Assembly: GCF_010685995.1 (NCBI RefSeq)
Contig: NZ_JAAGWK010000018.1
Span: forward strand, 1-64,000
Length of the DNA: 64,000 nt
Source of the DNA: Goekera deserti
Lineage (GTDB): Bacteria; Actinomycetota; Actinomycetes; Mycobacteriales; Geodermatophilaceae
Direction of reading: 5' to 3'
Below, one piece after another: positions 1 to 64,000 of this stretch. Every line of letters begins with the position of its first letter. The stretch's first letter is position 1. Below the pieces are notes generated by a model, which saw only the letters and a list, made by a program, of their open reading frames with translations, was not told the DNA's origin and ran no database searches. A program made the translations under genes and the position numbers.

Positions 1-216
1 GTCCCGGGAGAAGCGGGCATGCCGCTTCCACACCGTCTGCCACGGCCCGAACCGCTCCGGCAGATCCCGCCAGGCGATCCCGCAGCGGTAGCGGTGCACG
101 ATCCCCTCGACCACCTGCCGATGCTCCCGATACGGCCGTGACCGTCCCCTGACCTGCGGCATCAGCGGCTCGATCACCGCCCACTGCGCATCCGTCAACT
201 CAGCCAGCGGCGCCAC
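1..216 (-). CDS. IS5-family transposase, N-terminal part (cut by window edge)
   Basis: The reverse strand is open from the window edge to a GTG at 214-216 (72 codons seen). It reads as the N-terminal domain of IS5-family transposases: TDAQWAVIEPLMP, then a basic RGRSRPYREHRQ stretch, HRYRCGIAWRDLPERFGPWQ and TVWKRHARFS, the usual helical DNA-binding part ahead of the DDE core. The catalytic domain lies outside the window. A TTG at 220-222 is an alternative start. The outer IS end should lie within about 60 bases upstream, but I cannot delimit a terminal inverted repeat without the other end. It marks the left side of an accessory patch. Confidence 0.85.
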   Translation of the reverse strand, partial: MAPLAELTDAQWAVIEPLMPQVRGRSRPYREHRQVVEGIVHRYRCGIAWRDLPERFGPWQTVWKRHARFSRD

Positions 217-359
217 GATCAAGATCCTGCCAGGTCAGCCCGACTTGGGAGACGTGCCCTAGGCGCGCCTCCTAGAACCGCCCGCCGAGCCGACGGGATC
301 GCCTTGGGACGAGGCGGCCCTCATATTCGGCCGAGGTGCCACACAGGGCTGTAACCGAG

Positions 360-1295
360 TCAGGAGGCTTGGAAGACGGTGTCGAGATGCCACTCGAGGA
401 ACTGCTTGCCGGGACGGTCGGCCCGGCGCTCGGGCAGGGCGATGGTCTGGCCGGCGCGGCTGTAGAACTGTTCGCCGTTGCGGAACTCCGCGCGTAGCCG
501 TGGGCTGACCAGCAGCCGGTGATGGGTGTCGACGCCGAGGTAGCCGCGGTCGTAGAGGGTGTGCACGTCTGAGCGCAACAGCACGCCGTTGTCGAGCCGG
601 TGTTCACCGCCGGAGGGCAGCGGGCGGATGTGCGCGGCCTGCAGGGTGGGACGGATCTTGTCCCCGGTGATGGCGCAGCGGCGGTCGTAGGCGCCCAGAA
701 CCACAGCTTGGAAGGCCTGCTGCCCGAGGCGTTGGGGTGTCAGGCGGGGGTCGCCGTACACCGGCCCGTCCAGCCGCCACGCCTGCTCCAGGTCGAGCTC
801 GATATCGGTGCCGAGCACCCGATGCAGCAGCCGGCTGAAGTAGGTCGACCAGCGGGCGTCAGCCAGGTCATAGCCCTTGCCCTGCACGATGCTGGGAGCG
901 AACTCCGGTGGTGGCTCCGCAGCCGTGTCGGCGGGGAAGAAGCGGGTGTCGCGCACCAGCACGCAGCCGATGACCGGGTCCTCGTGCGCGGTGAGGGGCT
1001 GCCGGCGGTACCCGCCGACCCGGGCGCGCATCTCCTCCAACGTGCGGGCGCCGTTGCCGAGGCCAAACATCTCCCAGGCCTCAGAGATCCGCAGCGGGAC
1101 GAAGCCACTGTAGAAGCCACCGCCCACCACGCGGTTGTGCGGATGGTGGCTCTTGAAGAAGAACGGCTCCCCCAGGCTGAGTGCTCCGAACCGCCGACCG
1201 CCGGACGGGCGCCAAAAGTTCACCTCACCGCCAGCCGGCTGGTCGGCGAGCTGGCGGTACCACTCGCCGTCGGTGACCCCGACGTAGGCCTTCAC
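360..1295 (-). CDS. HNH endonuclease family protein with N-terminal recognition-like domain
   Basis: Predicted 311-aa HNH nuclease. The C-terminal third (about residues 208-255) has the HNH core: CAITGDKI, LQAAHIRPL and LDNGVLLRSDVHTLYDRGY. The N-terminal half (KAYVGVTDGEWYRQL, NFWRPSGG, FFFKSHHP, VVGGGFYSGF) is a conserved partner in this protein type and resembles the small barrel domains that read modified DNA; that role is an inference. I chose the GTG at 1295 (VKAYVGVTDGEW) because family members begin there; the longer open frame upstream reads into the neighbouring gene on the same strand. It sits downstream of the Mrr-like gene in a lower-GC patch, so a restriction or defence role is plausible but unproven. 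Confidence 0.8.
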   Translation of the reverse strand: MKAYVGVTDGEWYRQLADQPAGGEVNFWRPSGGRRFGALSLGEPFFFKSHHPHNRVVGGGFYSGFVPLRISEAWEMFGLGNGARTLEEMRARVGGYRRQPLTAHEDPVIGCVLVRDTRFFPADTAAEPPPEFAPSIVQGKGYDLADARWSTYFSRLLHRVLGTDIELDLEQAWRLDGPVYGDPRLTPQRLGQQAFQAVVLGAYDRRCAITGDKIRPTLQAAHIRPLPSGGEHRLDNGVLLRSDVHTLYDRGYLGVDTHHRLLVSPRLRAEFRNGEQFYSRAGQTIALPERRADRPGKQFLEWHLDTVFQAS

Positions 1296-1342
1296 GCTCG
1301 CCAGTGTGCAGCGACAAGCTGATTGGGCAACGTCAAGGCGCC

Positions 1343-2179
1343 TCATCCATCCTTGCGGAAGCCTTCGATGTCTATTGCGGTTGGGAAGCCAGGGCTCGCC
1401 TTGCGGCGCTCGCAAACCAAGGCTTCGGCCTTGGACTTCATGGACCTCTTCCACCGTCGGCGGCCGCGAATGTGAGCCCAGGTCAGCAGGAGCGCCAAGC
1501 CACCCAAGACTCCGATGACGCGAACAAGGCGCCAAGAATCCACCCACCCATCGCCGGTGAAGAACACCGGGTCACGAAGCAGCGCAACCAAGATGACGAG
1601 CAGGAGCAAGACCACCGGCATGAGCAGCCAAGTAGGGCTCGGCGTGCTGGCGACCTGTGATGGGGTCAACGGGGGTCGAGGCGGGCGGGGCCTTCTGCCT
1701 TTGGTCGAGGAAGTGCGCGTTGGCCGTGGCGAAGCCGGTTCACTCTCGAACAGGCGCTTGCCTAATTCAGGCGACGATTGGACGGGCCCTGTGCGCACCG
1801 CTCCTGAACCGGGTTCAGTCCTCGACGAGGGCTGATGCGGCTTCGGCCTAAAGATGTGCTGCGCAACGCGGCCGACCGGGGTCATACGGCCGTCGACGTC
1901 AAAGACGAACAAGGCAACGGCCCGTTTGTCCGCCTCCTCGATCGCCGCCTTGCTATAGGCGCTGGCAGCGAAGAAGAACTTTTGGGCTGGCGGATGGTCC
2001 AGCGAAGCGCCCAGTAACCGCTGGATGTCCGGACGGCCCACCTGGACGGGTCGGTTCTTCACCTGATCCGGGCCAACAGGCAGAGCTCGGGCATCGGCGT
2101 GGCCCCGCTGGCGCAGCCAACGCTCAGCGGCAATCTCGGCATCCCGCGGAGTGGTGATCCGCATCGGTTCCGGCTGCAT
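1343..2179 (-). CDS. Mrr-like nuclease relative with deleted catalytic segment and two C-terminal membrane helices
   Basis: A 278-aa protein. Residues 7-105 follow the restriction-endonuclease-like (Mrr_cat) pattern: DAEIAAERWLRQRGHADARALPVGPD, then QVK, GRPDIQRLLGAS, FFFAASAYSKAAIEEADKRAVALFVFD. Normal members have a 'GxDV' strand with the metal-binding Asp between the 'GPD' turn and the QVK lysine; here GPD runs directly into QVK (residues 36-41), so about 12-15 residues with the catalytic Asp are missing without loss of frame. A Pro/Arg/Ser-rich linker leads to hydrophobic helices at about 184-201 and 218-234 and a basic tail. The ATG at 2179 is preceded by AGGGG. Probably membrane-attached and catalytically dead, or an altered nuclease. 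Base composition is lower in GC than the core genes to the right. Confidence 0.6.
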   Translation of the reverse strand: MQPEPMRITTPRDAEIAAERWLRQRGHADARALPVGPDQVKNRPVQVGRPDIQRLLGASLDHPPAQKFFFAASAYSKAAIEEADKRAVALFVFDVDGRMTPVGRVAQHIFRPKPHQPSSRTEPGSGAVRTGPVQSSPELGKRLFESEPASPRPTRTSSTKGRRPRPPRPPLTPSQVASTPSPTWLLMPVVLLLLVILVALLRDPVFFTGDGWVDSWRLVRVIGVLGGLALLLTWAHIRGRRRWKRSMKSKAEALVCERRKASPGFPTAIDIEGFRKDG

Positions 2180-2267
2180 CACATCCCCTGTTCGCTGAAC
2201 AACGCCTGGTGACAGCGCAGGCGCTCCAGCAGGACGATTGAGTCTTGCAGCTGCCGATACACCGCAC

Positions 2268-2816
2268 ATGCAGAAGAACCTCATCATGACGATCACCGCG
2301 GTGGCCGCGCTCACCGCCGGCTGCTCAAGCTCAGCTGAGGAAGTCACGGTCGCTGCGCCCAGCACGACCGTCGCAGCACCCGCGCCGTCCTCAACGGCGG
2401 CAGCGCCGACCACGGCCGCCGAGAGCCTGGACGCAGCGGCGGTCCTGGCCCAGCTACAGAGCGCCGGCCTGCCTATCACCGACAGTGCCGCTGTGACCGA
2501 GACCAACGACTCAAACAACCTCATCGGCCGGCCGGGGCAGTACGTGTCGAAGGTGGCGTTCGCCGATAGCCGCGTCGGCCAACCGATCGACCAGGCCGCC
2601 CCCGGCAATGAGGCCGGCGGGTCGATCGAGGTGTTCACCACGGCCGCCGAGGCGCAGGCACGGTCGGACTACATCCAGAAGAGCCTGGCCAGCCTGGGCC
2701 CGGCCGCCGGCACCGAGTACCACTACCTCACCGGCACAGCTCTGGTCCGAGTCACCGGCGTGCTGCCGCCCTCGGCTGCAGCCGAGTACGAGACCGCCGT
2801 CGCCTCGATCGGCTGA
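2268..2816 (+). CDS. Putative lipoprotein, function unknown
   Basis: The 182-aa product starts MQKNLIMTITAVAALTAGC, a short lipoprotein signal peptide with lipobox LTAGC (Cys about residue 19), followed by a low-complexity Ala/Thr/Ser/Pro linker typical of surface-tethered actinobacterial lipoproteins. The mature domain (about 60-182) has NNLIGRPGQYVSKVAFADSR and GGSIEVFTTAAEAQARSDYI, a pattern I have seen in small uncharacterised lipoproteins but cannot name. The ATG at 2268 is chosen because the upstream in-frame ATG would put 10 residues before the signal peptide. It is divergent from the Mrr-like gene with about 90 bp between the starts. Confidence 0.7.
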   Translation: MQKNLIMTITAVAALTAGCSSSAEEVTVAAPSTTVAAPAPSSTAAAPTTAAESLDAAAVLAQLQSAGLPITDSAAVTETNDSNNLIGRPGQYVSKVAFADSRVGQPIDQAAPGNEAGGSIEVFTTAAEAQARSDYIQKSLASLGPAAGTEYHYLTGTALVRVTGVLPPSAAAEYETAVASIG

Positions 2817-3023
2817 CCCGATGCTGCCGTCTGCCTCAGGTGACGGAGGCGGGCCCAGACAGCGCCAAAGCCGGGTCCCGTCATTCCGGCGGGGGTCCCG
2901 GCCTCACTTCCCACAACCCGTGGGAGGTGGGCTACGTCCTCATACTGCCAGGAACCTAGGTAAGGCAACGCAAGGGCCGCGCCTCACCTCATCGAGGGGT
3001 CGCTCGCTAAGTCGCTCTAGCAG

Positions 3024-3266
3024 CTACTGGTCGGCCAGCGGCCGCGCGCCCGCTGGCCGGCGCGGTACGTGGTGCTTGTCCAGGGCCCGCCGGACGGCGG
3101 TCTGGGTGCGGTCGACGAGCTCGGCGATCTCCCGCAGGGACCGGCCCTCGGCGTACCGCTCGACAATGAAGGCATCCAGCCGCGCCTGTAGCAGCGGGTG
3201 CGCGCTGTACCGGGTGCCGGCGTACTCCGGCCGCGGGCGCAGCTGCGGCCGCGGCGGGTAGGGCAC
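3024..3266 (-). CDS. Small helix-turn-helix protein
   Basis: An 80-aa basic protein. PRPQLRPRPEYAG is followed by a helical segment, LLQARLDAFIVERYAEGRSLREIAELVDRTQTAVRRALDKHHVPRR (about residues 24-68), a resolvase/sigma-70-like HTH in which the RSLREIAELVDRTQTAVRRAL portion is the two-helix DNA-binding unit. Short standalone proteins of this type are common in actinobacteria; their targets are unknown to me. The GTG at 3266 is preferred to an upstream ATG because homologous sequences, as I recall, begin near 'PxPPRPQLRPRPEY'. Confidence 0.65.
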   Translation of the reverse strand: MPYPPRPQLRPRPEYAGTRYSAHPLLQARLDAFIVERYAEGRSLREIAELVDRTQTAVRRALDKHHVPRRPAGARPLADQ

Positions 3267-3366
3267 GCGCTCGAGTGTGCCCACCTTCGGACAAGTCAGG
3301 CCGTAGGCGGAGGGTCTTCTCGCCGAGAAGGGGGATGCCACCGTCAGAGTCGGTGATCTCTTCGCG

Positions 3367-4041
3367 TTAGTTCGGAGGCCGGGCTAGGCGATGCGCGCGA
3401 AGTCCAGCGCCTTGACGCGGTCGCTGCCGTCCCCCACCAGCTGCTCCCAGATCTCCGCGACTCGCGTTGTCTCGGTGGCGCGGACGAATTCGAGGCAGGG
3501 CCACAGCGGCTTCCGCCCCACCGCCCCAGCCGTCGGCGTCGGCGTCGAGCACCCCGTCGGTGGCCGGTGCGGCGGTCAGCGCCAGGGCGGCGGCCAGCGT
3601 GCTGGCCCCGGCGCCGCCGCAGCTGCCGGCCACGGCCGCGAGCCAGCCGCGGGCGACCGGCACGCGCAGGGCGGTGACCACCCGCTCCACGAACCAGTGC
3701 TCGTCGCGCGGGAGCGCCAGCACCCGCTCGGCGCCGGCCTCGACCGCCGCGGCCCAGTCGTCGGCGGGCAGGTCCCGGTCGGCGACGACCAGCACCCCGG
3801 GACGGCGGGGCAGCCCTCGCACCGCGGCCGAGGCCAGGGCGTCGGCGCAGAGGACCACCAGGGACGCCGTGCGGTGCGCGCGCCGCAGCGGGGCACCGCC
3901 CTGGGCCACCTCGGGGGTGCACCCGGCGGTGGCGAGCAGCCGGAGGACGTCGTCGAGCAGGTCGTCGTCGGCGCCGACCACGAGTGGAGGGGAGCCGGGC
4001 GGGGGTGCGGTGCGCCCGGGGCGGGCGGAGTGGACGGTCAC
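3367..4041 (-). pseudogene. ssd: ssd (septum-site-determining / CpaE-like) truncated at the 3' end
   Basis: The N-terminal part reads as the actinobacterial Ssd/CpaE-like family: a receiver-like domain (PLVVGADDDLLDDVLRLLATAGCTPEVAQGG, then LPRRPGVLVVADRDLPADDWAAAVEAGAERVLALP) followed by the start of the MinD-like ATPase domain, LAAVAGSCGGAGASTLAAALAL, a deviant Walker A. Similarity stops after the 'DGWGGG' that normally leads to LDLLLG, at about 3515-3521; the rest is unrelated sequence in another gene's wrong frame, ending at a stop at 3367. About 130-170 residues of the ATPase domain are absent. Start at the GTG 4039-4041 (VTVHSARPG). The divergent HAD gene at 4167 is its usual partner in actinobacteria, where ssd and the tad pilus genes follow. 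Confidence 0.7.
3384..3516 (-). pseudogene. 3' end of an unidentified gene fused to truncated ssd
   Basis: In a frame different from ssd, the stretch after the breakpoint reads KPLWPCLEFVRATETTRVAEIW then EQLVGDGSDRVKALDFARIA and a TAG at 3384-3386. It looks like a natural C-terminus (balanced, amphipathic, non-repetitive) and uses less GC-biased codons, matching the accessory patch rather than the ssd side. I do not recognise the family. It has no start of its own. The simplest reading is that an element carrying this gene recombined into ssd. Confidence 0.4.
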
Positions 4042-4166
4042 CCCGACACCGCACCCGGCAGGGCCCGTCGGCGCGAGGACCTGCGGCGATCTGTGGACAA
4101 CCCCTACGGGTGTGGACGGCGGCGAGCCGCGGGGGCGCCGACGTGGGTGCACTTACCGTGTGACCT

Positions 4167-5018
4167 GTGCACCGCAGCGCAGCCTTCTTCGACCTGGACA
4201 AGACGGTCATCGCCAAGTCCAGCGCGCTGGCGTTCGGCAAGCCCTTCTTCCAGGGCGGGCTGATCAACCGGCGGGCGGTGCTCAAGGGCGCCTACGCCCA
4301 GTTCGTGTTCTCGGTGGCCGGCGCCGACGAGGACCAGATGGAGCGGATGCGCGACCAGCTCACCGCCATGTGCACCGGCTGGGACGCCGCGGTGGTCCAG
4401 GAGATCGTCCGGGAGACGCTGCACGTGATCGTGGACCCGCTGGTCTACGCCGAGGCCGCCGACCTCATCCAGGAGCACCGGGACGCGGGTCGGGAGATCG
4501 TCATCGTCTCCAGCAGCGGGGCGGAGATGGTCGAGCCGATCGGCGAGATGCTCGGCGCCGACCGCGTCATCGCCACCCGGATGGTCGTCCAGGACGGCCG
4601 GTACACCGGCGAGGTCGCCTACTACGCCTACGGGGAGAACAAGGCCGCGGCGGTGCGCGAGGTGGCGGCCGAGATGGGCTACGACCTGGCCGACTGCCAC
4701 GCCTACAGCGACTCGATCACCGACCTGCCGATGCTCTCCGCGGTGGGCCACCCCACGGCGGTCAACCCCGACCGGGGGCTGCGCCGGGAGGCCGCCCGGC
4801 GCGGCTGGCCGGTGCTCACCTTCGTGCGCCCGGTGCCGCTGCGCACCCGGTTCACCCCGCCCCGCGGGCAGGTCGTCACCGGGGCGGCCGTGGGGGTGGG
4901 TGCCGCGGTCGCCGGGTTGGCCTGGTACGCCCGCCGCCGCACGCTGCGCGGGCCGGCGGTCGGCCGGACGGACGCCTCCGACGTGCTGGTCCCCCGCCGC
5001 GGCCGCCGCGAGGCCTGA
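4167..5018 (+). CDS. HAD-IB family phosphatase (SerB-like) with C-terminal membrane helix
   Basis: A 283-aa HAD-superfamily hydrolase of subfamily IB. Motif I FFDLDKTV (Asp nucleophile about residue 9), motif II IVIVSSSGAEMVEP, motif III ENKAAAVREVA, and motif IV AYSDSITDLPML are all present, followed by HPTAVNPDRGLRREAARRGWPVL. A hydrophobic segment VVTGAAVGVGAAVAGLAWYARRR near residues 233-255 and a basic tail suggest membrane attachment. The GTG at 4167 lies just before FFDLDKT; no longer start is sensible. It is divergent from the ssd remnant, with a 125-bp shared promoter region. The substrate is unknown (phosphoserine-phosphatase-like fold). Confidence 0.85.
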   Translation: MHRSAAFFDLDKTVIAKSSALAFGKPFFQGGLINRRAVLKGAYAQFVFSVAGADEDQMERMRDQLTAMCTGWDAAVVQEIVRETLHVIVDPLVYAEAADLIQEHRDAGREIVIVSSSGAEMVEPIGEMLGADRVIATRMVVQDGRYTGEVAYYAYGENKAAAVREVAAEMGYDLADCHAYSDSITDLPMLSAVGHPTAVNPDRGLRREAARRGWPVLTFVRPVPLRTRFTPPRGQVVTGAAVGVGAAVAGLAWYARRRTLRGPAVGRTDASDVLVPRRGRREA

Positions 5019-5095
5019 CCTCCCCGCGGCCGCTACCGTCCACCCACCGGGCGCCGGTGCGCCCCGGTCAGCACGACGACGACGGGAGCAGCCAC

Positions 5096-6247
5096 GTGCC
5101 GGAGCGGACCACCCGCGCGGCCGAGCGCGGCCCGGACCTGGTCGTGCCGCTGTGGCGGGCGGTGATCGCCTTCCGGGTGCTCACCCTGGGGCTGGCCGTG
5201 GGCGGCTGGGCGTTCGCCCGGGACGAGTACCCCGGCACCCTCGCCCCGGTGCTGCTACTGGTGGCGATGGCGGTGTGGACCGCGGTCACCAGCGTCGCGT
5301 ACGCCCGGGCGTCCGGCCGGCGCACCCGCTCGGCGGTCGTGGACCTCGCCGGCACCCTGGTGGTCATCGCCCTCACGCTGACCACCCAGAGCACCGAGGG
5401 GCTGCACGGGTCGGCGCCGATCATCACCGGCATCTGGGTGGCCGGGCCCGCCTTCGCCCTGGCCCTCACCGAGGGTCGCGACGGCGGGGCGGCGGGCGCG
5501 GTGGTGGTGTGGGTCGCGGTGACCGCGCTGCGCGCCCGGGTGGGCGACGCCGAGTTCGGCAACCTGGTGCTGCTGATGGTGTCCTCGGTGCTGGTCGGCT
5601 ACGCAGCCACCACCACCCGGCGGGCCACCGTCGCCCTGCAGGAGGCCACCGCGGCCGCGGCAGCCGCCGCCGAGCGCGAGCGGCTGTCCCGCTCGATCCA
5701 CGACGGGGTGCTGCAGGTGCTCGCCGCGGTGCGCCGGCGGGGCGAGCAGATCGGGGGCGAGGCGGCCGACCTGGCCCGGCTGGCCGCCGAGCAGGAGGTG
5801 GCGCTGCGGGCGCTGATGTCGGCCGGCCCGACCACCGCCGCCGGCCGCACCGACCTGGCCGCCTCGCTGCGGCTGCTGGCCACCCCGCGGGTCCAGGTGG
5901 TGACCCCGGCCGGGCCGTTACCGCTGCCGAGTGCCACGGTGCACGAGCTCACCGCCGTGGTGCGGGAGGCGCTGACGAACACCGCCGCCCACGCCGGCGA
6001 CGACGCCCGCGCGTGGGTGAGCGTGGAGGAGGACGACACGGGGGTGCTGGTGAGCGTGCGGGACGACGGGCGGGGCATCGAGCCGGGCCGGCTGGACGCG
6101 GCGGTGCTGGACGGCCACCGCGGGATCAGCCAGTCCATCTGCGGGCGGGTCCGCGACCTGGGCGGCACCGCGACGCTGCGCAGCGCACCCGGGGAGGGCA
6201 CCGAGTGGGAGCTGGTCGTGCCCGTCCCGCAGGCTGTGCGCCGGTGA
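5096..6247 (+). CDS. macS: MacS-family sensor histidine kinase
   Basis: A 383-aa two-component sensor. The N-terminal half has about five hydrophobic helices (FRVLTLGLAVGGWAF, LAPVLLLVAMAVWTAV, VVDLAGTLVVIALTL, GIWVAGPAFALAL, LVLLMVSSVLVGYAA). The kinase core begins with the H-box RLSRSIHDGVLQVLAAVRRRG (His about residue 200), the unusual form of the MacS family; N-box EALTNTAAHAG and G-boxes DDGRGI and GEGTEWEL follow. GTG start behind GGGAG. The response regulator starts inside the stop codon, so the pair is translationally coupled. MacRS in Streptomyces affects development and antibiotic production; the signal is not evident here. Confidence 0.9.
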   Translation: MPERTTRAAERGPDLVVPLWRAVIAFRVLTLGLAVGGWAFARDEYPGTLAPVLLLVAMAVWTAVTSVAYARASGRRTRSAVVDLAGTLVVIALTLTTQSTEGLHGSAPIITGIWVAGPAFALALTEGRDGGAAGAVVVWVAVTALRARVGDAEFGNLVLLMVSSVLVGYAATTTRRATVALQEATAAAAAAAERERLSRSIHDGVLQVLAAVRRRGEQIGGEAADLARLAAEQEVALRALMSAGPTTAAGRTDLAASLRLLATPRVQVVTPAGPLPLPSATVHELTAVVREALTNTAAHAGDDARAWVSVEEDDTGVLVSVRDDGRGIEPGRLDAAVLDGHRGISQSICGRVRDLGGTATLRSAPGEGTEWELVVPVPQAVRR

Positions 6248-6912
6248 CCGGCCCAGCGGCGGAGCAGGACGCAGCGACCACCGTGATGGTCGTCGACGAC
6301 CACCCCATGTGGCGGGAGGCCGTGGCCCGCGACCTCGGCGAACGCGGCCACCACGTCGTGGCCACGGCCGGCGACGCCGCGGCGGCGGGCCGGATCGCCC
6401 GCGCGGTGCGCCCGGACGTCGTCGTGCTGGACCTGAACCTGGGCACCGCCTCCGGCGTCGACGTCACCCGGGACGTGGTCGGCGCACTGCCCGGCACGCG
6501 CGTGCTGGTGCTGTCGGCCAGCGCCGAGCAGAGCGACGTGCTGGAGGCGGTCAAGGCGGGCGCGTCGGGCTACCTGGTGAAGTCCGCCTCGCTGGACGAG
6601 CTGGACGACGCCGTCCGGCGCACCGCCGCCGGCGACGCGGTGTTCAGCGCCGGGCTGGCCGGGCTGCTGCTCGGGGAGTTCCGCCGGCTGCAGTCCGGGC
6701 CCGACGACGGCGTCCCGAAGCTGACCGAGCGGGAGGTGGAGGTGCTGCGGCTGGTGTCGCGCGGGCTGTCCGCCCGGCAGATCGCCGAGCGCCTGGTGCT
6801 GTCGCACCGCACGGTGGAGAACCACGTGCAGAACACGCTGCGCAAGCTGCACCTGCACAACCGGGTCGAGCTGACCCGCTACGCCATCGAGCACGGCCTC
6901 ACCGACACCTGA
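6244..6912 (+). CDS. macR: NarL/FixJ-family response regulator (MacR-type)
   Basis: 222 aa. Receiver domain (about 14-130): acidic pair VVDDHPM, phospho-acceptor Asp in VVVLDLNLG, signalling Ser/Thr in VLVLSASAE and conserved Lys in GYLVKSA. LuxR-type HTH at the C-terminus: LTEREVEVLRLVSRG, SARQIAERLVLSHRTVENHVQNTLRKL. The GTG at 6244 overlaps the kinase TGA by four bases, the usual signature of a cognate pair. It likely binds DNA as a phosphorylated dimer; targets are unknown. Confidence 0.93.
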   Translation: MTGPAAEQDAATTVMVVDDHPMWREAVARDLGERGHHVVATAGDAAAAGRIARAVRPDVVVLDLNLGTASGVDVTRDVVGALPGTRVLVLSASAEQSDVLEAVKAGASGYLVKSASLDELDDAVRRTAAGDAVFSAGLAGLLLGEFRRLQSGPDDGVPKLTEREVEVLRLVSRGLSARQIAERLVLSHRTVENHVQNTLRKLHLHNRVELTRYAIEHGLTDT

Positions 6913-6942
6913 CCCGCGGAAAGCCCGGTGAGGACCGCCCAG

Positions 6943-7029
6943 CGGCCACTTCCGCGGAAACGGCCATCTACCGCGGCCCCGCCCGGGAACGACCGGGATC
7001 AACAGCGGCCATTTCCGCGGGAACGGCCG
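6943..7029. repeat. Two REP-like palindromes (TTCCGCGGAA core)
   Basis: Two near-identical palindromes, 6943-6965 and 7006-7029, each CGGCCAyTTCCGCGG followed by the mirrored half (rAACGGCC). They fill the short gap between convergent genes, and the second ends exactly at the stop codon of the aldo/keto reductase. Three more copies lie inside the 3' end of cobE (55949-56037), so this is a dispersed family. They may act as bidirectional terminators or as REP-type elements. Confidence 0.75.
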
Positions 7030-7998
7030 TCAGACGCCGAGGCGCTGGCGGACCGTGTCGACCAGGGTGCGCACGCCGGAGACGGGCTGGAAGGCCCGCG
7101 CCGCGGCGGTGAGCGCGACCTGCTCGTCGGCGGCCAGCTCCAGGTCGGCCGCGGCCACGTTGAACTCCAGCTGCTCCACGCCGGAGGCACCGGGGATGAC
7201 CACCACCTGCGGCAGGCCGAGCAGCCAGGCCAGCGCGACCTGCGCCGGCTTCACGTCGTGCGCTGCGGCGACCTCGCGCAGCAGGTCCAGCAGCGGCGCG
7301 ATCCGCGCCAGGTTCTCGGTACCGAACAGCGGGTTGACCGCGCGCACCCCGCCGGGGCGGTTGTCGACCCCGTACCGGCCGCCGAGCAGGCCCTGCGCGA
7401 GCGGGCTGTAGGCCATCACCATGCGGTTCTCCCGCTGGGCGAAGGGCACCAGGTCGTCCAGCGGCTCGGCGTGCGCCAGCGAGAACTGCACCTGGTTGCT
7501 CACCACCGGTCGGCCCAGCGCGACGTCGGCGGCCTGCCAGCGGGCCAGCGAGTAGTTGCTCACCCCGACCGCACCGATCCGGCCCTCGTCGAGCAGCGCA
7601 CCCATGCCCTGCATCGTCACCGAGTCGGGCACCACCGGGTTGGGCTGGTGCACCTGGTACAGCGGGATGCGCCGCAGGTCCATCCGCCGCGCGCTGCCCT
7701 CGAAGCGGTTGCGCACCACGGCCGGGAAGGGCGCCACCGGGAAGACCTTGCTGGCCACCACGACGTCGGTGCGGTCCGACCCCAGCGCCTCGGCCAGGAT
7801 CCGCTCGCTCTTGCCGAAGCCGTAGACCTCGGCGGTGTCGAACAGGGTGACGCCGAGGTCGCGGGCGCGGCGGACGATGGCCCGCGCGTCGCCCGCGGCG
7901 TAGGAGTCGCCGTAGCCCCACTCCTTGGAACCGAACTGCCAGGTGCCCAGACCCACCCGGCTGACCTGACCGAGACCGTCGACGTCGAGGAAGCGCAT
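7030..7998 (-). CDS. Aldo/keto reductase
   Basis: 322-aa (beta/alpha)8-barrel NADPH-dependent oxidoreductase. The catalytic tetrad is visible: Asp and Tyr in LFDTAEVYGFGKSE, Lys in VVVASKVFP and His in LYQVHQPNP. The cofactor-binding end carries AWLLGLPQVVVIPGASGVEQLEFN. The ATG at 7998 (MRFLDVDGLGQVSRVGLGTWQFG) is the natural start; a longer open frame upstream is chance. The fold is certain; the substrate (sugar or carbonyl compound) is not predictable from context. Divergent from the phosphotransferase gene. Confidence 0.92.
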   Translation of the reverse strand: MRFLDVDGLGQVSRVGLGTWQFGSKEWGYGDSYAAGDARAIVRRARDLGVTLFDTAEVYGFGKSERILAEALGSDRTDVVVASKVFPVAPFPAVVRNRFEGSARRMDLRRIPLYQVHQPNPVVPDSVTMQGMGALLDEGRIGAVGVSNYSLARWQAADVALGRPVVSNQVQFSLAHAEPLDDLVPFAQRENRMVMAYSPLAQGLLGGRYGVDNRPGGVRAVNPLFGTENLARIAPLLDLLREVAAAHDVKPAQVALAWLLGLPQVVVIPGASGVEQLEFNVAAADLELAADEQVALTAAARAFQPVSGVRTLVDTVRQRLGV

Positions 7999-8085
7999 GG
8001 CCGCCAGTGTCGTCCTCGTGCGGCGCCGGCGCCCGGGCGGTCCGCACTCGCGGGGCCGGCACACCGCAGCAGCGAGGATGGGCCG

Positions 8086-9027
8086 GTGACACCGACTCCC
8101 GCGCCCTCCCCGGCCTGGACGCCGGAACGCGTCGTCGACGTCGACCGGGCCGCCGCGCTGGTCGCCGCGGCCTTCCCCGGGCTCGCCGGCCGACCGGTCG
8201 AGCCGTTCGGCGAGGGCTGGGACAACACCGTGCACCTGGTCGGCGGCGAGTGGGCGTTCCGCTTCCCGCGCCGCGCGTCGGCCCTGCCCGGGTTCCGCCG
8301 CGAACTCGAGGTGCTGCCCCGGCTGGCACCGCTGCTGCCACTGCCGGTGCCGGTGCCCGACCTGGTCGCCGTCGACGACGACCCGGTCTCACCCTGGCCG
8401 TTCACCGGCTCCCGGCTGCTGCCCGGCAGCGAGCTGGCCGAGCTGCGCCTGCCCGAGGCGGACCGGACGGAGGCGGCCGCCGCGCTCGGGGCCTTCCTGC
8501 GGGCCCTGCACGCACCGGCCACCCGGGACGCCGTCGACGTCGCGCTGCCCGTCGACCCGGTCCAGCGCGGCTGGCCCGCCGTCCGGCCGGAGCGCGCCCG
8601 GGCGCTGCTGGACCGGCTGACCGACGACGGCACCTGGCCCGGTGACCCCACCGTGCACGCGCTGCTGACCGAGGCCGGCCGGCTGGACGCACCCGCCGGG
8701 GAGCCGGTGCTCGCGCACGGCGACCTGCACGTGCGGCACGTGCTGCTGGACGGCGCGGGCTCGCTCACCGGCGTCATCGACTGGGGCGACGTGTGCCTCG
8801 CCGACCCCGCCGTCGACCTGTCCGTGGCGTACGCGGCGTTCACCGGCCGGGCGCGGGCGGCGCTGCTGGACTCCTACGGACCGATGGACGCCGAGCGGGA
8901 GCTCCGCGCGCGGGCGCTGGCCGTCCGGCTCAGCGCCCTGCTCGCCGACCACGCCGCCGCCGCGGGCCGGGAGACCCTGCTGGCCGAGGCACTCGCCGGC
9001 CTGCGCCGCGCCGTCGACCCGACCTGA
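8086..9027 (+). CDS. Aminoglycoside-phosphotransferase-family (APH) kinase
   Basis: 313-aa APH/choline-kinase-fold enzyme. N-lobe: GEGWDNTVHLVGGEWAFRFPRR (Lys replaced by Arg in the usual VFRF/P context); hinge around PFTGSRLLPG; catalytic loop VLAHGDLHVRHVLLD (Brenner motif HGDLH); metal-binding GVIDWGDVCLADPAVDLS. These are the essential residues of the family. GTG start at 8086, 87 bp from the divergent reductase start. Such genes phosphorylate antibiotics or small metabolites; nothing here shows a resistance role. Confidence 0.88.
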   Translation: MTPTPAPSPAWTPERVVDVDRAAALVAAAFPGLAGRPVEPFGEGWDNTVHLVGGEWAFRFPRRASALPGFRRELEVLPRLAPLLPLPVPVPDLVAVDDDPVSPWPFTGSRLLPGSELAELRLPEADRTEAAAALGAFLRALHAPATRDAVDVALPVDPVQRGWPAVRPERARALLDRLTDDGTWPGDPTVHALLTEAGRLDAPAGEPVLAHGDLHVRHVLLDGAGSLTGVIDWGDVCLADPAVDLSVAYAAFTGRARAALLDSYGPMDAERELRARALAVRLSALLADHAAAAGRETLLAEALAGLRRAVDPT

Positions 9028-9152
9028 CACGCCACCGCCCGCAGGGTCCACGGAACCCGCCCACACAGCACGCACGAACCGCAGCCACCAGAGTGCGCAG
9101 GAGCACGACCACAGAAAGCGCGCGAACGGCGGGGGCGGGGGCGGGACCCGGG

Positions 9153-9935
9153 TCAGCCGCGCTGCAGGCTCTCGCAGACGGCCAGACCCTCCAGGGCGCC
9201 GTGCTCGGTGGCGCGGCAGCAGTGCACCAGCCAGGCGGCGACGCCGTCCGGGTCGCCGGAGCGGTAGCCGGCGAGCGCGGCCCGGTAGCCGTCGACGCCG
9301 AGCTCGGCGAACCCCACCTCGGGCACGGAGACGGCCTTGGGGTCCAGGCCGCGGGCGATGCCGGTGATCCGGGCCGCACCGCGGGCGACGACGCCGTCGG
9401 CGAGCCGGAACGGCGCCATCGCGGCCAGCTCTCCGTGCACCACCGCGGCGATCAGCACCGCCGGCAGCGTGGTGGTCGCGGTGATCACCGAGAACAGCGC
9501 GCCCAGCCGCGGCCCGACGTCCGGGGCGGGGCGGCCGAGGTCGGCGGCCGGCGCCAGGTCGGCGGCGGCGAGCACGTGCAGCCGGGCGAGCACCTGGCCG
9601 GGGGCGCGGTCCCAGGTGTCCACCATGGCGCCCAGGCCCACCGACACCCGCAGCGAGCCCTGCAGCACCGGGTCGTGCACGTCACCGGCGCGCAACTCGG
9701 CCAGCGGCACGTCCACGCCCTCCAGCGCGGCCGACGCCCGCGCCCCGCGCAGCGCGGACTCCGAGCTGACCCCGGCCGACTCCCGGCGCAGCACCTTGTG
9801 GCCCAGCAGCCGGTCGACGGAGGCGCGGGCCGACTCGGCGGCCTCGGCGACCCCGGGCAGCCCGAGCAGCGGCGCGAGCGGGTCGGGGGCGGCCGGGCGG
9901 GGCGCGGACGCGCCGGGGCGCATCGGGATGGTCAC
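9153..9935 (-). CDS. Fic-like protein with degenerate catalytic motif
   Basis: 260 aa. The overall plan is Fic-like: an N-terminal SSESALRGARASAALEGVDVPLAEL (as in Fic proteins that bind an inhibitory helix) and, about 120 residues later, VHGELAAMAPFRLADGVVARGAARITG where active enzymes have HPFxxGNGRxxR. The catalytic His is Ala and the GNGR phosphate loop is lost (ADGVVAR). AMP transfer is therefore unlikely; it may be a structural or regulatory pseudoenzyme. Start GTG at 9935. In actinobacteria relatives of this gene are often near the ssd/HAD locus, as here. Confidence 0.6.
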   Translation of the reverse strand: MTIPMRPGASAPRPAAPDPLAPLLGLPGVAEAAESARASVDRLLGHKVLRRESAGVSSESALRGARASAALEGVDVPLAELRAGDVHDPVLQGSLRVSVGLGAMVDTWDRAPGQVLARLHVLAAADLAPAADLGRPAPDVGPRLGALFSVITATTTLPAVLIAAVVHGELAAMAPFRLADGVVARGAARITGIARGLDPKAVSVPEVGFAELGVDGYRAALAGYRSGDPDGVAAWLVHCCRATEHGALEGLAVCESLQRG

Positions 9936-9988
9936 CCGCGCAACGGTACGAGCCGGCGGTGCGGCGCACTCGCCTAGGCTGTGCCGCG

Positions 9989-10543
9989 ATGGCCGCCCCG
10001 CTGACCCTGCTCGTCGTCCGGCACGGCCAGAGCGAGTGGAACGCCGCCGGGCTGATGCAGGGCCAGGTGGCGCACGTGCCGTTGACCGAGCTCGGGCACG
10101 CCCAGGCCCGTTCCGCGGCCGACGAGCTGGCGTCGCTCGCTCCCGGCGCGCTGCTGAGCAGCGACCTGCAGCGAGCCGTGCAGACCGCCGAGCACTGCGC
10201 CCGCACCACCGGGCTGCCGGTGACCACGACCCCGGCGCTGCGCGAGCAGGGCTACGGCGACTACGAGGGCCGGCCCAGCCGCGAGCTGTGGGACCTCGTC
10301 GACTGGACCGACGTGCACTGGGCGGCGCCCGGCGGCGGCGAGAGCCTGGCCCAGCTGCACGCCCGGGTGGCCGGCTTCCTGGAACTGCTGCGCGCCGACC
10401 CGCCCGCCGACGTCGTCGCGCTGGTGACCCACGGCGACACGATCCGCGCCCTGACCGCGGTGCTCGCCGGCGACGGACCCGAGGCGATGCCGGTGGTCAC
10501 CCCGCACAACGGCACGGTCACCCGCGTCGAGCTGCCGCGGTGA
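9989..10543 (+). CDS. Histidine phosphatase, probable alpha-ribazole-phosphate phosphatase
   Basis: 184-aa phosphoglycerate-mutase-like enzyme: LLVVRHGQSEWNAAG carries the phospho-His (RHG), LLSSDLQRAVQTAE the second Arg, LREQGYGDYEG the acid/base Glu, and ALVTHGDTIRAL the second catalytic His. It lies 19 bp ahead of cobU and cobS, which make and join the lower-ligand half, so removing phosphate from alpha-ribazole phosphate or adenosylcobalamin phosphate is the likely job (CobC of enteric bacteria). I avoid that symbol because cobC is used below for the decarboxylase. ATG start at 9989. Confidence 0.85.
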   Translation: MAAPLTLLVVRHGQSEWNAAGLMQGQVAHVPLTELGHAQARSAADELASLAPGALLSSDLQRAVQTAEHCARTTGLPVTTTPALREQGYGDYEGRPSRELWDLVDWTDVHWAAPGGGESLAQLHARVAGFLELLRADPPADVVALVTHGDTIRALTAVLAGDGPEAMPVVTPHNGTVTRVELPR

Positions 10544-10562
10544 GCGCGGGCGGTGTCGGGCC

Positions 10563-11084
10563 GTGAGCCGGGTGCTGGTGCTCGGCGGCTCACGGTCGGG
10601 CAAGTCCGCGCACGCCGAGTCGCTGCTGGCAGGCCGGGACGACGTCCTGTACCTGGCGACCTCGCGGGTCGAGGACACCGACGCCGACTGGGCCGAGCGG
10701 GTCCGGCTGCACCGCGACCGCCGCCCCGCGGGCTGGACGACGCTGGAGACCACCCTGCCCTCGGACCTGATCCGGCCCGGCGCGGTGCTGGTGGACAGCA
10801 TCACCACCTGGGTGGCGGCGCTGATGGACGAGACCGGTGTGTGGACCGACGACGAGGCAGCCCCGGCGCGGCTGGCCGGCCGCTGCGACGCCCTGGTCAA
10901 CGCCTGGGTGATGACGCCGGCGCACGTGGTGGCGGTCAGCGACGAGGTCGGGCTGGGCGTCGTGCCGGAGACCCGCTCGGGCCGGCTGTTCCGGGACACC
11001 CTGGGCACGGTCAACCAGCGGCTGGCCGCCACCGCCGACGAGGTGTGGTTCGTGGTCGCCGGGCTGCCCCAGCGCCTGCGGTGA
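10563..11084 (+). CDS. cobU: Adenosylcobinamide kinase / adenosylcobinamide-phosphate guanylyltransferase
   Basis: 173 aa, the usual CobU length. P-loop LVLGGSRSGKSAHAE (residues 4-18), LATSRVEDTD, the HRDRRPAGWTTLE segment containing the His that is guanylylated in the family, VLVDSITTWVAAL, and VAVSDEVGLGVVPETRSGRLFRDTLGTVNQRLA are all diagnostic. It activates (adenosyl)cobinamide with ATP and GTP to AdoCbi-GDP in the cytosol. GTG start 19 bp after the phosphatase stop; the stop overlaps the cobS GTG, so the three genes form one coupled operon. Confidence 0.95.
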   Translation: MSRVLVLGGSRSGKSAHAESLLAGRDDVLYLATSRVEDTDADWAERVRLHRDRRPAGWTTLETTLPSDLIRPGAVLVDSITTWVAALMDETGVWTDDEAAPARLAGRCDALVNAWVMTPAHVVAVSDEVGLGVVPETRSGRLFRDTLGTVNQRLAATADEVWFVVAGLPQRLR

Positions 11085-11836
11085 GGCGACCGTGGTGGGC
11101 CGGCCCCGCCGAGTCGCTCGCGCTGCTGACCGCCGTCCGGGTGCCGGCGGCCGCCTCGGCCCGCGGGGTGCTGCCGTGGGCGCCGCTGACCGGGCTGCTG
11201 CTCGGCCTCGCCGCAGCGGGCACCGCCTGGTTGGCGGCCCGGTACGCGACACCGCAGGTCGGCGCGGTGCTGGGCGTGGCGGTGCTGGCCGCGCTGACCC
11301 GCGGGCTGCACCTGGACGGGCTGGCCGACACCGCCGACGGGCTGGGCCCGCTGCGCGGCCGGGAACGCGCGCTGGCGGTGATGCGCCAGGGCGACGTCGG
11401 CCCGTTCGGCGTCGTCACCCTGGTGCTGGTGCTGCTGCTGCAGGTGGCCTGCCTGGCCGCGCTGCTCGACCGGGACGGCGGCTGGCCGGCCCTGGTCACC
11501 GCGGTGGTCACCGCCCGGCTGGCCATGGCACGCACCGGGCTGGCGGGGGTGCCGGTGGCCGAGGGGTCCTCGCTGGGCCGGGCGGTGGCCGGCACGGTGT
11601 CCCGCGGCTGGCTGGCCGGTGCGCTGCTGCTGTGCCTGGCGGCGGCTGCGGGCGCGGGAGCGGTGACGACCTCCCCGTGGGCGGCCACGGCCGTCGCGGT
11701 CGGGCTGGTCTGCTCCGAGCTGCTGTACCGGCGCGCGGTCGGCCGGCTCGGTGGGGTCAACGGCGACGTGATGGGGGCGATGGGCGAGGTGGCGGCCACC
11801 GCCGCCCTGCTGACCGCCGTCGTGCTGACCGGCTGA
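11081..11836 (+). CDS. cobS: Adenosylcobinamide-GDP ribazoletransferase
   Basis: 251-aa polytopic membrane protein, the cobalamin synthase that joins AdoCbi-GDP and alpha-ribazole (phosphate) at the membrane. Hallmarks: LTRGLHLDGLADTADGLGP (acidic metal-binding loop), ALAVMRQGDVGPFGV and GGVNGDVMGAMGEVAATAALL near the C-terminus, with about six hydrophobic helices. The GTG at 11081 overlaps the cobU stop. Transcription runs into the long hairpin at 11849-11907, facing cobN. Confidence 0.95.
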   Translation: MRRPWWAGPAESLALLTAVRVPAAASARGVLPWAPLTGLLLGLAAAGTAWLAARYATPQVGAVLGVAVLAALTRGLHLDGLADTADGLGPLRGRERALAVMRQGDVGPFGVVTLVLVLLLQVACLAALLDRDGGWPALVTAVVTARLAMARTGLAGVPVAEGSSLGRAVAGTVSRGWLAGALLLCLAAAAGAGAVTTSPWAATAVAVGLVCSELLYRRAVGRLGGVNGDVMGAMGEVAATAALLTAVVLTG

Positions 11837-11848
11837 CCCCCTGCGTCC

Positions 11849-11907
11849 CACGGTGTACCCCGGACCCCCGTCCCGCAGCCGGGACCGGGGGTCCGGGGTA
11901 CACCGTG
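11849..11907. terminator. Bidirectional terminator-like hairpin between cobS and cobN
   Basis: The left arm 11849-11874 (CACGGTGTACCCCGGACCCC...) and right arm 11881-11907 (...GGGGTCCGGGGTACACCGTG) pair over about 26 bp with one bulged base and a 6-nt loop. It lies 12 bp after the cobS stop and 157 bp beyond the end of the convergent cobN. The symmetrical stem without a clear T-run is typical of high-GC actinobacterial terminators. Confidence 0.75.
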
Positions 11908-12063
11908 CACGTCATCGCTCCGGCCGGTGCGCGGACCCGGGCCGGTCGCCCGCACCACGCCCTGCGGCCAGCTCGCGTCCGGCCGCGCCCTGACCGGTGG
12001 ACCGGTCGACCGAACGTCCGCGCCCGGCGGCGCCGCCACGCGTGGCGGTCCGTGCCGTGCCCG

Positions 12064-15000
12064 TCAGGCCTGCGCGCCGGCGCCCGGCTGCTGGGCCGGG
12101 GTCCCGCCGCCCTCCAGGTCGCCCTCGGTGTCCAGGTAGGCCTGGCGCAGGTCGGCGAGCAGCTGCGGGTCGGGCTCGGCCCACATCTGCCGGTCGACCG
12201 CCTCCAGCAGTCGCTCGGCGATGCCGTGCAGCGCCCACGGGTTGGACTCCTCCATGAACGCCCGGTTCTCCGGGTCCAGCACGTAGGTCTGCGCCAGCTT
12301 CTCGTACATCCAGTCGGCGACGACGCCGGTGGTCGCGTCGTAGCCGAACAGGTAGTCGACGGTGGCGGCCATCTCGAAGGCGCCCTTGTAGCCGTGCCGG
12401 CGCATCGCGGCCAGCCACTTGGGGTTGACCACCCGGGCCCGGAACACCCGGGACGTCTCCTCCACCAGCGAGCGGGTGCGCACGTGCTCGGGCCGGGTGG
12501 AGTCGCCGATGTAGGCCTTGGGCGAGCTGCCGGTCAGCGCGCGCACCGTCGCCACCATGCCGCCGTGGTACTGGAAGTAGTCGTCGGAGTCGGCGATGTC
12601 GTGCTCGCGGGTGTCGATGTTCTTCGCCGCCACCGCGATCCGCCGGTAGGAGGTCTCCATGTCCGGCCGGGCGGCGACGCCGTCCAGCCCGCGACCGTAG
12701 GCGTAGCCGCCCCAGACGGCGTAGACCTCGGCCAGGTCGGCGTCCCCGCGCCAGTCCCGGCTGTCGATCAGCGACAGCAACCCGGCCCCGTAGGCACCCG
12801 GCTTGGAGCCGAACACCCGGGTGGTGGCCCGCCGGCGGTCGCCGTGCTCGGCGACGTCGGCCTCCACGTGCGCCCGGACGAAGTTCTGCTCCGGCGTCTC
12901 GTCCAGCCCGGCGGCCATGGCCACGGCGTCGTCCATCATGGTGACGACGTGCGGGAAGGCGTCCCGGAAGAAGCCGGAGATCCGCACGGTGACGTCGATC
13001 CGGGGCCGGCCGAGCTCGGCGAGTGGGATCGGCTCCAGCTTCGTCACCCGGCGGCTGGCCTCGTCCCAGACCGGGCGGATGCCCAGCAGCGCCAGCACCT
13101 GGGCGACGTCGTCACCGGAGGTGCGCATGGCCGAGGTGCCCCACACCGAGAGCCCGACCGAGCGCGGGTGGCCCCCGGTCTCGGAGACGTAGCGCTCGAC
13201 CAGCGACTCGGCCAGGCCCTGCCCGGTCTCCCAGGCCAGCCGGGAGGGCACGGCGCGCGGATCGACGGAGTAGAAGTTGCGCCCGGTCGGCAGCACGTTG
13301 ACCAGCCCGCGCAGCGGGGACCCCGACGGGCCCGCCGGGATGTAGCCGCCGTCCAGGGCGTGCAGCGTCATGTCCAGCTCGTCGGTGGTCTTCTCCAGCC
13401 GGGGCACCACCTCGGCGACGGCGAACTGCAGCACCCGCTCGACGTCCGGGGAGTCCTCGCCCAGCACCTCGCGGACCACCGGCGCCACGGCCTCGGCGGT
13501 CCAGCCGGCCGCCTCCATGCCGGTGACCAGCGCGAGCGCCCGGGCCTCGACGTCGTCGGTCTCGTGCAGGCCGGCCGAGCCGTCCTCCACCAGGCCGAGC
13601 GCCTCGCGCAGGCCGGGCAGCGCGACCGAGCCGCCCCAGATCTGCCGGGCCCGCAGGATGGCGAGCACCAGCCCGACCCGGCCGTCACCGGTGGGCGGGG
13701 AGCCGAACACGTGCAGCCCGTCGCGGATCTGGGAGTCCTTGACCGCGCAGAGCCAGCCGTCGACGTTGAGGATCATCTCGTCGAACTCAGCGTCGTGCGG
13801 GCGCCCGTCCAGCCCCAGGTCGTGGTCGAGCTTCGCGGCCTGGATCAGCGTCCAGATCTGCTGGCGGACGGCGGGCAGCTTGGGCGGGTCCATCGCGGCG
13901 ATGTTGGCGTGCTCGTCGAGCAGCTGCTCCAGCCGGGCGATGTCGCCGTAGGTGTCCGCCCGGGCCATCGGCGGCACCATGTGGTCGATCAGGGTGGCGT
14001 GCGCCCGGCGCTTGGCCTGGCTGCCCTCCCCCGGGTCGTTGACCAGGAACGGGTAGATCATCGGCACGTTGCCCAGCGCCGCGTCGGGCGCGCAGGACGC
14101 CGAGAGCCCGACGGTCTTGCCCGGCATCCACTCCAGGTTGCCGTGCTTGCCGACGTGGATCACCGCGTGCGCGCCGAACTCGTGCCGCAGCCACCAGTAG
14201 GCGGCCAGGTAGTGGTGGCTCGGCGGCAGGTCGGGGTCGTGGTAGATCGCGATCGGGTTCTCGCCGAAGCCGCGCGGCGGCTGCACCATCACCACGGTGT
14301 TGCCGGCGCGCAGGGCGGCGAACACGATGCAGTCGTCGGTCGGGTCCACGAACAGCTCGCCGGGCGGCGGGCCCCAGTGCTCGACCATCCGGTCGGTCAG
14401 CTCGGCCGGCAGCGTGTCGAAGAAGGCGCGGTAGGCGTCTGCCTTGATCCGCACCGGCTGGCCGGAGAGCTGCTCCGCGGTGAGCCACTCGGGGTCCTGC
14501 CCGCCGGCGACGATCAGCGCGTGCACCAGCGCGTCGCCGTCCAGGTCGGCGACGCCGGGGAAGGAACCCTCGCCGTCGAAGGGCCCGATGTCGTAGCCCT
14601 GCCCGGCCATCGCGGCCAGCAGCCGGACCACCGACGCCGGGGTGTCCAGGCCGACGGCGTTGCCGATCCGGGAGTGCTTGGTCGGGTAGGCGCTCAGCAT
14701 CATCACCACGCGGCGCTCGGCCGGCGGGATGTGCCGCAGTCGGGCGTGGCCCAGCGCGATGCCGGCGACCCGGTCGGCGCGCTCGGGGTCGGCGACGTAG
14801 CTGGTCAGCCCCTCGTCGTCGACCTCCTTGAAGGAGAACGGCACGGTGATGATCCGGCCGTCGAACTCCGGGATGGCCACCTGGTTGCCCACGTCCAGCG
14901 GGGAGAGCCCGTCGTCGTTGGCCGCCCAGGTGGCGCGGTCGCTGCCCAGCACCAGGCCCTGGACCACCGGCACGTCCAGGTCGGCGAGCAGGCCGACGTC

Positions 15001-15702
15001 CCAGGCGCCGTCGTCCCCACCGGCCTGCACGGCGGCCGGGGTCTGGCCGCCGGCGGCGAGCACGGTGACCACGAGGGTGTCCACGCCGCGCAGCGCGTCG
15101 ATCATGGCCGGGTCGATCTGGCGCAGCGAGGCGGTGTAGATCGGCAGCGCCTGCCCACCCGCGGCCTCGATGGACCGGCACAGCACGTCGACGAACGCGG
15201 TGTTGCCGGCCAGGTGGTGCGCCCGGTAGTACAGGACGCCGACCGTGGGCCCGTCGTTGACCGCGGGGCGGGGCACGACCCCCCAGGACGGCGCGACGGC
15301 GGGCGCGTCGAAGCCCTCGCCGTCCAGCAGGATGGTGTCGGACAGGAAGCGGTGCAGCTGCACGACGTTCTCCGGGCCGCCCTGGGCCAGGTAACCGTGG
15401 GCCTGCGTGGCCAGCCCCATCGGGACGGTGGACAGCTCCATCAGCTCGGCGTCCGGGATCTGCTCGCCACCCAGCACGATCACCGGGCGGGGGCCGGCGA
15501 GCAGCGGGGCGATCATCTCCTCGTACCGGCGCCGCGTCCCGAGGATCCGGACGACGACCAGGTCGGTGCCCTCGCAGAACTCGGCCAGCTTCTCCGGGCC
15601 CACGCGGTACGGGTTGCCCAGCTTCCAGTCGGAGTCCGAGGTGCGCGCCGACAGCAGGTCGGTGTCGGAGGTGGACAGCAGGGCGAACGTGCGTGTGCTC
15701 AT
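12064..15702 (-). CDS. cobN: Cobaltochelatase subunit CobN
   Basis: 1212-aa large subunit of the ATP-dependent aerobic cobaltochelatase, which inserts Co2+ into hydrogenobyrinic acid a,c-diamide. Family marks: VGVLYYRAHHLAGNTAFVD, AVGLDTPASVVRLLAAM, HHYLAAYWWLRHEFGAHAVIHVGKHGNLEWMPGK (the His-rich magnesium/cobalt chelatase H-subunit signature), GRNFYSVDPRAVPSRLAWETG and NPKWLAAMRRHGYKGAFEMAATVDYLFGYDATT. The ATG at 15702 has GAGGGAGG upstream; a longer open frame is leader RNA. The AdoCbl riboswitch at 15757-15850 precedes it. The matching ATPase subunits are the ChlI/D fusion at 51464, 36 kb away. Confidence 0.97.
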   Translation of the reverse strand: MSTRTFALLSTSDTDLLSARTSDSDWKLGNPYRVGPEKLAEFCEGTDLVVVRILGTRRRYEEMIAPLLAGPRPVIVLGGEQIPDAELMELSTVPMGLATQAHGYLAQGGPENVVQLHRFLSDTILLDGEGFDAPAVAPSWGVVPRPAVNDGPTVGVLYYRAHHLAGNTAFVDVLCRSIEAAGGQALPIYTASLRQIDPAMIDALRGVDTLVVTVLAAGGQTPAAVQAGGDDGAWDVGLLADLDVPVVQGLVLGSDRATWAANDDGLSPLDVGNQVAIPEFDGRIITVPFSFKEVDDEGLTSYVADPERADRVAGIALGHARLRHIPPAERRVVMMLSAYPTKHSRIGNAVGLDTPASVVRLLAAMAGQGYDIGPFDGEGSFPGVADLDGDALVHALIVAGGQDPEWLTAEQLSGQPVRIKADAYRAFFDTLPAELTDRMVEHWGPPPGELFVDPTDDCIVFAALRAGNTVVMVQPPRGFGENPIAIYHDPDLPPSHHYLAAYWWLRHEFGAHAVIHVGKHGNLEWMPGKTVGLSASCAPDAALGNVPMIYPFLVNDPGEGSQAKRRAHATLIDHMVPPMARADTYGDIARLEQLLDEHANIAAMDPPKLPAVRQQIWTLIQAAKLDHDLGLDGRPHDAEFDEMILNVDGWLCAVKDSQIRDGLHVFGSPPTGDGRVGLVLAILRARQIWGGSVALPGLREALGLVEDGSAGLHETDDVEARALALVTGMEAAGWTAEAVAPVVREVLGEDSPDVERVLQFAVAEVVPRLEKTTDELDMTLHALDGGYIPAGPSGSPLRGLVNVLPTGRNFYSVDPRAVPSRLAWETGQGLAESLVERYVSETGGHPRSVGLSVWGTSAMRTSGDDVAQVLALLGIRPVWDEASRRVTKLEPIPLAELGRPRIDVTVRISGFFRDAFPHVVTMMDDAVAMAAGLDETPEQNFVRAHVEADVAEHGDRRRATTRVFGSKPGAYGAGLLSLIDSRDWRGDADLAEVYAVWGGYAYGRGLDGVAARPDMETSYRRIAVAAKNIDTREHDIADSDDYFQYHGGMVATVRALTGSSPKAYIGDSTRPEHVRTRSLVEETSRVFRARVVNPKWLAAMRRHGYKGAFEMAATVDYLFGYDATTGVVADWMYEKLAQTYVLDPENRAFMEESNPWALHGIAERLLEAVDRQMWAEPDPQLLADLRQAYLDTEGDLEGGGTPAQQPGAGAQA

Positions 15703-15756
15703 GGCGAGCCTCCCTCGGGGTCCGCGCGTGCAGGTGTCGGACCTCGTGTCGTCGGG

Positions 15757-15850
15757 CACGGCAGCCGGCGTCTGGCTCCCCCGGTCGCCCGGGGTCACAG
15801 TGGCGGGACCGCGCCGGCTCGTGTTCCGGCTTCCTCGCTGCACTGCCGTG
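15757..15850 (-). promoter_or_regulatory. Adenosylcobalamin riboswitch (cobN leader)
   Basis: Read on the minus strand the element has the conserved cobalamin core: GAGGAAGCCGG, CCGGCGCGGTCCCGCCACTG (B12 box, GCCACTG at 15798-15804), and GGAGCCAGACGCCGG. The closing helix is CACGGCAG (15843-15850) with CTGCCGTG (15757-15764), 8 bp. It ends 55 bp before the cobN ATG. Known behaviour of the class: AdoCbl binding lowers downstream expression. Confidence 0.93.
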
Positions 15851-16103
15851 ATGCGCCGACGGTACCGCCCCTCCCCCGGCCGCCTCCCGGCGCGCGCGGC
15901 GAGGCCCCCGCGTCCGGTGCGCCGGGCCGGGCGCCGCCCAGGCACCGTCGGCACCTCCGGGTCACCGCCCCACGGCCGGACCCGCGGCCGGTGACCTCGC
16001 GGTGCCGACGCTGGACGCCACGGGCCACGAGGACGGCCAGGCAGGCGCAGGCGGGCGCGGTGGCGTCGTTGCGGTGGCGGGCGCGCCGGGGCACGCTCGC
16101 GGG

Positions 16104-16598
16104 GTGGCCAGGACACGCGAGCGCGCGCCGGTGACGCCCGAGCGGGAGGCGGAGCTGGCGGCGGTGAGGGCCGCGGTGACCCGCCGGATCGGTCCCGAGT
16201 TCGTCGCCGCGCGGCTGGTCCCGCTGCTCACGCTCCCGGTCGACCTGGCCCTGCCGCTGCTCCGGCGCCTGCGGGGCCGGACGGGCGTGGCGCTGGCCCC
16301 CGACCTGGTCACCCAGCTGAACACGGTGGCCGTCGTCGCAGCGGTGCACGCCCTGCGGCGTCGTCCCCGGTCCCGGGCGGAGCGGTGGGCGGCTGCGGGT
16401 GCCGCGGTCTGGTGCGCCACCAGTCCGCTGCTGGCGGCGCGCACCGACCGGCTGGTGGTGCTCCGCGGGCGCTCGCCGCTGTGGGCCTACGTGGTCGGCG
16501 GCGTCCTCAGCGTGCCGGTGAGCGTCGCGACCGTCACGGCGATGCTGGTCGTCATGCGCTCCGCCCGCGACGAGCACCGGCGCGCCACCGGTCACTGA
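16104..16598 (+). CDS. Hypothetical membrane protein
   Basis: 164 aa. After a charged N-terminus (VTPEREAELAAVRAAVTRRIG) come hydrophobic stretches around LVPLLTLPVDLALPLL, LNTVAVVAAVHAL, WAAAGAAVWCATSPLLAA and SPLWAYVVGGVLSVPVSVATVTAMLVVM. I do not recognise a family. The GTG at 16104 is preferred because the open frame upstream overlaps the cobN leader. Coding frame and GC3 look genuine; nothing in the context indicates a role. Confidence 0.5.
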   Translation: MARTRERAPVTPEREAELAAVRAAVTRRIGPEFVAARLVPLLTLPVDLALPLLRRLRGRTGVALAPDLVTQLNTVAVVAAVHALRRRPRSRAERWAAAGAAVWCATSPLLAARTDRLVVLRGRSPLWAYVVGGVLSVPVSVATVTAMLVVMRSARDEHRRATGH

Positions 16599-16669
16599 CC
16601 TGCCGGCGCGGCGACAGGTGCCCGCCGGCCAGGACGCGCGCGCGGGGCCCCCGGACGGCTGCTCAGGCA

Positions 16670-16690
16670 AGCCTCAGTTGGCTGGTGGGG
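16670..16690 (+). promoter_or_regulatory. Putative IdeR/DtxR iron box ahead of the DUF1540 gene
   Basis: CTCAGGCAAGCCTCAGTTGG contains AGGCAAGCCT, a common half-conserved form of the actinobacterial iron box (consensus TTAGGTTAGGCTAACCTAA). It lies about 30 bp before the ATG at 16718. A second iron-box-like site sits on the other side of this gene pair. Assigned by eye to a motif; no scoring was done. Confidence 0.45.
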
Positions 16691-16717
16691 TCGCCGGGGA
16701 GGTGTCACCCTCGTCCC

Positions 16718-17008
16718 ATGACCTCTCTCCAGGAACTCCCCCAGGTCCAGGACTGCTCCGCCACGAGCTGCTCCTACAACGCCGACGCCGCCTGCCACGC
16801 CGGCGCCATCACGATCGGCGGTGACCACGCCCACTGCGGGACCTTCGTCGAGATCTCGTTCCGCAGCGGCCTCGAGCGCACCGGCACGGTCGGTGCCTGC
16901 CACCGCACCGACTGCCGGCACAACGAGAAGCTGGAGTGCTCGGCGGCCTCGATCAGCGTGGGCGCCGGTGCCGACGTCGCCGACTGCCTGACCTACGACG
17001 CCAGGTAG
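16718..17008 (+). CDS. DUF1540 domain protein (two Cys-rich repeats)
   Basis: 96 aa with two copies of the DUF1540 Cys pattern: CSATSCSYNADAACHAGAITI...HCGTF and GACHRTDCRHNEKLECSAASISVG...DCL. Each repeat carries four Cys or Cys/His positions suited to binding a metal ion, probably zinc or iron. Cytosolic, no signal peptide. Start ATG 16718. An iron-box-like site precedes it, and the convergent neighbour (16993-17421) also has one, so an iron-starvation role is inferred. The two genes overlap tail-to-tail by 16 bp. Confidence 0.85.
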   Translation: MTSLQELPQVQDCSATSCSYNADAACHAGAITIGGDHAHCGTFVEISFRSGLERTGTVGACHRTDCRHNEKLECSAASISVGAGADVADCLTYDAR

Positions 17009-17421
17009 TCCGGCGCGGCGATCTGCTCGGGCACCAGCCGGCCGGCCGGGTCGGCGCGCAGCGCCCCGTCGGCGACCGAGAGCGCGGCCACCGGGTCGCT
17101 GTCGTCGACCAGCACGGCACGCCCCGGCCCGGCCACGCCGCGCACGGCGCTCAGCACCGCCCGCCGGGCAGCGGCCGGCAGCCCGTCGGTGACCCGGTCC
17201 ACCAGCACGAGCGCCGCACCGGACGTGCGCGCGGTCTCGACGGCGTCCATCCGCTCGGCGAGACCCGCGCACGCCCGGGTGACCAGGCGGTGCACCGGGA
17301 CGCCCGTGTGCCCGGAGGCGCACCGGGCGCTGCCGTCGTCCAGGGCGTCCATGACCTCGCGCCGGACCGCGTCCGGCCCGAGCAGCACCGTCACGTCCCC
17401 GGCCTGCAACCGCAGCCCCAT
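16993..17421 (-). CDS. ABC-ATPase-like protein lacking the P-loop
   Basis: 142 aa. The outline follows a small ABC ATPase: LRLQAGDVTVLLGPDAVRREV occupies the Walker A place but has no GxGKS/T; ALVLVDRVTDGLPAAARR sits where Walker B and D-loop ('LLLDEPTxGLD') belong, without the catalytic Glu; RAVLVDDSDPVAALSVADGALR mirrors the switch-His strand ('VLVTHDxxxALxxADRVxxL'), without His. ATP hydrolysis is therefore unlikely. ATG at 17421 behind GGAGGG, with an iron-box-like site 20-40 bp upstream. It may be an iron-regulated pseudo-ATPase partner of a siderophore transporter encoded elsewhere. Confidence 0.6.
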   Translation of the reverse strand: MGLRLQAGDVTVLLGPDAVRREVMDALDDGSARCASGHTGVPVHRLVTRACAGLAERMDAVETARTSGAALVLVDRVTDGLPAAARRAVLSAVRGVAGPGRAVLVDDSDPVAALSVADGALRADPAGRLVPEQIAAPDYLAS

Positions 17422-17440
17422 CGACCCTCCCGGTCTCCGA

Positions 17441-17461
17441 CTGAGGCAAGGCTAACCTGCG
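17441..17461 (-). promoter_or_regulatory. Putative IdeR/DtxR iron box
   Basis: On the minus strand the site reads GCAGGTTAGCCTTGCCTCAG; AGGTTAGCCTTGCCT matches 12 of 15 positions of the iron-box core AGGTTAGGCTAACCT. It lies just upstream of the start at 17421, where a DtxR/IdeR dimer would block transcription when iron is plentiful. Confidence 0.6.
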
Positions 17462-17543
17462 TCAGGGCAACCGTCCAGGGTGACCGGGGCCGCGGGTGGG
17501 GTGCCGCCGGCGCGGGGTCCGCGCCGTGGCACCCCACCTCGGC

Positions 17544-18548
17544 TCAGGTGGGCAGCCAGGCGTCGACCTTGTCCTGGTTCGCCGCGATCCACTTCTTGGC
17601 AGCGTCGGCCGGGGTCATGCCGTCCTGGGCGATGTACCGGGCGACCAGGTTCTGGTCGTCGTTGCTCCAGCTGAAGTTCTTCACCAGCTGGTACCCCGGG
17701 CCGTTCTCCTCCGCGAAGTCCGCGCGCACGATCTTGTCCAGTGCGTACGTCGGGTAGTCGCAGGCGACCTTCTCCGGGTCGGCGTCGCAGCCCTCGGTGT
17801 AGGGCGGGAGGTCGACCTTGACCAGCGGCACCTCCGAGAGGAACCACTGCGGGCTGTAGAAGTAGCCGATCAGCGGCGTCCGGTCGGCCTGCGCCTGCCG
17901 GAACGAGGTGATCAGCGCGGCCTCGGAGCCCGCGTACACCACCTGGAAGTCCAGCCCCAGGTTCGCGACGAGCGCCTCGTCGTTGGTGACGAACGACGGG
18001 TCGCCGTCCAGCAGCTGGCCCTTGCCCCCGGACTCCGACGTCTCGAACAGGTCGGCGTAGCCGTTGAGCTTCGTCCAGTCGGTGATGTCGGGGTACTGCT
18101 CGACCATCCACGGCGGCACGTACCAGCCGATCTCGCCGGTGGGCCCGGTCGGCCCGGCCTCGACGGCGACCTGCTGCTCCTCGATGTACTGCTGCTTGAG
18201 GTCCTCGTGACCCCAGTTCTCCAGGATCACGTCCACCTCGCCGGTGGCGAACCCCTGCCAGGAGACCTCCTCCTTGAGGTTCTTCTGCTCCACGGTGCAC
18301 CCCAGCTGGGTGGTGGCCACCTCGGCGACCACCGCGGCGTCGGCCTCATAGCCGACCCAGGGGTTCACCGCCAGGTTGATCGTGCCGCAGTCACCTGCCC
18401 CGGCGGCCGGGGCGTCGGTGGACTCCTCGATGGTGGAGGCGCCACACCCGGACAGGCCGAGGCTGAGGACGGCGGCGACCGCCCCGGTGCGGACGACGCG
18501 CCTGCGGCCGGCGCCCCGGGCACGACCGCGGTGGACGACTGTGAGCAC
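17544..18548 (-). CDS. proX: Glycine betaine/proline-type ABC transporter substrate-binding lipoprotein
   Basis: 334 aa. Signal peptide with lipobox LSLGLSGC, then an OpuAC-type binding domain: NLAVNPWVGYEADAAVVAEVA, LKEEVSWQGFATGEVDVILENWGHED, GEIGWYVPPWMVEQYPDITDW, PPYTEGC. Trp/Tyr-rich loops (WVGY, WGH, WYVPPW) are those that build the aromatic cage for quaternary amines. Last gene of the proV-proW-proX order. The GTG at 18548 is the only start near the signal peptide. It could bind betaine, choline or carnitine; the sequence cannot tell these apart. Confidence 0.9.
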   Translation of the reverse strand: MLTVVHRGRARGAGRRRVVRTGAVAAVLSLGLSGCGASTIEESTDAPAAGAGDCGTINLAVNPWVGYEADAAVVAEVATTQLGCTVEQKNLKEEVSWQGFATGEVDVILENWGHEDLKQQYIEEQQVAVEAGPTGPTGEIGWYVPPWMVEQYPDITDWTKLNGYADLFETSESGGKGQLLDGDPSFVTNDEALVANLGLDFQVVYAGSEAALITSFRQAQADRTPLIGYFYSPQWFLSEVPLVKVDLPPYTEGCDADPEKVACDYPTYALDKIVRADFAEENGPGYQLVKNFSWSNDDQNLVARYIAQDGMTPADAAKKWIAANQDKVDAWLPT

Positions 18549-18633
18549 AGGAGTTCCCTTCGGTGGCGGCTGCCGGGCGGCAGCCGTGGTGCGCGAGCCG
18601 GACGGCGGGGTGCGCCGGGCCGGCCGGGAGGTG

Positions 18634-20637
18634 TCAGGCAGGGGCACGGGTCCGGGCCGCCGCGGCCTGGGTGACGCGGTCGAGCAGGACGCCGAGCAGG
18701 ACGATGCTGGCGCCGGCGGCGAGGCCCTTGCCGTAGAGCGTGCTCTGGCTGAACCCAGCCACGACGTCGTAGCCCAGCGCCCCGGCGCCGACCAGCCCAC
18801 CGACGACCACCATGGCCAGAACGTAGATCAGACCCTGGTTGGCGGCGAGCGCGAGGGCGTGCCGGCTCATCGGCAGCTGCACCTTGGTGACCACCTGCCA
18901 GCGGGTCGACCCGGCCGAGGTGGCGGCCTCGACCGTCTCCACCGGCACCGCGCGGATGCCGTCGGCGACGATCTTGGTGGTCACCGGGACGGCGTAGACC
19001 ACCGCGGCGAGGATGGCGGTGAACCGGCTGGCGGCGAACAGCGCCAGGAACGGCACGAGGTACACGAACGGCGGCATGCTCTGGGCGGCGTCCAGGAACG
19101 GCCGGACGGCGGCGTCGACCCGCGCGCTGCGGCCCATCGCCACCCCGGCGGTGACGCCGAGGGAGAGGGTGAGCACGGTCGCGACCAGCGTGGAGGCCAG
19201 CGTGGTCATCGAGTCCTCCCACAGCCCGAGCGCGATGAGCAGGCCCAGGCAGACCACGGCGGCGACCACGGCCCGCCGTCCCCCGGCGAGCCCGGCGAGC
19301 GCGACCAGGGCGCCACCGGTGACCCACCACGGGCTGTCGGTGAGCAGGGTCTGCAGCGGGTTGAGCACGCTCTCGGTGGCGGCGTCCTTGAACTCCAGCG
19401 TGAGCGCCGAGAGGTTGGTCTGCGCCCAGGCGCTCACCGCGTCCGCGGCGTCGGCGATGCGGGGGCCCACCGAGGCCTCGGCCGGGAACTGCGCGGCCCA
19501 CACGTAGGTGCGGGAGAACCACACCGCGACCAGGGTCAGCACGACGCCGGCGCCCACCGCCGCCCGGCCCCACGGACCGCGGGCCGGGGCACCCCGGCGC
19601 CGCGCCACGCGCGCGCTGGCCGCCGACGTCGCGCGGTCCAGCAGGACGGCGAGCACCACGATCGCCAGCCCGGCGTTGAAGGCGGTGCCCACGTCGAGGG
19701 TCTCCAGCGCCTGCAGCACGGTCTGGCCGAGCCCCGGGGCGTTGATCAGCGCGGCGATCGTGGCCATGGACAGCGCCGCCATGATCGTCTGGTTCACGCC
19801 GGTGACCACCAGCTGCCGGGCCAGTGGCAGCCGCACCGTGCGCAGCGTCTGCCAGCGGTCGGCACCCACCGACCGGGCCGCCTCGACCACCCCCGCCGGG
19901 GCCTCGCGCACCCCGGCCGCGGTCAGCCGGATCACCGGCGGGACGGCGTAGACGATGGTGGCGATGGTGGCCGAGGCCGGGCCGATCAGGAACACCAGCG
20001 TCAGCGGGGCCAGGTAGACCAGCGACGGCATGGTCTGCATGACGTCCAGCACCGGGGTGAGCACGCGGTGCACCCGGTGGGACACCCCGGCCCAGATGCC
20101 CAGCGGGATGCCGATCAGCAGGCACACCAGCACCGCGGCCAGGGTGAGCGCGAGGGTCTCCATGCTCTCGGTCCACAGACCCTGCAGCCCGACGGTCACC
20201 AGCCCCGCGCCGGTGAGCAGCGCCACCCGCCACGAGGCGGCCAGCGCCGCCAGCAGCACGGCGACCGCGACCACGCCGAGCCAGCCGAGCACGGGCACCG
20301 GGCGGCCGAACGACGGCTGGGCGATCACGTCCTGGAACAGGGTGACCACGGCGTCGACCACCTGCCGCACGACGTCGAAGCCGTGGGTGAACAGCGGGTT
20401 GGTGGCCCGGCCGGCACCGATGGAGTCGGTGACCTCGCTGAGGCCCCGGTGCAGCGGGCTCAGCTCCGCCGGGCCGAGCGCCAGCGTCTGCCGGCCCCGC
20501 AGCAGGGCACCGAGCAGCACCCACGCCAGCAGGACGGCGGCCACGGCGAGGGCCCGGCGGGGCAGCCGCGCGGTGCGCCGCGGCGCGGGTGGCTCCGGCG
20601 CGGGTGCCGGCGGCGGCCGCTCCAGGACGGCGGTCAC
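18634..20637 (-). CDS. proW: Fused double ABC permease of the ProW type
   Basis: 667 aa, about twice the normal ProW length, because two BPD_transp_1 permease units are joined. Unit 1 (about 150-330) has the EAA loop EAARSVGADRWQTLRTVRLPLARQ; unit 2 (about 440-650) has EAATSAGSTRWQVVTKVQLPMSRH. Each has about six membrane helices, so one chain can form the whole channel. Starts 3 bp after the proV stop. Duplicated permeases are known in actinobacterial and other compatible-solute importers. Confidence 0.93.
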   Translation of the reverse strand: MTAVLERPPPAPAPEPPAPRRTARLPRRALAVAAVLLAWVLLGALLRGRQTLALGPAELSPLHRGLSEVTDSIGAGRATNPLFTHGFDVVRQVVDAVVTLFQDVIAQPSFGRPVPVLGWLGVVAVAVLLAALAASWRVALLTGAGLVTVGLQGLWTESMETLALTLAAVLVCLLIGIPLGIWAGVSHRVHRVLTPVLDVMQTMPSLVYLAPLTLVFLIGPASATIATIVYAVPPVIRLTAAGVREAPAGVVEAARSVGADRWQTLRTVRLPLARQLVVTGVNQTIMAALSMATIAALINAPGLGQTVLQALETLDVGTAFNAGLAIVVLAVLLDRATSAASARVARRRGAPARGPWGRAAVGAGVVLTLVAVWFSRTYVWAAQFPAEASVGPRIADAADAVSAWAQTNLSALTLEFKDAATESVLNPLQTLLTDSPWWVTGGALVALAGLAGGRRAVVAAVVCLGLLIALGLWEDSMTTLASTLVATVLTLSLGVTAGVAMGRSARVDAAVRPFLDAAQSMPPFVYLVPFLALFAASRFTAILAAVVYAVPVTTKIVADGIRAVPVETVEAATSAGSTRWQVVTKVQLPMSRHALALAANQGLIYVLAMVVVGGLVGAGALGYDVVAGFSQSTLYGKGLAAGASIVLLGVLLDRVTQAAAARTRAPA

Positions 20638-20640
20638 GCC

Positions 20641-21723
20641 TCAGCGCTCCCCGGCGACGACGGCGAGGATCTCCTCGTCACCCACGATGCCGACCAGCTC
20701 GCCGTCGCGCACGACCTTGACCGGCCGGTCGGCGCGCAGCACCGCCCGGGTCGCCTCGCGCACGACGACGTCCGGGCCCATCTCGGGCCCGTCGAGCAGG
20801 TCGTCGGGCCGCACCGGGCGCATGATCCAACGCAGGGTGAGCACGTCGGCCCGGGGCACCTCGCGCACGAAGTCGCGCACGTAGTCGTCGGCCGGGGCGC
20901 CGACCAGCTCGTCACCGGTGCCGCACTGCACCTGCCGGCCGTCGCGCATGATCAGGATCCGGTCGCCCAGCTTCAACGCCTCGGACAGGTCGTGGGTGAC
21001 GAAGACCATCGTCTTGCCGACCTCGTGGTGCAGCCGGACGACCTCCTCCTGCATGTCCCGCCGGATCAGCGGGTCCAGCGCGGAGAACGGCTCGTCGAAG
21101 AACAGCACCTGCGGGTCGCCGGCCAGCGCGCGGGCCAGCCCCACCCGCTGCTGCATGCCGCCGGAGAGCTGGTCGGGATGGAAGTCCTGGTAGCCGGCGA
21201 GCCCGACCAGCTCGATGACCTCGTTGGCCCGGCGGGTGCGCTCGGCCTTGCCGACGCCGGCGACCTCCAGGCCGTAGGCCACGTTGTCCAGCACCCGGCG
21301 GTGCGGCAGCAGGCCGAAGTGCTGGAAGACCATCGAGAACACGTGCCGCCGCAGCTCGCGCAGCTCCTTGTCGTCGGCGGCCGAGATGTCCCGGCCCTGC
21401 ACGAGCACCTGCCCGGCCGTGGGCTCGACCAGCCGGGTCAGGCAGCGCACCAGGGTGGACTTGCCCGACCCGGACAGGCCCATGACCACGAACACCTCCC
21501 CCGGGGCGACGTCGAAGGAGACGTCGCGCACCGCCGCGGTGCAGCCGGTGCGGTCCATCAGCTCCTGCCGGCCCAGCGCCCGCAGCTCCGCGGAGCCGGG
21601 CACGGCCCGGGCCCGGGGCCCGAAGACCTTCCACAGCCCGCGGACGGAGATCGCGGGCTCGCCACCGCCGGACGGCCCGGACGCCGGGACCCCCGTCACC
21701 TCGGGAGGGACCTGCAGGGTCAT
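20641..21723 (-). CDS. proV: Glycine betaine/proline ABC transporter ATP-binding protein
   Basis: 360 aa. Walker [19 protein letters not shown]-loop [11 protein letters not shown], signature [18 protein letters not shown], Walker [14 protein letters not shown] and switch [14 protein letters not shown]. The extra N-terminal ~60 residues ([10 protein letters not shown]) and the C-terminal CBS-like tail ([22 protein letters not shown]) are typical of ProV/OpuAA, where the CBS pair senses ionic strength; only a short CBS region is evident. ATG at 21723. First gene of the three-gene operon. Confidence 0.94.
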
Positions 21724-22022
21724 GGCGTCCTCTCCGTGCGGTGGGGCGTGCGGCCTGCGCCCGCGGCGCCCCGCCGGGCGCGGCGCGGTCCCGGTGCGAC
21801 GCCCGGGGCGGGTGCGACGAGAGGGGAAGGTGGTGATCCCCGCACGGTACCGGGGTCGGCGCCTTCTCTCAGGTCGTGCGCGCCACACCGGCCCGGTGGC
21901 CCCGGTCGCGCCCGTGCCGGGGCGCGCCCCGGCCCGTACCGTCGTGGCTGCCGCTCCGGGCACCGCCCCTGGGCCGGCACCCCGCGTCGGCACGCACCGC
22001 ACAGCCTCAGCAGGAGGGCACC

Positions 22023-23732
22023 GTGAGCGGTCAGCACCCGTCCGTGCTCACCACCGCCCGGACGCTCGCGGCCGGGGAGGTGCTCCGCCGGGGCAGCGCC
22101 GCGGACTACCGCGCGCTGACCCCCGCCCCCGGGGAGCGGCACACGGTGCGGCTGGACCTGGTGCCCGAGCGGGACGCCGTCGCCGCGCCACCGGGCCGGC
22201 GTCCGGTGGCCTGCTTCGGGCACGTGACCGACCTGCAGCTGGCCGACGTGCAGTCACCCGGCCGGTTCGAGTTCCTGGACGCCCAGGGAGGCGACCCGCG
22301 CTTCGCCGACCTGATCCCGATGCACCGGCCGCAGGAGTCGCTGACCGCCCGGGCCGTGGACGCGATGGTCCGCGCGCTGAACGGGGTGTCCGGCGGGCCG
22401 GTCACCGGGGCGCCGATGGAGCTGGTGCTCACCACCGGCGACGCCGTGGACAACGCCCAGTGGAACGAGCTCACCCTGTTCCTGGCCCTCCTCGAGGGCG
22501 GCACCGCACGCCCGGACTCCGGGGGCCCGGGGTACGAGGGCGTGCAGCACCCGCGCTGGCCGGGCACCGGCTTCTGGGTGCCCGACGGCCGCCACCCGCC
22601 GGCCCACGACCGGGCCGAGGACCACCTGGGCCGGGACCACCCGGACGAGGTCGTGGCCCGGTACGGGTTCCCCCGGCTGCCCGGCCTGCTGGACGACGCG
22701 CTGGCCGCCTTCCCGGCGCCCGGCCTGCAGGTGCCGTGGCTGGGCTGCTTCGGCAACCACGAGGCGCTGGCGCAGGGCATGGGCGTGCTCACCCCGGCAC
22801 TCGGCCGGCACCTGGTGGGCAGCCGCAAGCCCGCGGCGCTGGCCGGCGGGCTGGACCCCGACCGGGCGGTGGAGCTGTTCCTGGACAGCCCGGAGGTGTT
22901 CTGCGCGACGCTGGACGTGCCGGTGACCCCCGACCGCGGCCGCCGTCCGGTGACCCGGGCCGAGTTCGTGGCCGCGCACTGCTCCGAGCGGGCCCGTCCC
23001 GCCGGGCACGGCTTCACCGCGGCCAACCTGCGCGACGGCACGGCGCACTACGCCTGGGACGACGGCCCGGTGCGCTTCGTCTGCCTGGACACCAACTGCC
23101 TGGCCGGGGGCAGCGACGGGTGCCTGGACGCCGACCAGCTGCGGTGGCTGGAGCGGGTGCTGCAGGACAGCTCCTCCCGCTGGACCGCGCGGGACGGCGG
23201 CGAGGTGCGCAGCGGGGCCGAGGACCGGCTGGTGGTGCTGTTCTCCCACCACGGCAGCGACCGGCTCACGCACAGCCGGGGCCACCGCGGCCCGGAGGGC
23301 ACGCCGCTCAGCGGGGCGCCGGAGCTGCTCGCGCTGCTGCACCGCTTCCCCAACGTGGTGCTGTGGGTGAACGGCCACACGCACGTCAACGGCATCCGGG
23401 CCCACCGCGACCCGCGCGGGGACGGCGCCGGGTTCTGGGAGGTGGCCACCTGCGCGGTGGCCGACTGGCCGAGCCAGGCGCGGGTGCTGGAGCTGGCCGA
23501 CAACGGCGACGGCACGCTGTCGGTGCTGACCACGATGCTGGACCACGGCGGCCCGGTGGTGCCGGCACCCGGGGGGCGGCGGGACGGCCCCTGGCTGGCG
23601 GCGGTGCACCGGGAGCTGGCGGCGAACGTGCCGGGCGGCGGGCTGGACTCGCCGCGGGCCGGGCTGCGCACCGACCGGAACACCGACCTGCGGCTGCCGG
23701 CGCCGTTCCCGCTGGCCGGTCTCGGCCGGTGA
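22023..23732 (+). CDS. Metallophosphoesterase (TIGR03767-type)
   Basis: 569 aa calcineurin-like phosphoesterase. Metal-site motifs: [13 protein letters not shown] (D-x-H region), [16 protein letters not shown] (GDxxD), [14 protein letters not shown] (GNHE), [13 protein letters not shown] (SHH) and [14 protein letters not shown] (GHTH). Long inserts between motifs fit the actinobacterial TIGR03767 group. No clear signal peptide from the GTG at 22023 (RBS AGGAGGG), so location is uncertain. Substrate unknown. Divergent from proV; followed by a hairpin terminator. Confidence 0.9.
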
Positions 23733-23750
23733 CCCGGCGCCGGACACGAC

Positions 23751-23784
23751 GCCGCCCCGCCCTCCGGTGGGAGGACGGGGCGGC
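23751..23784. terminator. Hairpin terminator between convergent genes
   Basis: GCCGCCCCGCCCTCC and GGGAGGACGGGGCGGC pair around a GGT loop with one bulge. It lies 19 bp after the phosphoesterase stop and 21 bp from the end of the opposing TPR gene, so it can serve both. Confidence 0.75.
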
Positions 23785-23804
23785 GGTGGCTCCCGATCCG
23801 GGGC

Positions 23805-24134
23805 TCAGGCGGCGCCGAGCACGTCGGCCATGCGGTGCTGCGTGGCGGCCTCGGTCACGCGGCTCTGCCGGTCCATCGTGCGGGCCAGCGCCCGGCGGGC
23901 CCACGCGTTGCACGGCGAGGCCTCGACCAGCCGGGTCAGCGTGCGCTCGGCGCGCTGCAGCTGGGCGGAGCCGAAGTAGGCCCGGGCCAGCAGCTCCAGT
24001 GCGGCCTCGTTGCGGGGTTCGGCCTCGACCACCGTCTCCAGCATGCGGGCGGCGTCGGTCGGGCGCCCGGACTCCAGGTAGAGCTCCGCGCGGCGGAACT
24101 CGTCGTACACGTCGAACATCGTCATCTCGGTCAT
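23805..24134 (-). CDS. Small tetratricopeptide-repeat protein
   Basis: 109 aa, all helical. TPR-like units: YDEFRRAELYLESGRPTDAARMLETVVEAEP and NEAALELLARAYFGSAQLQRAERTLTRLVEASP, then a third partial CNAWARRALARTM. Widespread actinobacterial small TPR protein, probably a protein-protein adaptor; no partner is indicated. ATG at 24134. Divergent from cobG. Confidence 0.85.
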   Translation of the reverse strand: MTEMTMFDVYDEFRRAELYLESGRPTDAARMLETVVEAEPRNEAALELLARAYFGSAQLQRAERTLTRLVEASPCNAWARRALARTMDRQSRVTEAATQHRMADVLGAA

Positions 24135-24266
24135 CAGCCGTCCTCTCCCAGACACGGGCCGTAACCGGCGACCGGCCGGTCTTGTTCCCGCCGCCTGGTG
24201 CGCCGAGCGGCCGGCGCACGCCGGTCGACGCACCCGCGCCGGCACCGACGTAGCCTCGCGTGCGCC

Positions 24267-25589
24267 ATGACCGCCGCCCCCGGACTCCCCCGCACCCGCG
24301 TGGACGCCTGCCCGGGTGCGCTGCAGACCCACCCCGCGGCCGACGGGGGCCTGGCCCGGGTGCGCGTGCCCGGCGGGATGCTGACGGCGTCCCAGCTGCG
24401 GGTGCTCGCCGCCGCGGCGCGGGACCTGGGCGACGGGCACCTGGAGATGACCAGCCGCGGCAACCTGCAGCTGCGCGGGCTCGCCGCCGGCGTGGGACCC
24501 GAGCTCGGCGACCGGCTCGCCGGCGCGGGCCTGCTGCCCAGCGCCACCCACGAGCGGGTGCGCAACGTGCTGGCCTCCACGCTGTCCGGCCGGGACGGCA
24601 GCGGGCACCTCGACGCCCGGCCCTGGGTCCCGGCCCTGGACGCGGGCCTGTGCGCCGACCCCGGTCTGGCCGACCTGCCCGGCCGCTACCTCGCCACCCT
24701 GGACGACGGCCGCGGCGACGTCGCCGGCCTGGGGGGCGACGTCGGCCTGCTGGCGCTGGACGCGGGCACGGTGGCACTGCTGCTGGCCGGCACCGACTCC
24801 GGCCTGCGCACCGACCCCGCCGGCGCGGTGGTTCTCGCGCTGGCCGCGACCCGGGCCTTCGCCGCGGAGCGGACGGCCCAGGGCGGCACCGCGTGGCGAC
24901 TGGCCGAGCTCACCGACGGACCCGCCCGCGTCGCGGCCCGGCTGGCCGGCACCCGGGCCGGTCACCCCACCGGCTCTGCCCCCGGGACGCTCGGCGTCGA
25001 CCCGCGCGACCTCGTGGCGGTGCCCGCGGCACCGCTGGTGGGCCCGGTCGGCGCGGTCGCCCAGCTCGACGGCCGGACGGCGCTGATCGGGGTCGTGCCG
25101 CTCGGGCGGCTCACCGCCGGCCAGGCCGAGCTGCTCGCCGGCCTGGCCGCGCAGGTGCAGCTGACCCCGTGGCGCAGCGTCGTCGTCCCCGACCTGGCCG
25201 AGGACGCCGTCGACGACGCCGCCGTCGACCTGTACCGCACCGGCGTCGTCTTCGACGCGGCCAGCCCGTGGCTGCAGGTGACCACGTGTGCCGGCAGCCC
25301 CGGCTGCGCGCGGTCGCTGGCCGACGTGCGAGGTGACGCGCTGGCCGCGGTCGCCGCGGGCACGCTGCCCGCCGGCGGCGCCCGCCAGCACTGGGCCGGC
25401 TGTGCCCGCCGGTGCGGTTCACCGCACGGCGAGGTGGTCGACGTGCTCGCGGTGGCGCCGTCCGCCGACGCACCCGCCGGCTACGTCGTCACCGCACCGA
25501 GCCCACCGGCACCCGACCCCCCCGCACCCGACCAGCCCGCCCCCGATCAGCCCGCACCCGATCAGCACCGAGTCGACGAGGACCTGTGA
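24267..25589 (+). CDS. cobG: Precorrin-3B synthase (CobG)
   Basis: 440-aa nitrite/sulphite-reductase-like enzyme that uses O2 to prepare ring contraction in the aerobic route. Marks: [41 protein letters not shown], and the 4Fe-4S cysteines in [12 protein letters not shown] and [14 protein letters not shown]. The tail is a Pro/Ala/Asp repeat (PAPDxPAPDQ, four copies, about residues 415-433). ATG at 24267. Its stop overlaps the cobH start. It implies an oxygen-dependent pathway. Confidence 0.92.
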
Positions 25590-26209
25590 GCTACCAGTAC
25601 GAGCACGACGGCGCCGAGATCTACCGCCAGTCCTTCGCGATGATCCGGGCCGAGGCCGACCTGTCCGGCCTGCCCGCCGACGTCGCCCAGGTGACGGTGC
25701 GGATGATCCACGCCTGCGGCCAGGTCGACCTGGTGCGGGACGTGGCCTGGTCGCCAGACGTGGTGGCGCGTGCGCGGGAGGCGCTGCACGCCGGCGCACC
25801 GGTGCTCTGCGACGCCCAGATGGTCGCCGCCGGGGTCACCCGCCGCCGGCTGCCGAAGGACAACGACGTCATCTGCACGCTCAACGACCCGCGCACCGCG
25901 GGCCTGGCCCGCGAGATGGGCACCACCCGCACCGCCGCGGCGATGCACCTGTGGGGCGACCGGCTCGACGGTGCCGTGGTCGCGATCGGCAACGCGCCGA
26001 CCGCGCTGTTCCACCTGCTGGAGATGGTCGCCGACGGCGCCCCACGCCCGGCCGCGGTGATCGGCATCCCGGTCGGCTTCATCGGCGCCGTGGAGAGCAA
26101 GGACGCCCTGGCCGCCTCCGACCTGGACTTCCTCGTCGTCCGCGGCCGGCGGGGTGGCAGCGCCATCACCGCCGCCGCGGTCAACGCGATCGCGAGCGAG
26201 GCGGAGTGA
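25586..26209 (+). CDS. cobH: Precorrin-8X methylmutase (CobH)
   Basis: 207 aa. Isomerises precorrin-8X to hydrogenobyrinic acid. [32 protein letters not shown] (catalytic His in the MIHACG motif), [27 protein letters not shown] and [16 protein letters not shown] are all diagnostic. GTG start within the cobG stop (GTGA overlap); its own stop overlaps cobIJ. Confidence 0.96.
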
Positions 26210-27741
26210 GCGGGCGGCCCGGCACCCCGGCAGAGGCCGGCACCACCGGTCGGCTCTACGGCGTCGGGCTCGGCCCGGGTGACCCCGAGCTGGTCACCGT
26301 CAAGGCCGCCCGGCTGATCGCCGCCGCCGACGTGGTCGCGTTCCACGCCGCACGGCACGGACGGTCGGTGGCCCGCGGGATCGCCGAGCCCTACCTGCGC
26401 CCCGACCAGGTCGAGGAACTGCTGGTCTACCCGGTCACCACCGAGACCACCGACCACCCCGGTGGCTACCAGGGCGCCATCGACGAGTTCTACGAGGCCG
26501 CCGCCGCACGGCTCGCCGCCCACCTGGACGCCGGGCGCGACGTCGTCGTGCTCGCCGAGGGCGACCCGTTCTTCTACGGCTCCTACATGCACATGCACAA
26601 GCGGCTCGCGCACCGCTACCCCACCGAGGTCGTGCCCGGGGTGACCAGCGTCAGCGGCGCCGCGGCCGCCGTGGGCCGCCCGCTGGTGGAGCGGGACGAG
26701 GTGCTCACCGTGCTGCCCGGCACGATGGACGCCGACGAGCTCGCCGAGTGGCTGGCCACCACCGACAGCGCCGCGGTGATGAAGCTCGGCCGCACGTTCC
26801 CCGCCGTCCGCGAGGCCTTCGACCGGGCCGGCGTGCTGGACCGGGCGCTGTACGTGGAGCGGGCCACCAGCGACCGGCAGCGCACCCTGCCGCTGGCCGA
26901 GGTCGACCCGGACACCGTGCCGTACTTCTCCCTCGCCCTGCTGCCCAGCCCGCTGACCCAGCCCGGCCGGCCCCGCGCCGCGGGCACCGCACCCGCGACC
27001 GGCACCGCCGAGGTGGTCGTGGTCGGGCTCGGCCCGGGCAAGCGCAGCTGGACGACGCCGGAGGCCGCCGAGGCCCTCGCCGCCGCCGACGTGCTGGTCG
27101 GTTACGGCCCGTACCTGGACCGGGTGCCGGCCAACCCGCGGCAGACCCGGTACCCCAGTGACAACCGGGTCGAGGCCGAGCGCGCGGCACACGCCCTGGA
27201 GCTGGCCCGGGACGGCCGGCGGGTGGCGGTCGTGTCCTCCGGCGACCCGGGGGTGTTCGCGATGGCCGCGGCGGTGCTGGAGGTGGCGGCCGAGCCGCGC
27301 TTCGCCGACGTCGGGGTGCGGGTGCTGCCGGGGATCACCGCGGCGCAGGCGGTCGCGTCGCGGGTGGGTGCGCCGCTGGGGCACGACTTCTGCGTCATGT
27401 CGCTGTCCGACGTGCTCAAGCCGTGGACGCTGATCGTCGACCGGTTGCGGCACGTGGGCGCGGCCGACCTGGTGCTGGCGCTCTACAACCCCCGGTCGAA
27501 GGCCCGCCCGCACCAGCTCGGCGAGGCACTGGACGTGGTCCGGGAGCACCGCGGGCCGGAGACCGTCGTCGTGGTCGGGCGGGACGTCGGCGGGCCGGCC
27601 GAGGAGCTGACCGTGACCACCCTGGCCGAGCTCGACCCGGCGACGGTGGACATGCGCTGCCTGGTGCTGATCGGCTCGTCGCAGACCCGGGTGACGCCGT
27701 CCGGGCAGGTCTTCACCTCCCGCCGCCACCCGGGCCGCTAG
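26206..27741 (+). CDS. cobIJ: Fused precorrin-2 C20- / precorrin-3B C17-methyltransferase (CobI-CobJ)
   Basis: 511 aa with two tandem SAM-dependent corrin methylases. CobI half (about 15-250): [60 protein letters not shown]. CobJ half (about 265-505): [84 protein letters not shown]. The fusion is normal in actinobacteria. GTG overlaps the cobH stop. The stop codon is shared tail-to-tail with the next gene: CTAG at 27738-27741 supplies TAG on both strands. Confidence 0.96.
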
Positions 27742-28523
27742 TCGGGCAGCTGCAGGCGGGCGTCGGACAGCTCGGCGGACAGGGCCGGCCCGGCGACCTC
27801 GGCGAGCCGGCGGACCAGCTGCCCGACCGCGGCGTCGTAGCCGCGGCTCGCGGCCGGCGTGTGGCCGCGGTTGCTGTCCTCGGGCAGCAGCCAGCGCAGC
27901 CGGTCGAAGGCCGCGGTGCGCTCGGCGGTGACCTCGGGGTGCCGGCGCAGCTCGTTGCGGATCTCCAGCGCGCAGCGCAGCGAGCGCAGCTCGGTCTCCA
28001 CCGAGGCGACCTGGTCGGCGGTGGCGTCCAGCCGGCGCATCCGGGTGACCTGCTCCTGGCCCCGGGCCAGCTCCTGCGCCAGGTCGATGCCGGCCAGCGC
28101 CGAGCGGGTGCGGGAGCGCACCGCCTGCACCGTCTCGGCCGGCCCCTCCGGCCGGTCGGCCGCGGAGAGGACGACGTGCAGCGCGGACGCGACGCTGGCC
28201 GAGGCCAGCAGCACCAGCTCGACCGTCGCCGCGGACCGCAGCTCGACGAGCACGGTGCCGTCGCGCCCGGGCAGGCCGCCGTCCCGGCCGGGGGTGGGCA
28301 GGCCGGCCACCCGGCCGGTCATCCCCACCGGGTGCGTCGGCACCTCCGGCCGGGCCTGGCTGGGCAGCACGGCCAGCAGCACGTAGGCGGCCAGCAGGTC
28401 CAGTGCCTGGGTGAGGTCGCCGATCCGCACCAGGGACGGCCGCTCGGGCGGCTGCGTCCAGCGCAGCCGCACCAGCCGACGCTCGGTCTCGGCCCCGGTG
28501 ACGGGGCCGGGGGTCGCACGCAC
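27738..28523 (-). CDS. Hypothetical protein, helical
   Basis: 261 aa, mostly helical, no signal peptide. Features: LVRIGDLTQALDLLAAYVLLAVLP, VELVLLASASVASALHVVLSA, a long charged helix region TRMRRLDATADQVASVETELRSLRCALEIRNELRRHPEVTAE that could form a coiled coil, and a C-terminal LVRRLAEVAGPALSAEL. I do not recognise a family. Start GTG at 28523 is the best of several. Convergent with cobIJ, with overlapping stops. Confidence 0.55.
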   Translation of the reverse strand: MRATPGPVTGAETERRLVRLRWTQPPERPSLVRIGDLTQALDLLAAYVLLAVLPSQARPEVPTHPVGMTGRVAGLPTPGRDGGLPGRDGTVLVELRSAATVELVLLASASVASALHVVLSAADRPEGPAETVQAVRSRTRSALAGIDLAQELARGQEQVTRMRRLDATADQVASVETELRSLRCALEIRNELRRHPEVTAERTAAFDRLRWLLPEDSNRGHTPAASRGYDAAVGQLVRRLAEVAGPALSAELSDARLQLPD

Positions 28524-28696
28524 CGTCCTCGCTCCTGTCCGCCGCCGGATGACTCGCGCCGCCGAGGCTAGGCGACGGCACCCCCGGGCTCCCGCGGGAC
28601 ACGAGCGGACGCTGCCCCGTGCGGTCTCGGAGCCGCGGCCCGGACCGGGCGCACGGCGCGGGAACAGGACGTCGGCCCCGGCGCTTGCAGCTCCAC

Positions 28697-29926
28697 GTGC
28701 CCAGCCGTCGACTGACCGGAGCGCCCGCCTTCTGGGCCGTGGCAGCCGTCTACCTGCTCGTGCTGGTCTCCTCCGGTGTCCCGTCGCCGCTGTACCGGGT
28801 CTACCAGGAGGAGTTCGGCTTCTCCTCCGGTCTGCTGACCGTCGTCTTCGCCGTGTACGCGCTGGCGCTGCTGGCCTCGCTGCTGGTGGTCGGCGCACTG
28901 TCGGACCACATCGGGCGGCGTCCGGTGCTCGTGGTCGGGCTGGTGGTGCAGGCGGCCGGGATGGTGCTGTTCCTGCTCGCGGACGGCGTCGGGTGGCTGC
29001 TCGCCGCCCGGGTCGTGCAGGGCTTCGCCACCGGCGCGATGACCGGCGCGTTCGGGGCGGCGCTGATGGACCTGCAGGCCCGCGACCGGCCGCTCGCCCC
29101 GGTGGTCAACAGCGCGACCCCGGGGCTGGGTCTGGCCGTGGGCGCAGTCGGCGCCGGCCTGCTGGTGGAGTTCGTGCCGGCGCCCACCGAGTGGGTGTTC
29201 GGCGTGCTCACCGCCCTGTTCCTGCTGTTCGCCGTGGGCGTGCTGCTCGTCCTGCCGGAGTCCTCCCCGCGGCGCCCCGGGGCGCGTGCCTCGCTGCGGC
29301 CCACGCTCACCGTGCCGCCGCCGCAGCGCCGGCCGTTCCTGCTGGTCATGCCCTGCCTGGCCGCCACCTGGGCCTTCGGTGGCCTGGCCGCCTCGCTCGG
29401 GCCGTCGCTGTCGGCCGAGGTGTTCGGCATCGACGACCACTTCCTGGGCACGCTCGGGGTGGCGGCGATCAACGGCACCGGGGTGATCGCGTCGCTGGCC
29501 ATGCGCAACGCCGCGCCGCGCCGGTCGCTGCTGGTGGGCGCGCTGGTCTTCGCGACCGGCGTCGCCGGCACCGTCGTCTCGCTGCTCACCGCCTGGACGT
29601 GGCTGTACTTCCTCACCGCCGTCGTGTCCGGCTGGGGTTTCGGGGCGGCGTTCCTGGGCTCGGTCGCCGTGGTCACCCAGGACGTCGCCCCCGGCTCCCG
29701 GGCCGGGCTGATGTCGGCGCTGTTCACCTTCGGCTACGTGAGCTTCAGCGTGCCCGCCGTCGCCGCCGGGGTCGCCTCCGGGCGGTGGGGTCTGGCCGCG
29801 ACCGCGGAGGTCTTCGGCGTCGTGGTGGTGCTCTCGGCGCTGGTCGCCGTCGTGGGCCTGCTCCTCCAGCAGCGCCGCACCGCCGCGCCGTCCCTGGCCC
29901 GCGCCCCCGCCGACACCCCCGCCTGA
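28697..29926 (+). CDS. Major facilitator superfamily transporter
   Basis: 409 aa with about 12 hydrophobic helices. The MFS motif A is LSDHIGRRPVLVVGL between helices 2 and 3; other marks are VQGFATGAMTGAFGAALMDL and a second-half GLMSALFTFGYVSFSVPAVAAG. It resembles drug/metabolite efflux proteins; the substrate is unknown. GTG at 28697 (VPSRRLTGAPAFWAVAAVYLL). A cluster of REP-like palindromes follows. Confidence 0.9.
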   Translation: MPSRRLTGAPAFWAVAAVYLLVLVSSGVPSPLYRVYQEEFGFSSGLLTVVFAVYALALLASLLVVGALSDHIGRRPVLVVGLVVQAAGMVLFLLADGVGWLLAARVVQGFATGAMTGAFGAALMDLQARDRPLAPVVNSATPGLGLAVGAVGAGLLVEFVPAPTEWVFGVLTALFLLFAVGVLLVLPESSPRRPGARASLRPTLTVPPPQRRPFLLVMPCLAATWAFGGLAASLGPSLSAEVFGIDDHFLGTLGVAAINGTGVIASLAMRNAAPRRSLLVGALVFATGVAGTVVSLLTAWTWLYFLTAVVSGWGFGAAFLGSVAVVTQDVAPGSRAGLMSALFTFGYVSFSVPAVAAGVASGRWGLAATAEVFGVVVVLSALVAVVGLLLQQRRTAAPSLARAPADTPA

Positions 29927-29935
29927 CCCCCCTTC

Positions 29936-30100
29936 CGCCAAGATGGCCATCGTGGCGGGGAGTTCGTGTCGGTTGTGGCGCCTCTTGCGACACCACCCAC
30001 CCGCCACGATGGCCATTGTGGCGGGGAGTTCGTGTTGGTTGTGGCGGCGCCCGCCGCCTGAGGCCGCCGTTCGGAGACCGCCACGATGGCCATCGTGGCG
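29936..30100. repeat. Cluster of three REP-like palindromes (CCACGATGGCCATCGTGG family)
   Basis: Copies at 29936-29957 (one base changed), 30002-30023 (one base changed) and 30079-30100 (perfect). Each is followed on the + strand by GGGGrGTTCsTGTyGGTTG, so the conserved unit is longer than the palindrome. They fill the gap between the convergent MFS and GTPase genes. Further copies: 37794-37815 and 48247-48268. All lie near gene ends. Confidence 0.85.
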
Positions 30101-30152
30101 GGGGGTTCCTGTCGGTTGCGGCGGGGCGACGGGTGTCGACCCGGCCGTGAGG

Positions 30153-31724
30153 TCAGGAGCGGGCGCGGGTGACGGCCTCGCAGTAGCGCTGGTGGTCGAA
30201 GCGGGCGGCGGCGAGGGGCTCCAGTACCTCGTCCTGGGCGACCTGGTCGACCCGCTCGGTGAGCGCCCGCCGCGCCTGTCTGCCCCGCCGCCGCGCGCCC
30301 ATCGCGACCAGCGGGCGGGCGACGAGCGCGAGCAGCAACCCGGCCAGCAGCCCGCCGACCAGCAGCAGCGTCGGCAGCGGGATGCCCTCCACCCGGGGCA
30401 GCGGGACGACGTCGTCCAGCTGCAGCCACCCGAGCACGACCAGCCCGAGCAGCCACAGCGCCCCGGCCAGCGCCACCAGCATGAGCAGCCACTGCAGGCC
30501 GCCGACGCCGCGCTGCCAGAACGGCGTCCGGTCGGGGCCGAGGTCCGCCCCGGCGACGGCCCGGTCCAGCTCGCCGGCCAGCCGGTCCTCCGAGACCTCG
30601 GCGGTGCGGCGCAGCTCGTCGCGCCAGGCCTGGGGCAGCCCGTCGCCGGCGCCGTCCCGGGCCCGCCGCAGCGCGGTGCTGACGCCGGCGCGCTGCACGG
30701 CGCCGGCCTCGGGCAGCGACGTGCGGGACTCCTCGTTGCCCAGGTGCAGCCGCTTCAGCGGGTCGGCCCGCAGCTTCCCGGTCCAGCGGACGACGGGCCA
30801 GCCGGTGGCGGCGGTCCCCCGCCGGCGCGCGGACCGCTCGACCGCCGCGACGACGGTGGGCACCCCGGCCGCGGACGCCAGCGCCTCGGTCAGGCCCTCC
30901 CGCTCGTCCCGTCCCAGCTCGCTGCCTCCGGAGCCACAGTGCTCGGCCAACGCCCCGGCCGCGCCCCGGACGTCGGCGGTCAGCCGGTCGGTGGCCGCCC
31001 GGCGCGCCGCGACCCGGGTGGCCAGCTGGGCGCGCAGCTCCTCGACCCCGTCGCCGGTGCGCGCCGACACCGGGAGCAGCGGCGTCCCGGCCAGTCCCTC
31101 CGAGTCCAGCAGCCCGCGCAGGTCGGCGACGCAGGCCTTGGCGGCGAGCTCGTCGAGCCGGTCGACCTGGTTGAGCACGACGTAGAGCACCCCGGCGTGG
31201 CCGGCGAGCGGCACGAGGTAGCGCTGGTGGACGGCGGCGTCGGCGTACTTCTGCGGGTCGAGCACCCACACCAGGACGTCGACCAGCTCCACGAGCCGGT
31301 CGACCTCGAGCCGGTTCTCCATCCGCACGCTGTCGTGGTCGGGGAGGTCGAGCAGCACCAGCCCGTCGAGCCGGGGGTCGAGGGCGGCGGCGTGCCGGCG
31401 CGGCACCTGCAGCCAGTCCAGCAGCCGGTCCTGCGCGTCGCCCCACACGGTGGCGTGCGCGACACCGGTGGTCGGCCGACGCACCCCGGGCACGCTCACG
31501 TCGCCGCCGGAGAGCGCGTTGAACAGCGTCGACTTGCCGCTGCCGGTGGCGCCTGCCAGCGCGACGACGGTGGCCGTGCCCAGCGCCTCGCGGGCCCCCG
31601 CCTTGGCCAGCAGCGCCCGCGCGTTCGAGACCTCCGGCACCTCGAGCCGGCCGTCGGCGATCTCGACGGCGTCGCGCAGCGCTGTCAGCCGGTCGGCGAG
31701 GGAGAGCTCGCGCCGGCGGATCAC
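30153..31724 (-). CDS. Dynamin-like / Era-type GTPase, membrane-anchored (second of a pair)
   Basis: 523 aa. G1 VVALAGATGSGKSTLFNALSG, G2 region VRRPTTGVAHAT, G3 LLDLPDHDSV (DxxG-like DLPDHD), G4 VVLNQVDRLDEL (NQVD for NKxD). The middle is helical; the C-terminal region has two membrane helices (LQWLLMLVALAGALWLLGLVVLGW and LPTLLLVGGLLAGLLLALVA), then a charged tail. GTG at 31724 overlaps the partner's stop by 4 bp. Paired bacterial dynamin-like GTPases remodel or tether membranes; no target is shown here. Confidence 0.85.
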   Translation of the reverse strand: MIRRRELSLADRLTALRDAVEIADGRLEVPEVSNARALLAKAGAREALGTATVVALAGATGSGKSTLFNALSGGDVSVPGVRRPTTGVAHATVWGDAQDRLLDWLQVPRRHAAALDPRLDGLVLLDLPDHDSVRMENRLEVDRLVELVDVLVWVLDPQKYADAAVHQRYLVPLAGHAGVLYVVLNQVDRLDELAAKACVADLRGLLDSEGLAGTPLLPVSARTGDGVEELRAQLATRVAARRAATDRLTADVRGAAGALAEHCGSGGSELGRDEREGLTEALASAAGVPTVVAAVERSARRRGTAATGWPVVRWTGKLRADPLKRLHLGNEESRTSLPEAGAVQRAGVSTALRRARDGAGDGLPQAWRDELRRTAEVSEDRLAGELDRAVAGADLGPDRTPFWQRGVGGLQWLLMLVALAGALWLLGLVVLGWLQLDDVVPLPRVEGIPLPTLLLVGGLLAGLLLALVARPLVAMGARRRGRQARRALTERVDQVAQDEVLEPLAAARFDHQRYCEAVTRARS

Positions 31725-33439
31725 CGGGCGTCCTGCTGCCGGGCGCGCGCCAGGGTCTGGGCGGCGTCGGTCAGCTCGTCGGCCGCCTCGGGGGCGGGGG
31801 CGACGGCGTCGAGCAGCGCGTCGAAGCGGTCCTGCTCCTCGCCCAGCAGCCGGTCGGCGCGGGCGGACAGGTCGGCGCGGGCCCGGTCGGCCAGCGCGCG
31901 GACGGCGGCGTCGCCGAACACCGCCTCCAGCACCCGCTGGCCCACCGCGGTCGTGCCGCCGGCCACGGCGACCTCGCCGCCGGTGAGCCCGCCGGTGGAG
32001 GCGAAGACGGCGACCATGACCACCGCGCCGGCGCCGTTGATGCCCCAGGACATGAACCGGGCCCGGGTCCGGCGGCCGGCGCCCTCGGTGCGGACCAGGT
32101 CGAGCACGACGCCCTGCCAGCTCCGCACCTCGTCGGCGGCGATGCCGGTGAACTGCGGCGACACGCCCTCCAGGTCCTGCCGGCCGGCCACCAGCGCGGG
32201 GCCGCCGGGCAGTGCCCGCCAGGCGGTGACGGTGCGCTCGGCGGCCCGGTCGGCCTCGGCCCGCAGCAGCTGCTCGACGCTGGACTCCAGCGCACCGCGC
32301 AGGTCGTCGGCCGGGGTGGGCCGGCCGGTCAGCGAGGCGGTCAGCCGGTCGCGCAGCCTCCCCACCCCGGACTGCAGGTTACGCATCCACTCGCCGGTGC
32401 CGACGAACTCCTGCCAGCGGGCCAGCACCTCCCCGCGCAGCAGGGTGCCGCTACGCACCCCTTCATCGATGCCGTCGCGTGCCTCGGCGTAGGCGGCGTC
32501 GGCGGCCTGGCGCAGGGAGCCGGCGGCAGCGTGCTGGGCCTGGACGGCGGTCACCAGGCCGGCGACCCGGCCGTCGAGGCTCTCCAGCGCACCCTGCAGG
32601 GTCTGCCGGACGACGGCGGCCCGCTGCTCCTGGTCGGCAGCCAGCGCGAACAGCCACTCGCGCAGCGGCGCCACCTGGTCCGCGGGCAGCATGCCGTCGA
32701 CCAGCGGGCGCTCCTCCACGACGAACAGCCGGGCGCCGCTCAACCCGGCCCGCTGCAGCATCCCGGCCAGGTCGTCGGCCACCTCGCGGACGGCGTCGGT
32801 CGGCACCCGGTCGAGCACGACGGCCAGCGCGGTGCCGCGCTCCTGCGCCGTTCGCAGCAGGTCCCACGGGACGGCGTCGGCGTAGCGGGCGGCGGTGGTC
32901 ACGAACACCCACAGGTCGGCCGCGGACAGCAGCTGGCCGGCGAGGTCTCGGTTGGCCTCGACCACCGAGTCGACGTCCGGGGCGTCGATCAGGGCCAGCC
33001 CCGCCGGGACGTCGTCACGGGCGACCAGCCGCAGCGCGCCGGGACCGGCGTCGGCGAGCGACTCCCCGGTGGCCCGGGCGAGGCCGGGCAGGACGCGGTC
33101 GTCGGCGAAGGCGGCCCGGTCGGCGGTGGAGCAGACCAGCACCGGCGCCCGGGTGGTCGGCCGGAGCACACCGGGCATCGACACCGGCGCGCCGATCACG
33201 CTGTTGACCAGGGTCGACTTGCCGGCGCCGGTGGAGCCACCGACCACGGTCAGCAGCGGGGCGTCCAGGTCGCGCAGCCGGGGCAGCAGGTAGTCGTCGA
33301 TCTGGTCCACCACAGCGCGCGCGGCGCGTACGGCGTGGTCCCGCTCGGCGGTGGCCAGGCCGAGCGGCGCGGCGGCGACCTGGTCGCGCAGCGCCTGCAG
33401 GGCGTCGGGCAGCCGGGTGGCGGCGGGGAGGGTCTGCAC
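31721..33439 (-). CDS. Dynamin-like GTPase (first of a pair)
   Basis: 572 aa. G1 LLTVVGGSTGAGKSTLVNSVIG, G2 region VLRPTTRAPVLV, G3 LALIDAPDVDSV (DAPDVDS), G4-like LAVVLDRVPTDAV (DRVP, divergent from NKxD). Long helical stalk, then a hydrophobic segment INGAGAVVMVAVFASTGGL and VAVAGGTTAVGQRVLEAVFGD, typical of YfjP-like bacterial GTPases with a membrane-inserting hairpin. GTG at 33439. Sequence relatives are usually encoded as overlapping pairs, supporting a hetero-oligomer like bacterial dynamin pairs. Confidence 0.85.
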   Translation of the reverse strand: MQTLPAATRLPDALQALRDQVAAAPLGLATAERDHAVRAARAVVDQIDDYLLPRLRDLDAPLLTVVGGSTGAGKSTLVNSVIGAPVSMPGVLRPTTRAPVLVCSTADRAAFADDRVLPGLARATGESLADAGPGALRLVARDDVPAGLALIDAPDVDSVVEANRDLAGQLLSAADLWVFVTTAARYADAVPWDLLRTAQERGTALAVVLDRVPTDAVREVADDLAGMLQRAGLSGARLFVVEERPLVDGMLPADQVAPLREWLFALAADQEQRAAVVRQTLQGALESLDGRVAGLVTAVQAQHAAAGSLRQAADAAYAEARDGIDEGVRSGTLLRGEVLARWQEFVGTGEWMRNLQSGVGRLRDRLTASLTGRPTPADDLRGALESSVEQLLRAEADRAAERTVTAWRALPGGPALVAGRQDLEGVSPQFTGIAADEVRSWQGVVLDLVRTEGAGRRTRARFMSWGINGAGAVVMVAVFASTGGLTGGEVAVAGGTTAVGQRVLEAVFGDAAVRALADRARADLSARADRLLGEEQDRFDALLDAVAPAPEAADELTDAAQTLARARQQDAR

Positions 33440-33495
33440 CAGGCGATCATGCCCAGGTCAGCGGGGTCCTACCCCTCCCCCGCCGGTCGCCGCGG

Positions 33496-34029
33496 TCAGC
33501 CCATGGACTTCTGCCCGTCGATCGTCTCGCGCAGGATGTCGGCGTGGCCGGCGTGCTGCGCGGTCTCGCCGACGATGTGCAGCACCACCTGGCGGGCCGA
33601 CCAGGAGGCCCCCGGCTCGAACCACGGCGCCTCGGGGAGCGGGTGCGCGGCGTCCAGGCTGGGCAGTGTGCGCACCAGCTCGTCGGTGCGCGCGGCCACC
33701 TCCGCGTAGCGCTCCAGCACGGCGGCCAGGGTCTCGCCGGGCTGCATCCGGAACTGGCCCAGCCAGTCGGTGTGCTCGTTCGCCGCGGCCATCCGCTCGG
33801 CGCCGCCGGACATGAACGCGGCCCACCCGGCCTCCACCAGGGTGACGTGCTTGACCAGCCCGCCGATGCACAGCTCGCTGGCGGTCGGGCGCAGGCCGGC
33901 CTGCTCGTCGGTGAGCCCCTGCGCGGTGTGCCGCAGGAAGTGCCGGCGCGTGGCCAGGATCTGCAGCAGGTCTGCCCGCTCGCGGTCCATGGTGGTCTCC
34001 TCCGTCGTCCGTACCTCGGTGCTGGTCAT
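33496..34029 (-). CDS. DinB-family (mycothiol-transferase-like) protein
   Basis: 177 aa, four-helix DinB fold. Metal-ligand histidines sit in GGLVKHVTLVEAGW, and in the C-terminal VVLHIVGETAQHAGHADILRE; DRERADLLQILATRRHFLRHTAQGLTDEQ is the first helix. In actinobacteria such proteins include mycothiol-dependent transferases and isomerases. I chose the ATG at 34029 because GGAGGG lies 7-12 bases before it; ATG 34044 is an alternative. Divergent from the WYL regulator, sharing an 86-bp control region. Confidence 0.85.
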   Translation of the reverse strand: MTSTEVRTTEETTMDRERADLLQILATRRHFLRHTAQGLTDEQAGLRPTASELCIGGLVKHVTLVEAGWAAFMSGGAERMAAANEHTDWLGQFRMQPGETLAAVLERYAEVAARTDELVRTLPSLDAAHPLPEAPWFEPGASWSARQVVLHIVGETAQHAGHADILRETIDGQKSMG

Positions 34030-34077
34030 GTCCGTGCCCTCCATCGCTCGTCGTGGGGTCGACGCTAGAGAACACTC

Positions 34078-34094
34078 CGGTCAGTTCCTGACCG
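34078..34094. promoter_or_regulatory. Palindromic operator candidate between DinB and WYL genes
   Basis: CGGTCAGTTCCTGACCG is a 7-bp inverted repeat around TTC, located 21 bp before the WYL regulator start and 48 bp from the DinB start. Its place in a divergent promoter fits autoregulation by the WYL protein, which often controls its divergent neighbour. Confidence 0.55.
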
Positions 34095-34115
34095 CAATGG
34101 CAGCAGACTGGGGGC

Positions 34116-35072
34116 ATGGCCCAGACGAGCACCCGGATGCTCCAGCTGCTCTCGCTGCTGCAGACCCACCGGCACTGGCCGGGCAACGAGCTGGCCGACC
34201 GGCTGGAGGTCTCGCCGCGCACGCTGCGCCGGGACGTCGACCGGCTCCGCGAGCTCGGCTACCCGGTGCGGGCCAGCCGCGGCGTCGACGGCGGGTACCA
34301 GCTGAGCCCCGGCGCCGCGCTGCCCCCGCTCGTCCTGGACGACGAGGAGGCCGTCGCGATCGCCGTCGGGCTGCAGGCGGCGGCGTCCTCCGCGGTCGCC
34401 GGCATGGCCGAGTCGTCGGTGCGGGCACTGACGAAGCTGGTCCGGGTGATGCCGCAGCGGCTGCGCCGGCGGGTCGACGCGCTGCACGCCGTCACCGTGC
34501 CCGGCGCCTGGGAGCGGGCCGGCGAGGTGGTCGAGCCCACCGTCCTGACCACGCTCGCCCAGGCCTGCCGGGACGACGAGCGGCTGCGCTTCGGCTACAC
34601 CGCCGCCGACGGGAGGGTCAGCGACCGGCACGTCGAGCCGCATCGGCTGGTGTCGCTCGGGCGCCGCTGGTACCTGGTCGCCTACGACGTAGAGCGGGCG
34701 GACTGGCGGAGCTTCCGCCTCGACCGGCTGCAGCGACCGGCCGGCACCGGCGCCCGGTTCGCCCCGCGCCGGCTGCCCGCCGAGGACGCCGCGGCCTTCG
34801 TGCAGGCCGGGACGGGCCCGCGGGCGACGGCGCACGCGGTGGCCGCCGTGGTTGAGCTCCCTGCGGCCCGGGTGCGCGAGCACGTCGGCCGCTGGGGCGA
34901 CGTGGAGGACCTCGGCCCCGACCGGTGCCGGCTGCGGATGGCCACGGACGCCTTCGACTGGCCGGCGATGGTGCTGGGCTCGCTGGGGGCGGAGTTCACC
35001 GTGGAGGAGCCGCCCGCCCTGGTCGAGCACCTCCGCCGGTGCGCCGAGCTCTTCACCCGCGCGGTGAGCTGA
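34116..35072 (+). CDS. WYL-domain helix-turn-helix transcriptional regulator
   Basis: 318 aa. N-terminal HTH_11: MLQLLSLLQTHRHWPGNELADRLEVSPRTLRRDVDRLRELGYPVRASRGVDGGYQL. WYL ligand domain about 150-240: RFGYTAADGRVSDRHVEPHRLVSLGRRWYLVAYDVERADWRSFRLDRL, then a C-terminal WCX-like region. Such proteins respond to small molecules or nucleic acid ends. Likely regulator of the divergent dinB-like gene. Its 3' end overlaps the convergent terC by 20 bp. Confidence 0.93.
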   Translation: MAQTSTRMLQLLSLLQTHRHWPGNELADRLEVSPRTLRRDVDRLRELGYPVRASRGVDGGYQLSPGAALPPLVLDDEEAVAIAVGLQAAASSAVAGMAESSVRALTKLVRVMPQRLRRRVDALHAVTVPGAWERAGEVVEPTVLTTLAQACRDDERLRFGYTAADGRVSDRHVEPHRLVSLGRRWYLVAYDVERADWRSFRLDRLQRPAGTGARFAPRRLPAEDAAAFVQAGTGPRATAHAVAAVVELPAARVREHVGRWGDVEDLGPDRCRLRMATDAFDWPAMVLGSLGAEFTVEEPPALVEHLRRCAELFTRAVS

Positions 35073-36078
35073 CGGGGCGGCGCCACAGCGGCTCCAGCTC
35101 GGCGGTCTCCTCCTCGGTGGCCACCCGGAAGGGCGGCTGCGCGGGCTGCGGGAGGGCGTGGCGCTGCTGCCCGCGGGTGGCCCGCAGGCTGGCCGCGATC
35201 GAGACGCCGATGATCGTGGCCACCACGGCCAGCGAGATCGTCGTCGGGATGTAGAAGACGTCGATCTTGAGCAGCATCTTGATGCCGACCCAGATGAGCA
35301 CCAGCGCCAGGCCGAGCTTCAGGTAGACGAACCGGTGGACCAGGTCGGCGAGCAGGAAGTACATCGCCCGCAGCCCCAGGATGGCGAACGCGTTGGCGGT
35401 GAACACCAGGAAGGCCTCGTCGGTGACCGCGAAGATGGCCGGGATCGAGTCGACCGCGAACACGATGTCGGTGACCTCGATCAGCACCAGGACGGCGAGC
35501 AGCGGGGTCGCCAGCAGCACGCCGCCGCGCCGGACGAGCAGCCGCTGGCCGTGGAAGGCGTCGGTCATCGGCACGTACCGGCGGAACCACCGCAGGGCGC
35601 GGGAGTTCTCGACGTCGATGTGCTCGTTGCGCTGCCGGATCATCCGCCAGCCGGTGTAGAGCAGGAAGGCGGCGAACACGTAGAGCACCCACGCGACGTT
35701 CTCGATGAGCACCGCACCGGCGGCGATGAAGATGCCGCGGAACACCAGGGCACCCAGCACGCCGAGGAACAGCACCCGGTGCTGGAACTCGCGTGGGACG
35801 GCGAAGAACCCGAACACGATCGCCCAGACGAACACGTTGTCCACGGCCAGGGACTTCTCGATGACGTAGCCGGCGAAGTACTGCTGACCGAGCTCGGCGC
35901 CGTAGCGCCACCAGATGAACCCGCCGAACGCGACGCCGAAGGCGACCCAGACCAGCGACCAGGCCGCCGCCTCCCGGACGCTGATCACGTGCGCACGACG
36001 GTGCGCGAGCAGGTCGACGGCGAGCATCGCGAGGATGAAACCGAGCACGGACGCCCACAACCACAACGGGACGGACAC
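35053..36078 (-). CDS. terC: TerC-family membrane protein, probable Mn2+ exporter
   Basis: 341 aa, about nine membrane helices. Signatures: WVAFGVAFGGFIWW, YVIEKSLAVDNVFVWAIVFGFFAVP, HRVLFLGVLGALVFRGIFI and VLIEVTDIVFAVDSIPAIFAVTDEAFLVFTANAFAILGLRAMYFLL, containing the conserved acidic residues within helices (EKSxxxDN, EVTDxxFxxDS) used for metal transport. The leader contains a yybP-ykoY-type riboswitch (36100-36195), so manganese-induced expression and Mn2+ efflux are strongly suggested. Confidence 0.93.
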   Translation of the reverse strand: MSVPLWLWASVLGFILAMLAVDLLAHRRAHVISVREAAAWSLVWVAFGVAFGGFIWWRYGAELGQQYFAGYVIEKSLAVDNVFVWAIVFGFFAVPREFQHRVLFLGVLGALVFRGIFIAAGAVLIENVAWVLYVFAAFLLYTGWRMIRQRNEHIDVENSRALRWFRRYVPMTDAFHGQRLLVRRGGVLLATPLLAVLVLIEVTDIVFAVDSIPAIFAVTDEAFLVFTANAFAILGLRAMYFLLADLVHRFVYLKLGLALVLIWVGIKMLLKIDVFYIPTTISLAVVATIIGVSIAASLRATRGQQRHALPQPAQPPFRVATEEETAELEPLWRRPVSSPRG

Positions 36079-36099
36079 ACCAGCCTCCAGTCAGCGTTC

Positions 36100-36195
36100 T
36101 GACCAGAGGTCTCGCCCAGCCGGAGCCCACCCCGCCGAGCCCGGATGGCCGGGCCGTACTGACGACGGGGCGCTCGGGGCTACTCCCCTCACGGT
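36100..36195 (-). promoter_or_regulatory. yybP-ykoY (Mn2+) riboswitch in the terC leader
   Basis: Read on the minus strand: GAGGGGAGTAGCCCC at the 5' side, a variable arm (GTCGTCAGTACGGC, then a GCCCGGCCATCCGGGC hairpin), and GGCTCCGGCTGGGCGAGACCTC at the 3' side. GGGGAGTAGC and the GGCGAGACCTC closing strand are the marks of actinobacterial yybP-ykoY elements, which bind Mn2+ and turn on TerC/MntP-type exporters. The terC ATG follows 22 bp downstream. Confidence 0.85.
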
Positions 36196-36250
36196 GATCT
36201 GATTGAAAGGTCCACCAGGGCGTGCTGTCAAGACCGCACGCCCCGCGCCG

Positions 36251-36353
36251 TGTCGACAGGCCGCCATGTCGACCTCCCGCCGTGTCGACACCCCGCCCTG
36301 TCGACACCCCGCCCTGTCGACACCCCGCCCTGTCGACTCTGCGCCGTGTCGAC
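36251..36353. repeat. Seven-copy 16-bp tandem repeat with TGTCGAC core
   Basis: TGTCGAC recurs at 36251, 36267, 36283, 36299, 36315, 36331 and 36347, exactly 16 bp apart. The three central units share CACCCCGCCC as spacer; outer units are degenerate. The core GTCGAC is palindromic, so each unit is a potential protein site on both strands. It fills the gap between the terC leader and the end of the HAD gene. Confidence 0.9.
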
Positions 36354-36377
36354 ATGGCGACATCGGCGACCGACCGG

Positions 36378-37022
36378 TCAGAGGGCAGCCAGCGCGGCGG
36401 GCACCTCACCCGGGGTCGCGACGACGACGGCGGCACCCGCGGCCACCAGCTCGCCCTCCGGGGCGGGACCCCAGCCGGCGCCGATGCAGGGCAGCCCGTG
36501 CACCCGCGCGCCGAGCACGTCCTGCGCCCGGTCGCCGACCAGCACCGGCCGCTCCCCGTCCGGGTGGGCGGCGAGCGCGAGGCCCACCACCTGCTCCTTG
36601 TGCCGCACGGTGCCGTCGAAGGTCGCGCCGTGCACCGAGTCGACGGCGTCCCGCAGGCCGACGTGGGCCAGGATGCGCAGCGCGGAGTCCGCGGGCTTGC
36701 TGGTGGCCACGGCCAGGGTGCAGCCGGCCGCGCGCAGCTCCTGCAGCAGCTCGCGGACCCCCGGGTACACCGGCGCCTCGAGCATCGCCCCCGCGCTGTA
36801 GTGCGCGCGGTAGGCCACCACGGCGCGCTCGACGTCGGCCTCGGGCACGCCGATGACGTCGGCGAACCCCTCCCACAGCGGCGGGCCGACCATCGCCTGC
36901 AGCTGCGCGGCTGTCGGCTCCGGCAGGCCCAGCCCGGCGACCGCCACCCGCACCGAGGCGGTGATCCCGGGCGCCGAGTCGACGATGGTGCCGTCGAGGT
37001 CGAACAGGACGAGCCGGCTCAC
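36378..37022 (-). CDS. HAD-family phosphatase (phosphoglycolate-phosphatase-like)
   Basis: 214 aa. Motif I LVLFDLDGTIVDSAPGI, cap domain, motif II LAVATSKPADSALRIL, Lys motif VRHKEQVVGLAL and motif IV PVLVGDRAQDVLGARVHGLPCIGAGWG. Resembles Gph/PGP phosphatases. The GTG at 37022 overlaps the cobK stop by four bases, so it is co-translated with a cobalamin gene; whether it acts on a corrinoid intermediate (such as a ribazole or aminopropanol phosphate) is only a guess. Confidence 0.9.
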   Translation of the reverse strand: MSRLVLFDLDGTIVDSAPGITASVRVAVAGLGLPEPTAAQLQAMVGPPLWEGFADVIGVPEADVERAVVAYRAHYSAGAMLEAPVYPGVRELLQELRAAGCTLAVATSKPADSALRILAHVGLRDAVDSVHGATFDGTVRHKEQVVGLALAAHPDGERPVLVGDRAQDVLGARVHGLPCIGAGWGPAPEGELVAAGAAVVVATPGEVPAALAAL

Positions 37023-37765
37023 GCCGGCCCGCCCGTGGTCCAGGCGACCGCCGCGGCCACCGAGTCGACCACCGTGACGCCGTCCGGCGGCCGGGGCCGG
37101 CGCACCAGCACCACCGGGACGCCGAGCTCGCGTGCGGCCTGCAGCTTGGCCTCGGTCATGTGACCTCCGGAGTCCTTGGTGACGACGACGTCGACGGCGT
37201 GCTCGCGCAGCAGCGCCCGCTCGTCGGCGAGCGAGAACGGCCCGCGGGCCAGCACGAGGGTGGCCCCCGGTGGCAGCGGCTCGGTCGGCGGGTCGACGGC
37301 GCGCACCAGCACCCGGCCGCGCAGCCCGGCGAAGGCACCCACCCCCTGCCGGCCGGTGGTGACGAAGACGCTCCGGTGCCCGGCGACCGCGGCAGCGGCC
37401 CCGGCCAGCGAGTCCACCCACCGCCAGTCGTCCCCGGGCTGCGCCGTCCAGCCGGGTCGGTGCAGCCGGAGCAGCCGCACGCCGGTGACCGCTGCCGCCG
37501 CAGCCGCGGAGGCGGTGATCCGGGCCGCGAACGGGTGCGTGGCGTCGACCACCGCGCGCGGCCGGTGCTCCTGGATCCAGGCGGCCAGCCCGTCGGCGCC
37601 GCCGAAGCCACCGACCCGGGTGGCCCCCGCGGGCAGCACCGGGTCGGCGACCCGGCCGGCCAGCGAGGTCAGCACGTCGACCCCCGCGGCCACCAGCGCC
37701 GCGGCCAGCTCGCGCGCCTCCCCGGTGCCGCCGAGCACCAGCACCGGCCCGCTCACCGCCGCCAC
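37019..37765 (-). CDS. cobK: Precorrin-6A reductase (CobK)
   Basis: 248 aa NADPH-dependent reductase acting on the macrocycle after C-1 methylation and ring contraction. PVLVLGGTGEARELAAALVAAGVDV, VVDATHPFAARITASAAAAA, RLHRPGWTAQPGDDWRWVDSL, VFVTTGRQGVGAFAGL and VVVTKDSGGHMTEAKLQAARELGVPVVLVRRP are the CobK/CbiJ motifs. GTG at 37765 with a second GTG 9 bp later as alternative. First gene of a cobK-HAD pair, divergent from cbiD across a 200-bp gap holding a REP-like palindrome. Confidence 0.95.
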   Translation of the reverse strand: MAAVSGPVLVLGGTGEARELAAALVAAGVDVLTSLAGRVADPVLPAGATRVGGFGGADGLAAWIQEHRPRAVVDATHPFAARITASAAAAAAVTGVRLLRLHRPGWTAQPGDDWRWVDSLAGAAAAVAGHRSVFVTTGRQGVGAFAGLRGRVLVRAVDPPTEPLPPGATLVLARGPFSLADERALLREHAVDVVVTKDSGGHMTEAKLQAARELGVPVVLVRRPRPPDGVTVVDSVAAAVAWTTGGPA

Positions 37766-37779
37766 CTGACCGCCCTTCC

Positions 37780-37829
37780 CGACACGAACTCCTCGCCACG
37801 ATGGCCATCGTGGCGAGGAGGTCGTGTCG
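37780..37829. repeat. 50-bp REP-like palindrome between cobK and cbiD
   Basis: Longest copy of the CCACGATGGCCATCGTGG family: the arms extend outward (CTCCTCG / CGAGGAG, then CGACACGA.. / ..TCGTGTCG) giving 25 bp per arm with one mismatch. It starts 15 bp upstream of the cobK start. Other copies in the window keep only the core and one flank. Confidence 0.88.
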
Positions 37830-37968
37830 ATCTCGGCGTCACAGCGCCCGACCTCAGCACGATCAGCGCGCGAGCCGTGGGCACGGTTCCCGCGCGGAAC
37901 GGGGCACCCTTCGCGCGCGGACCGTGGTCGGGGGCGGGGCGGGGTGGGGGCGCGTGCACCATGGAGCG

Positions 37969-39063
37969 GTGACGACGGCGGGGCGGGAGAGCAGCACCGG
38001 GCTGCGCTACGGCTGGACGACGGGCGCCTGCGCCACCGCGGCCACCACCGCCGCGTACACCGCCCTGCTCACCGGCGAGTTCCCCGACCCGGTGACCATC
38101 GACCTGCCGAAGGACGTGCACGCCGCGTTCGCCCTGGCCCGGGAGGAGCTCCGGCCGGGCAGCGCCACCGCCGGCGTGGTCAAGGACGCCGGCGACGACC
38201 CCGACGTCACCCACGGGGCGCTGGTCGGCGTCACGGTCACCCACGGCGAGCCGGGCAGCGGCGTGCTGTTCCGCGCCGGGGAGGGCGTGGGCACGGTGAC
38301 CAAGCCCGGGCTGCCGCTGGCCGTCGGGGAGCCGGCGGTCAACCCGGTGCCCCGCCGGCTGATGACCGAGCACGTGCAGGCCGTGGCCCGCGCCCACGGC
38401 GGCAGCGGCGACGTCGTCCTGACGGTGTCGGTGGACAACGGCGCCGAGATCGCTCGCAGTACGTGGAACCCGCGGCTGGGCATCCTCGGTGGGCTGTCGA
38501 TCCTGGGCACCACGGGCGTCGTCGTGCCCTACTCGTGCGCGGCGTGGATCGACTCGATCCGGCGCGGCGTCGACGTCGCCCGGGCGGCCGGGCACGAGCA
38601 CGTGGCCGGCTGCACCGGCTCCACCAGCGAGCGGGTGGTCACCGAGCTGTACGGCCTGCCCGAGGACGCGCTGCTGGACATGGGCGACTTCGCCGGCGCG
38701 GTGCTCAAGTACGTGCGCCGGCACCCCGTGCCCCGGCTGACGGTGGCCGGTGGCATCGGCAAGCTCGCCAAGCTGGCCGACGGCCACCTCGACCTGCACT
38801 CCGGCCGCTCGCAGGTGTCCCCCGCGGCGCTGGCCGAGCTGGTCCGCGGCGCCGGGGGGTCGCCCGCGCTGGCGGCGGGCGTGCTCGGCGCGAACACCGC
38901 CCTGGACGCGCTGCAGCAGTGCCAGGCCGCCGGCTTCCCGCTCGGTGACCTCGTGGCGGCGGGCGCCCGGGAGACCTCGCTCGGGGTGCTGCGCGGCGCC
39001 CCGGTCGCCGTCGACGTCGTGGTGATCGACCGCGGGGGCACCGTCGTGGGCCGCGCCGGCTGA
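37969..39063 (+). CDS. cbiD: Cobalt-precorrin-5B C1-methyltransferase-type enzyme (CbiD)
   Basis: 364 aa. CbiD marks: LRYGWTTGACATAATTAA, VVKDAGDDPDVTHGA, VTKPGLPLAVGEPAVNPVPRRLM, DVVLTVSVDNGAEIARSTWNPRLGILGGLSILGTTGVVVPYS, and HVAGCTGSTSERVV. In the anaerobic route CbiD methylates C-1 of a cobalt-containing intermediate; here the surrounding genes are of the aerobic route (cobG, cobN) and no cobF is in the window, so it probably does the CobF-position step. GTG start at 37969. Confidence 0.92.
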   Translation: MTTAGRESSTGLRYGWTTGACATAATTAAYTALLTGEFPDPVTIDLPKDVHAAFALAREELRPGSATAGVVKDAGDDPDVTHGALVGVTVTHGEPGSGVLFRAGEGVGTVTKPGLPLAVGEPAVNPVPRRLMTEHVQAVARAHGGSGDVVLTVSVDNGAEIARSTWNPRLGILGGLSILGTTGVVVPYSCAAWIDSIRRGVDVARAAGHEHVAGCTGSTSERVVTELYGLPEDALLDMGDFAGAVLKYVRRHPVPRLTVAGGIGKLAKLADGHLDLHSGRSQVSPAALAELVRGAGGSPALAAGVLGANTALDALQQCQAAGFPLGDLVAAGARETSLGVLRGAPVAVDVVVIDRGGTVVGRAG

Positions 39064-39080
39064 CGGACGGCGGTGCCGCA

Positions 39081-39821
39081 TCAGCGGCAGCGGGCGGACG
39101 AGTACAGGTGGCTGTCCGGGAACTGCCCGGCGGTCAGCACCTCGCCGACCACCACGATCGCGGTGCGCCGGACGCCGGCCGCCGTCACCTGGCCGGCGAT
39201 GTCGGCCAGCGTGCCGCGGATCACCAGCTCGTCGTCCCGGCTGGCCCGGGCGACCACCGCGACCGGGCAGTCCAGCCCGTAGTGCGGCAGCAACTCGGGC
39301 ACCAGCTCGTCGAGCCGCTGCACGGCCAGGTGCAGCACCAGCGTGGCCCCGGTGGCGGCGTAGGCGGCCAGCTGCTCCCCCGGCGGCATCGCCGAGGAGC
39401 GCGCCTGCGTCCGGGTCAGCACGACGGTCTGGCCCACGCCGGGAACGGTCAGCTCCCGCTTCAGCGACGCGGCCGCCGCGGCGAACGCCGGCACCCCCGG
39501 GACGACGTCGTAGGGCACGCCGGCCGCGTCCAGCCGGCGCATCTGCTCGGCCATCGCGCTGTAGATCGACGGGTCGCCGGAGTGCAGCCGGGCGACGTCC
39601 AGGCCGGCGGCGTGCGCCGCGACCAGCTCGTCGGTGATCTGGTCGAGGGTGAGGTCGGCGGTGTCGACCAGCCGGGCACCGGCGGGGGCGGTGTCCAGCA
39701 GCTCGCGCGGCACCAGCGCGCCCGCGTAGAGGCACACCGGCGCCGAGGCGATCAGCCGCGCCGCCCGCACGGTGACCAGGTCGGCCGCCCCCGGCCCCGC
39801 CCCGATGAAGTGCACCGTCAT
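39081..39821 (-). CDS. cobM: Precorrin-4 C11-methyltransferase (CobM)
   Basis: 246 aa SAM-dependent methylase: [46 protein letters not shown] (GDPxxY motif), [34 protein letters not shown] and [15 protein letters not shown]. The ATG at 39821 overlaps the stop of the 48-codon ORF upstream (ATGA), so its translation is coupled to cobL through that ORF. Confidence 0.96.
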
Positions 39822-39964
39822 GCGAGGCCCCGGCACTTGAGCCCGAAAAAGTCAGGATCGCCGGCGGGCTCGAGCCCGAAGATGTCGGGATCAGCGGCGG
39901 ACTCGAGCCCGGAGACGTCAGGATCGGCGGCGGACGCCGGCTCGAGGAGGAGGGACGCGGTCAT
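39818..39964 (-). CDS. 48-codon repeat ORF coupled to cobL and cobM
   Basis: ATG at 39962-39964 overlaps the cobL stop (ATGA) and its TGA at 39818-39820 overlaps the cobM ATG (ATGA), leaving no untranslated gap. The peptide is MTASLLL, then three repeats with pattern E-[PS]-A-x-(x-x)-ADPD/GDPD-[VIF]-[SF]-GL, then KCRGLA. Repeats 2 and 3 are exactly 33 bp at DNA level; the first is 39 bp. Many codons end in T or A (GAT, CCT, GCT, TTT, GCA), unlike neighbours, so a repeat element that happens to keep frame is as possible as a selected peptide. No family recognised. Confidence 0.5.
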
Positions 39965-41175
39965 CGGGTCACGCTCCAGATCGTCACGGGCATCGCCGGC
40001 TTCCAACCGCTGAACCGGCCGACCGGCTCGGCCTGCGCCACCGACAGCCGGGTCAGCGACCCGCCCACCCGGCCGTGCCACTCGGCCAGCACGGCCTCGC
40101 TCTGCACCGTCACCGCGCTGACCACCAGCCGCCCACCGGGGGCCAGCGCCTCCCAGCAGAGGTCGAGCAGCAGCGGCGTGGTGGCCCCGCCGCCGACGAA
40201 GACCGCGTCCGGCCGGGGCAGCCCGGCCAGCGCCTCGGGCGCCCGGCCGAGCACGACCCGCAGCCCGGGGACGCCGAGCCGCAGCGCGTTCCCGGTGACC
40301 CGGTCGGCCCGCTCCGGCACCGGTTCCACCGCGACGGCGCGGCAGCTGGGGTGCACGCGCATCCACTCGATGCCGATCGAGCCGGCCCCGGCGCCGACGT
40401 CCCACAGCAGCTGGCCGGGCAGCGGGGCGAGCCGGGCCAGGGTCACCGCCCGCACGTCGCGCTTGGTGAGTTGGCCGTCGGAGTCGTAGGCGTCGTCGGG
40501 CAGGCCGGGCACGGTCGGCAGCGGCACCGTGCCGGGGTCGGCCCGCACCTCGACGGCGGTCACCACCAGGGGGTCGGTCGCGGCGTCGGACCAGCCGCGC
40601 GCGGTGCCGCTGGTGGCGTGCTCACCCGGACCGCCGAGCTGGGCGAGCGCGGTCACCCGGCTGTCGCCGTACCCGCGGGCGGTGAGCAGCGCGGCGACGG
40701 CGGCCGGGGTGCCGCCGTCCGAGCCGAGCACCAGCAGCCGGCGGCCCGGGGTGGCGTGCGGCAGCACCAGCTCCAGCGGGCGGCCTACCACGGTCACCAC
40801 CGTGGTGTCCTCCACCGCCCAGCCCAGCCGGGCGCAGGCCAGGGTGACCGAGGAGGGGTGCGGCAGCACGTGCACGGCGTCCCCGCCGAGCCGGCGCACC
40901 AGCGACGTGCCGATGCCGGAGAGCATCGGGTCGCCGCTGGCCAGCACCACGGTGTCCCGGTCGGGCACGGCGAAGCCGTCCAGCGCCGGGGCCATCGGCG
41001 AGGGCCACGGCAGCCGCTCGGCGCCCACCGACGCGGGCACCAGCCGCAGCTGCCGGTCGCTGCCCCGCAGCACGGCGGCCGCCTCGACCGCCCGGCGGGC
41101 CGCCGGGGACAGCCCGTCCCAGCCGTCGGCACCGATGCCGACGACCGTCACCCGCGCCCCCGGTGGCCTGCTCAC
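39961..41175 (-). CDS. cobL: Precorrin-6Y C5,15-methyltransferase (decarboxylating), CobL
   Basis: 404 aa bifunctional enzyme. N-terminal CbiE half (about 8-205): VTVVGIGADGWDGLSPAARRAV, VVLASGDPMLSGIGTSLVRRLG, VLPHPSSVTLACARLGW. C-terminal CbiT half (about 225-404): GLPDDAYDSDGQLTKRDVRAVTLARLAPLPGQLLWDVGAGAGSIGIEWMR (SAM-binding DVGAGAGSIGIE), AVAVEPVPERADR, AVFVGGGATTPLLLD. It methylates C-5 and C-15 and removes the C-12 acetate carboxyl. GTG overlaps the def stop; stop overlaps the small ORF. Confidence 0.96.
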   Translation of the reverse strand: MSRPPGARVTVVGIGADGWDGLSPAARRAVEAAAVLRGSDRQLRLVPASVGAERLPWPSPMAPALDGFAVPDRDTVVLASGDPMLSGIGTSLVRRLGGDAVHVLPHPSSVTLACARLGWAVEDTTVVTVVGRPLELVLPHATPGRRLLVLGSDGGTPAAVAALLTARGYGDSRVTALAQLGGPGEHATSGTARGWSDAATDPLVVTAVEVRADPGTVPLPTVPGLPDDAYDSDGQLTKRDVRAVTLARLAPLPGQLLWDVGAGAGSIGIEWMRVHPSCRAVAVEPVPERADRVTGNALRLGVPGLRVVLGRAPEALAGLPRPDAVFVGGGATTPLLLDLCWEALAPGGRLVVSAVTVQSEAVLAEWHGRVGGSLTRLSVAQAEPVGRFSGWKPAMPVTIWSVTR

Positions 41176-41729
41176 GCCGGCAGGTCGCCGGCCGGCCCGG
41201 CTGCCTGGGCGAGCAGCCGGTCGCGCTCCTCCTCGGGCAGCCGGTCGACGTAGACGATGCCGTCGAGGTGGTCGACCTCGTGCTGCAGGCAGCGGGCGGC
41301 CATGCCGGTGGCCTCGATCGCCAGCGGCCTGCCGGTGATGTCCACGCCGTCGACCCGGGCCCGGAAGCCGCGCGGCAGGTCGGCGTACGGGCCGGGCACC
41401 GACAGGCAGCCCTCCTCGGTGAGCTCCTCGGCCGGCTCGTCGCCCACCGGCTCCAGCACGGTGAGCACCGGGTTGACCACGTAGCCCACGACGTCGTGGG
41501 AGTCGGCGTCCGGGCAGTCCAGCACGAAGACCCGGGCGTCCACCCCGATCTGGTTGGCGGCCAGGCCCACGCCGTTGGCGGCGTACATGCTGGCGAACAT
41601 GTCCAGCAGCAGCCGGCGCAGGGACTCGTCGAAGTCGGTCACCTCCGCGCACGGCCGGTGCAGGACGGGGTCCGTGCCGTAGGTGACGATCGGCCGGGCG
41701 ACGCCGTCGTAACGGCCGGGCAGGCGCAT
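41172..41729 (-). CDS. def: Peptide deformylase
   Basis: 185 aa. The three metal-site motifs are intact: NGVGLAANQIG (motif 1), EEGCLSVPG (motif 2, Cys ligand) and CLQHEVDHLDG (motif 3, HExxH-like HEVDH). Removes formyl groups from nascent proteins. Start ATG at 41729 or an internal GTG (VARPIVTYG). Its stop overlaps the cobL start, so cobL translation depends on def in this operon. Possibly one of several deformylases of the organism. Confidence 0.94.
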   Translation of the reverse strand: MRLPGRYDGVARPIVTYGTDPVLHRPCAEVTDFDESLRRLLLDMFASMYAANGVGLAANQIGVDARVFVLDCPDADSHDVVGYVVNPVLTVLEPVGDEPAEELTEEGCLSVPGPYADLPRGFRARVDGVDITGRPLAIEATGMAARCLQHEVDHLDGIVYVDRLPEEERDRLLAQAAGPAGDLPA

Positions 41730-41781
41730 GACGCCGGAGTCTAGGGACTGCGCGCCCGCACCCGGCTGAGAGCATCTCGGG

Positions 41782-42795
41782 GTGGACATCGCGACGTCGG
41801 CCGGACTCGCCCTGGGCACGCTGGCCGACCTGGCGCTCGCCGACCCCCGCCGCCGGCACCCGGTGGCGGGCTTCGGGCAGGCGGCCACCGCCCTGGAACG
41901 GCGCGTCTGGCGGGACTCCCGCGCGGCCGGCGCCGGCTACACGGCCACCTGCGTCGGGACGACGGCCGCGCTGGGGTGGGCCGCCGCGCGGGCGACCCGC
42001 CGCTCCCCCGCCGCCCGGACCGTGCTCACCGCCGCCGCGACCTGGACCGTGCTGGGCGGCACCTCGCTGGGGCGGGCGGCCACCGTGATGCACGACCACC
42101 TGGCCGCCGGGGACCTGCCCGCGGCGCGCGGCCAGCTGCCGAGCCTGGCCGGGCGCGACCCGCGGGGGCTGGCCGAGGCCGAGCTGGTGCGGGCCACGGT
42201 GGAGTCCGTCGCGGAGAACACCTCCGACGCGGCCGTCGCGCCGCTGTTCTGGGGCGCGGTGGCCGGGGTGCCGGGCCTGCTCGCCTACCGCGCGGTCAAC
42301 ACCCTGGACGCGATGGTCGGCCACCGCTCGGCGCGGTACGCCCGGTTCGGCTGGGCCAGCGCCCGGCTGGACGACGTCGCCAACTGGGTCCCGGCCCGGC
42401 TCACCGCTGCCCTGACCGTGCTCTGCGCACCCCTGGTGGGCGGGTCGGCTGCCGGGGCGCTGCGCGCCTGGCGACGCGACGGCGCCCGGCACCCGAGCCC
42501 GAACGCCGGTCGCTGCGAGGCGGCACTGGCCGGTGCGCTCGGGCTGCGGCTGGGTGGGCGCAACGCGTACGGGACGCGGGTCGAGGACCGGCCCCCGCTG
42601 GGTGACGGGGAGCCCCCGGTCCGGGCGGACGTCGTCCGGTCGGTGCGGCTGTCCCGGGCCGTCTGGTGCGTGGCCGCCGTGGCTGCGGTGAGCAGCCGGT
42701 CCGTCCTCGGTGACAGGTGGTCAGGACACCCCCGGGCGATCGGGTTGCGCGGCAGGAGATCGCGGCCCGGTGCATCACGGGCCGGATCTGGGTAG
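41782..42795 (+). CDS. cobD: Adenosylcobinamide-phosphate synthase (CobD/CbiB)
   Basis: 337 aa membrane protein that attaches aminopropanol (phosphate) to adenosylcobyric acid. Marks: LADLALADPRRRHPVAGFGQ, VESVAENTSDAAVAPLFWGAVAGVPGLLAYRAVNTLDAMVGHRSARYARFGWASARLDDVANWVPARLTA, HPSPNAGRCEAALAGALGLRLGG. The last ~45 residues (after VRSVRLSRAVWCVAAVAAVSS) form a basic low-complexity extension past the normal end. GTG start, 53 bp from the divergent def. Confidence 0.94.
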   Translation: MDIATSAGLALGTLADLALADPRRRHPVAGFGQAATALERRVWRDSRAAGAGYTATCVGTTAALGWAAARATRRSPAARTVLTAAATWTVLGGTSLGRAATVMHDHLAAGDLPAARGQLPSLAGRDPRGLAEAELVRATVESVAENTSDAAVAPLFWGAVAGVPGLLAYRAVNTLDAMVGHRSARYARFGWASARLDDVANWVPARLTAALTVLCAPLVGGSAAGALRAWRRDGARHPSPNAGRCEAALAGALGLRLGGRNAYGTRVEDRPPLGDGEPPVRADVVRSVRLSRAVWCVAAVAAVSSRSVLGDRWSGHPRAIGLRGRRSRPGASRAGSG

Positions 42796-42905
42796 CTTCG
42801 GCGCATCGATCAGGCGTCCGGCGCAGGCCGGGCGGTGTCACGCGTCGAAGAAGCGGCAGCGTGGCGCCCGCACCTCGTGCGCGCCCGCGACCGTCCGAGG
42901 CCCTC

Positions 42906-43598
42906 ATGACCATGACCGCTCCCGTCACCACCTCCCCGCGCCCTGCCGGACACCAGGACGCGGCGCACCGGCCGGCGCCGCTCACCGGCCGCTACCGGGC
43001 CGAGCCGGCCACCGGCGCCTGGTACTGGTCGCCCCAGCTCTCGACCCTGCTGGGCCTGCAGCACGACTCGGTCCAGCCCGGCATCGACGTGCTCGTGGAC
43101 CACCTGCACCCGGACGAGCGGGACGACGCCGTCACGGCCCTGGCCCGCTGCACCCGGGGGGCCCCGTCCACCACGCTGCGCCGGTTCCGCCGGGTGGACG
43201 GCACCGAGCTGCGCGCCATCATGGTCACCGAGCCCGAGCTGGACGACGACGGCACCGTGATCGCCGTGTCCGGGCTGGTGGTCGCCCTGCCGGACGAGGA
43301 GGCTGCACCCGGGGACGCCACCCGCGTCCAGGCGCTGGAGGCCGAGGTCGAGCAGCTGCGCACGGCCATGGCCAGCCGGGCCGCGATCGAGCAGGCCAAG
43401 GGCGTGCTGATGCTTTTCACCGGCTTCACCGAGCAGGCCTGCTTCGACCTGCTGGGCCACATCTCCAGCCACACCCACCGCAAGGTGCGCGACCTGGCGC
43501 TGGAGATCACCGCCTCCGCCGCCGGCCGCAGCCCGCTGCCGGAGGACATCCGGGTGATCCTGCACGACGCCTGCCCCCCGGCGACCCCCTCCGGCTGA
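42906..43598 (+). CDS. PAS-ANTAR RNA-binding regulator
   Basis: 230 aa. PAS_3-like domain about 30-125 ([51 protein letters not shown]) followed by a helix ([19 protein letters not shown]) and an ANTAR domain ([43 protein letters not shown]). ANTAR domains bind paired RNA hairpins and prevent termination. The ATG at 42906 lies in a poor RBS context; a longer upstream open frame overlaps cobD and is rejected. Two hairpins follow it, before plsC. Confidence 0.88.
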
Positions 43599-43665
43599 CC
43601 GGCGCCGTGCAGCCCGACCCGGCGACCGACCGCGCCGCGGGCCGGGCTGCACCGTCAGGGATGAT

Positions 43666-43699
43666 CCTCGGACCGGGCGGCTGGCAGCCCGGTCCGAGG
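43666..43699 (+). terminator. Perfect 13-bp hairpin ahead of plsC-cobQ
   Basis: CCTCGGACCGGGC (43666-43678) pairs with GCCCGGTCCGAGG (43687-43699) around an 8-nt loop, 12 bp before the plsC GTG. A second, longer-looped stem (GTGCAGCCCG / CGGGCTGCAC) precedes it at about 43606-43652. Together they may terminate the ANTAR gene or form a leader structure for plsC-cobQ. Confidence 0.6.
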
Positions 43700-43711
43700 T
43701 GAGGGGGACGC

Positions 43712-44356
43712 GTGCTCTACCGAGTCGTCCGATCCGTGCTCAAGCCGCTGTTCTGGCTGACCTGCCGGCCGGTCGTCACCGGCCTGGAGAACGTGCCGGC
43801 CACCGGGGCGTTCATCATCGCCAGCAACCACCTGTCCTTCATCGACAGCATGGTCATCCCGCTCGCCTCGCCCCGGCAGGTCGGCTACCTGGCCAAGGCG
43901 GAGTACTGGCAGGGCAGCGGGGTCAGCGGCTGGCTGGTGCGCAAGATGTTCACCGGGCTGGGCGCGATGCCGGTCGACCGGCAGGCGTCCCGGTCGGCGC
44001 AGCTGGCACTGGACACCGCGATGGGGGTGCTGCGCCAGGGCCGCGGCTTCGGCATCTACCCCGAGGGCACCCGCTCCCGCGACGGGCGGCTGGCCCGGGG
44101 CAAGACCGGGGTGGCCTGGCTGGCGCTCACCGCCGACTGCCCGGTGGTGCCGGTCGCGGTCACCGGCACCGACCGCATCCAGCCGGTGGACGCCCGCTGG
44201 CCGCGCCTGCAACGCTTCACGGTGACCTTCGGGGAGCCGCTCACCTTCCCCGAGTACGCCGGCATGGCCGGCAAGGGCGTTCCGCGCCGGATCGTGACCG
44301 ACCGGATCATGGAGCGCATCGCCGAGATGAGCGGCCAGGAGAAGGCCGGCTGGTGA
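43712..44356 (+). CDS. 1-acyl-sn-glycerol-3-phosphate acyltransferase (PlsC family)
   Basis: 214 aa. Acyltransferase block [11 protein letters not shown] (HX4D), block [10 protein letters not shown], block [18 protein letters not shown], block [13 protein letters not shown]. One N-terminal hydrophobic helix ([15 protein letters not shown]). Makes phosphatidic acid or acylates a related lipid at the membrane. GTG at 43712 with GAGGGGG upstream. Its stop overlaps the cobQ GTG, an odd pairing of lipid and corrinoid genes. Confidence 0.92.
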
Positions 44357-45849
44357 GCGGGGCGCTGTTGGTCGCCGGCACCACCTCCGACGCGGGGAAG
44401 TCCGTGGTCACCGCCGGGATCTGCCGCTGGCTGGCCCGGCAGGGCGTGTCGGTGGCACCGTTCAAGGCCCAGAACATGAGCAACAACTCACACGTCACCG
44501 TCGACGGCGCCGAGATCGGCCGCGCACAGGTCATGCAGGCCGCGGCGGCGCGGGTGGAGCCCGAGGCGGCGATGAACCCGGTGCTGCTCAAGCCCGGCGG
44601 CGAGAACTCCAGCCAGGTGGTCGTGCTGGGCCGCGCCGTCGCCGAGGTGACGGCGCTGTCCTACCGACCGATGAAGGCGGCGCTGCTGGAGCAGGTGCTC
44701 AGCAGCCTGGCCGACCTCCGCCGCCGCTTCGACGTCGTCGTCTGCGAGGGGGCGGGCTCGCCCACCGAGATCAACCTGCGCGCCGACGACATCGCGAACA
44801 TGGGCCTGGCCACCGCCGCGCAGCTGCCGGTCGTGGTGGTCGGCGACATCGACCGCGGTGGGCTGTTCCCCGCGCTCTACGGCACCGTGGCGCTGATGCC
44901 GGCGGCCGACCAGCGGCTGGTCGCCGGGTTCCTGGTCAACAAGTTCCGCGGCGACCAGCGGCTGCTGGCCCCGGGCCTGGAGACGCTGCAGCAGCTCACC
45001 GGCCGGCCCACCCTGGGCGTGCTGCCGTGGCTCGCCGGGCTGTGGCTGGACGTCGAGGACTCCCTGGACCTCACCGGCGACCGCGGCCCCACGCTGCCCC
45101 CGCTCGGCGACGACGTGCTGCGGGTGTCGGTGGTGCAGCTGCCCCGGTTGTCCAACTTCACCGACCTGGACGCCCTGGCCGCCGAGCCCGGCGTCCTGGT
45201 GCGCTACGCCACCCGGCCGGAGGAACTGGCCGACGCCGACCTGGTGGTGCTGCCCGGCACCCGCTCCACCGTGTCCGACCTGGGCTGGCTGCGTGCCCGC
45301 GGCCTGGACGTCGCGCTGGCCCGCCGGGCGGCCGACGAGCTGCCGGTGCTGGGCATCTGCGGCGGGCACCAGATGCTGGCCCGCACCATCACCGACGACG
45401 TCGAGTCGCGTGCCGGCGTCGTGGCCGGGCTGGGGCTGCTGCCCACCGAGGTGCGCTTCGACCCGGTGAAGACCCTCGGCCGCCCGACCGGGTCGGCGCT
45501 GGGGCACCCGGTGCACGGGTACGAGATCCACCACGGCGTGGTCGTACCCGACGACGGGGCCGAGCCCTTCCTGGACGGCGTCCGCGCCGGGTCGGTGTGG
45601 GGCACCACCTGGCACGGGGCGCTGGAGAACGACGGTTTCCGGCGGGCCTTCCTCACCGAGGTGGCCCGGCGCACCGGGCGCCGGTTCGTCGTCGCCCCGG
45701 ACACCGACTTCGCGCACCTCCGGGAGGCACGCCTGGACCGCCTCGGCGACCTGGTCGTCGAGCACGCCGACACCGACGCGCTGTGGCGGCTGGTCGAGCA
45801 GGGCCCACCGGCCGACCTGCCGCTGCTGGCCCCCGGCGCCGGCCGCTGA
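44353..45849 (+). CDS. cobQ: Cobyric acid synthase (CobQ/CbiP)
   Basis: 498 aa glutamine-dependent amidase that adds four amide groups to adenosylcobyrinic acid a,c-diamide. ATP-binding N-half: [49 protein letters not shown]. Glutaminase-like C-half: [14 protein letters not shown] (nucleophile Cys), [13 protein letters not shown] and [22 protein letters not shown] overlaps the plsC stop. Confidence 0.97.
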
Positions 45850-45851
45850 GC

Positions 45852-46017
45852 TCAGCCGCCGAGGGCGGCGCGCACGTGCTCCGGCCACGGCGTGGACCGG
45901 CCCGCGGCGGTGGCCACGTAGGTGGTGCGCACCACGCAGCAGGTAGTGGCTGTTGAAGACGACGCCCTGCTGGTCGCACTCCACGTAGCGGACGGGGGAA
46001 CTCCACACCTCGGGCAC
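45852..46017 (-). pseudogene. Acyl-CoA thioesterase (4HBT, FadM-like) with internal deletion
   Basis: The start (GTG 46015-46017) reads PEVWSSPVRYVECDQQGVVF then NSHYL, the N-terminal hotdog-fold active-site region of 4HBT thioesterases (Asp in ECDQQGVVFNxHY). After codon 26 the frame is lost; in another frame the sequence continues CVVRTTYVATAAGRSTPW then PEHVRAALGG and stop (TGA at 45852), a normal thioesterase C-terminus. The middle ~80-90 residues and the frame are gone. A clean remnant of one deletion event. Confidence 0.75.
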
Positions 46018-46042
46018 GGGGGGCGAGGCTACCGTCGCCCCC

Positions 46043-46660
46043 GTGCAGCCGCAGCAGCCTGACGACGACCCCGCGACCGTGCTCGCCGGCTACCGGCCGC
46101 CCTCGCAGCTGGTGCAGGACAAGGAGATCGACCGGATCGACGAGCACTGCCGGGCGTTCATCGAGCTGTCCCCCTTCGCCACCCTGGCCACCGCGGACGC
46201 CGACGGCTGGCCGGACGTGTCCCCGCGCGGCGGCGCGCCGGGCTTCGTGCGCGTGCTGGACGAGCACCGGCTGGCACTGCCCGACCGGCAGGGCAACAAC
46301 CGGGTCGACGGGCTGCGCAACGTGGCCGCCAACCCGCGCGCCGCGCTGCTGTTCTTCGTGCCCGGCGTCGAGGAGACGCTGCGGGTGTACGGCACCGCGA
46401 CGCTGGTGGGCCCCGACGCACTCGGCCTCGACCTGACCGAGTTCGGCCGGGCTCCGCTCTCGGTGCTGGTGCTGCAGGTGCGGCGGGCCTACGTCCAGTG
46501 CGCCAAGTCGGTCATGCGCTCGCGGCTGTGGGACCCGGCCGCCCGGGTCGAGCGCTCCGCGCTCGCGCCGTTCGGACGGGTGCTCCGTGACCACTGCCAG
46601 CTCGCCACCCCGATGCCCGCCGACGACGTGATCCGCGCGGAACTGGCCGAGGAGCTGTAG
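46043..46660 (+). CDS. Pyridoxamine-5'-phosphate-oxidase-like FMN protein (MSMEG_1061-type)
   Basis: 205 aa split-barrel flavoprotein. IDEHCRAFIELSPFATLATADADGWPDVSPRGGAPGFV, then LALPDRQGNNRVDGLRNVAANPRAALLFFVPGVEETLRVYGTATLV is the PPOX core; YVQCAKSVMRSRLWDP near the C-terminus is the mark of the MSMEG_1061 subgroup. Probably binds FMN or F420-like cofactor; substrate unknown. GTG at 46043, 25 bp from the divergent thioesterase remnant. Confidence 0.88.
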   Translation: MQPQQPDDDPATVLAGYRPPSQLVQDKEIDRIDEHCRAFIELSPFATLATADADGWPDVSPRGGAPGFVRVLDEHRLALPDRQGNNRVDGLRNVAANPRAALLFFVPGVEETLRVYGTATLVGPDALGLDLTEFGRAPLSVLVLQVRRAYVQCAKSVMRSRLWDPAARVERSALAPFGRVLRDHCQLATPMPADDVIRAELAEEL

Positions 46661-46733
46661 GGAGGACCTCCTCGTCCCCCACGGCTCGCCGCGGGCCCTG
46701 TGAGGCGGCCGTTCCGTCCGTCATCATGCGGGC

Positions 46734-47159
46734 ATGCCGTACACGTTCCAGGTGACGATCGACAGCCCGGCGCCGCACGAGCTGGCCGACTGGTGGGCCG
46801 AGGCCCTCGAGTGGCAGCGCGAGCCCAGCGACGCGGCGTTCATCCGCCGCATGGTGGCCGAGGGCCACGCCGCCGAGTCTGACACGATGACCCACCGCGG
46901 CGAGCTGGTCTGGCGGGAGGGCGCGGCGATCACCCACCCGGACGGCGCGGCGCCCCGGGTGCTGTTCCAGCTCGTGCCCGAGCCCAAGACGGTCAAGAAC
47001 CGCGTCCACCTGGACGTGCGGGTCGGGCCGGAGCGGGTCGAGCAGGAGCTGGCCCGGCTGGTCTCCCGGGGCGCCACCGAGCTGCACCGCGGCCGGCAGG
47101 GCCCGCACACCTGGGTGACGATCGCCGATCCGGAGGGCAACGAGCTCTGCATCACCTGA
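46734..47159 (+). CDS. VOC / glyoxalase-superfamily protein
   Basis: 141 aa. FQVTIDSPAPHELADWWAEALEW opens a beta-alpha-beta module; RVLFQLVPEPKTVKNRVHLDVRVGPERVEQELARLVSRGATEL and HTWVTIADPEGNELCIT form the second. Potential metal ligands are His in VHLDV and Glu in GNELC. Small stand-alone actinobacterial glyoxalase-like protein, substrate unknown. ATG at 46734. Confidence 0.88.
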   Translation: MPYTFQVTIDSPAPHELADWWAEALEWQREPSDAAFIRRMVAEGHAAESDTMTHRGELVWREGAAITHPDGAAPRVLFQLVPEPKTVKNRVHLDVRVGPERVEQELARLVSRGATELHRGRQGPHTWVTIADPEGNELCIT

Positions 47160-47202
47160 GCCCGGCCGGGCACCGGCCCGCAGCAGGCGCCGCCGGGCGA
47201 GG

Positions 47203-47406
47203 TCAGCCGCGCAGGGTGTCCCGGGCGAGCTTGCGGTCCATCACCGCGCGCTCGGCGAGCAGCCGGAGACGTTCCCGGTGTACCCGTCGGTCGTTCGCAC
47301 CGCGATAGCGCGCGTCCTCGACGAGCTGCCATGCGGCGAGGGCGCTGGCCCGCACCCCGGAGGTCGACGTCGTCGTTGCTGGACGAGCCGGTTGGATCGT
47401 GGTCAT
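47203..47406 (-). CDS. Small hypothetical protein, charged helical
   Basis: 67 aa from ATG 47406 (GTGGGG upstream): a Thr/Pro-rich N-terminus, then ALAAWQLVEDARYRGANDRR and VHRERLRLLAERAVMDRKLARD, a basic amphipathic helix. No family recognised. Codon use is somewhat weaker in GC3 than neighbours. It has its own promoter region with a TACAC/GTGTA palindrome and is divergent from the PemK-like gene. Confidence 0.5.
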   Translation of the reverse strand: MTTIQPARPATTTSTSGVRASALAAWQLVEDARYRGANDRRVHRERLRLLAERAVMDRKLARDTLRG

Positions 47407-47471
47407 CCCCACGCCCTTCGACAGCGGCACCGGGTCCCCACCGGACCGGCGCGCACCACGAGTCTGTGAGC

Positions 47472-47483
47472 TACACAGGTGTA
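47472..47483. promoter_or_regulatory. Short palindrome TACACAGGTGTA in a low-GC divergent promoter
   Basis: TACAC and GTGTA arms flank AG, inside a locally AT-rich patch (GTGTAATTCAAG) that stands out from the ~75% GC background. It lies 66 bp from the start at 47406 and 121 bp from the start at 47604. Likely a promoter or operator; the protein that binds it is unknown. Confidence 0.4.
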
Positions 47484-47603
47484 ATTCAAGCTGTGCGAAG
47501 CGTCACCGCCACATGTGTCCCAGCCGATACCGGGGCCCGGCGCGTCGTCGGCGTGTCATGGGCTGGACCTGCCGAACCGGGGTGGTGCGTACGGTGGTCG
47601 GTC

Positions 47604-48194
47604 ATGGCGACCGGCGGGTTCAGAGCCGTCCTCGGCCGCGCGCTGCGCGCCGCGGCGGGGCAGGGTGCGCGCGCAGCGATGCGCGAGCTGGAGAAGCGGT
47701 CGGCGCGGCCGCCCCGGCAGGAGCGCCCGCGGCCGGCTCCCCGCCGCGAGGCACCGCCGTCCCGCCACCCGGCGCCGCGGCCCGGCCCGGCCACGGCCGG
47801 CTCCCCCGGCCCGGTCGCCCTGGAGTACCGCCCCCGGGACGACGGCCTGCCCGACCCGGGCGAGGTCGTCTGGGCATGGGTGCCCTACGAAGAGGGCGAC
47901 GGCCGCGGCAAGGACCGCCCGGTGCTGGTGATCGCCCGCTCCGGCGGTGACCTGCTGGCGCTGATGCTCACCAGCAAGGACCACGACCGGGACGCCCGCG
48001 ACGAGGCCCGGCACGGCCGGCACTGGATCGACGTCGGCACCGGCGGCTGGGACCGGCAGGGCCGGCCCAGCGAGGTGCGGGTCGACCGGCTGATCACCCT
48101 GGACCCGGGCACGGTCCGGCGCGAGGGCGCCACCCTGGACCGGGAGCGCTACGAGCAGGTGGCCGCCGAGGTCCGCCGGGTGCACGGCTGGTGA
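47604..48194 (+). CDS. PemK/MazF-family toxin-like protein with disordered N-terminus
   Basis: 196 aa. C-terminal PemK/MazF fold (about 75-196): DPGEVVWAWVPYEEGDGRGKDRPVLVIARSGGDLLALMLTSKDHD, then RHWIDVGTGGWDRQGRPSEVRVDRLITLDPGTV. The GKDRPVLVI and SEVRVDRL strands carry the Arg/Asp/Ser of the RNase site. Residues 1-70 are Pro/Arg-rich and probably disordered, longer than in standard MazF. No antitoxin gene is adjacent, so it may be a housekeeping relative. ATG at 47604. Confidence 0.8.
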   Translation: MATGGFRAVLGRALRAAAGQGARAAMRELEKRSARPPRQERPRPAPRREAPPSRHPAPRPGPATAGSPGPVALEYRPRDDGLPDPGEVVWAWVPYEEGDGRGKDRPVLVIARSGGDLLALMLTSKDHDRDARDEARHGRHWIDVGTGGWDRQGRPSEVRVDRLITLDPGTVRREGATLDRERYEQVAAEVRRVHGW

Positions 48195-48246
48195 GCACCC
48201 ACCAGGACCGACCGGCGGCCGCCCACCAGGACCGACACGAACCCCT

Positions 48247-48268
48247 CGCCACGATGGCCATCATGGCG
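48247..48268. repeat. REP-like palindrome copy after the PemK-like gene
   Basis: CGCCACGATGGCCATCATGG, one base different from the family core, preceded by ACACGAACCCCT as at 37780. It lies between the stop of the PemK-like gene and the end of the convergent AbrB transporter. The preceding 45 bp also hold two copies of CACCAGGACCGAC. Confidence 0.8.
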
Positions 48269-48279
48269 GGACGGCGGGC

Positions 48280-49350
48280 TCAGCCTGCGCCGCGCGGGCG
48301 CAGCAGCCGGGCCAGCAGCGGCGCGGTCAGCAGCATCACGAACAGCCGGAGCACCTGCACGGCCAGCACGAAGGTCGCGTCGGCGCCGCTCGCGGTGGCG
48401 GTGGCCAGCACGGCGTAGAGCCCGCCGGGTGTGGTCGCCAGGTAGCCGGTGAGCGCGCTCACCCCGGCCGTGCGGGCCAGCAGCACGCCCAGCCCGGCGC
48501 AGGCGAGCACCACGGCCACGATCAGCAGCAGGGCCAGCGGCAGCAACCGGGCGACGGCGACCAGGCTGGTGCGGGTGAAGCCCAGGCCGACCTGCAGGCC
48601 GATCACCAGGAAAGCCGCCGCCTCCACGGCCGCCGGGGCGGTCGCGCCACCGGCCACGCCGGTCAGGTCGGCCGCGGCCGCGGCCGCCACCAGCATCGGG
48701 CCGAGCAGGGCAGCGACGGGCAGGTGCGCGAGCCGGCCCAGCACGATGCCCACCACGGTGCAGGCCACCGTGAACAGCAGGTCGGCGGGCACGCCGGCAC
48801 CGCCGCGCACCGCGCCGCCGCTGCCCGCCGAGGCGTCGAAGACCGTCGTGGCCACCACCGGCATCGCGACCACGATGACCAGCACCCGCAGGTACTGCAG
48901 CACCGCGACCACCTGCTCGTCGGCCTCCAGGTCGCGGGCCATGGCGGTGATCCCCGAGGCACCGCTGGCGATCATGGCGAACGCCCCGGTGACCGGGGTG
49001 ACGTCTCGGCGCAGCCCCATCAGCCGGCCGGCGACCAGGCTGACCACCAGGCTCGCCACGGTCGCCAGCAGCACCGGCAGCCAGTGCCGGCCGATGGTGG
49101 TCAGCGTGTCGGCGTCGACCAGCGACCCGATCGAGACCCCGATGACCGCCTGCGCGGCCGTCGAGCCCGACCGGGGCAGCATCATCCGCCGGCGGCCCAC
49201 CAGCGCCCGGCCCAGCCCGGCGACCAGCCCCCCGAAGATCGTCGGCGACGGGACGCCGAGCAGGGTGGACACCGCGCTGACCGCTGCGGCGACGCCGAGC
49301 ACGAGCGCCCCGTCGAGCAGTTGCCCGCGACTCGGCCGGGGCATCCGCAC
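48280..49350 (-). CDS. AbrB-family (PF05145-type) membrane protein
   Basis: 356 aa, two repeats of about five membrane helices. Repeat marks: VPSPTIFGGLVAGLGRAL, AQAVIGVSIGSLVDADTL and, in the second half, LPVAALLGPMLVAAAAA, GLQVGLGFTRTSL and SALTGYLATTPGGLYAVLATATASGADATFVLAVQVLRLFVMLL. The [ST]xPGGL motif is typical of the AbrB/ammonia-monooxygenase-like family of putative transporters or regulators. Substrate unknown. Start at 49350. Confidence 0.88.
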   Translation of the reverse strand: MRMPRPSRGQLLDGALVLGVAAAVSAVSTLLGVPSPTIFGGLVAGLGRALVGRRRMMLPRSGSTAAQAVIGVSIGSLVDADTLTTIGRHWLPVLLATVASLVVSLVAGRLMGLRRDVTPVTGAFAMIASGASGITAMARDLEADEQVVAVLQYLRVLVIVVAMPVVATTVFDASAGSGGAVRGGAGVPADLLFTVACTVVGIVLGRLAHLPVAALLGPMLVAAAAAADLTGVAGGATAPAAVEAAAFLVIGLQVGLGFTRTSLVAVARLLPLALLLIVAVVLACAGLGVLLARTAGVSALTGYLATTPGGLYAVLATATASGADATFVLAVQVLRLFVMLLTAPLLARLLRPRGAG

Positions 49351-49440
49351 GGCGCCACTCTGCCCCTGCGGTGTGGGTCACGGGCACCTGCGCCGACGCG
49401 CGCTCGGCCCCCGCTGTCTCCCCGGTGATACCGTCACCTC

Positions 49441-49677
49441 ATGGAATCGGTGTCCATTCGTGAGCTGCGCAACAGCGGTGGCGACGTGGTGGACCGCGTG
49501 CAGCGGGGAGAGCGACTCCGGGTGACCCGGGACGGAGCCGAGGTCGCAGAGCTGCGGCCCCTGCCGAGGCGCACCCCGTCGACGGCAGTCCTGATCGCCA
49601 GCCGTCAGCACCTGCCGGCGATGGACCCTGCCGCGCTGCGTCACGACCTCGACGAGGTCGTGGACCAGTCCCTGTGA
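49441..49677 (+). CDS. Phd/YefM-type antitoxin
   Basis: 78 aa. MESVSIRELRNSGGDVVDRV then QRGERLRVTRDGAEVAELRPL is the Phd/YefM DNA-binding N-domain; the C-terminal tail (MDPAALRHDLDEVVDQSL) would wrap the toxin. ATG at 49441. It overlaps the toxin start by four bases (GTGA), the standard antitoxin-first order, and should repress its own promoter. Confidence 0.92.
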   Translation: MESVSIRELRNSGGDVVDRVQRGERLRVTRDGAEVAELRPLPRRTPSTAVLIASRQHLPAMDPAALRHDLDEVVDQSL

Positions 49678-50093
49678 CGACTGTCGCCGGGAAGGGTCTG
49701 CTGGACACCAACGCGGTGATCCTGCTCGCTCGCCTGCAGGTGGCCGACCTGCCGGGAGAGGTGCTGATCTCCACGGTGACACTCGCCGAGCTCTCGGCCG
49801 GTCCACTCCTCGCCGGCGACCCGGTCGAGCGGTCGACCCGGCAGGCACACCTCCAGCAGGCCGAGGCGGACTTCGAGGCACTGCCGGTCGACGCCGCCAC
49901 CGCCCGGGCGTTCGGCCGAGTGGCGGCGGACATGCGTGCAGCGGGTCGCAAACCCTCCGCCCGCGCCTTCGATGCCCTGATCGCGGCAACGGCGATCGCG
50001 AACGGGCTGCCGCTCTACACGGTGAACCCGGACGACTTCGCTTCGGTCTCCGAGCTCACCGTGCACGCCATCCCACACCCGGACCGGGCGTAG
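49674..50093 (+). CDS. vapC: VapC-type PIN-domain toxin
   Basis: 139 aa PIN ribonuclease. Acidic metal-site residues: Asp in GLLDTNAVILL, Glu in VTLAELSAG, Asp in SARAFDALIAATAIANGLPLYTVNPDDF (both FDALIA and NPDDF). GTG at 49674 overlaps the antitoxin stop. Complete, so the pair is probably active. Confidence 0.93.
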   Translation: MTTVAGKGLLDTNAVILLARLQVADLPGEVLISTVTLAELSAGPLLAGDPVERSTRQAHLQQAEADFEALPVDAATARAFGRVAADMRAAGRKPSARAFDALIAATAIANGLPLYTVNPDDFASVSELTVHAIPHPDRA

Positions 50094-50108
50094 TCCGACT
50101 GTCGGCGG

Positions 50109-50444
50109 TCAGCCGGTGGCGGCCTCGTCGGCGACCGGCCGGCGTACCGGTGGGCGTAGCCGGTAGACGGCGGCGCCGTCGCCCACGGCGTCCAGGTCGT
50201 AGCGGTGCACGACCTTGGGCCCGTCGTGCAGGTGCACGTGGGTGACGGTGGGGAGCGGGTCGCCGTGGCGCGCGGCCCGGACGTCGACCCGACCGTCGAG
50301 CGGCCCGCCCAGGAAGCGCAGCTCGGACCCGCCGCAGCCGGTGTCGGCGCGGGCCGGGCCCTCGGCGCTCGTGTTCTCGGACAGCTCGATCTCCCCACTC
50401 GGTTCGGCGACCCGGGGGCCCAGGGTAGGCCCCGGACCGCCCAC
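50109..50444 (-). CDS. Hypothetical protein (xLRFLGGPLDGRV type)
   Basis: Up to 111 aa; start uncertain. The conserved core is SELRFLGGPLDGRVDVRAARHGDPLPTVTHVHLHDGPKVVHRYDLDAVGDGAAVYRLRPP, a small beta-rich protein seen in many actinobacteria but not characterised as far as I know. The first ~35 residues (GPTLGPRVAEPSG) are low complexity and may not be translated. Convergent with vapC. Confidence 0.65.
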   Translation of the reverse strand: MGGPGPTLGPRVAEPSGEIELSENTSAEGPARADTGCGGSELRFLGGPLDGRVDVRAARHGDPLPTVTHVHLHDGPKVVHRYDLDAVGDGAAVYRLRPPVRRPVADEAATG

Positions 50445-50479
50445 CGGACAGGGCGACGCGGCGTCGGTGGACGCCGCCG

Positions 50480-50773
50480 TCAGGAGCCGGTGATCCGCCG
50501 GAGCTCGGCGACGTGCGCGTCGAAGGCGGCCCGACCCTCGGGCGTCAACCCCAGGCTGGTGCGCTGCCGGGACGCGACGGTGGCCTTGCGCACCCGCACG
50601 TAGCCGGCGTCCTCCAGCTGCTTGACGTGCTTGGACAGCACCGAGTCGCTCACCCCGACGGCGTCCCGGACGGTGGCGAACTCCATCGTGTCGACGGCGG
50701 CGAGCAGCCCGCAGACCTGCAGCCGCGGCGGGGCGTGCACCACGGGGTCGAACCGGGGCGCGACAGCGGTCAC
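50480..50773 (-). CDS. Winged-helix transcriptional regulator
   Basis: 97 aa. HAPPRLQVCGLLAAVDTMEFATVRDAVGVSDSVLSKHVKQLEDAGYVRVRKATVASRQRTSLGLTPEGRAAFDAHVAEL is a standalone MarR/PadR-like winged helix (HTH_34 type) with recognition helix SDSVLSKHVKQLEDAGY. GTG at 50773 overlaps the stop of the membrane protein upstream, so both come from one promoter; the inverted repeat at 51235-51258 is the likely operator. Confidence 0.88.
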   Translation of the reverse strand: MTAVAPRFDPVVHAPPRLQVCGLLAAVDTMEFATVRDAVGVSDSVLSKHVKQLEDAGYVRVRKATVASRQRTSLGLTPEGRAAFDAHVAELRRITGS

Positions 50774-51231
50774 AGCTGCCCGCGCAGCTCGGCGATGTAG
50801 ATCCGGCTCCACCAGCGGCTCACGAGGGCGATGCCGATCCCGAGGACCGCTCCGGCCACCGCCATCGCGCCGCGGACGTCGAGCACCAGCTCCAGCACCA
50901 GGGCGGGCACCAGGACCGCCAGGCTGCCCACGACCCAGACCCGCCACGCCCGCCGGGTGGGGCCGGGCCGGTCGCCGCTCACCCAGGTCCCGGTCAGCCG
51001 CCGGTACACCGACATCAGCCAGCGGGTGCCGGCGCCGTAGAGCGCGATGGCCACCAGGGGCGCCCACGGGAACCACAGCGAGTAGGAGGCGAAGAAGCCG
51101 AAGGTCATCAACCCCAGCAGCGCGTCGTACCACCACGGCTGCATCGCCCGGTCAGCCAGTGCGGCCCGGTCGGCCTGCAGCGCGGCGAGCTGGGCCGCGG
51201 CGACGTCCCTGCCGATCCCGTTGCTTTCCAT
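50770..51231 (-). CDS. Small membrane protein co-transcribed with the regulator
   Basis: 153 aa with four hydrophobic helices: WYDALLGLMTFGFFASYSLWF, APLVAIALYGAGTRWLM, WVVGSLAVLVPALVLELVL, MAVAGAVLGIGIALV. Begins with AAAQLAALQADRAALADRA, a short helical cytosolic part. Widely linked to HTH_34 regulators in actinobacteria; function unknown. ATG at 51231, 4 bp from the operator-like repeat. Confidence 0.8.
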   Translation of the reverse strand: MESNGIGRDVAAAQLAALQADRAALADRAMQPWWYDALLGLMTFGFFASYSLWFPWAPLVAIALYGAGTRWLMSVYRRLTGTWVSGDRPGPTRRAWRVWVVGSLAVLVPALVLELVLDVRGAMAVAGAVLGIGIALVSRWWSRIYIAELRGQL

Positions 51232-51234
51232 GTC

Positions 51235-51258
51235 GGAAAGTCTGACGCGCGACTTTCC
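51235..51258. promoter_or_regulatory. Operator candidate GGAAAGTC-N8-GACTTTCC
   Basis: An 8-bp perfect inverted repeat immediately upstream of the ATG at 51231. A further TTTCC/GGAAA pair spans the start codon itself (TTTCCATGTCGGAAA). Suited to a dimeric winged-helix repressor encoded by the second gene of the operon, hence probably autoregulatory. Confidence 0.6.
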
Positions 51259-51321
51259 ACTTCGTCAAGTAGCGGCGGCTGTCCCCGCCCGGCCGGGTCG
51301 TGGTCTCATGGACGACGAACT

Positions 51322-51414
51322 GCGACGGCAGTGGAGGAAGCCGGTGCGATCCCGGCGCGGTCCCGCCACTGTGACGCCGGCACCCGCCGGTCAGCCAGGA
51401 ACTCCCGCCGTCGC
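51322..51414 (+). promoter_or_regulatory. Adenosylcobalamin riboswitch (chlID operon leader)
   Basis: Closing helix GCGACGGC (51322-51329) with GCCGTCGC (51407-51414). Core: GGAGGAAGCCGGTGCGATCC, CGGCGCGGTCCCGCCACTG (B12 box GCCACTG at 51365-51371) and GGTCAGCCAGGAACTCCC. Downstream, CTCCGGG (51425-51431) can pair with the CCCGGGGAG (51440-51448) that forms the upstream part of the ribosome site of the GTG at 51464, so control may be at translation. Confidence 0.95.
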
Positions 51415-51463
51415 CTCCTGCCACCTCCGGGCGTGGACACCCGGGGAGAGGACACCTGCGCCC

Positions 51464-53548
51464 GTGACCTACCCCTTCAGTGCCGTCGTCGGCATGGACG
51501 ACATGCGCCTGGCGCTGCTGCTCAACGCCGTCTCCCCCGCGATCGGCGGTGTGCTGGTGCGCGGGGAGAAGGGCACCGCGAAGTCGACGATGGTGCGGGC
51601 GCTGGCCGCCGTGCTGCCGGCCGTCGGCGTCGTCGTCGGCTGCCGGTTCGCCTGCGACCCCGCCACCCCCGACCCCGGCTGCCCCGACGGCCCACACCCG
51701 GCCGACGGGCCCGCGCAGACCCGCCCGGCCCGACTGGTCGAGCTGCCCGTCGGCGCCTCGGAGGACCGGGTCGTCGGCGCGCTGGACATCGAGCGCGCGC
51801 TCACCGAGGGCGTCAAGGCCTTCGAGCCGGGCCTGCTGGCCGCCGCCAACCGCGGCGTGCTGTACGTCGACGAGGTCAACCTGCTGCACGACCACCTGGT
51901 GGACCTGCTGCTGGACGCCGCCGCGCTGGGCACCGCCTACGTGGAACGCGAGGGCGTCTCGGTGCGGCACGCGGCACGTTTCCTGCTGGTCGGCACCATG
52001 AACCCCGAGGAGGGCGAGCTGCGCCCGCAGCTGCTGGACCGCTTCGGGCTCACCGTCGAGGTGGCCGCCCCGCGCGACGGCGCGCTGCGGGCCGAGGTGG
52101 TGCGCCGCCGCTTCGGGTACGACGCCGACCCGGCCGGCTTCACCACCACCTGGGCACCGGCGGAGACCACGCTGGCGAGCCGGATCGCCGCCGCCCGCGC
52201 CCTGCTTCCTGCCGTGGTGCTCGGCGACGCCGCGCTGCGTCAGGTGACCGGCATCTGCGCGGCCTTCGACGTCGACGGCCTGCGCGCCGACATCGTCACC
52301 GCCCGCGCCGCCATCGCGCACGCCGCCTGGGAGGGCCGCACCGACGTCACCGAGGACGACGTGCGGGTGGCCGCCCGGCTGGCCCTGCCGCACCGCCGCC
52401 GGCGCAACCCCTTCGACGCCCCCGGCCTGGACGACGACACGCTGGAGCAGGCGCTGTCCGACGCCCGCGACCCCGCACCCGAGGACGACGGCGGCCCGGA
52501 GGGCGACGACCCTGAGCGCGACGGCCCCGAGGACGACGGCCCGCCCGAGGGCGGCCCGGGCGGCGGCTCCCCCGACCCCGCACCGGACGGCTCGGACGCC
52601 GCCGGCCCGGCCCCTGCCGCGGACGCACCCGGCCCCGACGGCCCCGGCGCGGAGGGCGAGCGACCGCCCACGACGGCGCCCCGGGGCGAGGGCGGCGGCA
52701 GCACCGGCGCCACCCCGGCACCCGACCAGGCGGCCGTCGCGCCGACCGACCCGTTCCGCGCCCGCCGGCTGGAGGTGCCCGGCATCGGCTCGGGCGTGGC
52801 CGGCAAGCGGTCCCGGGCCCGCAGCGACCGCGGTCGGGTGGTGGGGTCCCGGCGTCCGGCGGGCACGGTCACCCGGCTGCACCTGACCGACACCGTGCTC
52901 GCCGCCGCCCCGCACCAGCGCGCCCGCGGGCGCAGCGGCCCGGGGCTCCGGCTGGCCCGGGAGGACCTGCGGCAGGCCACGCTGGAGGGCCGGGAGGGCA
53001 ACCTCGTGCTGTTCGTGGTGGACGCGTCCGGCTCGATGGCCTCGGCGCGGCGGATGGCCGCCGTCAAGGGCGCCGTCCTCTCCCTGCTGATGGACGCCTA
53101 CCAGCGGCGGGACAAGGTCGGGCTGATCACCTTCCGCGGCGCCGACGCCGAGCTCGCACTGCCGCCCACCTGGTCGGTCGAGGCCGCCGCCGCGCGGCTC
53201 ACCAGCCTGCCGACCGGGGGCCGTACCCCGCTGGCCGCCGGGCTGCTGCGCGCGCACGAGGTGCTGCGGGTCGAGCACGTCCGCGACCCGCGGCGCCGTC
53301 CGCTGCTGGTGGTGGTGACCGACGGGCGGGCGACCGGGGCACGCGGCGGCCGGCCACTGGCCGACGCGCACCGGGCGGCCCAGCTGATCGCCTCCGGCGG
53401 GACGGCGAGCGTCGTCGTCGACTGCGAGGCAGGGCACGTGCGGCTCGGGCTGGCCGGCGTGCTCGGCGCCCACCTGGGTGCCCGCACCCTGCAGCTGGCC
53501 GAGCTGAGCGCCGAGGCGCTCGCCGGCACCGTCCGGAGCGCCGCCTGA
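51464..53548 (+). CDS. Fused ChlI/ChlD-type chelatase ATPase (cobaltochelatase partner)
   Basis: 694 aa. AAA+ domain (1-330): FSAVVGMDDMRLALLLNAV, Walker A VRGEKGTAKSTMVRAL, Walker B GVLYVDEVNLLHDHLVDLLLD, sensor LLVGTMNPEEGELRPQLLDRFG. Linker (about 335-440) extremely rich in Asp, Pro, Gly and Glu. VWA domain (about 510-694): MIDAS DxSxS in LFVVDASGSMASARRM, TDGRATG. It powers metal insertion by CobN in actinobacteria, which lack CobS/CobT-type subunits. GTG at 51464 after the AdoCbl riboswitch; heads a seven-gene overlapping operon. Confidence 0.94.
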   Translation: MTYPFSAVVGMDDMRLALLLNAVSPAIGGVLVRGEKGTAKSTMVRALAAVLPAVGVVVGCRFACDPATPDPGCPDGPHPADGPAQTRPARLVELPVGASEDRVVGALDIERALTEGVKAFEPGLLAAANRGVLYVDEVNLLHDHLVDLLLDAAALGTAYVEREGVSVRHAARFLLVGTMNPEEGELRPQLLDRFGLTVEVAAPRDGALRAEVVRRRFGYDADPAGFTTTWAPAETTLASRIAAARALLPAVVLGDAALRQVTGICAAFDVDGLRADIVTARAAIAHAAWEGRTDVTEDDVRVAARLALPHRRRRNPFDAPGLDDDTLEQALSDARDPAPEDDGGPEGDDPERDGPEDDGPPEGGPGGGSPDPAPDGSDAAGPAPAADAPGPDGPGAEGERPPTTAPRGEGGGSTGATPAPDQAAVAPTDPFRARRLEVPGIGSGVAGKRSRARSDRGRVVGSRRPAGTVTRLHLTDTVLAAAPHQRARGRSGPGLRLAREDLRQATLEGREGNLVLFVVDASGSMASARRMAAVKGAVLSLLMDAYQRRDKVGLITFRGADAELALPPTWSVEAAAARLTSLPTGGRTPLAAGLLRAHEVLRVEHVRDPRRRPLLVVVTDGRATGARGGRPLADAHRAAQLIASGGTASVVVDCEAGHVRLGLAGVLGAHLGARTLQLAELSAEALAGTVRSAA

Positions 53549-54162
53549 TGCCGCAGGGACAGGTCACCGCCGTGCCGGTCGACGGGCTCACCACCCGGCA
53601 GCGCCGCAACCGGCCGCTGCTCGCCGTGCACACCGGGGAGATGAAGGGCAAGTCCACCGCCGCCTTCGGCATGGCCATGCGCGCCTGGAACCAGGGCTGG
53701 TCGATCGCGGTCTACCAGTTCGTCAAGAGCGCGAAGTGGAAGGTCGGTGAGGAGAACGCCCTGGGGGCTCTCGGCCGGCTGCACGAGGCCACCGGGGAGG
53801 GCGGCCCGGTCGTCTGGCACAAGATGGGCTCGGGCTGGAGTTGGTCGCGCAAGCACGGCGACGAGACCGACCACGCCGCCGACGCCGCCGAGGGCTGGGC
53901 ACAGATCAAGCGCGACCTCGCAGCCGAGGCGCACCGCTTCTACGTGCTCGACGAGTTCACCTACCCGATGACGTGGGGCTGGGTCGACGTCGAGGACGTC
54001 GTCGAGACGATGCGGCACCGCCCCGGCAACCAGCACGTCGTCATCACCGGGCGCACCGCGCACCCGGCGCTCGTCGAGGCCGCCGACCTGGTCGTGGAGA
54101 TGACCAAGGTCAAGCACCCGATGGACGCCGGCCAGAAGGGACAGCGAGGCATCGAGTGGTGA
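53548..54162 (+). CDS. cobO: Cob(I)yrinic acid a,c-diamide adenosyltransferase (CobO/BtuR)
   Basis: 204 aa. P-loop LLAVHTGEMKGKSTAAFGMAMRAW, VYQFVKSAKWKVGEENAL, HGDETDHAADAAEGW, VLDEFTYPMTWGWVDVEDVVETM, VVITGRTAHPALVEAADLVVEMTKVKHP and the C-terminal DAGQKGQRGIEW. Adds the upper 5'-deoxyadenosyl ligand. ATG overlaps the chelatase stop by one base (TGATG); its stop overlaps cobB. Confidence 0.96.
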   Translation: MPQGQVTAVPVDGLTTRQRRNRPLLAVHTGEMKGKSTAAFGMAMRAWNQGWSIAVYQFVKSAKWKVGEENALGALGRLHEATGEGGPVVWHKMGSGWSWSRKHGDETDHAADAAEGWAQIKRDLAAEAHRFYVLDEFTYPMTWGWVDVEDVVETMRHRPGNQHVVITGRTAHPALVEAADLVVEMTKVKHPMDAGQKGQRGIEW

Positions 54163-55583
54163 GCACCGGGATCCCGCGGATCGTGCTGGGCGCGCCGTCG
54201 TCCAACTCGGGCAAGACGTCGATCGCCACCGGGCTGATCGCAGCGCTGACCGCGCGCGGCCTGACCGTGTCGCCGCACAAGGTCGGCCCGGACTACATCG
54301 ACCCGGGCTACCACGGCCTCGCCGCCGGCCGCCCCGGCCGCAACCTGGACCCGTGGCTGGCCGGCGACGAGCGGCTGGTCCCGCTGTTCCTGCACGGCGC
54401 CCTCACCCCCACCCCGGCCGACGTCGCCGTGGTCGAGGGCGTGATGGGCCTGTTCGACGGCGCCTCGCACGCCAGCGTCGCGCCGGGCTACGGCTCCACG
54501 GCCTACGTCGCCGCGGCGCTGCGGGCCCCGGTCGTGCTGGTCGTGGACGCCTCCAGCCAGGCCCGCAGCGTCGCCGCGGTCGTGCACGGCTTCGCCACCT
54601 TCGACCCTGGCGTGCGGATCGGCGGCGTCGTGCTCAACCGGGTCGGCAGCGACCGGCACGAGGCGATCCTGCGCGAGGCGCTCGGCGCGGCCGGGGTGCC
54701 GGTGCTCGGTGCGGTCCGCCGGATCGAGGCGCTGCAGACGCCGTCCCGGCACCTGGGCCTGGTGCCCGCCGCGGAACGCTCGTCCGAGGCGGTGCGCACC
54801 GTGCGCGCGCTCGGCGCGGTCGTCGAGTCCTCCATCGACGTCGACGCCGTCCTGCGGCTGGCCGGCACGGCACCGGACCTGGACGGCGTCCCGTGGGACC
54901 CCGCCGCCGAGGTCACCCGGGCCCCGCTGACCGCTGAGGGCACCAGGCCGGTGGTCGCCGTCGCCGGCGGTGCCGCCTTCACGTTCGGCTACGCCGAGAC
55001 CGCCGAGCTGCTGGCCGCCGCCGGTGCCGACGTGGTGGTCGTCGACCCGCTGCGCGACCAGGCCCTGCCCGCCGGCACCCGGGCGCTGGTGGTCGGCGGC
55101 GGGTTCCCCGAGGTGCACGCCTCGGCGCTGAGCGCGAACGTCGGGCTGCGCACCGCCATCGCCGAGCTGGCCGCGGCCGGCGGACCGATCGCCGCCGAGT
55201 GCGCCGGGCTGCTGTACCTGGCCCGCGAGCTGGACGGCGAGCCGATGTGCGGCGTGCTGGACACCGCCGCCGCCATGCACCCCCGGCTGACCCTGGGCTA
55301 CCGCTCGGCGGTGGCGCTGTCCGACAGCGCGCTGGCCCCGGCCGGCACCCGGGTGCGCGGCCACGAGTTCCACCGCACCCGCACCGGCCCGGGCGCGGGC
55401 GCGACGCCGGCCTGGCAGTGGAACGCCGAGGGCCCGGAGGGGTTCGTCGCCGGGCCGCAGGCCAACGTGCACGCCTCCTACCTGCACCTCAACTGGGCCG
55501 GCTCCCCCGCGATGGCCGGCCGGTTCGTCGCCGCCGCGGCCGCCGTCCCGGTGCCGCTGCACGCCTCCCGTGCCCCGTCCTGA
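54159..55583 (+). CDS. cobB: Hydrogenobyrinic/cobyrinic acid a,c-diamide synthase (CobB/CbiA)
   Basis: 474 aa glutamine amidotransferase. ATP half: IVLGAPSSNSGKTSIATGLIAAL, HKVGPDYIDPGYH, GVMGLFDGASHAS, VLVVDASSQARSVAAVVHGF. Glutaminase half: GGGFPEVHASALSANVGL, PIAAECAGLLYLAREL (Cys nucleophile), LTLGYRSAVAL, GHEFHRTRTGP and NVHASYLHLNWA. Amidates the a and c side chains. GTG overlaps the cobO stop; the 3' end overlaps cobE by 14 bp. Confidence 0.96.
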   Translation: MSTGIPRIVLGAPSSNSGKTSIATGLIAALTARGLTVSPHKVGPDYIDPGYHGLAAGRPGRNLDPWLAGDERLVPLFLHGALTPTPADVAVVEGVMGLFDGASHASVAPGYGSTAYVAAALRAPVVLVVDASSQARSVAAVVHGFATFDPGVRIGGVVLNRVGSDRHEAILREALGAAGVPVLGAVRRIEALQTPSRHLGLVPAAERSSEAVRTVRALGAVVESSIDVDAVLRLAGTAPDLDGVPWDPAAEVTRAPLTAEGTRPVVAVAGGAAFTFGYAETAELLAAAGADVVVVDPLRDQALPAGTRALVVGGGFPEVHASALSANVGLRTAIAELAAAGGPIAAECAGLLYLARELDGEPMCGVLDTAAAMHPRLTLGYRSAVALSDSALAPAGTRVRGHEFHRTRTGPGAGATPAWQWNAEGPEGFVAGPQANVHASYLHLNWAGSPAMAGRFVAAAAAVPVPLHASRAPS

Positions 55584-56079
55584 GGCGGTCGTCGGGGTCG
55601 GGGCGCGGCGCGGGGTGACGGCGGCCGAGGTGCTGGCCGCCGTCGACGCGGTGCTGCCCCCCGGCGTGCGGGTCGGCCACCTCGCCACCCTCGACGTCCG
55701 CGCCGCCGAGCCCGGGGTGCAGGCCGCCGCCGCCCAGCGCGGCTGGCGGCTCACCGGGCACCCCGCCGCGGCCCTGGCCGCCGTCGTGGTGCCGACGCCG
55801 TCCGCTCGGGCGGCGGCCGCCGTCGGCACGCCCTCGGTCGCCGAGGCCGCCGCCCTGCTCGGCGGTGGCGAGCTGCTGGTCCCGAAGACCGTCCTCGGCC
55901 GGGTCACCACCGCCGTCGCCCGCCCGATCCCCCGTCCCCCGGCCACGACGGCCACTTCCGCGGAAACGGCCGGTCCGACGACGGCCGTTTCCGCGGAGAG
56001 GGCCGGCGCGACGGCGGCCACTTCCGCGGAAAGGGCCGGTGTGGCGGTGGGGACGGCGACGGGCGGGGGTGCGGGGTGA
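55570..56079 (+). CDS. cobE: CobE/CbiG C-terminal-domain protein with a repeat-encoded tail
   Basis: 169 aa. Residues 1-120 form a CobE/CbiG_C domain: AVVGVGARRGVTAAEVLAAVDAVL, VGHLATLDVRAAEPGVQAAA, VPTPSARAAAAVGTPSVAEAAALLGGGELLVPKTVLGRVTTAVAR. Residues ~121-169 are a tail made of three REP-like palindromes read in frame (TSAETAG, VSAERAG, TSAERAG), absent from normal CobE. CobE assists late corrin modification; its exact chemistry is unclear. GTG at 55570 inside cobB; stop overlaps cobC. Confidence 0.85.
   Translation: MPRPEAVVGVGARRGVTAAEVLAAVDAVLPPGVRVGHLATLDVRAAEPGVQAAAAQRGWRLTGHPAAALAAVVVPTPSARAAAAVGTPSVAEAAALLGGGELLVPKTVLGRVTTAVARPIPRPPATTATSAETAGPTTAVSAERAGATAATSAERAGVAVGTATGGGAG
55949..56037. 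repeat. Three REP-like palindromes inside the 3' end of cobE
   Basis: Copies at 55949-55971, 55982-56004 and 56015-56037 of the TTCCGCGGAA family, spaced 33 bp apart. The same palindrome is intergenic at 6943-7029. Spacing is a multiple of three, so the repeats keep the cobE frame and encode similar heptapeptides. Confidence 0.88.
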
Positions 56080-57164
56080 GCGAGGACCTGCGGCACCACG
56101 GGGACGCCGAGCTGGCCCCCGGGCTGGTCGACCTGGCGGTGAACGTCCGGGCCGGCACCCCACCGGCGTGGCTGCGCGCCGTGCTGCACGAGGCGCTCGA
56201 CGCCAGCGCCGGGTACCCCGACCCGGGCCCGGCGCGGGCCGCGGTGGCCCGGCTGCACGGCCGGGACCCCGCCGAGGTGCTGCTCACCGCCGGCGCCGCC
56301 GAGGCGTTCACCCTGCTGGCCCGGGCGCTCGCACCGCGGCGCGCCGTCGTGGTGCACCCGTCGTTCACCGAGCCGGAGGCCGCGCTGCGGGCCGCCGGGC
56401 ACCCGGTCCAGCGGCTGCTGCTGCCCGGTCCGCAGCACCGGCTGGACCCGGCCGCGGTGCCGGCCGACGCCGACCTCGTGGTGCTGGGCAACCCGACCAA
56501 CCCGACGTCGGTGCTGCACCCCGCCGCCGACCTGCGGGCGCTGGCCCGGCCGGGGCGGGTGCTGCTGGTCGACGAGGCCTTCGCCGACACGGTGCCCGGC
56601 GAGCCCGAGTCGCTGGCCGGCGCCCGCGACGTCCCGGGGCTGGTGGTGGTGCGCAGCCTGACCAAGACGTGGGGACTGGCCGGCCTGCGGGTGGGCTACG
56701 CCTTCGGCCCGCCCGGGCTGGTCGCGGCGATGGCGGCCCAGCAGCCGCACTGGGCCGTGTCCACCCCGGCGCTGGCCGCCCTCGCCGCCTGCAGCAGCGA
56801 CGCGGCCCAGGCCGAGGCCCGCCGGGCCGCCGAGCGCACCGCGACCGACCGGGCGGCCCTGCGCGACGCCCTGCCCCCGGAGGTGACCGTGCTCGGCGAC
56901 CCGCGCTCGTCGTTCCTGCTGCTGCAGGTGCCCGGCGGCGCGGCCGTGCGCGAGCGGCTGCGCGCCGCCGGCTGGGCGGTGCGCCGCGGCGACACCTTCC
57001 CCGGGCTCGGCCCGGACCACCTCCGGGTCGCGGTGCGCGACCCGGACACCTCCCGGGCGTTCGCCGACGCCCTGCGGACGGCGCTCACCCCGCCCGGCGG
57101 GCAGGCACCCGAGCCGGGGCTGAGATCCTCAGAGCTCGTCCCGACTGCCGAGGAGCTCCGCTGA
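56076..57164 (+). CDS. cobC: Threonine-phosphate decarboxylase-like aminotransferase (CobC)
   Basis: 362 aa PLP fold-type I enzyme. HHGDAELAPGLVDLAVNVRAGTPPAWL, VLLTAGAAEAFTLLARAL, VVLGNPTNPTSVLHPA, VLLVDEAFAD and PLP-Lys in VVRSLTKTWGLAGLRVGYAFGPP; Arg in HLRVAVRDPDTSR binds the substrate carboxylate. By context makes (R)-1-aminopropan-2-ol phosphate for CobD. GTG overlaps the cobE stop. Confidence 0.92.
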   Translation: MSEDLRHHGDAELAPGLVDLAVNVRAGTPPAWLRAVLHEALDASAGYPDPGPARAAVARLHGRDPAEVLLTAGAAEAFTLLARALAPRRAVVVHPSFTEPEAALRAAGHPVQRLLLPGPQHRLDPAAVPADADLVVLGNPTNPTSVLHPAADLRALARPGRVLLVDEAFADTVPGEPESLAGARDVPGLVVVRSLTKTWGLAGLRVGYAFGPPGLVAAMAAQQPHWAVSTPALAALAACSSDAAQAEARRAAERTATDRAALRDALPPEVTVLGDPRSSFLLLQVPGGAAVRERLRAAGWAVRRGDTFPGLGPDHLRVAVRDPDTSRAFADALRTALTPPGGQAPEPGLRSSELVPTAEELR

Positions 57165-58252
57165 CCACCGACCCGACCGCCCCCTTCCCGGGCACGATGC
57201 TGGGCGAGACGATCGCGGCCGTCCGCCCCCGGGACGCCGTCGCCGAGCAGAACGCGCGGGCGCGGCTGGACGTGATGACGAAGCCCCCGGGCTCGCTGGG
57301 CCTGCTGGAGGACGTCGCCGCGCAGCTCGCCGGCACCGCCGGCCGCTGCCCCGCGCCACTGCCCGGCCCGGCCGCGGTCGCGGTGTTCGCCGGGGACCAC
57401 GGCGTGCACGCCCAGGGCGTCACGCCGTGGCCGCAGGAGGTCACCGGTCAGATGGTGGCCAACATCGTCGCCGGGGGCGCGGTGGTCAACGCCTTCGCCG
57501 CGCAGCTCGGCGCCGAGGTGCTGGTGGTCGACGTCGGGGTCTCCGCCCCGCTGCAGCCCGCGCCCGGCCTGCTCGGACGCCGGGTGCGGTCCGGCACCGC
57601 CGACCTGTCCGCCGGCCCGGCGATGACCGTCGAGGAGGCCCGCCGCGCCGTGGAGGTGGGCATCGAGGTGGCCGGCACGCTCGCCGCCGGCCACGGCTGC
57701 CTGGTCACCGGGGACATGGGCATCGCCAACACCACCGCCTCGGCCGCGCTGGTCTGCGTGTTCACCGGCGCCGACGCCCGGCGGGCCACCGGCCGCGGCA
57801 CCGGCATCGACGACACGATGCTGGCCCGCAAGGTGCAGGTCGTCCGGCAGGCCGCGGGCCGGGTCCCGGACCGGCCCGCGACGCCGGAGCAGGCCCTCGC
57901 CGCGCTGGCCGAGGTGGGCGGCCTCGAGCACGCCGCGCTGGCCGGCTTCGTGATCGGCGCGGCCGCCGCCCGCGTGCCGGTGGTGCTGGACGGCATCATC
58001 GCCGGCTCCGCGGCCCTGGTGGCCGCCGCGCTCTGCCCCGCCGCGCTGGAGCACGCCCTGGCCGGCCACACGTCCGCCGAGCCGGGGCACGCCCTGGCCC
58101 TGCAGGCACTGGGCCTGCAGCCGCTGCTGGCCCTGGACCTGCGCCTGGGCGAGGGCACCGGTGCGCTGCTGGCCTGGCCGCTGGTCGCCGCCGCGGCGCG
58201 CGCCCTGCGCGACGTCGCCACCTTCGACTCCGCCGGGGTGACCGGGAAGTGA
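57161..58252 (+). CDS. cobT: Nicotinate-nucleotide-dimethylbenzimidazole phosphoribosyltransferase (CobT), probable CTG start
   Basis: 363 aa from CTG 57161 or 351 aa from ATG 57197. KPPGSLGLLEDVAAQLAG, VAVFAGDHGVHAQGVTPWPQEVTGQMVANIVAGGAVVNAFA, LVTGDMGIANTTASAAL, GRGTGIDD, LEHAALAGFVIGAAAARVPVVLDGIIAGSAALVA and HTSAEPGHALALQALGLQPLLALDLRLGEGTGA are the CobT signatures, including the catalytic Glu in LGEGTGA. I prefer CTG because GAGGAG lies five bases before it and CTGA overlaps the cobC stop exactly as GTGA does at other junctions of this operon; the ATG has no RBS. Confidence 0.93.
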   Translation: MTTDPTAPFPGTMLGETIAAVRPRDAVAEQNARARLDVMTKPPGSLGLLEDVAAQLAGTAGRCPAPLPGPAAVAVFAGDHGVHAQGVTPWPQEVTGQMVANIVAGGAVVNAFAAQLGAEVLVVDVGVSAPLQPAPGLLGRRVRSGTADLSAGPAMTVEEARRAVEVGIEVAGTLAAGHGCLVTGDMGIANTTASAALVCVFTGADARRATGRGTGIDDTMLARKVQVVRQAAGRVPDRPATPEQALAALAEVGGLEHAALAGFVIGAAAARVPVVLDGIIAGSAALVAAALCPAALEHALAGHTSAEPGHALALQALGLQPLLALDLRLGEGTGALLAWPLVAAAARALRDVATFDSAGVTGK

Positions 58253-59523
58253 ACGCCACACCCGTCGACCCCGGCTCCGGGGTCGTCTACCCGGTGGGCC
58301 TGCGCCTGCAGGGCCGCCGGGTCGTCGTGGTCGGTGGCGGGCAGGTGGCCCACCGTCGGGTGGCCGGGCTGCTCGAGGCCCGCGCGCTGGTCACCGTGGT
58401 GGCCCCCGAGGTCACCCCGGCCCTGGAGGCGCTCGTCGCCCCGGGCACCGTGACCTGGCTGGAGCGCCACTACGCCGACGGCGACCTGGCCGACGCCTGG
58501 TACGCCGTCGCCGCCACCGACGACCCGGCGGTCAACGCCCGGGTCGCCGCGGAGGCCGAGCGGCACCGGGTGTTCTGCGCCCGCGCCGACGACCGGTCGG
58601 CCTCCAGCGTCTGGACCCCGGCCGTCGGGCGGCAGGGCGACCTCGTGGTCGGCGTGCACGGCGGCGGCGACCCGCAGCGGGCCGTCGGCGTGCGGGACGC
58701 GGTGCTGTCCGGGCTGATCGACGGCTCGATCGCCGACCGCGCCTCCCGCACCCCCTCGGGCACCGCCGGCACGGTCGTGCTGGTCGGTGGCGGGCCGGGC
58801 GACCCGGGGCTGATCACGGTGCGCGGCCGGCAGGCGGTGGCCCAGGCCGAGGTCGTCGTCGCCGACCACCTGGCACCGCAGTCACTGCTGGCCTCGCTGC
58901 CCGCCGAGGTGGAGGTCATCGACGCGTCCAAGCTGCCCCGTGGCCGCTCGATGGCCCAGGAGCAGATCAACGAGTTCCTGGTGTCCCGGGCGCTGGCGGG
59001 CAAGCGGGTGGTGCGGCTCAAGGGCGGCGACCCGTTCGTCTTCGGCCGCGGCATGGAGGAGTGGGAGGCCTGCGTCGCCGCCGGTGTGCCGGTGGAGGTG
59101 GTGCCCGGTGTGACCAGCGCGATCGGCGTCCCGGGGCTGGCCGGCGTGCCGGTCACGCACCGCGGCATGACCCACGAGTTCGTGGTGGTCTCCGGGCACG
59201 TGCCGCCCGGTCACCCGGCGTCGCTGGTCGACTGGGCGGCGCTCGGGCGGCTGCGCGGGACCGTCGTCGTGCTCATGGGGGTGGACACCGCCGGGGCGAT
59301 CGCGGCCGCGCTGGTCGAGCACGGCCGGCCGGCCGGCACCCCGGTCGCGGTGGTCACCGACGGGGCCACGCCCACCCAGCGGACGGTGCGCACGACGCTG
59401 GCCGGGCTGGCGCGGACGATCGTCGAGCAGGGCGTCCGCCCGCCGGCGGTCTGGGTGGTCGGCGAGGTCGTGTCCCTCGGCGACCCGGCCGCAACCCGGG
59501 CGGGGGTCGGCACCCCGGGTTAG
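58249..59523 (+). CDS. cobA: Uroporphyrinogen-III C-methyltransferase fused to precorrin-2 dehydrogenase domain (CysG-like)
   Basis: 424 aa. N-terminal NAD-binding domain (1-165): VYPVGLRLQGRRVVVVGGGQVAHRRVAGLLEA, WYAVAATDDPAVNARVAAEAE. C-terminal SUMT domain (175-415): [92 protein letters not shown]. Makes precorrin-2 for both cobalamin and sirohaem. No ferrochelatase half is evident. GTG overlaps the cobT stop; last gene of the operon. Confidence 0.95.
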   Translation: MNATPVDPGSGVVYPVGLRLQGRRVVVVGGGQVAHRRVAGLLEARALVTVVAPEVTPALEALVAPGTVTWLERHYADGDLADAWYAVAATDDPAVNARVAAEAERHRVFCARADDRSASSVWTPAVGRQGDLVVGVHGGGDPQRAVGVRDAVLSGLIDGSIADRASRTPSGTAGTVVLVGGGPGDPGLITVRGRQAVAQAEVVVADHLAPQSLLASLPAEVEVIDASKLPRGRSMAQEQINEFLVSRALAGKRVVRLKGGDPFVFGRGMEEWEACVAAGVPVEVVPGVTSAIGVPGLAGVPVTHRGMTHEFVVVSGHVPPGHPASLVDWAALGRLRGTVVVLMGVDTAGAIAAALVEHGRPAGTPVAVVTDGATPTQRTVRTTLAGLARTIVEQGVRPPAVWVVGEVVSLGDPAATRAGVGTPG

Positions 59524-59562
59524 CGTCCGGGGACCGTCACCGTCGACGTCCCGGAGGACCGC

Positions 59563-60885
59563 GTGCCCCGTCCCACCCGCCTGCTGCTCACCCCCCTCGC
59601 GCTCGCCCTCGCCGGCACCGTGCTCGTCAGCCCGGCCTCGGCGCACACGCCACCGGAGCCACCGGCACCGCCCGCGGACGACTACGTCGTCGACGAGGAG
59701 GGGCTGCCGTTCGAGCCGCTGCCCGGGGCCATCGCCTCCTGGGGCGTGCTGGACGACGCCGGCTACCGCATCGAGGTGCCCGCACAGTGGAACGGCGACC
59801 TGCTGGTGTGGGCGCACGGCTACCGCGGCACCGGTCCGGAGCTCACCGTGGACAACCCGCCGGCCGGGCTGCGGGAGCAGCTGATCGCCGAGGGCTACGC
59901 CTGGACGGCGTCCAGCTACGACGCCAACGGCTACGACGTCGTCTCCGGCGTGCGGAGCACGCAGGAGCTGGTGGACTTCTTCGACGAGACCGTGGGCGTG
60001 CCCGAGCGCCGCTACCTGGCCGGGGCCTCGATGGGCGGGCACGTCACCGGGGTGAGCATCGAGCAGTTCCCGGACACCTGGGACGGCGCCCTGCCGGTCT
60101 GCGGCGTCATGGGCGACCGGCGGCTGTTCGACACGTTCCTCGACTACAACCTCGCGGCGCAGGCACTCACCGGTGTCGAGCCGGTGTACCCCGCGCCGCG
60201 GGACTACCTGGACACCACCGCGCTCACCGTCGAGGCCGCCCTCGGCACGCCCTACCCCGGTCAGCTGACGCCGGTGGGCGAGCAGCTCGCGGCGCTGACC
60301 GAGCTGCGCACCGGCGGCGAGCGGCCGCTGTTCGAGGCCGGGTTCGACGAGTTCGCGGAGTTCCTGTTCACCGTGTTCCCGGCCGACCCCGGCCAGGGCG
60401 AGGAGGCGGGCACGGTCGGCGGCAACGCCGACACCGTCTACCAGCTGGACGCCGACCCGGCGGTCAGCCCGGCCGAGCAGCAGCTCAACGCCGACGTGCT
60501 GCGGGTGGAGGCCACCCCGGCCCCGGAGGGCCTGGCCGGCGTGCCCACCATCGACGGGACCTTCGAGATCCCGGTGCTGACCATGCACGACCTCGGTGAC
60601 CTGTTCGTGCCGTTCAGCATGGAGCAGGACTACGCCCGGGACGCCGTCCTCCACGGCACCCGCGACCTGCTGGTGCAGCGGGCCGTCCGCGGCGTGGCGC
60701 ACTGCGACTTCAGCGCCGAGGAGTACCAGCAGGCCTTCGGCGACCTGGTCACGTGGGTGGAGCAGGGCGTGCGGCCCGAGGGCGACGACGTGCTCGACCC
60801 GGCCGCGGTCGCCGACCCGCGCTTCGGCTGCCGGTTCACCGTGCCGCAGCGCGCGTTCGACACCCAGGACTGCACCCCGGTCTGA
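59563..60885 (+). CDS. Secreted alpha/beta-hydrolase-like protein
   Basis: 440 aa. Sec signal peptide (LLLTPLALALAGTVLVSPASA, cleavage after ASA-H). Alpha/beta hydrolase pattern: GDLLVWAHGYRGTG (oxyanion), YLAGASMGGHVTGVSIE (nucleophile GxSxG as GASMGG), VLTMHDLGDLFVPF (acid) and RGVAHCDFSAEEY (His). Cys residues (VCGVM, FGCRF, DCTPV) could form disulphides outside the cell. Esterase or peptidase, substrate unknown. GTG at 59563. Confidence 0.88.
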   Translation: MPRPTRLLLTPLALALAGTVLVSPASAHTPPEPPAPPADDYVVDEEGLPFEPLPGAIASWGVLDDAGYRIEVPAQWNGDLLVWAHGYRGTGPELTVDNPPAGLREQLIAEGYAWTASSYDANGYDVVSGVRSTQELVDFFDETVGVPERRYLAGASMGGHVTGVSIEQFPDTWDGALPVCGVMGDRRLFDTFLDYNLAAQALTGVEPVYPAPRDYLDTTALTVEAALGTPYPGQLTPVGEQLAALTELRTGGERPLFEAGFDEFAEFLFTVFPADPGQGEEAGTVGGNADTVYQLDADPAVSPAEQQLNADVLRVEATPAPEGLAGVPTIDGTFEIPVLTMHDLGDLFVPFSMEQDYARDAVLHGTRDLLVQRAVRGVAHCDFSAEEYQQAFGDLVTWVEQGVRPEGDDVLDPAAVADPRFGCRFTVPQRAFDTQDCTPV

Positions 60886-61019
60886 GGCACCGATGGGGGC
60901 CGGTCGGCAGCGTCCGACCGGCTCCCGTCGTCGTCCGGTGAGAGAGCACTGGTACTACGGATGTAGCAGGTCTACTGTCTCGGGGCATCGATAGGGGTCT
61001 TCCGAGGAGCGGTGTCACG

Positions 61020-61946
61020 ATGCGTCCTGCGCACGACGGTCCGGTGGTCGCGGTCCGCGACCTGCAGATGAGGTACGGCACCCACCAGGTGCTGGGCGGC
61101 GTGGACTTCGACGTCCGGCCCGGTGAGGTGGTCTGCCTGCTCGGCCCGAACGGGGCCGGCAAGACCACCACGATCGAGGTGCTGGAGGGCTTCCGGCTGC
61201 GCTCCGGCGGATCGGTCGACGTCCTCGGTGCCGACCCCGCCCATGGCGACGACGCCTGGCGGGCACGGGTCGGGGTGGTGCTGCAGTCCTGGCGGGACCA
61301 CGCCCGGTGGACCCCGCGGCAGCTGCTCGGCTACCTGGGCAGCTACTACGTCCCCTATGCCGGGCCCGGCGTCCCGCGGCCCTACGACGTCGACTGGCTG
61401 CTGGACACCGTCGGGCTGACGGCACACGCCGACCGCAAGGTGCTCACCCTGTCCGGTGGCCAGCGGCGCCGGCTCGACGTCGCCGTGGGCATCGTGGGCC
61501 GCCCCGAGCTGCTGTTCCTGGACGAGCCCACGGCCGGCTTCGACCCGGAGGCCCGGCGCGACTTCCACGACCTGGTGCACCGGCTGTCGGACCTGGAGGG
61601 CACCACCGTGCTGCTCACCACCCACGACCTGACCGAGGCGGAGAAGCTGGCCGACCGGATCCTGATCCTGGCCGGTGGGCGGATCGTCGCCGACGGCAGC
61701 GCCGACGAGCTCACCCGGCAGGTCGCCGGCACCGGCGAGGTCCGCTGGACCCGCGGCGGGGAGCGCTTCGTGCACGCGACCGCGGAGCCGACACCGTTCG
61801 TCCGCGGGCTGTTCGAGCAGTACGGCGAGGAGGTCACCGACCTGGAGGTGACCCGGCCCAGCCTGGAGGACACCTACCTCGCCATGGTCGCCCGGCACGA
61901 GGCCGGGTCCGGGTCGGTGCCCGAGCTCGCGGTGGTGGCGTCGTGA
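61020..61946 (+). CDS. ABC transporter ATP-binding protein (ABC-2 exporter)
   Basis: 308 aa. Walker A LLGPNGAGKTTTIEVLEGF, Q-loop VVLQSWRDHARWTPRQ, signature LSGGQRRRLDVAVGI, Walker B LLFLDEPTAGFDPEARR, switch His LLTTHDLTEAEKLADR; C-terminal SLEDTYLAM as in DrrA-type exporters. ATG at 61020. Upstream (60950-60985) is a lower-GC patch with CTAC-GGAT-GTAG, probably the promoter. Coupled to the permease by GTGA overlap. Confidence 0.93.
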   Translation: MRPAHDGPVVAVRDLQMRYGTHQVLGGVDFDVRPGEVVCLLGPNGAGKTTTIEVLEGFRLRSGGSVDVLGADPAHGDDAWRARVGVVLQSWRDHARWTPRQLLGYLGSYYVPYAGPGVPRPYDVDWLLDTVGLTAHADRKVLTLSGGQRRRLDVAVGIVGRPELLFLDEPTAGFDPEARRDFHDLVHRLSDLEGTTVLLTTHDLTEAEKLADRILILAGGRIVADGSADELTRQVAGTGEVRWTRGGERFVHATAEPTPFVRGLFEQYGEEVTDLEVTRPSLEDTYLAMVARHEAGSGSVPELAVVAS

Positions 61947-62797
61947 ACGCCACCCGGATGGCCGTCGGCCGCGGCGCACGCCGGGGCTGGACGGAGTTCG
62001 TGTTCAGCCTGCGCAGCCCGCAGGACCAGGGCTTCTACCTGTTCACCGGCGTCGGCACGCTGGCCTGGCTGTGGTTCAACCGGGAGGAGGAGGTGGCGGG
62101 CACCGGCCTGCTCACGCCCACCGTCGCGCTGCCCGGCGTGCTCGGTGCCCTGCTCGCGTTCGGCGTGATCATCGGCCCGGCGTTCTCGCTGGCCATGGAG
62201 CGCGAGGACGGGACGCTGCTGCGGCACAAGGCGCTGCCGCACGGCATGCGCGGCTACGTCACCGGGCAGCTGGTCTACCACTCCCTCGGCATGTTCCCCA
62301 CCTTCCTGGTCCTGCTGGTGCCCGGGTTCCTGCTGTTCGACGGCCTCATGCAGCGCGGCGCCGTGGGCTGGCTGACCGTCGCCTGGGTGACCCTGCTGGC
62401 GCTGGCCGCGACCCTGCCGCTGGGCATGGTGCTCGGCGCCGTGGTGCCCAGCACGCAGAAGGTGGGCACCTGGGGCATGCTGCCGGTGCTGCTGGTCACG
62501 GCGGTCTCCGGCGTCTTCTACCCGGTGCAGGCGCTGTGGGGCTGGGTGCAGGTGCTCGCCCAGGTCTTCCCGGTCTACTGGATCGGGCTGGGCATGCGCT
62601 CGGCCTTCCTGCCCGCGGAGGCCGCGGCAGCGGAGCTGGGCGACTCCTGGCGCACCGGGCAGGTGGCGCTGGTGCTGCTGGCCTGGGCGGTCGTCGGGCT
62701 CGTCGCCGCGCCGCGGGTCCTCGCCCGGATGGCCCGCCGGCAGTCGGGCTCGCAGGTCGCTGCGGCCCGGGAGTCGGCGGCCCAGTGGGTCAGGTGA
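61943..62797 (+). CDS. ABC-2-type membrane permease
   Basis: 284 aa with six membrane helices: FYLFTGVGTLAWLWF, LPGVLGALLAFGVIIGPAFSLAME, GQLVYHSLGMFPTFLVLLVPGFLLF, LTVAWVTLLALAATLPLGMVLGAVV, TWGMLPVLLVTAVSGVFYPVQAL and VALVLLAWAVVGLVAAP. REDGTLLRHKALPHGM is the usual coupling loop of ABC-2 permeases. Partner of the ATPase upstream; substrate unknown. GTG 61943; stop overlaps the HTH gene. Confidence 0.92.
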   Translation: MNATRMAVGRGARRGWTEFVFSLRSPQDQGFYLFTGVGTLAWLWFNREEEVAGTGLLTPTVALPGVLGALLAFGVIIGPAFSLAMEREDGTLLRHKALPHGMRGYVTGQLVYHSLGMFPTFLVLLVPGFLLFDGLMQRGAVGWLTVAWVTLLALAATLPLGMVLGAVVPSTQKVGTWGMLPVLLVTAVSGVFYPVQALWGWVQVLAQVFPVYWIGLGMRSAFLPAEAAAAELGDSWRTGQVALVLLAWAVVGLVAAPRVLARMARRQSGSQVAAARESAAQWVR

Positions 62798-63087
62798 GCG
62801 GTGCGCCGGCCGGGGGACCACGCTCCGGGAGCGACCGCCCGTCCGACGCCGTGCACAACCGGATCGCCCAGCTCCGGGCCGAGCAGCAGGTGACCCGGCG
62901 CGAGCTGGCCGACGCGCTGGGGGTGCACTACCAGACCGTCGGCTACCTGGAGCGCGGCGAGTACAACCCGAGCCTGCACCTGGCCCTGCGGATCGCCGCC
63001 TTCTTCCGGGTGCCGGTCGAGGTGGTCTTCTCCACCAGCCCGTTCCCGCGGATCAGCGACGTCGGGCGCGCGCCCCGGCCGGGCTGA
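62794..63087 (+). CDS. XRE-family helix-turn-helix regulator
   Basis: 97 aa. HNRIAQLRAEQQVTRRELADALGVHYQTVGYLERGEYNPSLHLALRIAAFFRVPVEVVFSTSPFP is a single XRE domain of the short YozG-like type. GTG at 62794 overlaps the permease stop; it probably represses its own ABC exporter operon. Confidence 0.92.
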   Translation: MSGAPAGGPRSGSDRPSDAVHNRIAQLRAEQQVTRRELADALGVHYQTVGYLERGEYNPSLHLALRIAAFFRVPVEVVFSTSPFPRISDVGRAPRPG

Positions 63088-63096
63088 GCGCGCAGG

Positions 63097-64000
63097 TCAC
63101 GGGCGCAGCACCAGCAGCGCGACGTCGTCCTCGGCGTCGGAGCCGAGCCGGCCGAGCAGGACGTCGCAGACCTGCTCGGTCGGCAGGTCGTGCAGCCCGG
63201 CGGCCGCGAGCCGCAGCCGCTCGAACGCGTCGTCCAGCGACTCGCCGCGGCGCTCCACGAGCCCGTCGGTGTACAGCACCAGCGTCGCACCGGGCTCCAG
63301 CACCAGCTCGTGGTCCGCGCGGCCGGCAGCCGGGTCGACGCCGAGCAGCAGGTCCGGTCTCCGCCAGAGCAGCTCGGTGGTGCCGTCGGGATGCAGCACC
63401 AGCGGCGGCGGGTGCCCGGCGTTCGACCAGCGCAGCAGCCGGCCGCCACCGGGCCCCGGCCCGTCCAGCTGGCAGATCACCGCGGTGGTCAGCGTCGGCA
63501 CCCGCAGCTGCTGCAGGGCGCGGTCCAGTGCGCCGAGCACCGCGCCGGGCGGCTCGCCGACGGTCTGCGCGACCCCGCGCAGCACGTTGCGCACCTGCGC
63601 CATGCCGGCGGTCGCGGTGCGGTCGTGCCCGGCCACGTCGCCGATCACCAGCGTCGTCCCACCGCTGCTCAGGAACGCGTCGTACCAGTCACCGCCGACC
63701 TGGGCCTCCCGGGTCGCCGGCTGGTAGCGCACCGCGATGCGCAGGTCGTTCGGCTCCGGCGGGTCGGTGAGCAGGCTGCGCTGCAGCATCTCCGAGAGCC
63801 GCTGGCCCGCCCGGGTCGCCGCCCGCTCCGCCTCGCGCGCCCGGATCCGCTCGACCGCCTGGGCGGTGAGGGCCGCGAAGGTCTCCAGCAGTTCCCGGTC
63901 GGCCGGCCGCCAGGTGCGCGGCCCGCGGAAGGCCACCCCCAGCGCACCGACGACGCGCCCGCGGGCCAGCAGCGGCACCGTCGCCGAGGCCTGGGTGCGG
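63097..64000 (-). CDS. GAF-SpoIIE (PP2C-type) protein phosphatase, N-terminus beyond the window
   Basis: 300 residues visible, continuing past the right edge. The end of a GAF domain (ASATVPLLARGRVVGALGVAFRGPRTWRPADRELLETFAALTAQAVERIRA) leads through a helix (EMLQRSLLTDPP) to a SpoIIE/PP2C domain: VRYQPATREAQVGGDWYDAFLSSGGTTLVIGDVAGHDRTA (Asp metal ligands in GGDWYD and GDVAGHD), VLYTDGLVERRGESLDDAFERL and DAEDDVALLVLRP. Ser/Thr phosphatase of anti-sigma-antagonist type signalling. Convergent with the XRE gene (10-bp gap). Confidence 0.93.
   Translation of the reverse strand, partial: RTQASATVPLLARGRVVGALGVAFRGPRTWRPADRELLETFAALTAQAVERIRAREAERAATRAGQRLSEMLQRSLLTDPPEPNDLRIAVRYQPATREAQVGGDWYDAFLSSGGTTLVIGDVAGHDRTATAGMAQVRNVLRGVAQTVGEPPGAVLGALDRALQQLRVPTLTTAVICQLDGPGPGGGRLLRWSNAGHPPPLVLHPDGTTELLWRRPDLLLGVDPAAGRADHELVLEPGATLVLYTDGLVERRGESLDDAFERLRLAAAGLHDLPTEQVCDVLLGRLGSDAEDDVALLVLRP

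Follow-up and report, generated by a model that had tools for sequence, protein, structure and literature searches.

What is a short reading frame built from repeats doing between cobL and cobM, two genes of cobalamin synthesis to which it is tied by ATGA overlaps? It lies in the 64,000-nucleotide stretch of Goekera deserti DNA analysed here as a whole (the window), and a sequence-only reading had offered two answers: either cobalamin synthesis has a small protein not seen before, or a repeat has been domesticated to serve as a translational bridge. From the window, the same junction in relatives, other junctions and the copies of the repeats elsewhere, we assign a probability of roughly 0.84 to a form of the second answer, in which the ORF would be a filler reading frame by which the relay of ribosomes stays unbroken, its peptide itself being without function.

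Table 1 Features of the cobL–cobM junction in the window
Feature	Positions	Strand	Basis
cobL, fused CbiE–CbiT, precorrin-6Y C5,15-methyltransferase, upstream coupled gene	39961..41151	-	NCBIfam TIGR02467 and TIGR02469 above cut-off; gene prediction
ATGA, bridge-ORF start overlapping cobL stop	39961..39964	-	sequence
Bridge (filler) ORF, 48 codons and TGA, 147 nt	39818..39964	-	sequence
33-bp unit, 3.1 tandem copies; last copy (minus strand) contains the dispersed word CCTGACTTTTTCGGGCTCAAGT	39835..39935	-	TRF, repeat search
ATGA, bridge-ORF stop overlapping cobM start	39818..39821	-	sequence
cobM, precorrin-4 C11-methyltransferase, downstream coupled gene	39081..39821	-	NCBIfam TIGR01465, Pfam TP_methylase

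The ORF and both of its overlaps are present as that reading had described them (Table 1). By NCBIfam, the gene that it called cobL is a fused CbiE–CbiT enzyme, and cobM scores 289.7 bits against a cut-off of 259.65 (the cobM_cbiF equivalog). There are 139 nt between the cobL stop and the cobM start, which is 1 mod 3, and the ORF overlaps the next gene, cobM, by 4 nt, as a MIRU-like ORF does. The three 33-bp copies claimed for its body form a real tandem array (82% matches and a TRF score of 139, ranking third among 129 rows in the window; spacings of 33 and 33 in a repeat search of the window), in which the first copy matches least well and is two residues longer. The claimed departure from GC3 bias holds as well: GC at codon positions 1/2/3 is 0.73/0.53/0.82 in the ORF versus 0.79/0.52/0.99 in cobM.

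Elsewhere in the window, an eight-codon bridge ORF (VSAGGVGP, 10540–10566, plus strand) with GTGA at both ends links two same-strand predicted genes. Another 33-bp unit, in 2.9 copies (55945–56040, plus strand), occupies the 3′ end of the predicted gene at 55615–56079. The stop of that gene shares 4 nt with the predicted start that follows, and the repeat may have become part of a C-terminus where two genes are coupled. A 16-bp unit (CGCCCTGTCGACACCC) in 6.8 tandem copies (36246–36354) fills the gap between a HAD-type gene and a TerC/Alx family gene.

Among 112 genomes of the Geodermatophilaceae, the family that includes the genera Geodermatophilus, Modestobacter and Blastococcus, cobM was found in 97. 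Our sample of cobL–cobM junctions consists of 98 places in the family, two of them in a single genome, together with 5 in further families of the same order, 103 in all with none dropped. At 55 of these loci cobL passes directly into cobM through a 4-nt RTGA overlap without any ORF; at 11 the two genes are 4–5 nt apart, in 8 cases after a TAG stop; and the remaining 37 carry an insert of 16–370 nt. The length of 34 of the 37 inserts is 1 mod 3 (class 1; binomial against 1/3, P = 1.4 × 10−13), a pooled count that ignores kinship although the species are related and the loci are not independent. Every one of these 34 is a single uninterrupted ORF that opens on the RTGA ending cobL and reaches the cobM start, and every one (at least 16 nt long) has RTGA at the cobL stop. 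Both ends are 4-nt overlaps in 32 of the 34; the other two, L012 and L067, stop 3 nt beyond, the latter with a TAG lying 7 nt inside cobM. In L099, a class 0 insert of 153 nt, two ORFs make up the relay, and each of its three joints is a GTGA overlap. The rule is broken at L038 and L061, with inserts of 29 nt each, and even so L061 holds a five-codon ORF that terminates on the GTGA of cobM.

Because related species have inserts in common, we clustered the inserts by sequence, which gave 20 groups, 18 of them wholly class 1 (P = 2.3 × 10−7). The presence of a bridge changes at least 19 times on a quick cobL and cobM protein tree, or 7 times when only well-supported branches are counted. Bridge peptides vary widely among the relatives, with peptide stretches in common within some insert groups. 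The base before the upstream TGA is also the first base of the next start in 20 of the 34 bridges, and no clear target-site duplication of RTGA was found at these 34. With 34 inserts of class 1 against 2 of class 2, a longer N-terminus of CobM is, we infer, disfavoured.

The same preference for class 1 is found at two other junctions. At cobH(cbiC)–cobIJ, read at 90 of 96 places (6 were not included), 72 are direct and 18 have inserts of 25–140 nt, of which 12 are class 1 bridges (P = 0.004, ungrouped), 6 add in-frame codons to CobIJ, read from the −4 start, and none is class 0. The six extending inserts are L333, L340, L341, L354, L374 and L389; five are of one repeat kind, and L389 matches over 23 nt. 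A third junction, between genes that we take to be ‘FeS’ and ‘NrfD’, was chosen because the repeat of the window ORF sits there; it has a match in 97 of 112 genomes, from which 30 loci were taken. Gaps of at least 11 nt occur in 21 of them, comprising 12 bridges, 9 of class 2 and none of class 0. In eight of the nine class 2 cases the frame is open from the −4 start, and these may be no more than longer genes; some class 2 gaps may be mis-picked starts rather than inserts; at L538 the bridge terminates on an in-frame start upstream of the picked one. Pooled over the three junctions, gaps of at least 11 nt divide between classes 1, 2 and 0 as 58:17:1. The same repeats recur at different junctions; a 17-nt word, for example, is common to the cobL–cobM insert L021 and the NrfD insert L550.

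In other actinobacterial families, where 4 of 80 loci lacked a cobL match, cobL overlaps cobM directly by 4 nt at 36 of 43 readable loci. Four gaps there are all 1 mod 3 (67 and 73 nt in Streptoalloteichus, 421 nt in Paractinoplanes and 139 nt in Amycolatopsis), and a bridge ORF was found in three of them. The fourth, the 421-nt gap of Paractinoplanes pyxinae (L405), is class 1 in length and no single bridge ORF was found in it; by eye, it is a tandem duplication, part of which resembles the N-terminus of cobM. None of the three short gaps outside the family (4, 10 and 13 nt, all after TAG stops) has a bridge.

The CobK–HAD junction counts against over-generalising: its gaps are mixed (classes 1, 2 and 0 as 5:4:1), and 5 of 10 long gaps hold an RTGA-to-RTGA ORF of at least 391 nt, two of which resemble one real gene. 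A survey of 1.66 Mb of the Goekera deserti genome found bridges in 31 of 138 eligible gene pairs, compared with 19 and 14 in control frames. After RTGA stops, class 1 outnumbers class 0 by 54 to 28 (P = 0.005), and the contrast between RTGA and other stops has a Fisher P of 0.08; taken by itself, this genome gives a weak and no more than suggestive signal along its length. Two further junctions were uninformative: U43736–CobB, where 24 of 30 loci were readable, 18 were direct and three 47-nt gaps seem to come from mis-picked starts, and the gene preceding cbiC, whose overlaps vary and which aligns poorly.

Where does the filler come from? A search of the window insert against its own genome, in which the window lies on contig 55, listed 45 matches at an E value of 10, the best non-self match having 1.4 × 10−5. 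The core of the repeat, allowing one mismatch at most, occurs at 22 places, 3 of which are the copies in the window, against 2 for a reversed control pattern; the dispersal of this core bears out the suggestion that the body of the ORF is an inserted repeat element. The common unit, CCTGACTTTTTCGGGCTCAAGTCAGG, is an imperfect palindrome of roughly 26 nt. We took 52 loci, namely the best 30 of the 45 matches and the 22 pattern places, of which 11 were weak and 15 duplicates. The copies fall between same-strand genes in 16 cases, between convergent genes in 3 and divergent genes in 2, and 5 loci (2 places) are inside predicted genes. An RTGA stop precedes 6 of the 16 same-strand copies, and 4 of these 6 are bridge ORFs; the other two (L128 and L145) have the repeat and no bridge. 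After non-RTGA stops, the control, gap classes 1, 2 and 0 at 10 places are 3:3:4. The four bridges read the repeat in two different frames: ...PDFFGLK... at cobL–cobM and at C19:303038–303256, and ...LTFSGSS/LTFPGSS... at C57:32077–32217 and C49:57053–57127.

Repeats of other families fill the junction in relatives. One element, represented by L054, gave 15–61 listed matches per genome at an E value of 10−6 in 9 of 9 genomes, which had been picked for having an insert, and another, represented by L063, gave 10–39 at 10−3 in 5 of 5; these counts are rough, as both strands are counted, palindromic copies may count twice and at most 40 candidates per genome were scored. The best-matching loci of the two families, 58 in number, reduce to 50 distinct places, of which 23 lie between same-strand genes, 22 between convergent and 1 between divergent genes, and 4 in predicted genes. 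RTGA precedes 11 of the 23 same-strand places. Eight of these are cobL–cobM junctions (seven bridges and L490, the L099 relay), and of the three elsewhere two are bridged (L504 and L527) and one is not (L473). The 12 same-strand places after non-RTGA stops, again a control, have classes 2, 1 and 0 in the proportion 5:4:3. A long tandem array in steps of about 90 bp (G014:C4:88634–89414) matches the L054 element family. In the cobL–cobM inserts themselves, the five tandem arrays with a TRF score above 100 have periods of 33, 15, 84, 24 and 24, all multiples of 3, and weaker rows include periods of 5, 7, 8, 16, 22 and 23 (L019, for example, has 3.5 copies of 16 bp, score 63).

Such dispersal raises the possibility that the elements rather than the host junction set the frame, that is, that mobile elements of the MIRU kind bring a small ORF of their own and target RTGA. 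One group of 11 inserts, most of them 121–139 nt, recurs at cobL–cobM in several genera, its peptides ending alike (GRHLAAVSSGRTT and similar), and is dispersed, with the 15–61 listed matches per genome (rough counts) in the nine genomes searched; according to PMC12548453, start codons are where MIRUs insert. Against this, the frame rule extends over 18 of 20 sequence groups, the repeat of the window ORF is read in two frames, and the L069 insert is the L012/L024 element reversed (78–86% over about 100 nt, minus strand) and still bridged. Copies are also found between convergent genes (22 of the 50 places), and those after non-overlapping stops (12 of the 23 same-strand places) follow no frame rule. 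We regard an element that sets its own frame as rather unlikely.

The convergent placement would suit a different reading, an RNA element, such as a terminator, an attenuator or a processing hairpin, that controls cobM, the ORF arising incidentally or acting as a sensor of the leader type. Folding of the L063 insert is far stronger than that of its shuffles (z = −4.7), whereas the inserts of the window, L054 and L069 do not fold better than theirs (z = −0.6, −0.2 and 0.0), and Rfam at its gathering score gave no match in 8 loci. As the inserts vary between species and an RNA element would leave the frame rule unexplained, we consider this improbable.

Less credible still is a functional small cobalamin protein, or a remnant of CobE/CbiG, which lies between cobL and cobM in alphaproteobacteria. 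Among the 22 most distant loci (L448–L469), 13 do have an ORF of about 105–135 amino acids in this position, joined to both neighbours by RTGA overlaps, and the one of the 13 examined, from L455, is CbiG_C. These loci are L448, L450, L452, L453, L455, L457–L459, L461, L463, L465, L466 and L468. The peptide of the window ORF, by contrast, has no Pfam or PHROGs match at an E value of 1, CbiG_C of Pfam included, and a search of the genome contigs found no relative of it. In its own genome it matches itself and, weakly, three other places (E values of 0.02–0.22), one of which (L004, on C57) is a repeat bridge recovered afterwards by DNA. Direct overlap without any gene is the arrangement at 55 of the 103 sampled loci and at 36 of the 43 readable loci of other actinobacterial families, the peptides of relatives differ, and the DNA is a dispersed repeat that elsewhere is mostly intergenic and in other frames. 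A check of constraint on the peptide gave the same answer: in five equal-length homologous insert pairs, differences at codon positions 1/2/3 are 29/35/26, with no purifying pattern by codon position and no amino-acid constraint. The idea of a new cobalamin protein is thus not supported, and both observations that the sequence-only reading had named as speaking against a selected peptide, a unit scattered over intergenic sites in different frames and junctions of relatives that lack any ORF, were made here. The bridge peptide is apparently not what selection acts on.

How much of the rule would chance produce? The rule concerns the length class; an open frame alone is cheap in GC-rich DNA. In a strict relay test that allows hops by −4 or −1 overlaps only, 34 of the 37 inserts pass (L067 fails because of its TAG stop and L099 passes), compared with 30.8 expected from same-length shuffles (P = 0.07) and 33 for reverse-complemented inserts. 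The weight of the evidence is therefore on the length class, because same-length shuffles mostly stay open. Shuffled inserts that have lost 0–2 random bases relay in 20.9 of 37 cases, those with one base deleted in 5.6, and those with two deleted in 30.0, mostly by in-frame extension. That the bridges are chance products, long open frames being common in GC-rich DNA and the RTGA ends belonging to the flanking genes, fits the same-length shuffles and is nevertheless very hard to believe, since it leaves the length class unexplained against these 20.9 or 5.6 expected, the 58:17:1 over three junctions and the 18 of 20 groups.

The filler reading frame remains our explanation, and its history can be sketched as follows. 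The ancestral junction was probably cobL–RTGA–cobM with a 4-nt overlap, at which a ribosome finishing cobL could restart on cobM. Dispersed intergenic repeats, here a palindrome of about 26 nt amplified as 33-bp units, would enter the junction repeatedly, and an insert would be retained mainly if its length and frame permit the relay: restart on the RTGA of the cobL stop, translation of the insert, termination on the RTGA of the cobM start and a further restart. The peptide would be whatever the repeat encodes in the fitting frame. Inserts that break the relay would be lost as CobM drops, through lost coupling or polarity. The sequences themselves show the anatomy of the junction, how common the direct overlap is, the origin of the filler in repeats, the frame rule and a peptide that is not conserved. 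We infer from them that ribosomes re-initiate at the junction and that the rule is caused by selection for coupling, perhaps also because the relay shields the transcript from polarity or from termination within the repeat. Shine–Dalgarno-like matches precede cobM both with and without inserts, and some independent initiation of cobM may therefore exist.

A wider reading seems to us somewhat more probable than its opposite: in these actinobacteria, coupled operons would be selected for an unbroken relay and not for short spacing, so that DNA of any origin, orientation and frame, up to hundreds of bases, could be inserted if made into one or more carrier ORFs. If so, many annotated ‘small proteins’ of 20–120 codons in operons would be filler, and at the same time a source of new proteins. 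The junction is in effect an experiment that nature has run over and over at a single place; it indicates that the ATGA/GTGA hand-over of ribosomes is selected in nature, and it offers a simple frame rule for recognising filler ORFs and a warning against taking every overlapping small ORF as a functional protein.

The proposal of a domesticated translational bridge is thus well supported, at the level of sequence, by the frame rule at three junctions; its supposed novelty needs qualifying. MIRUs (Supply et al. 1997, as cited in PMC12548453) are described in PMC12548453 as repeats, apparently mobile, that integrate at start codons and whose internal ORF is coupled at −4, likely limiting the impact on genes. 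The same paper has translational coupling as most efficient at small spacing. In the literature covered on MIRUs, coupling, palindromic elements, cobL/cobM overlaps and Geodermatophilaceae repeats, in part and with subscription papers mostly outside its scope, no report of this cobL–cobM junction was found. By that description the likeness to MIRUs is close: a short dispersed repeat with an internal ORF coupled at a 4-nt overlap. Because no single element is involved, we liken the cobL–cobM fillers to MIRUs by description and do not class them as such; here there are 20 insert groups at one junction from several repeat families, in both orientations and different frames, with one two-ORF relay, and the host is Geodermatophilaceae. 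Termination–reinitiation is similar in that both ends of the ORF are ATGA/GTGA-type overlaps, and differs in that it usually links two functional genes, whereas here the middle cistron would apparently be a mere carrier of ribosomes. Rickettsia palindromic elements and enterobacterial RU elements are, according to PMC10969869 and PMC2759123, likewise repeats kept open. They are fused into proteins, whereas the filler here is a separate cistron; the class 2 cobH–cobIJ inserts resemble that fusion type. Thus the kind of bridge has a precedent in the mycobacterial MIRU, and what is new is that a single site has received many fillers unrelated to one another, along with the frame rule and the internal controls.
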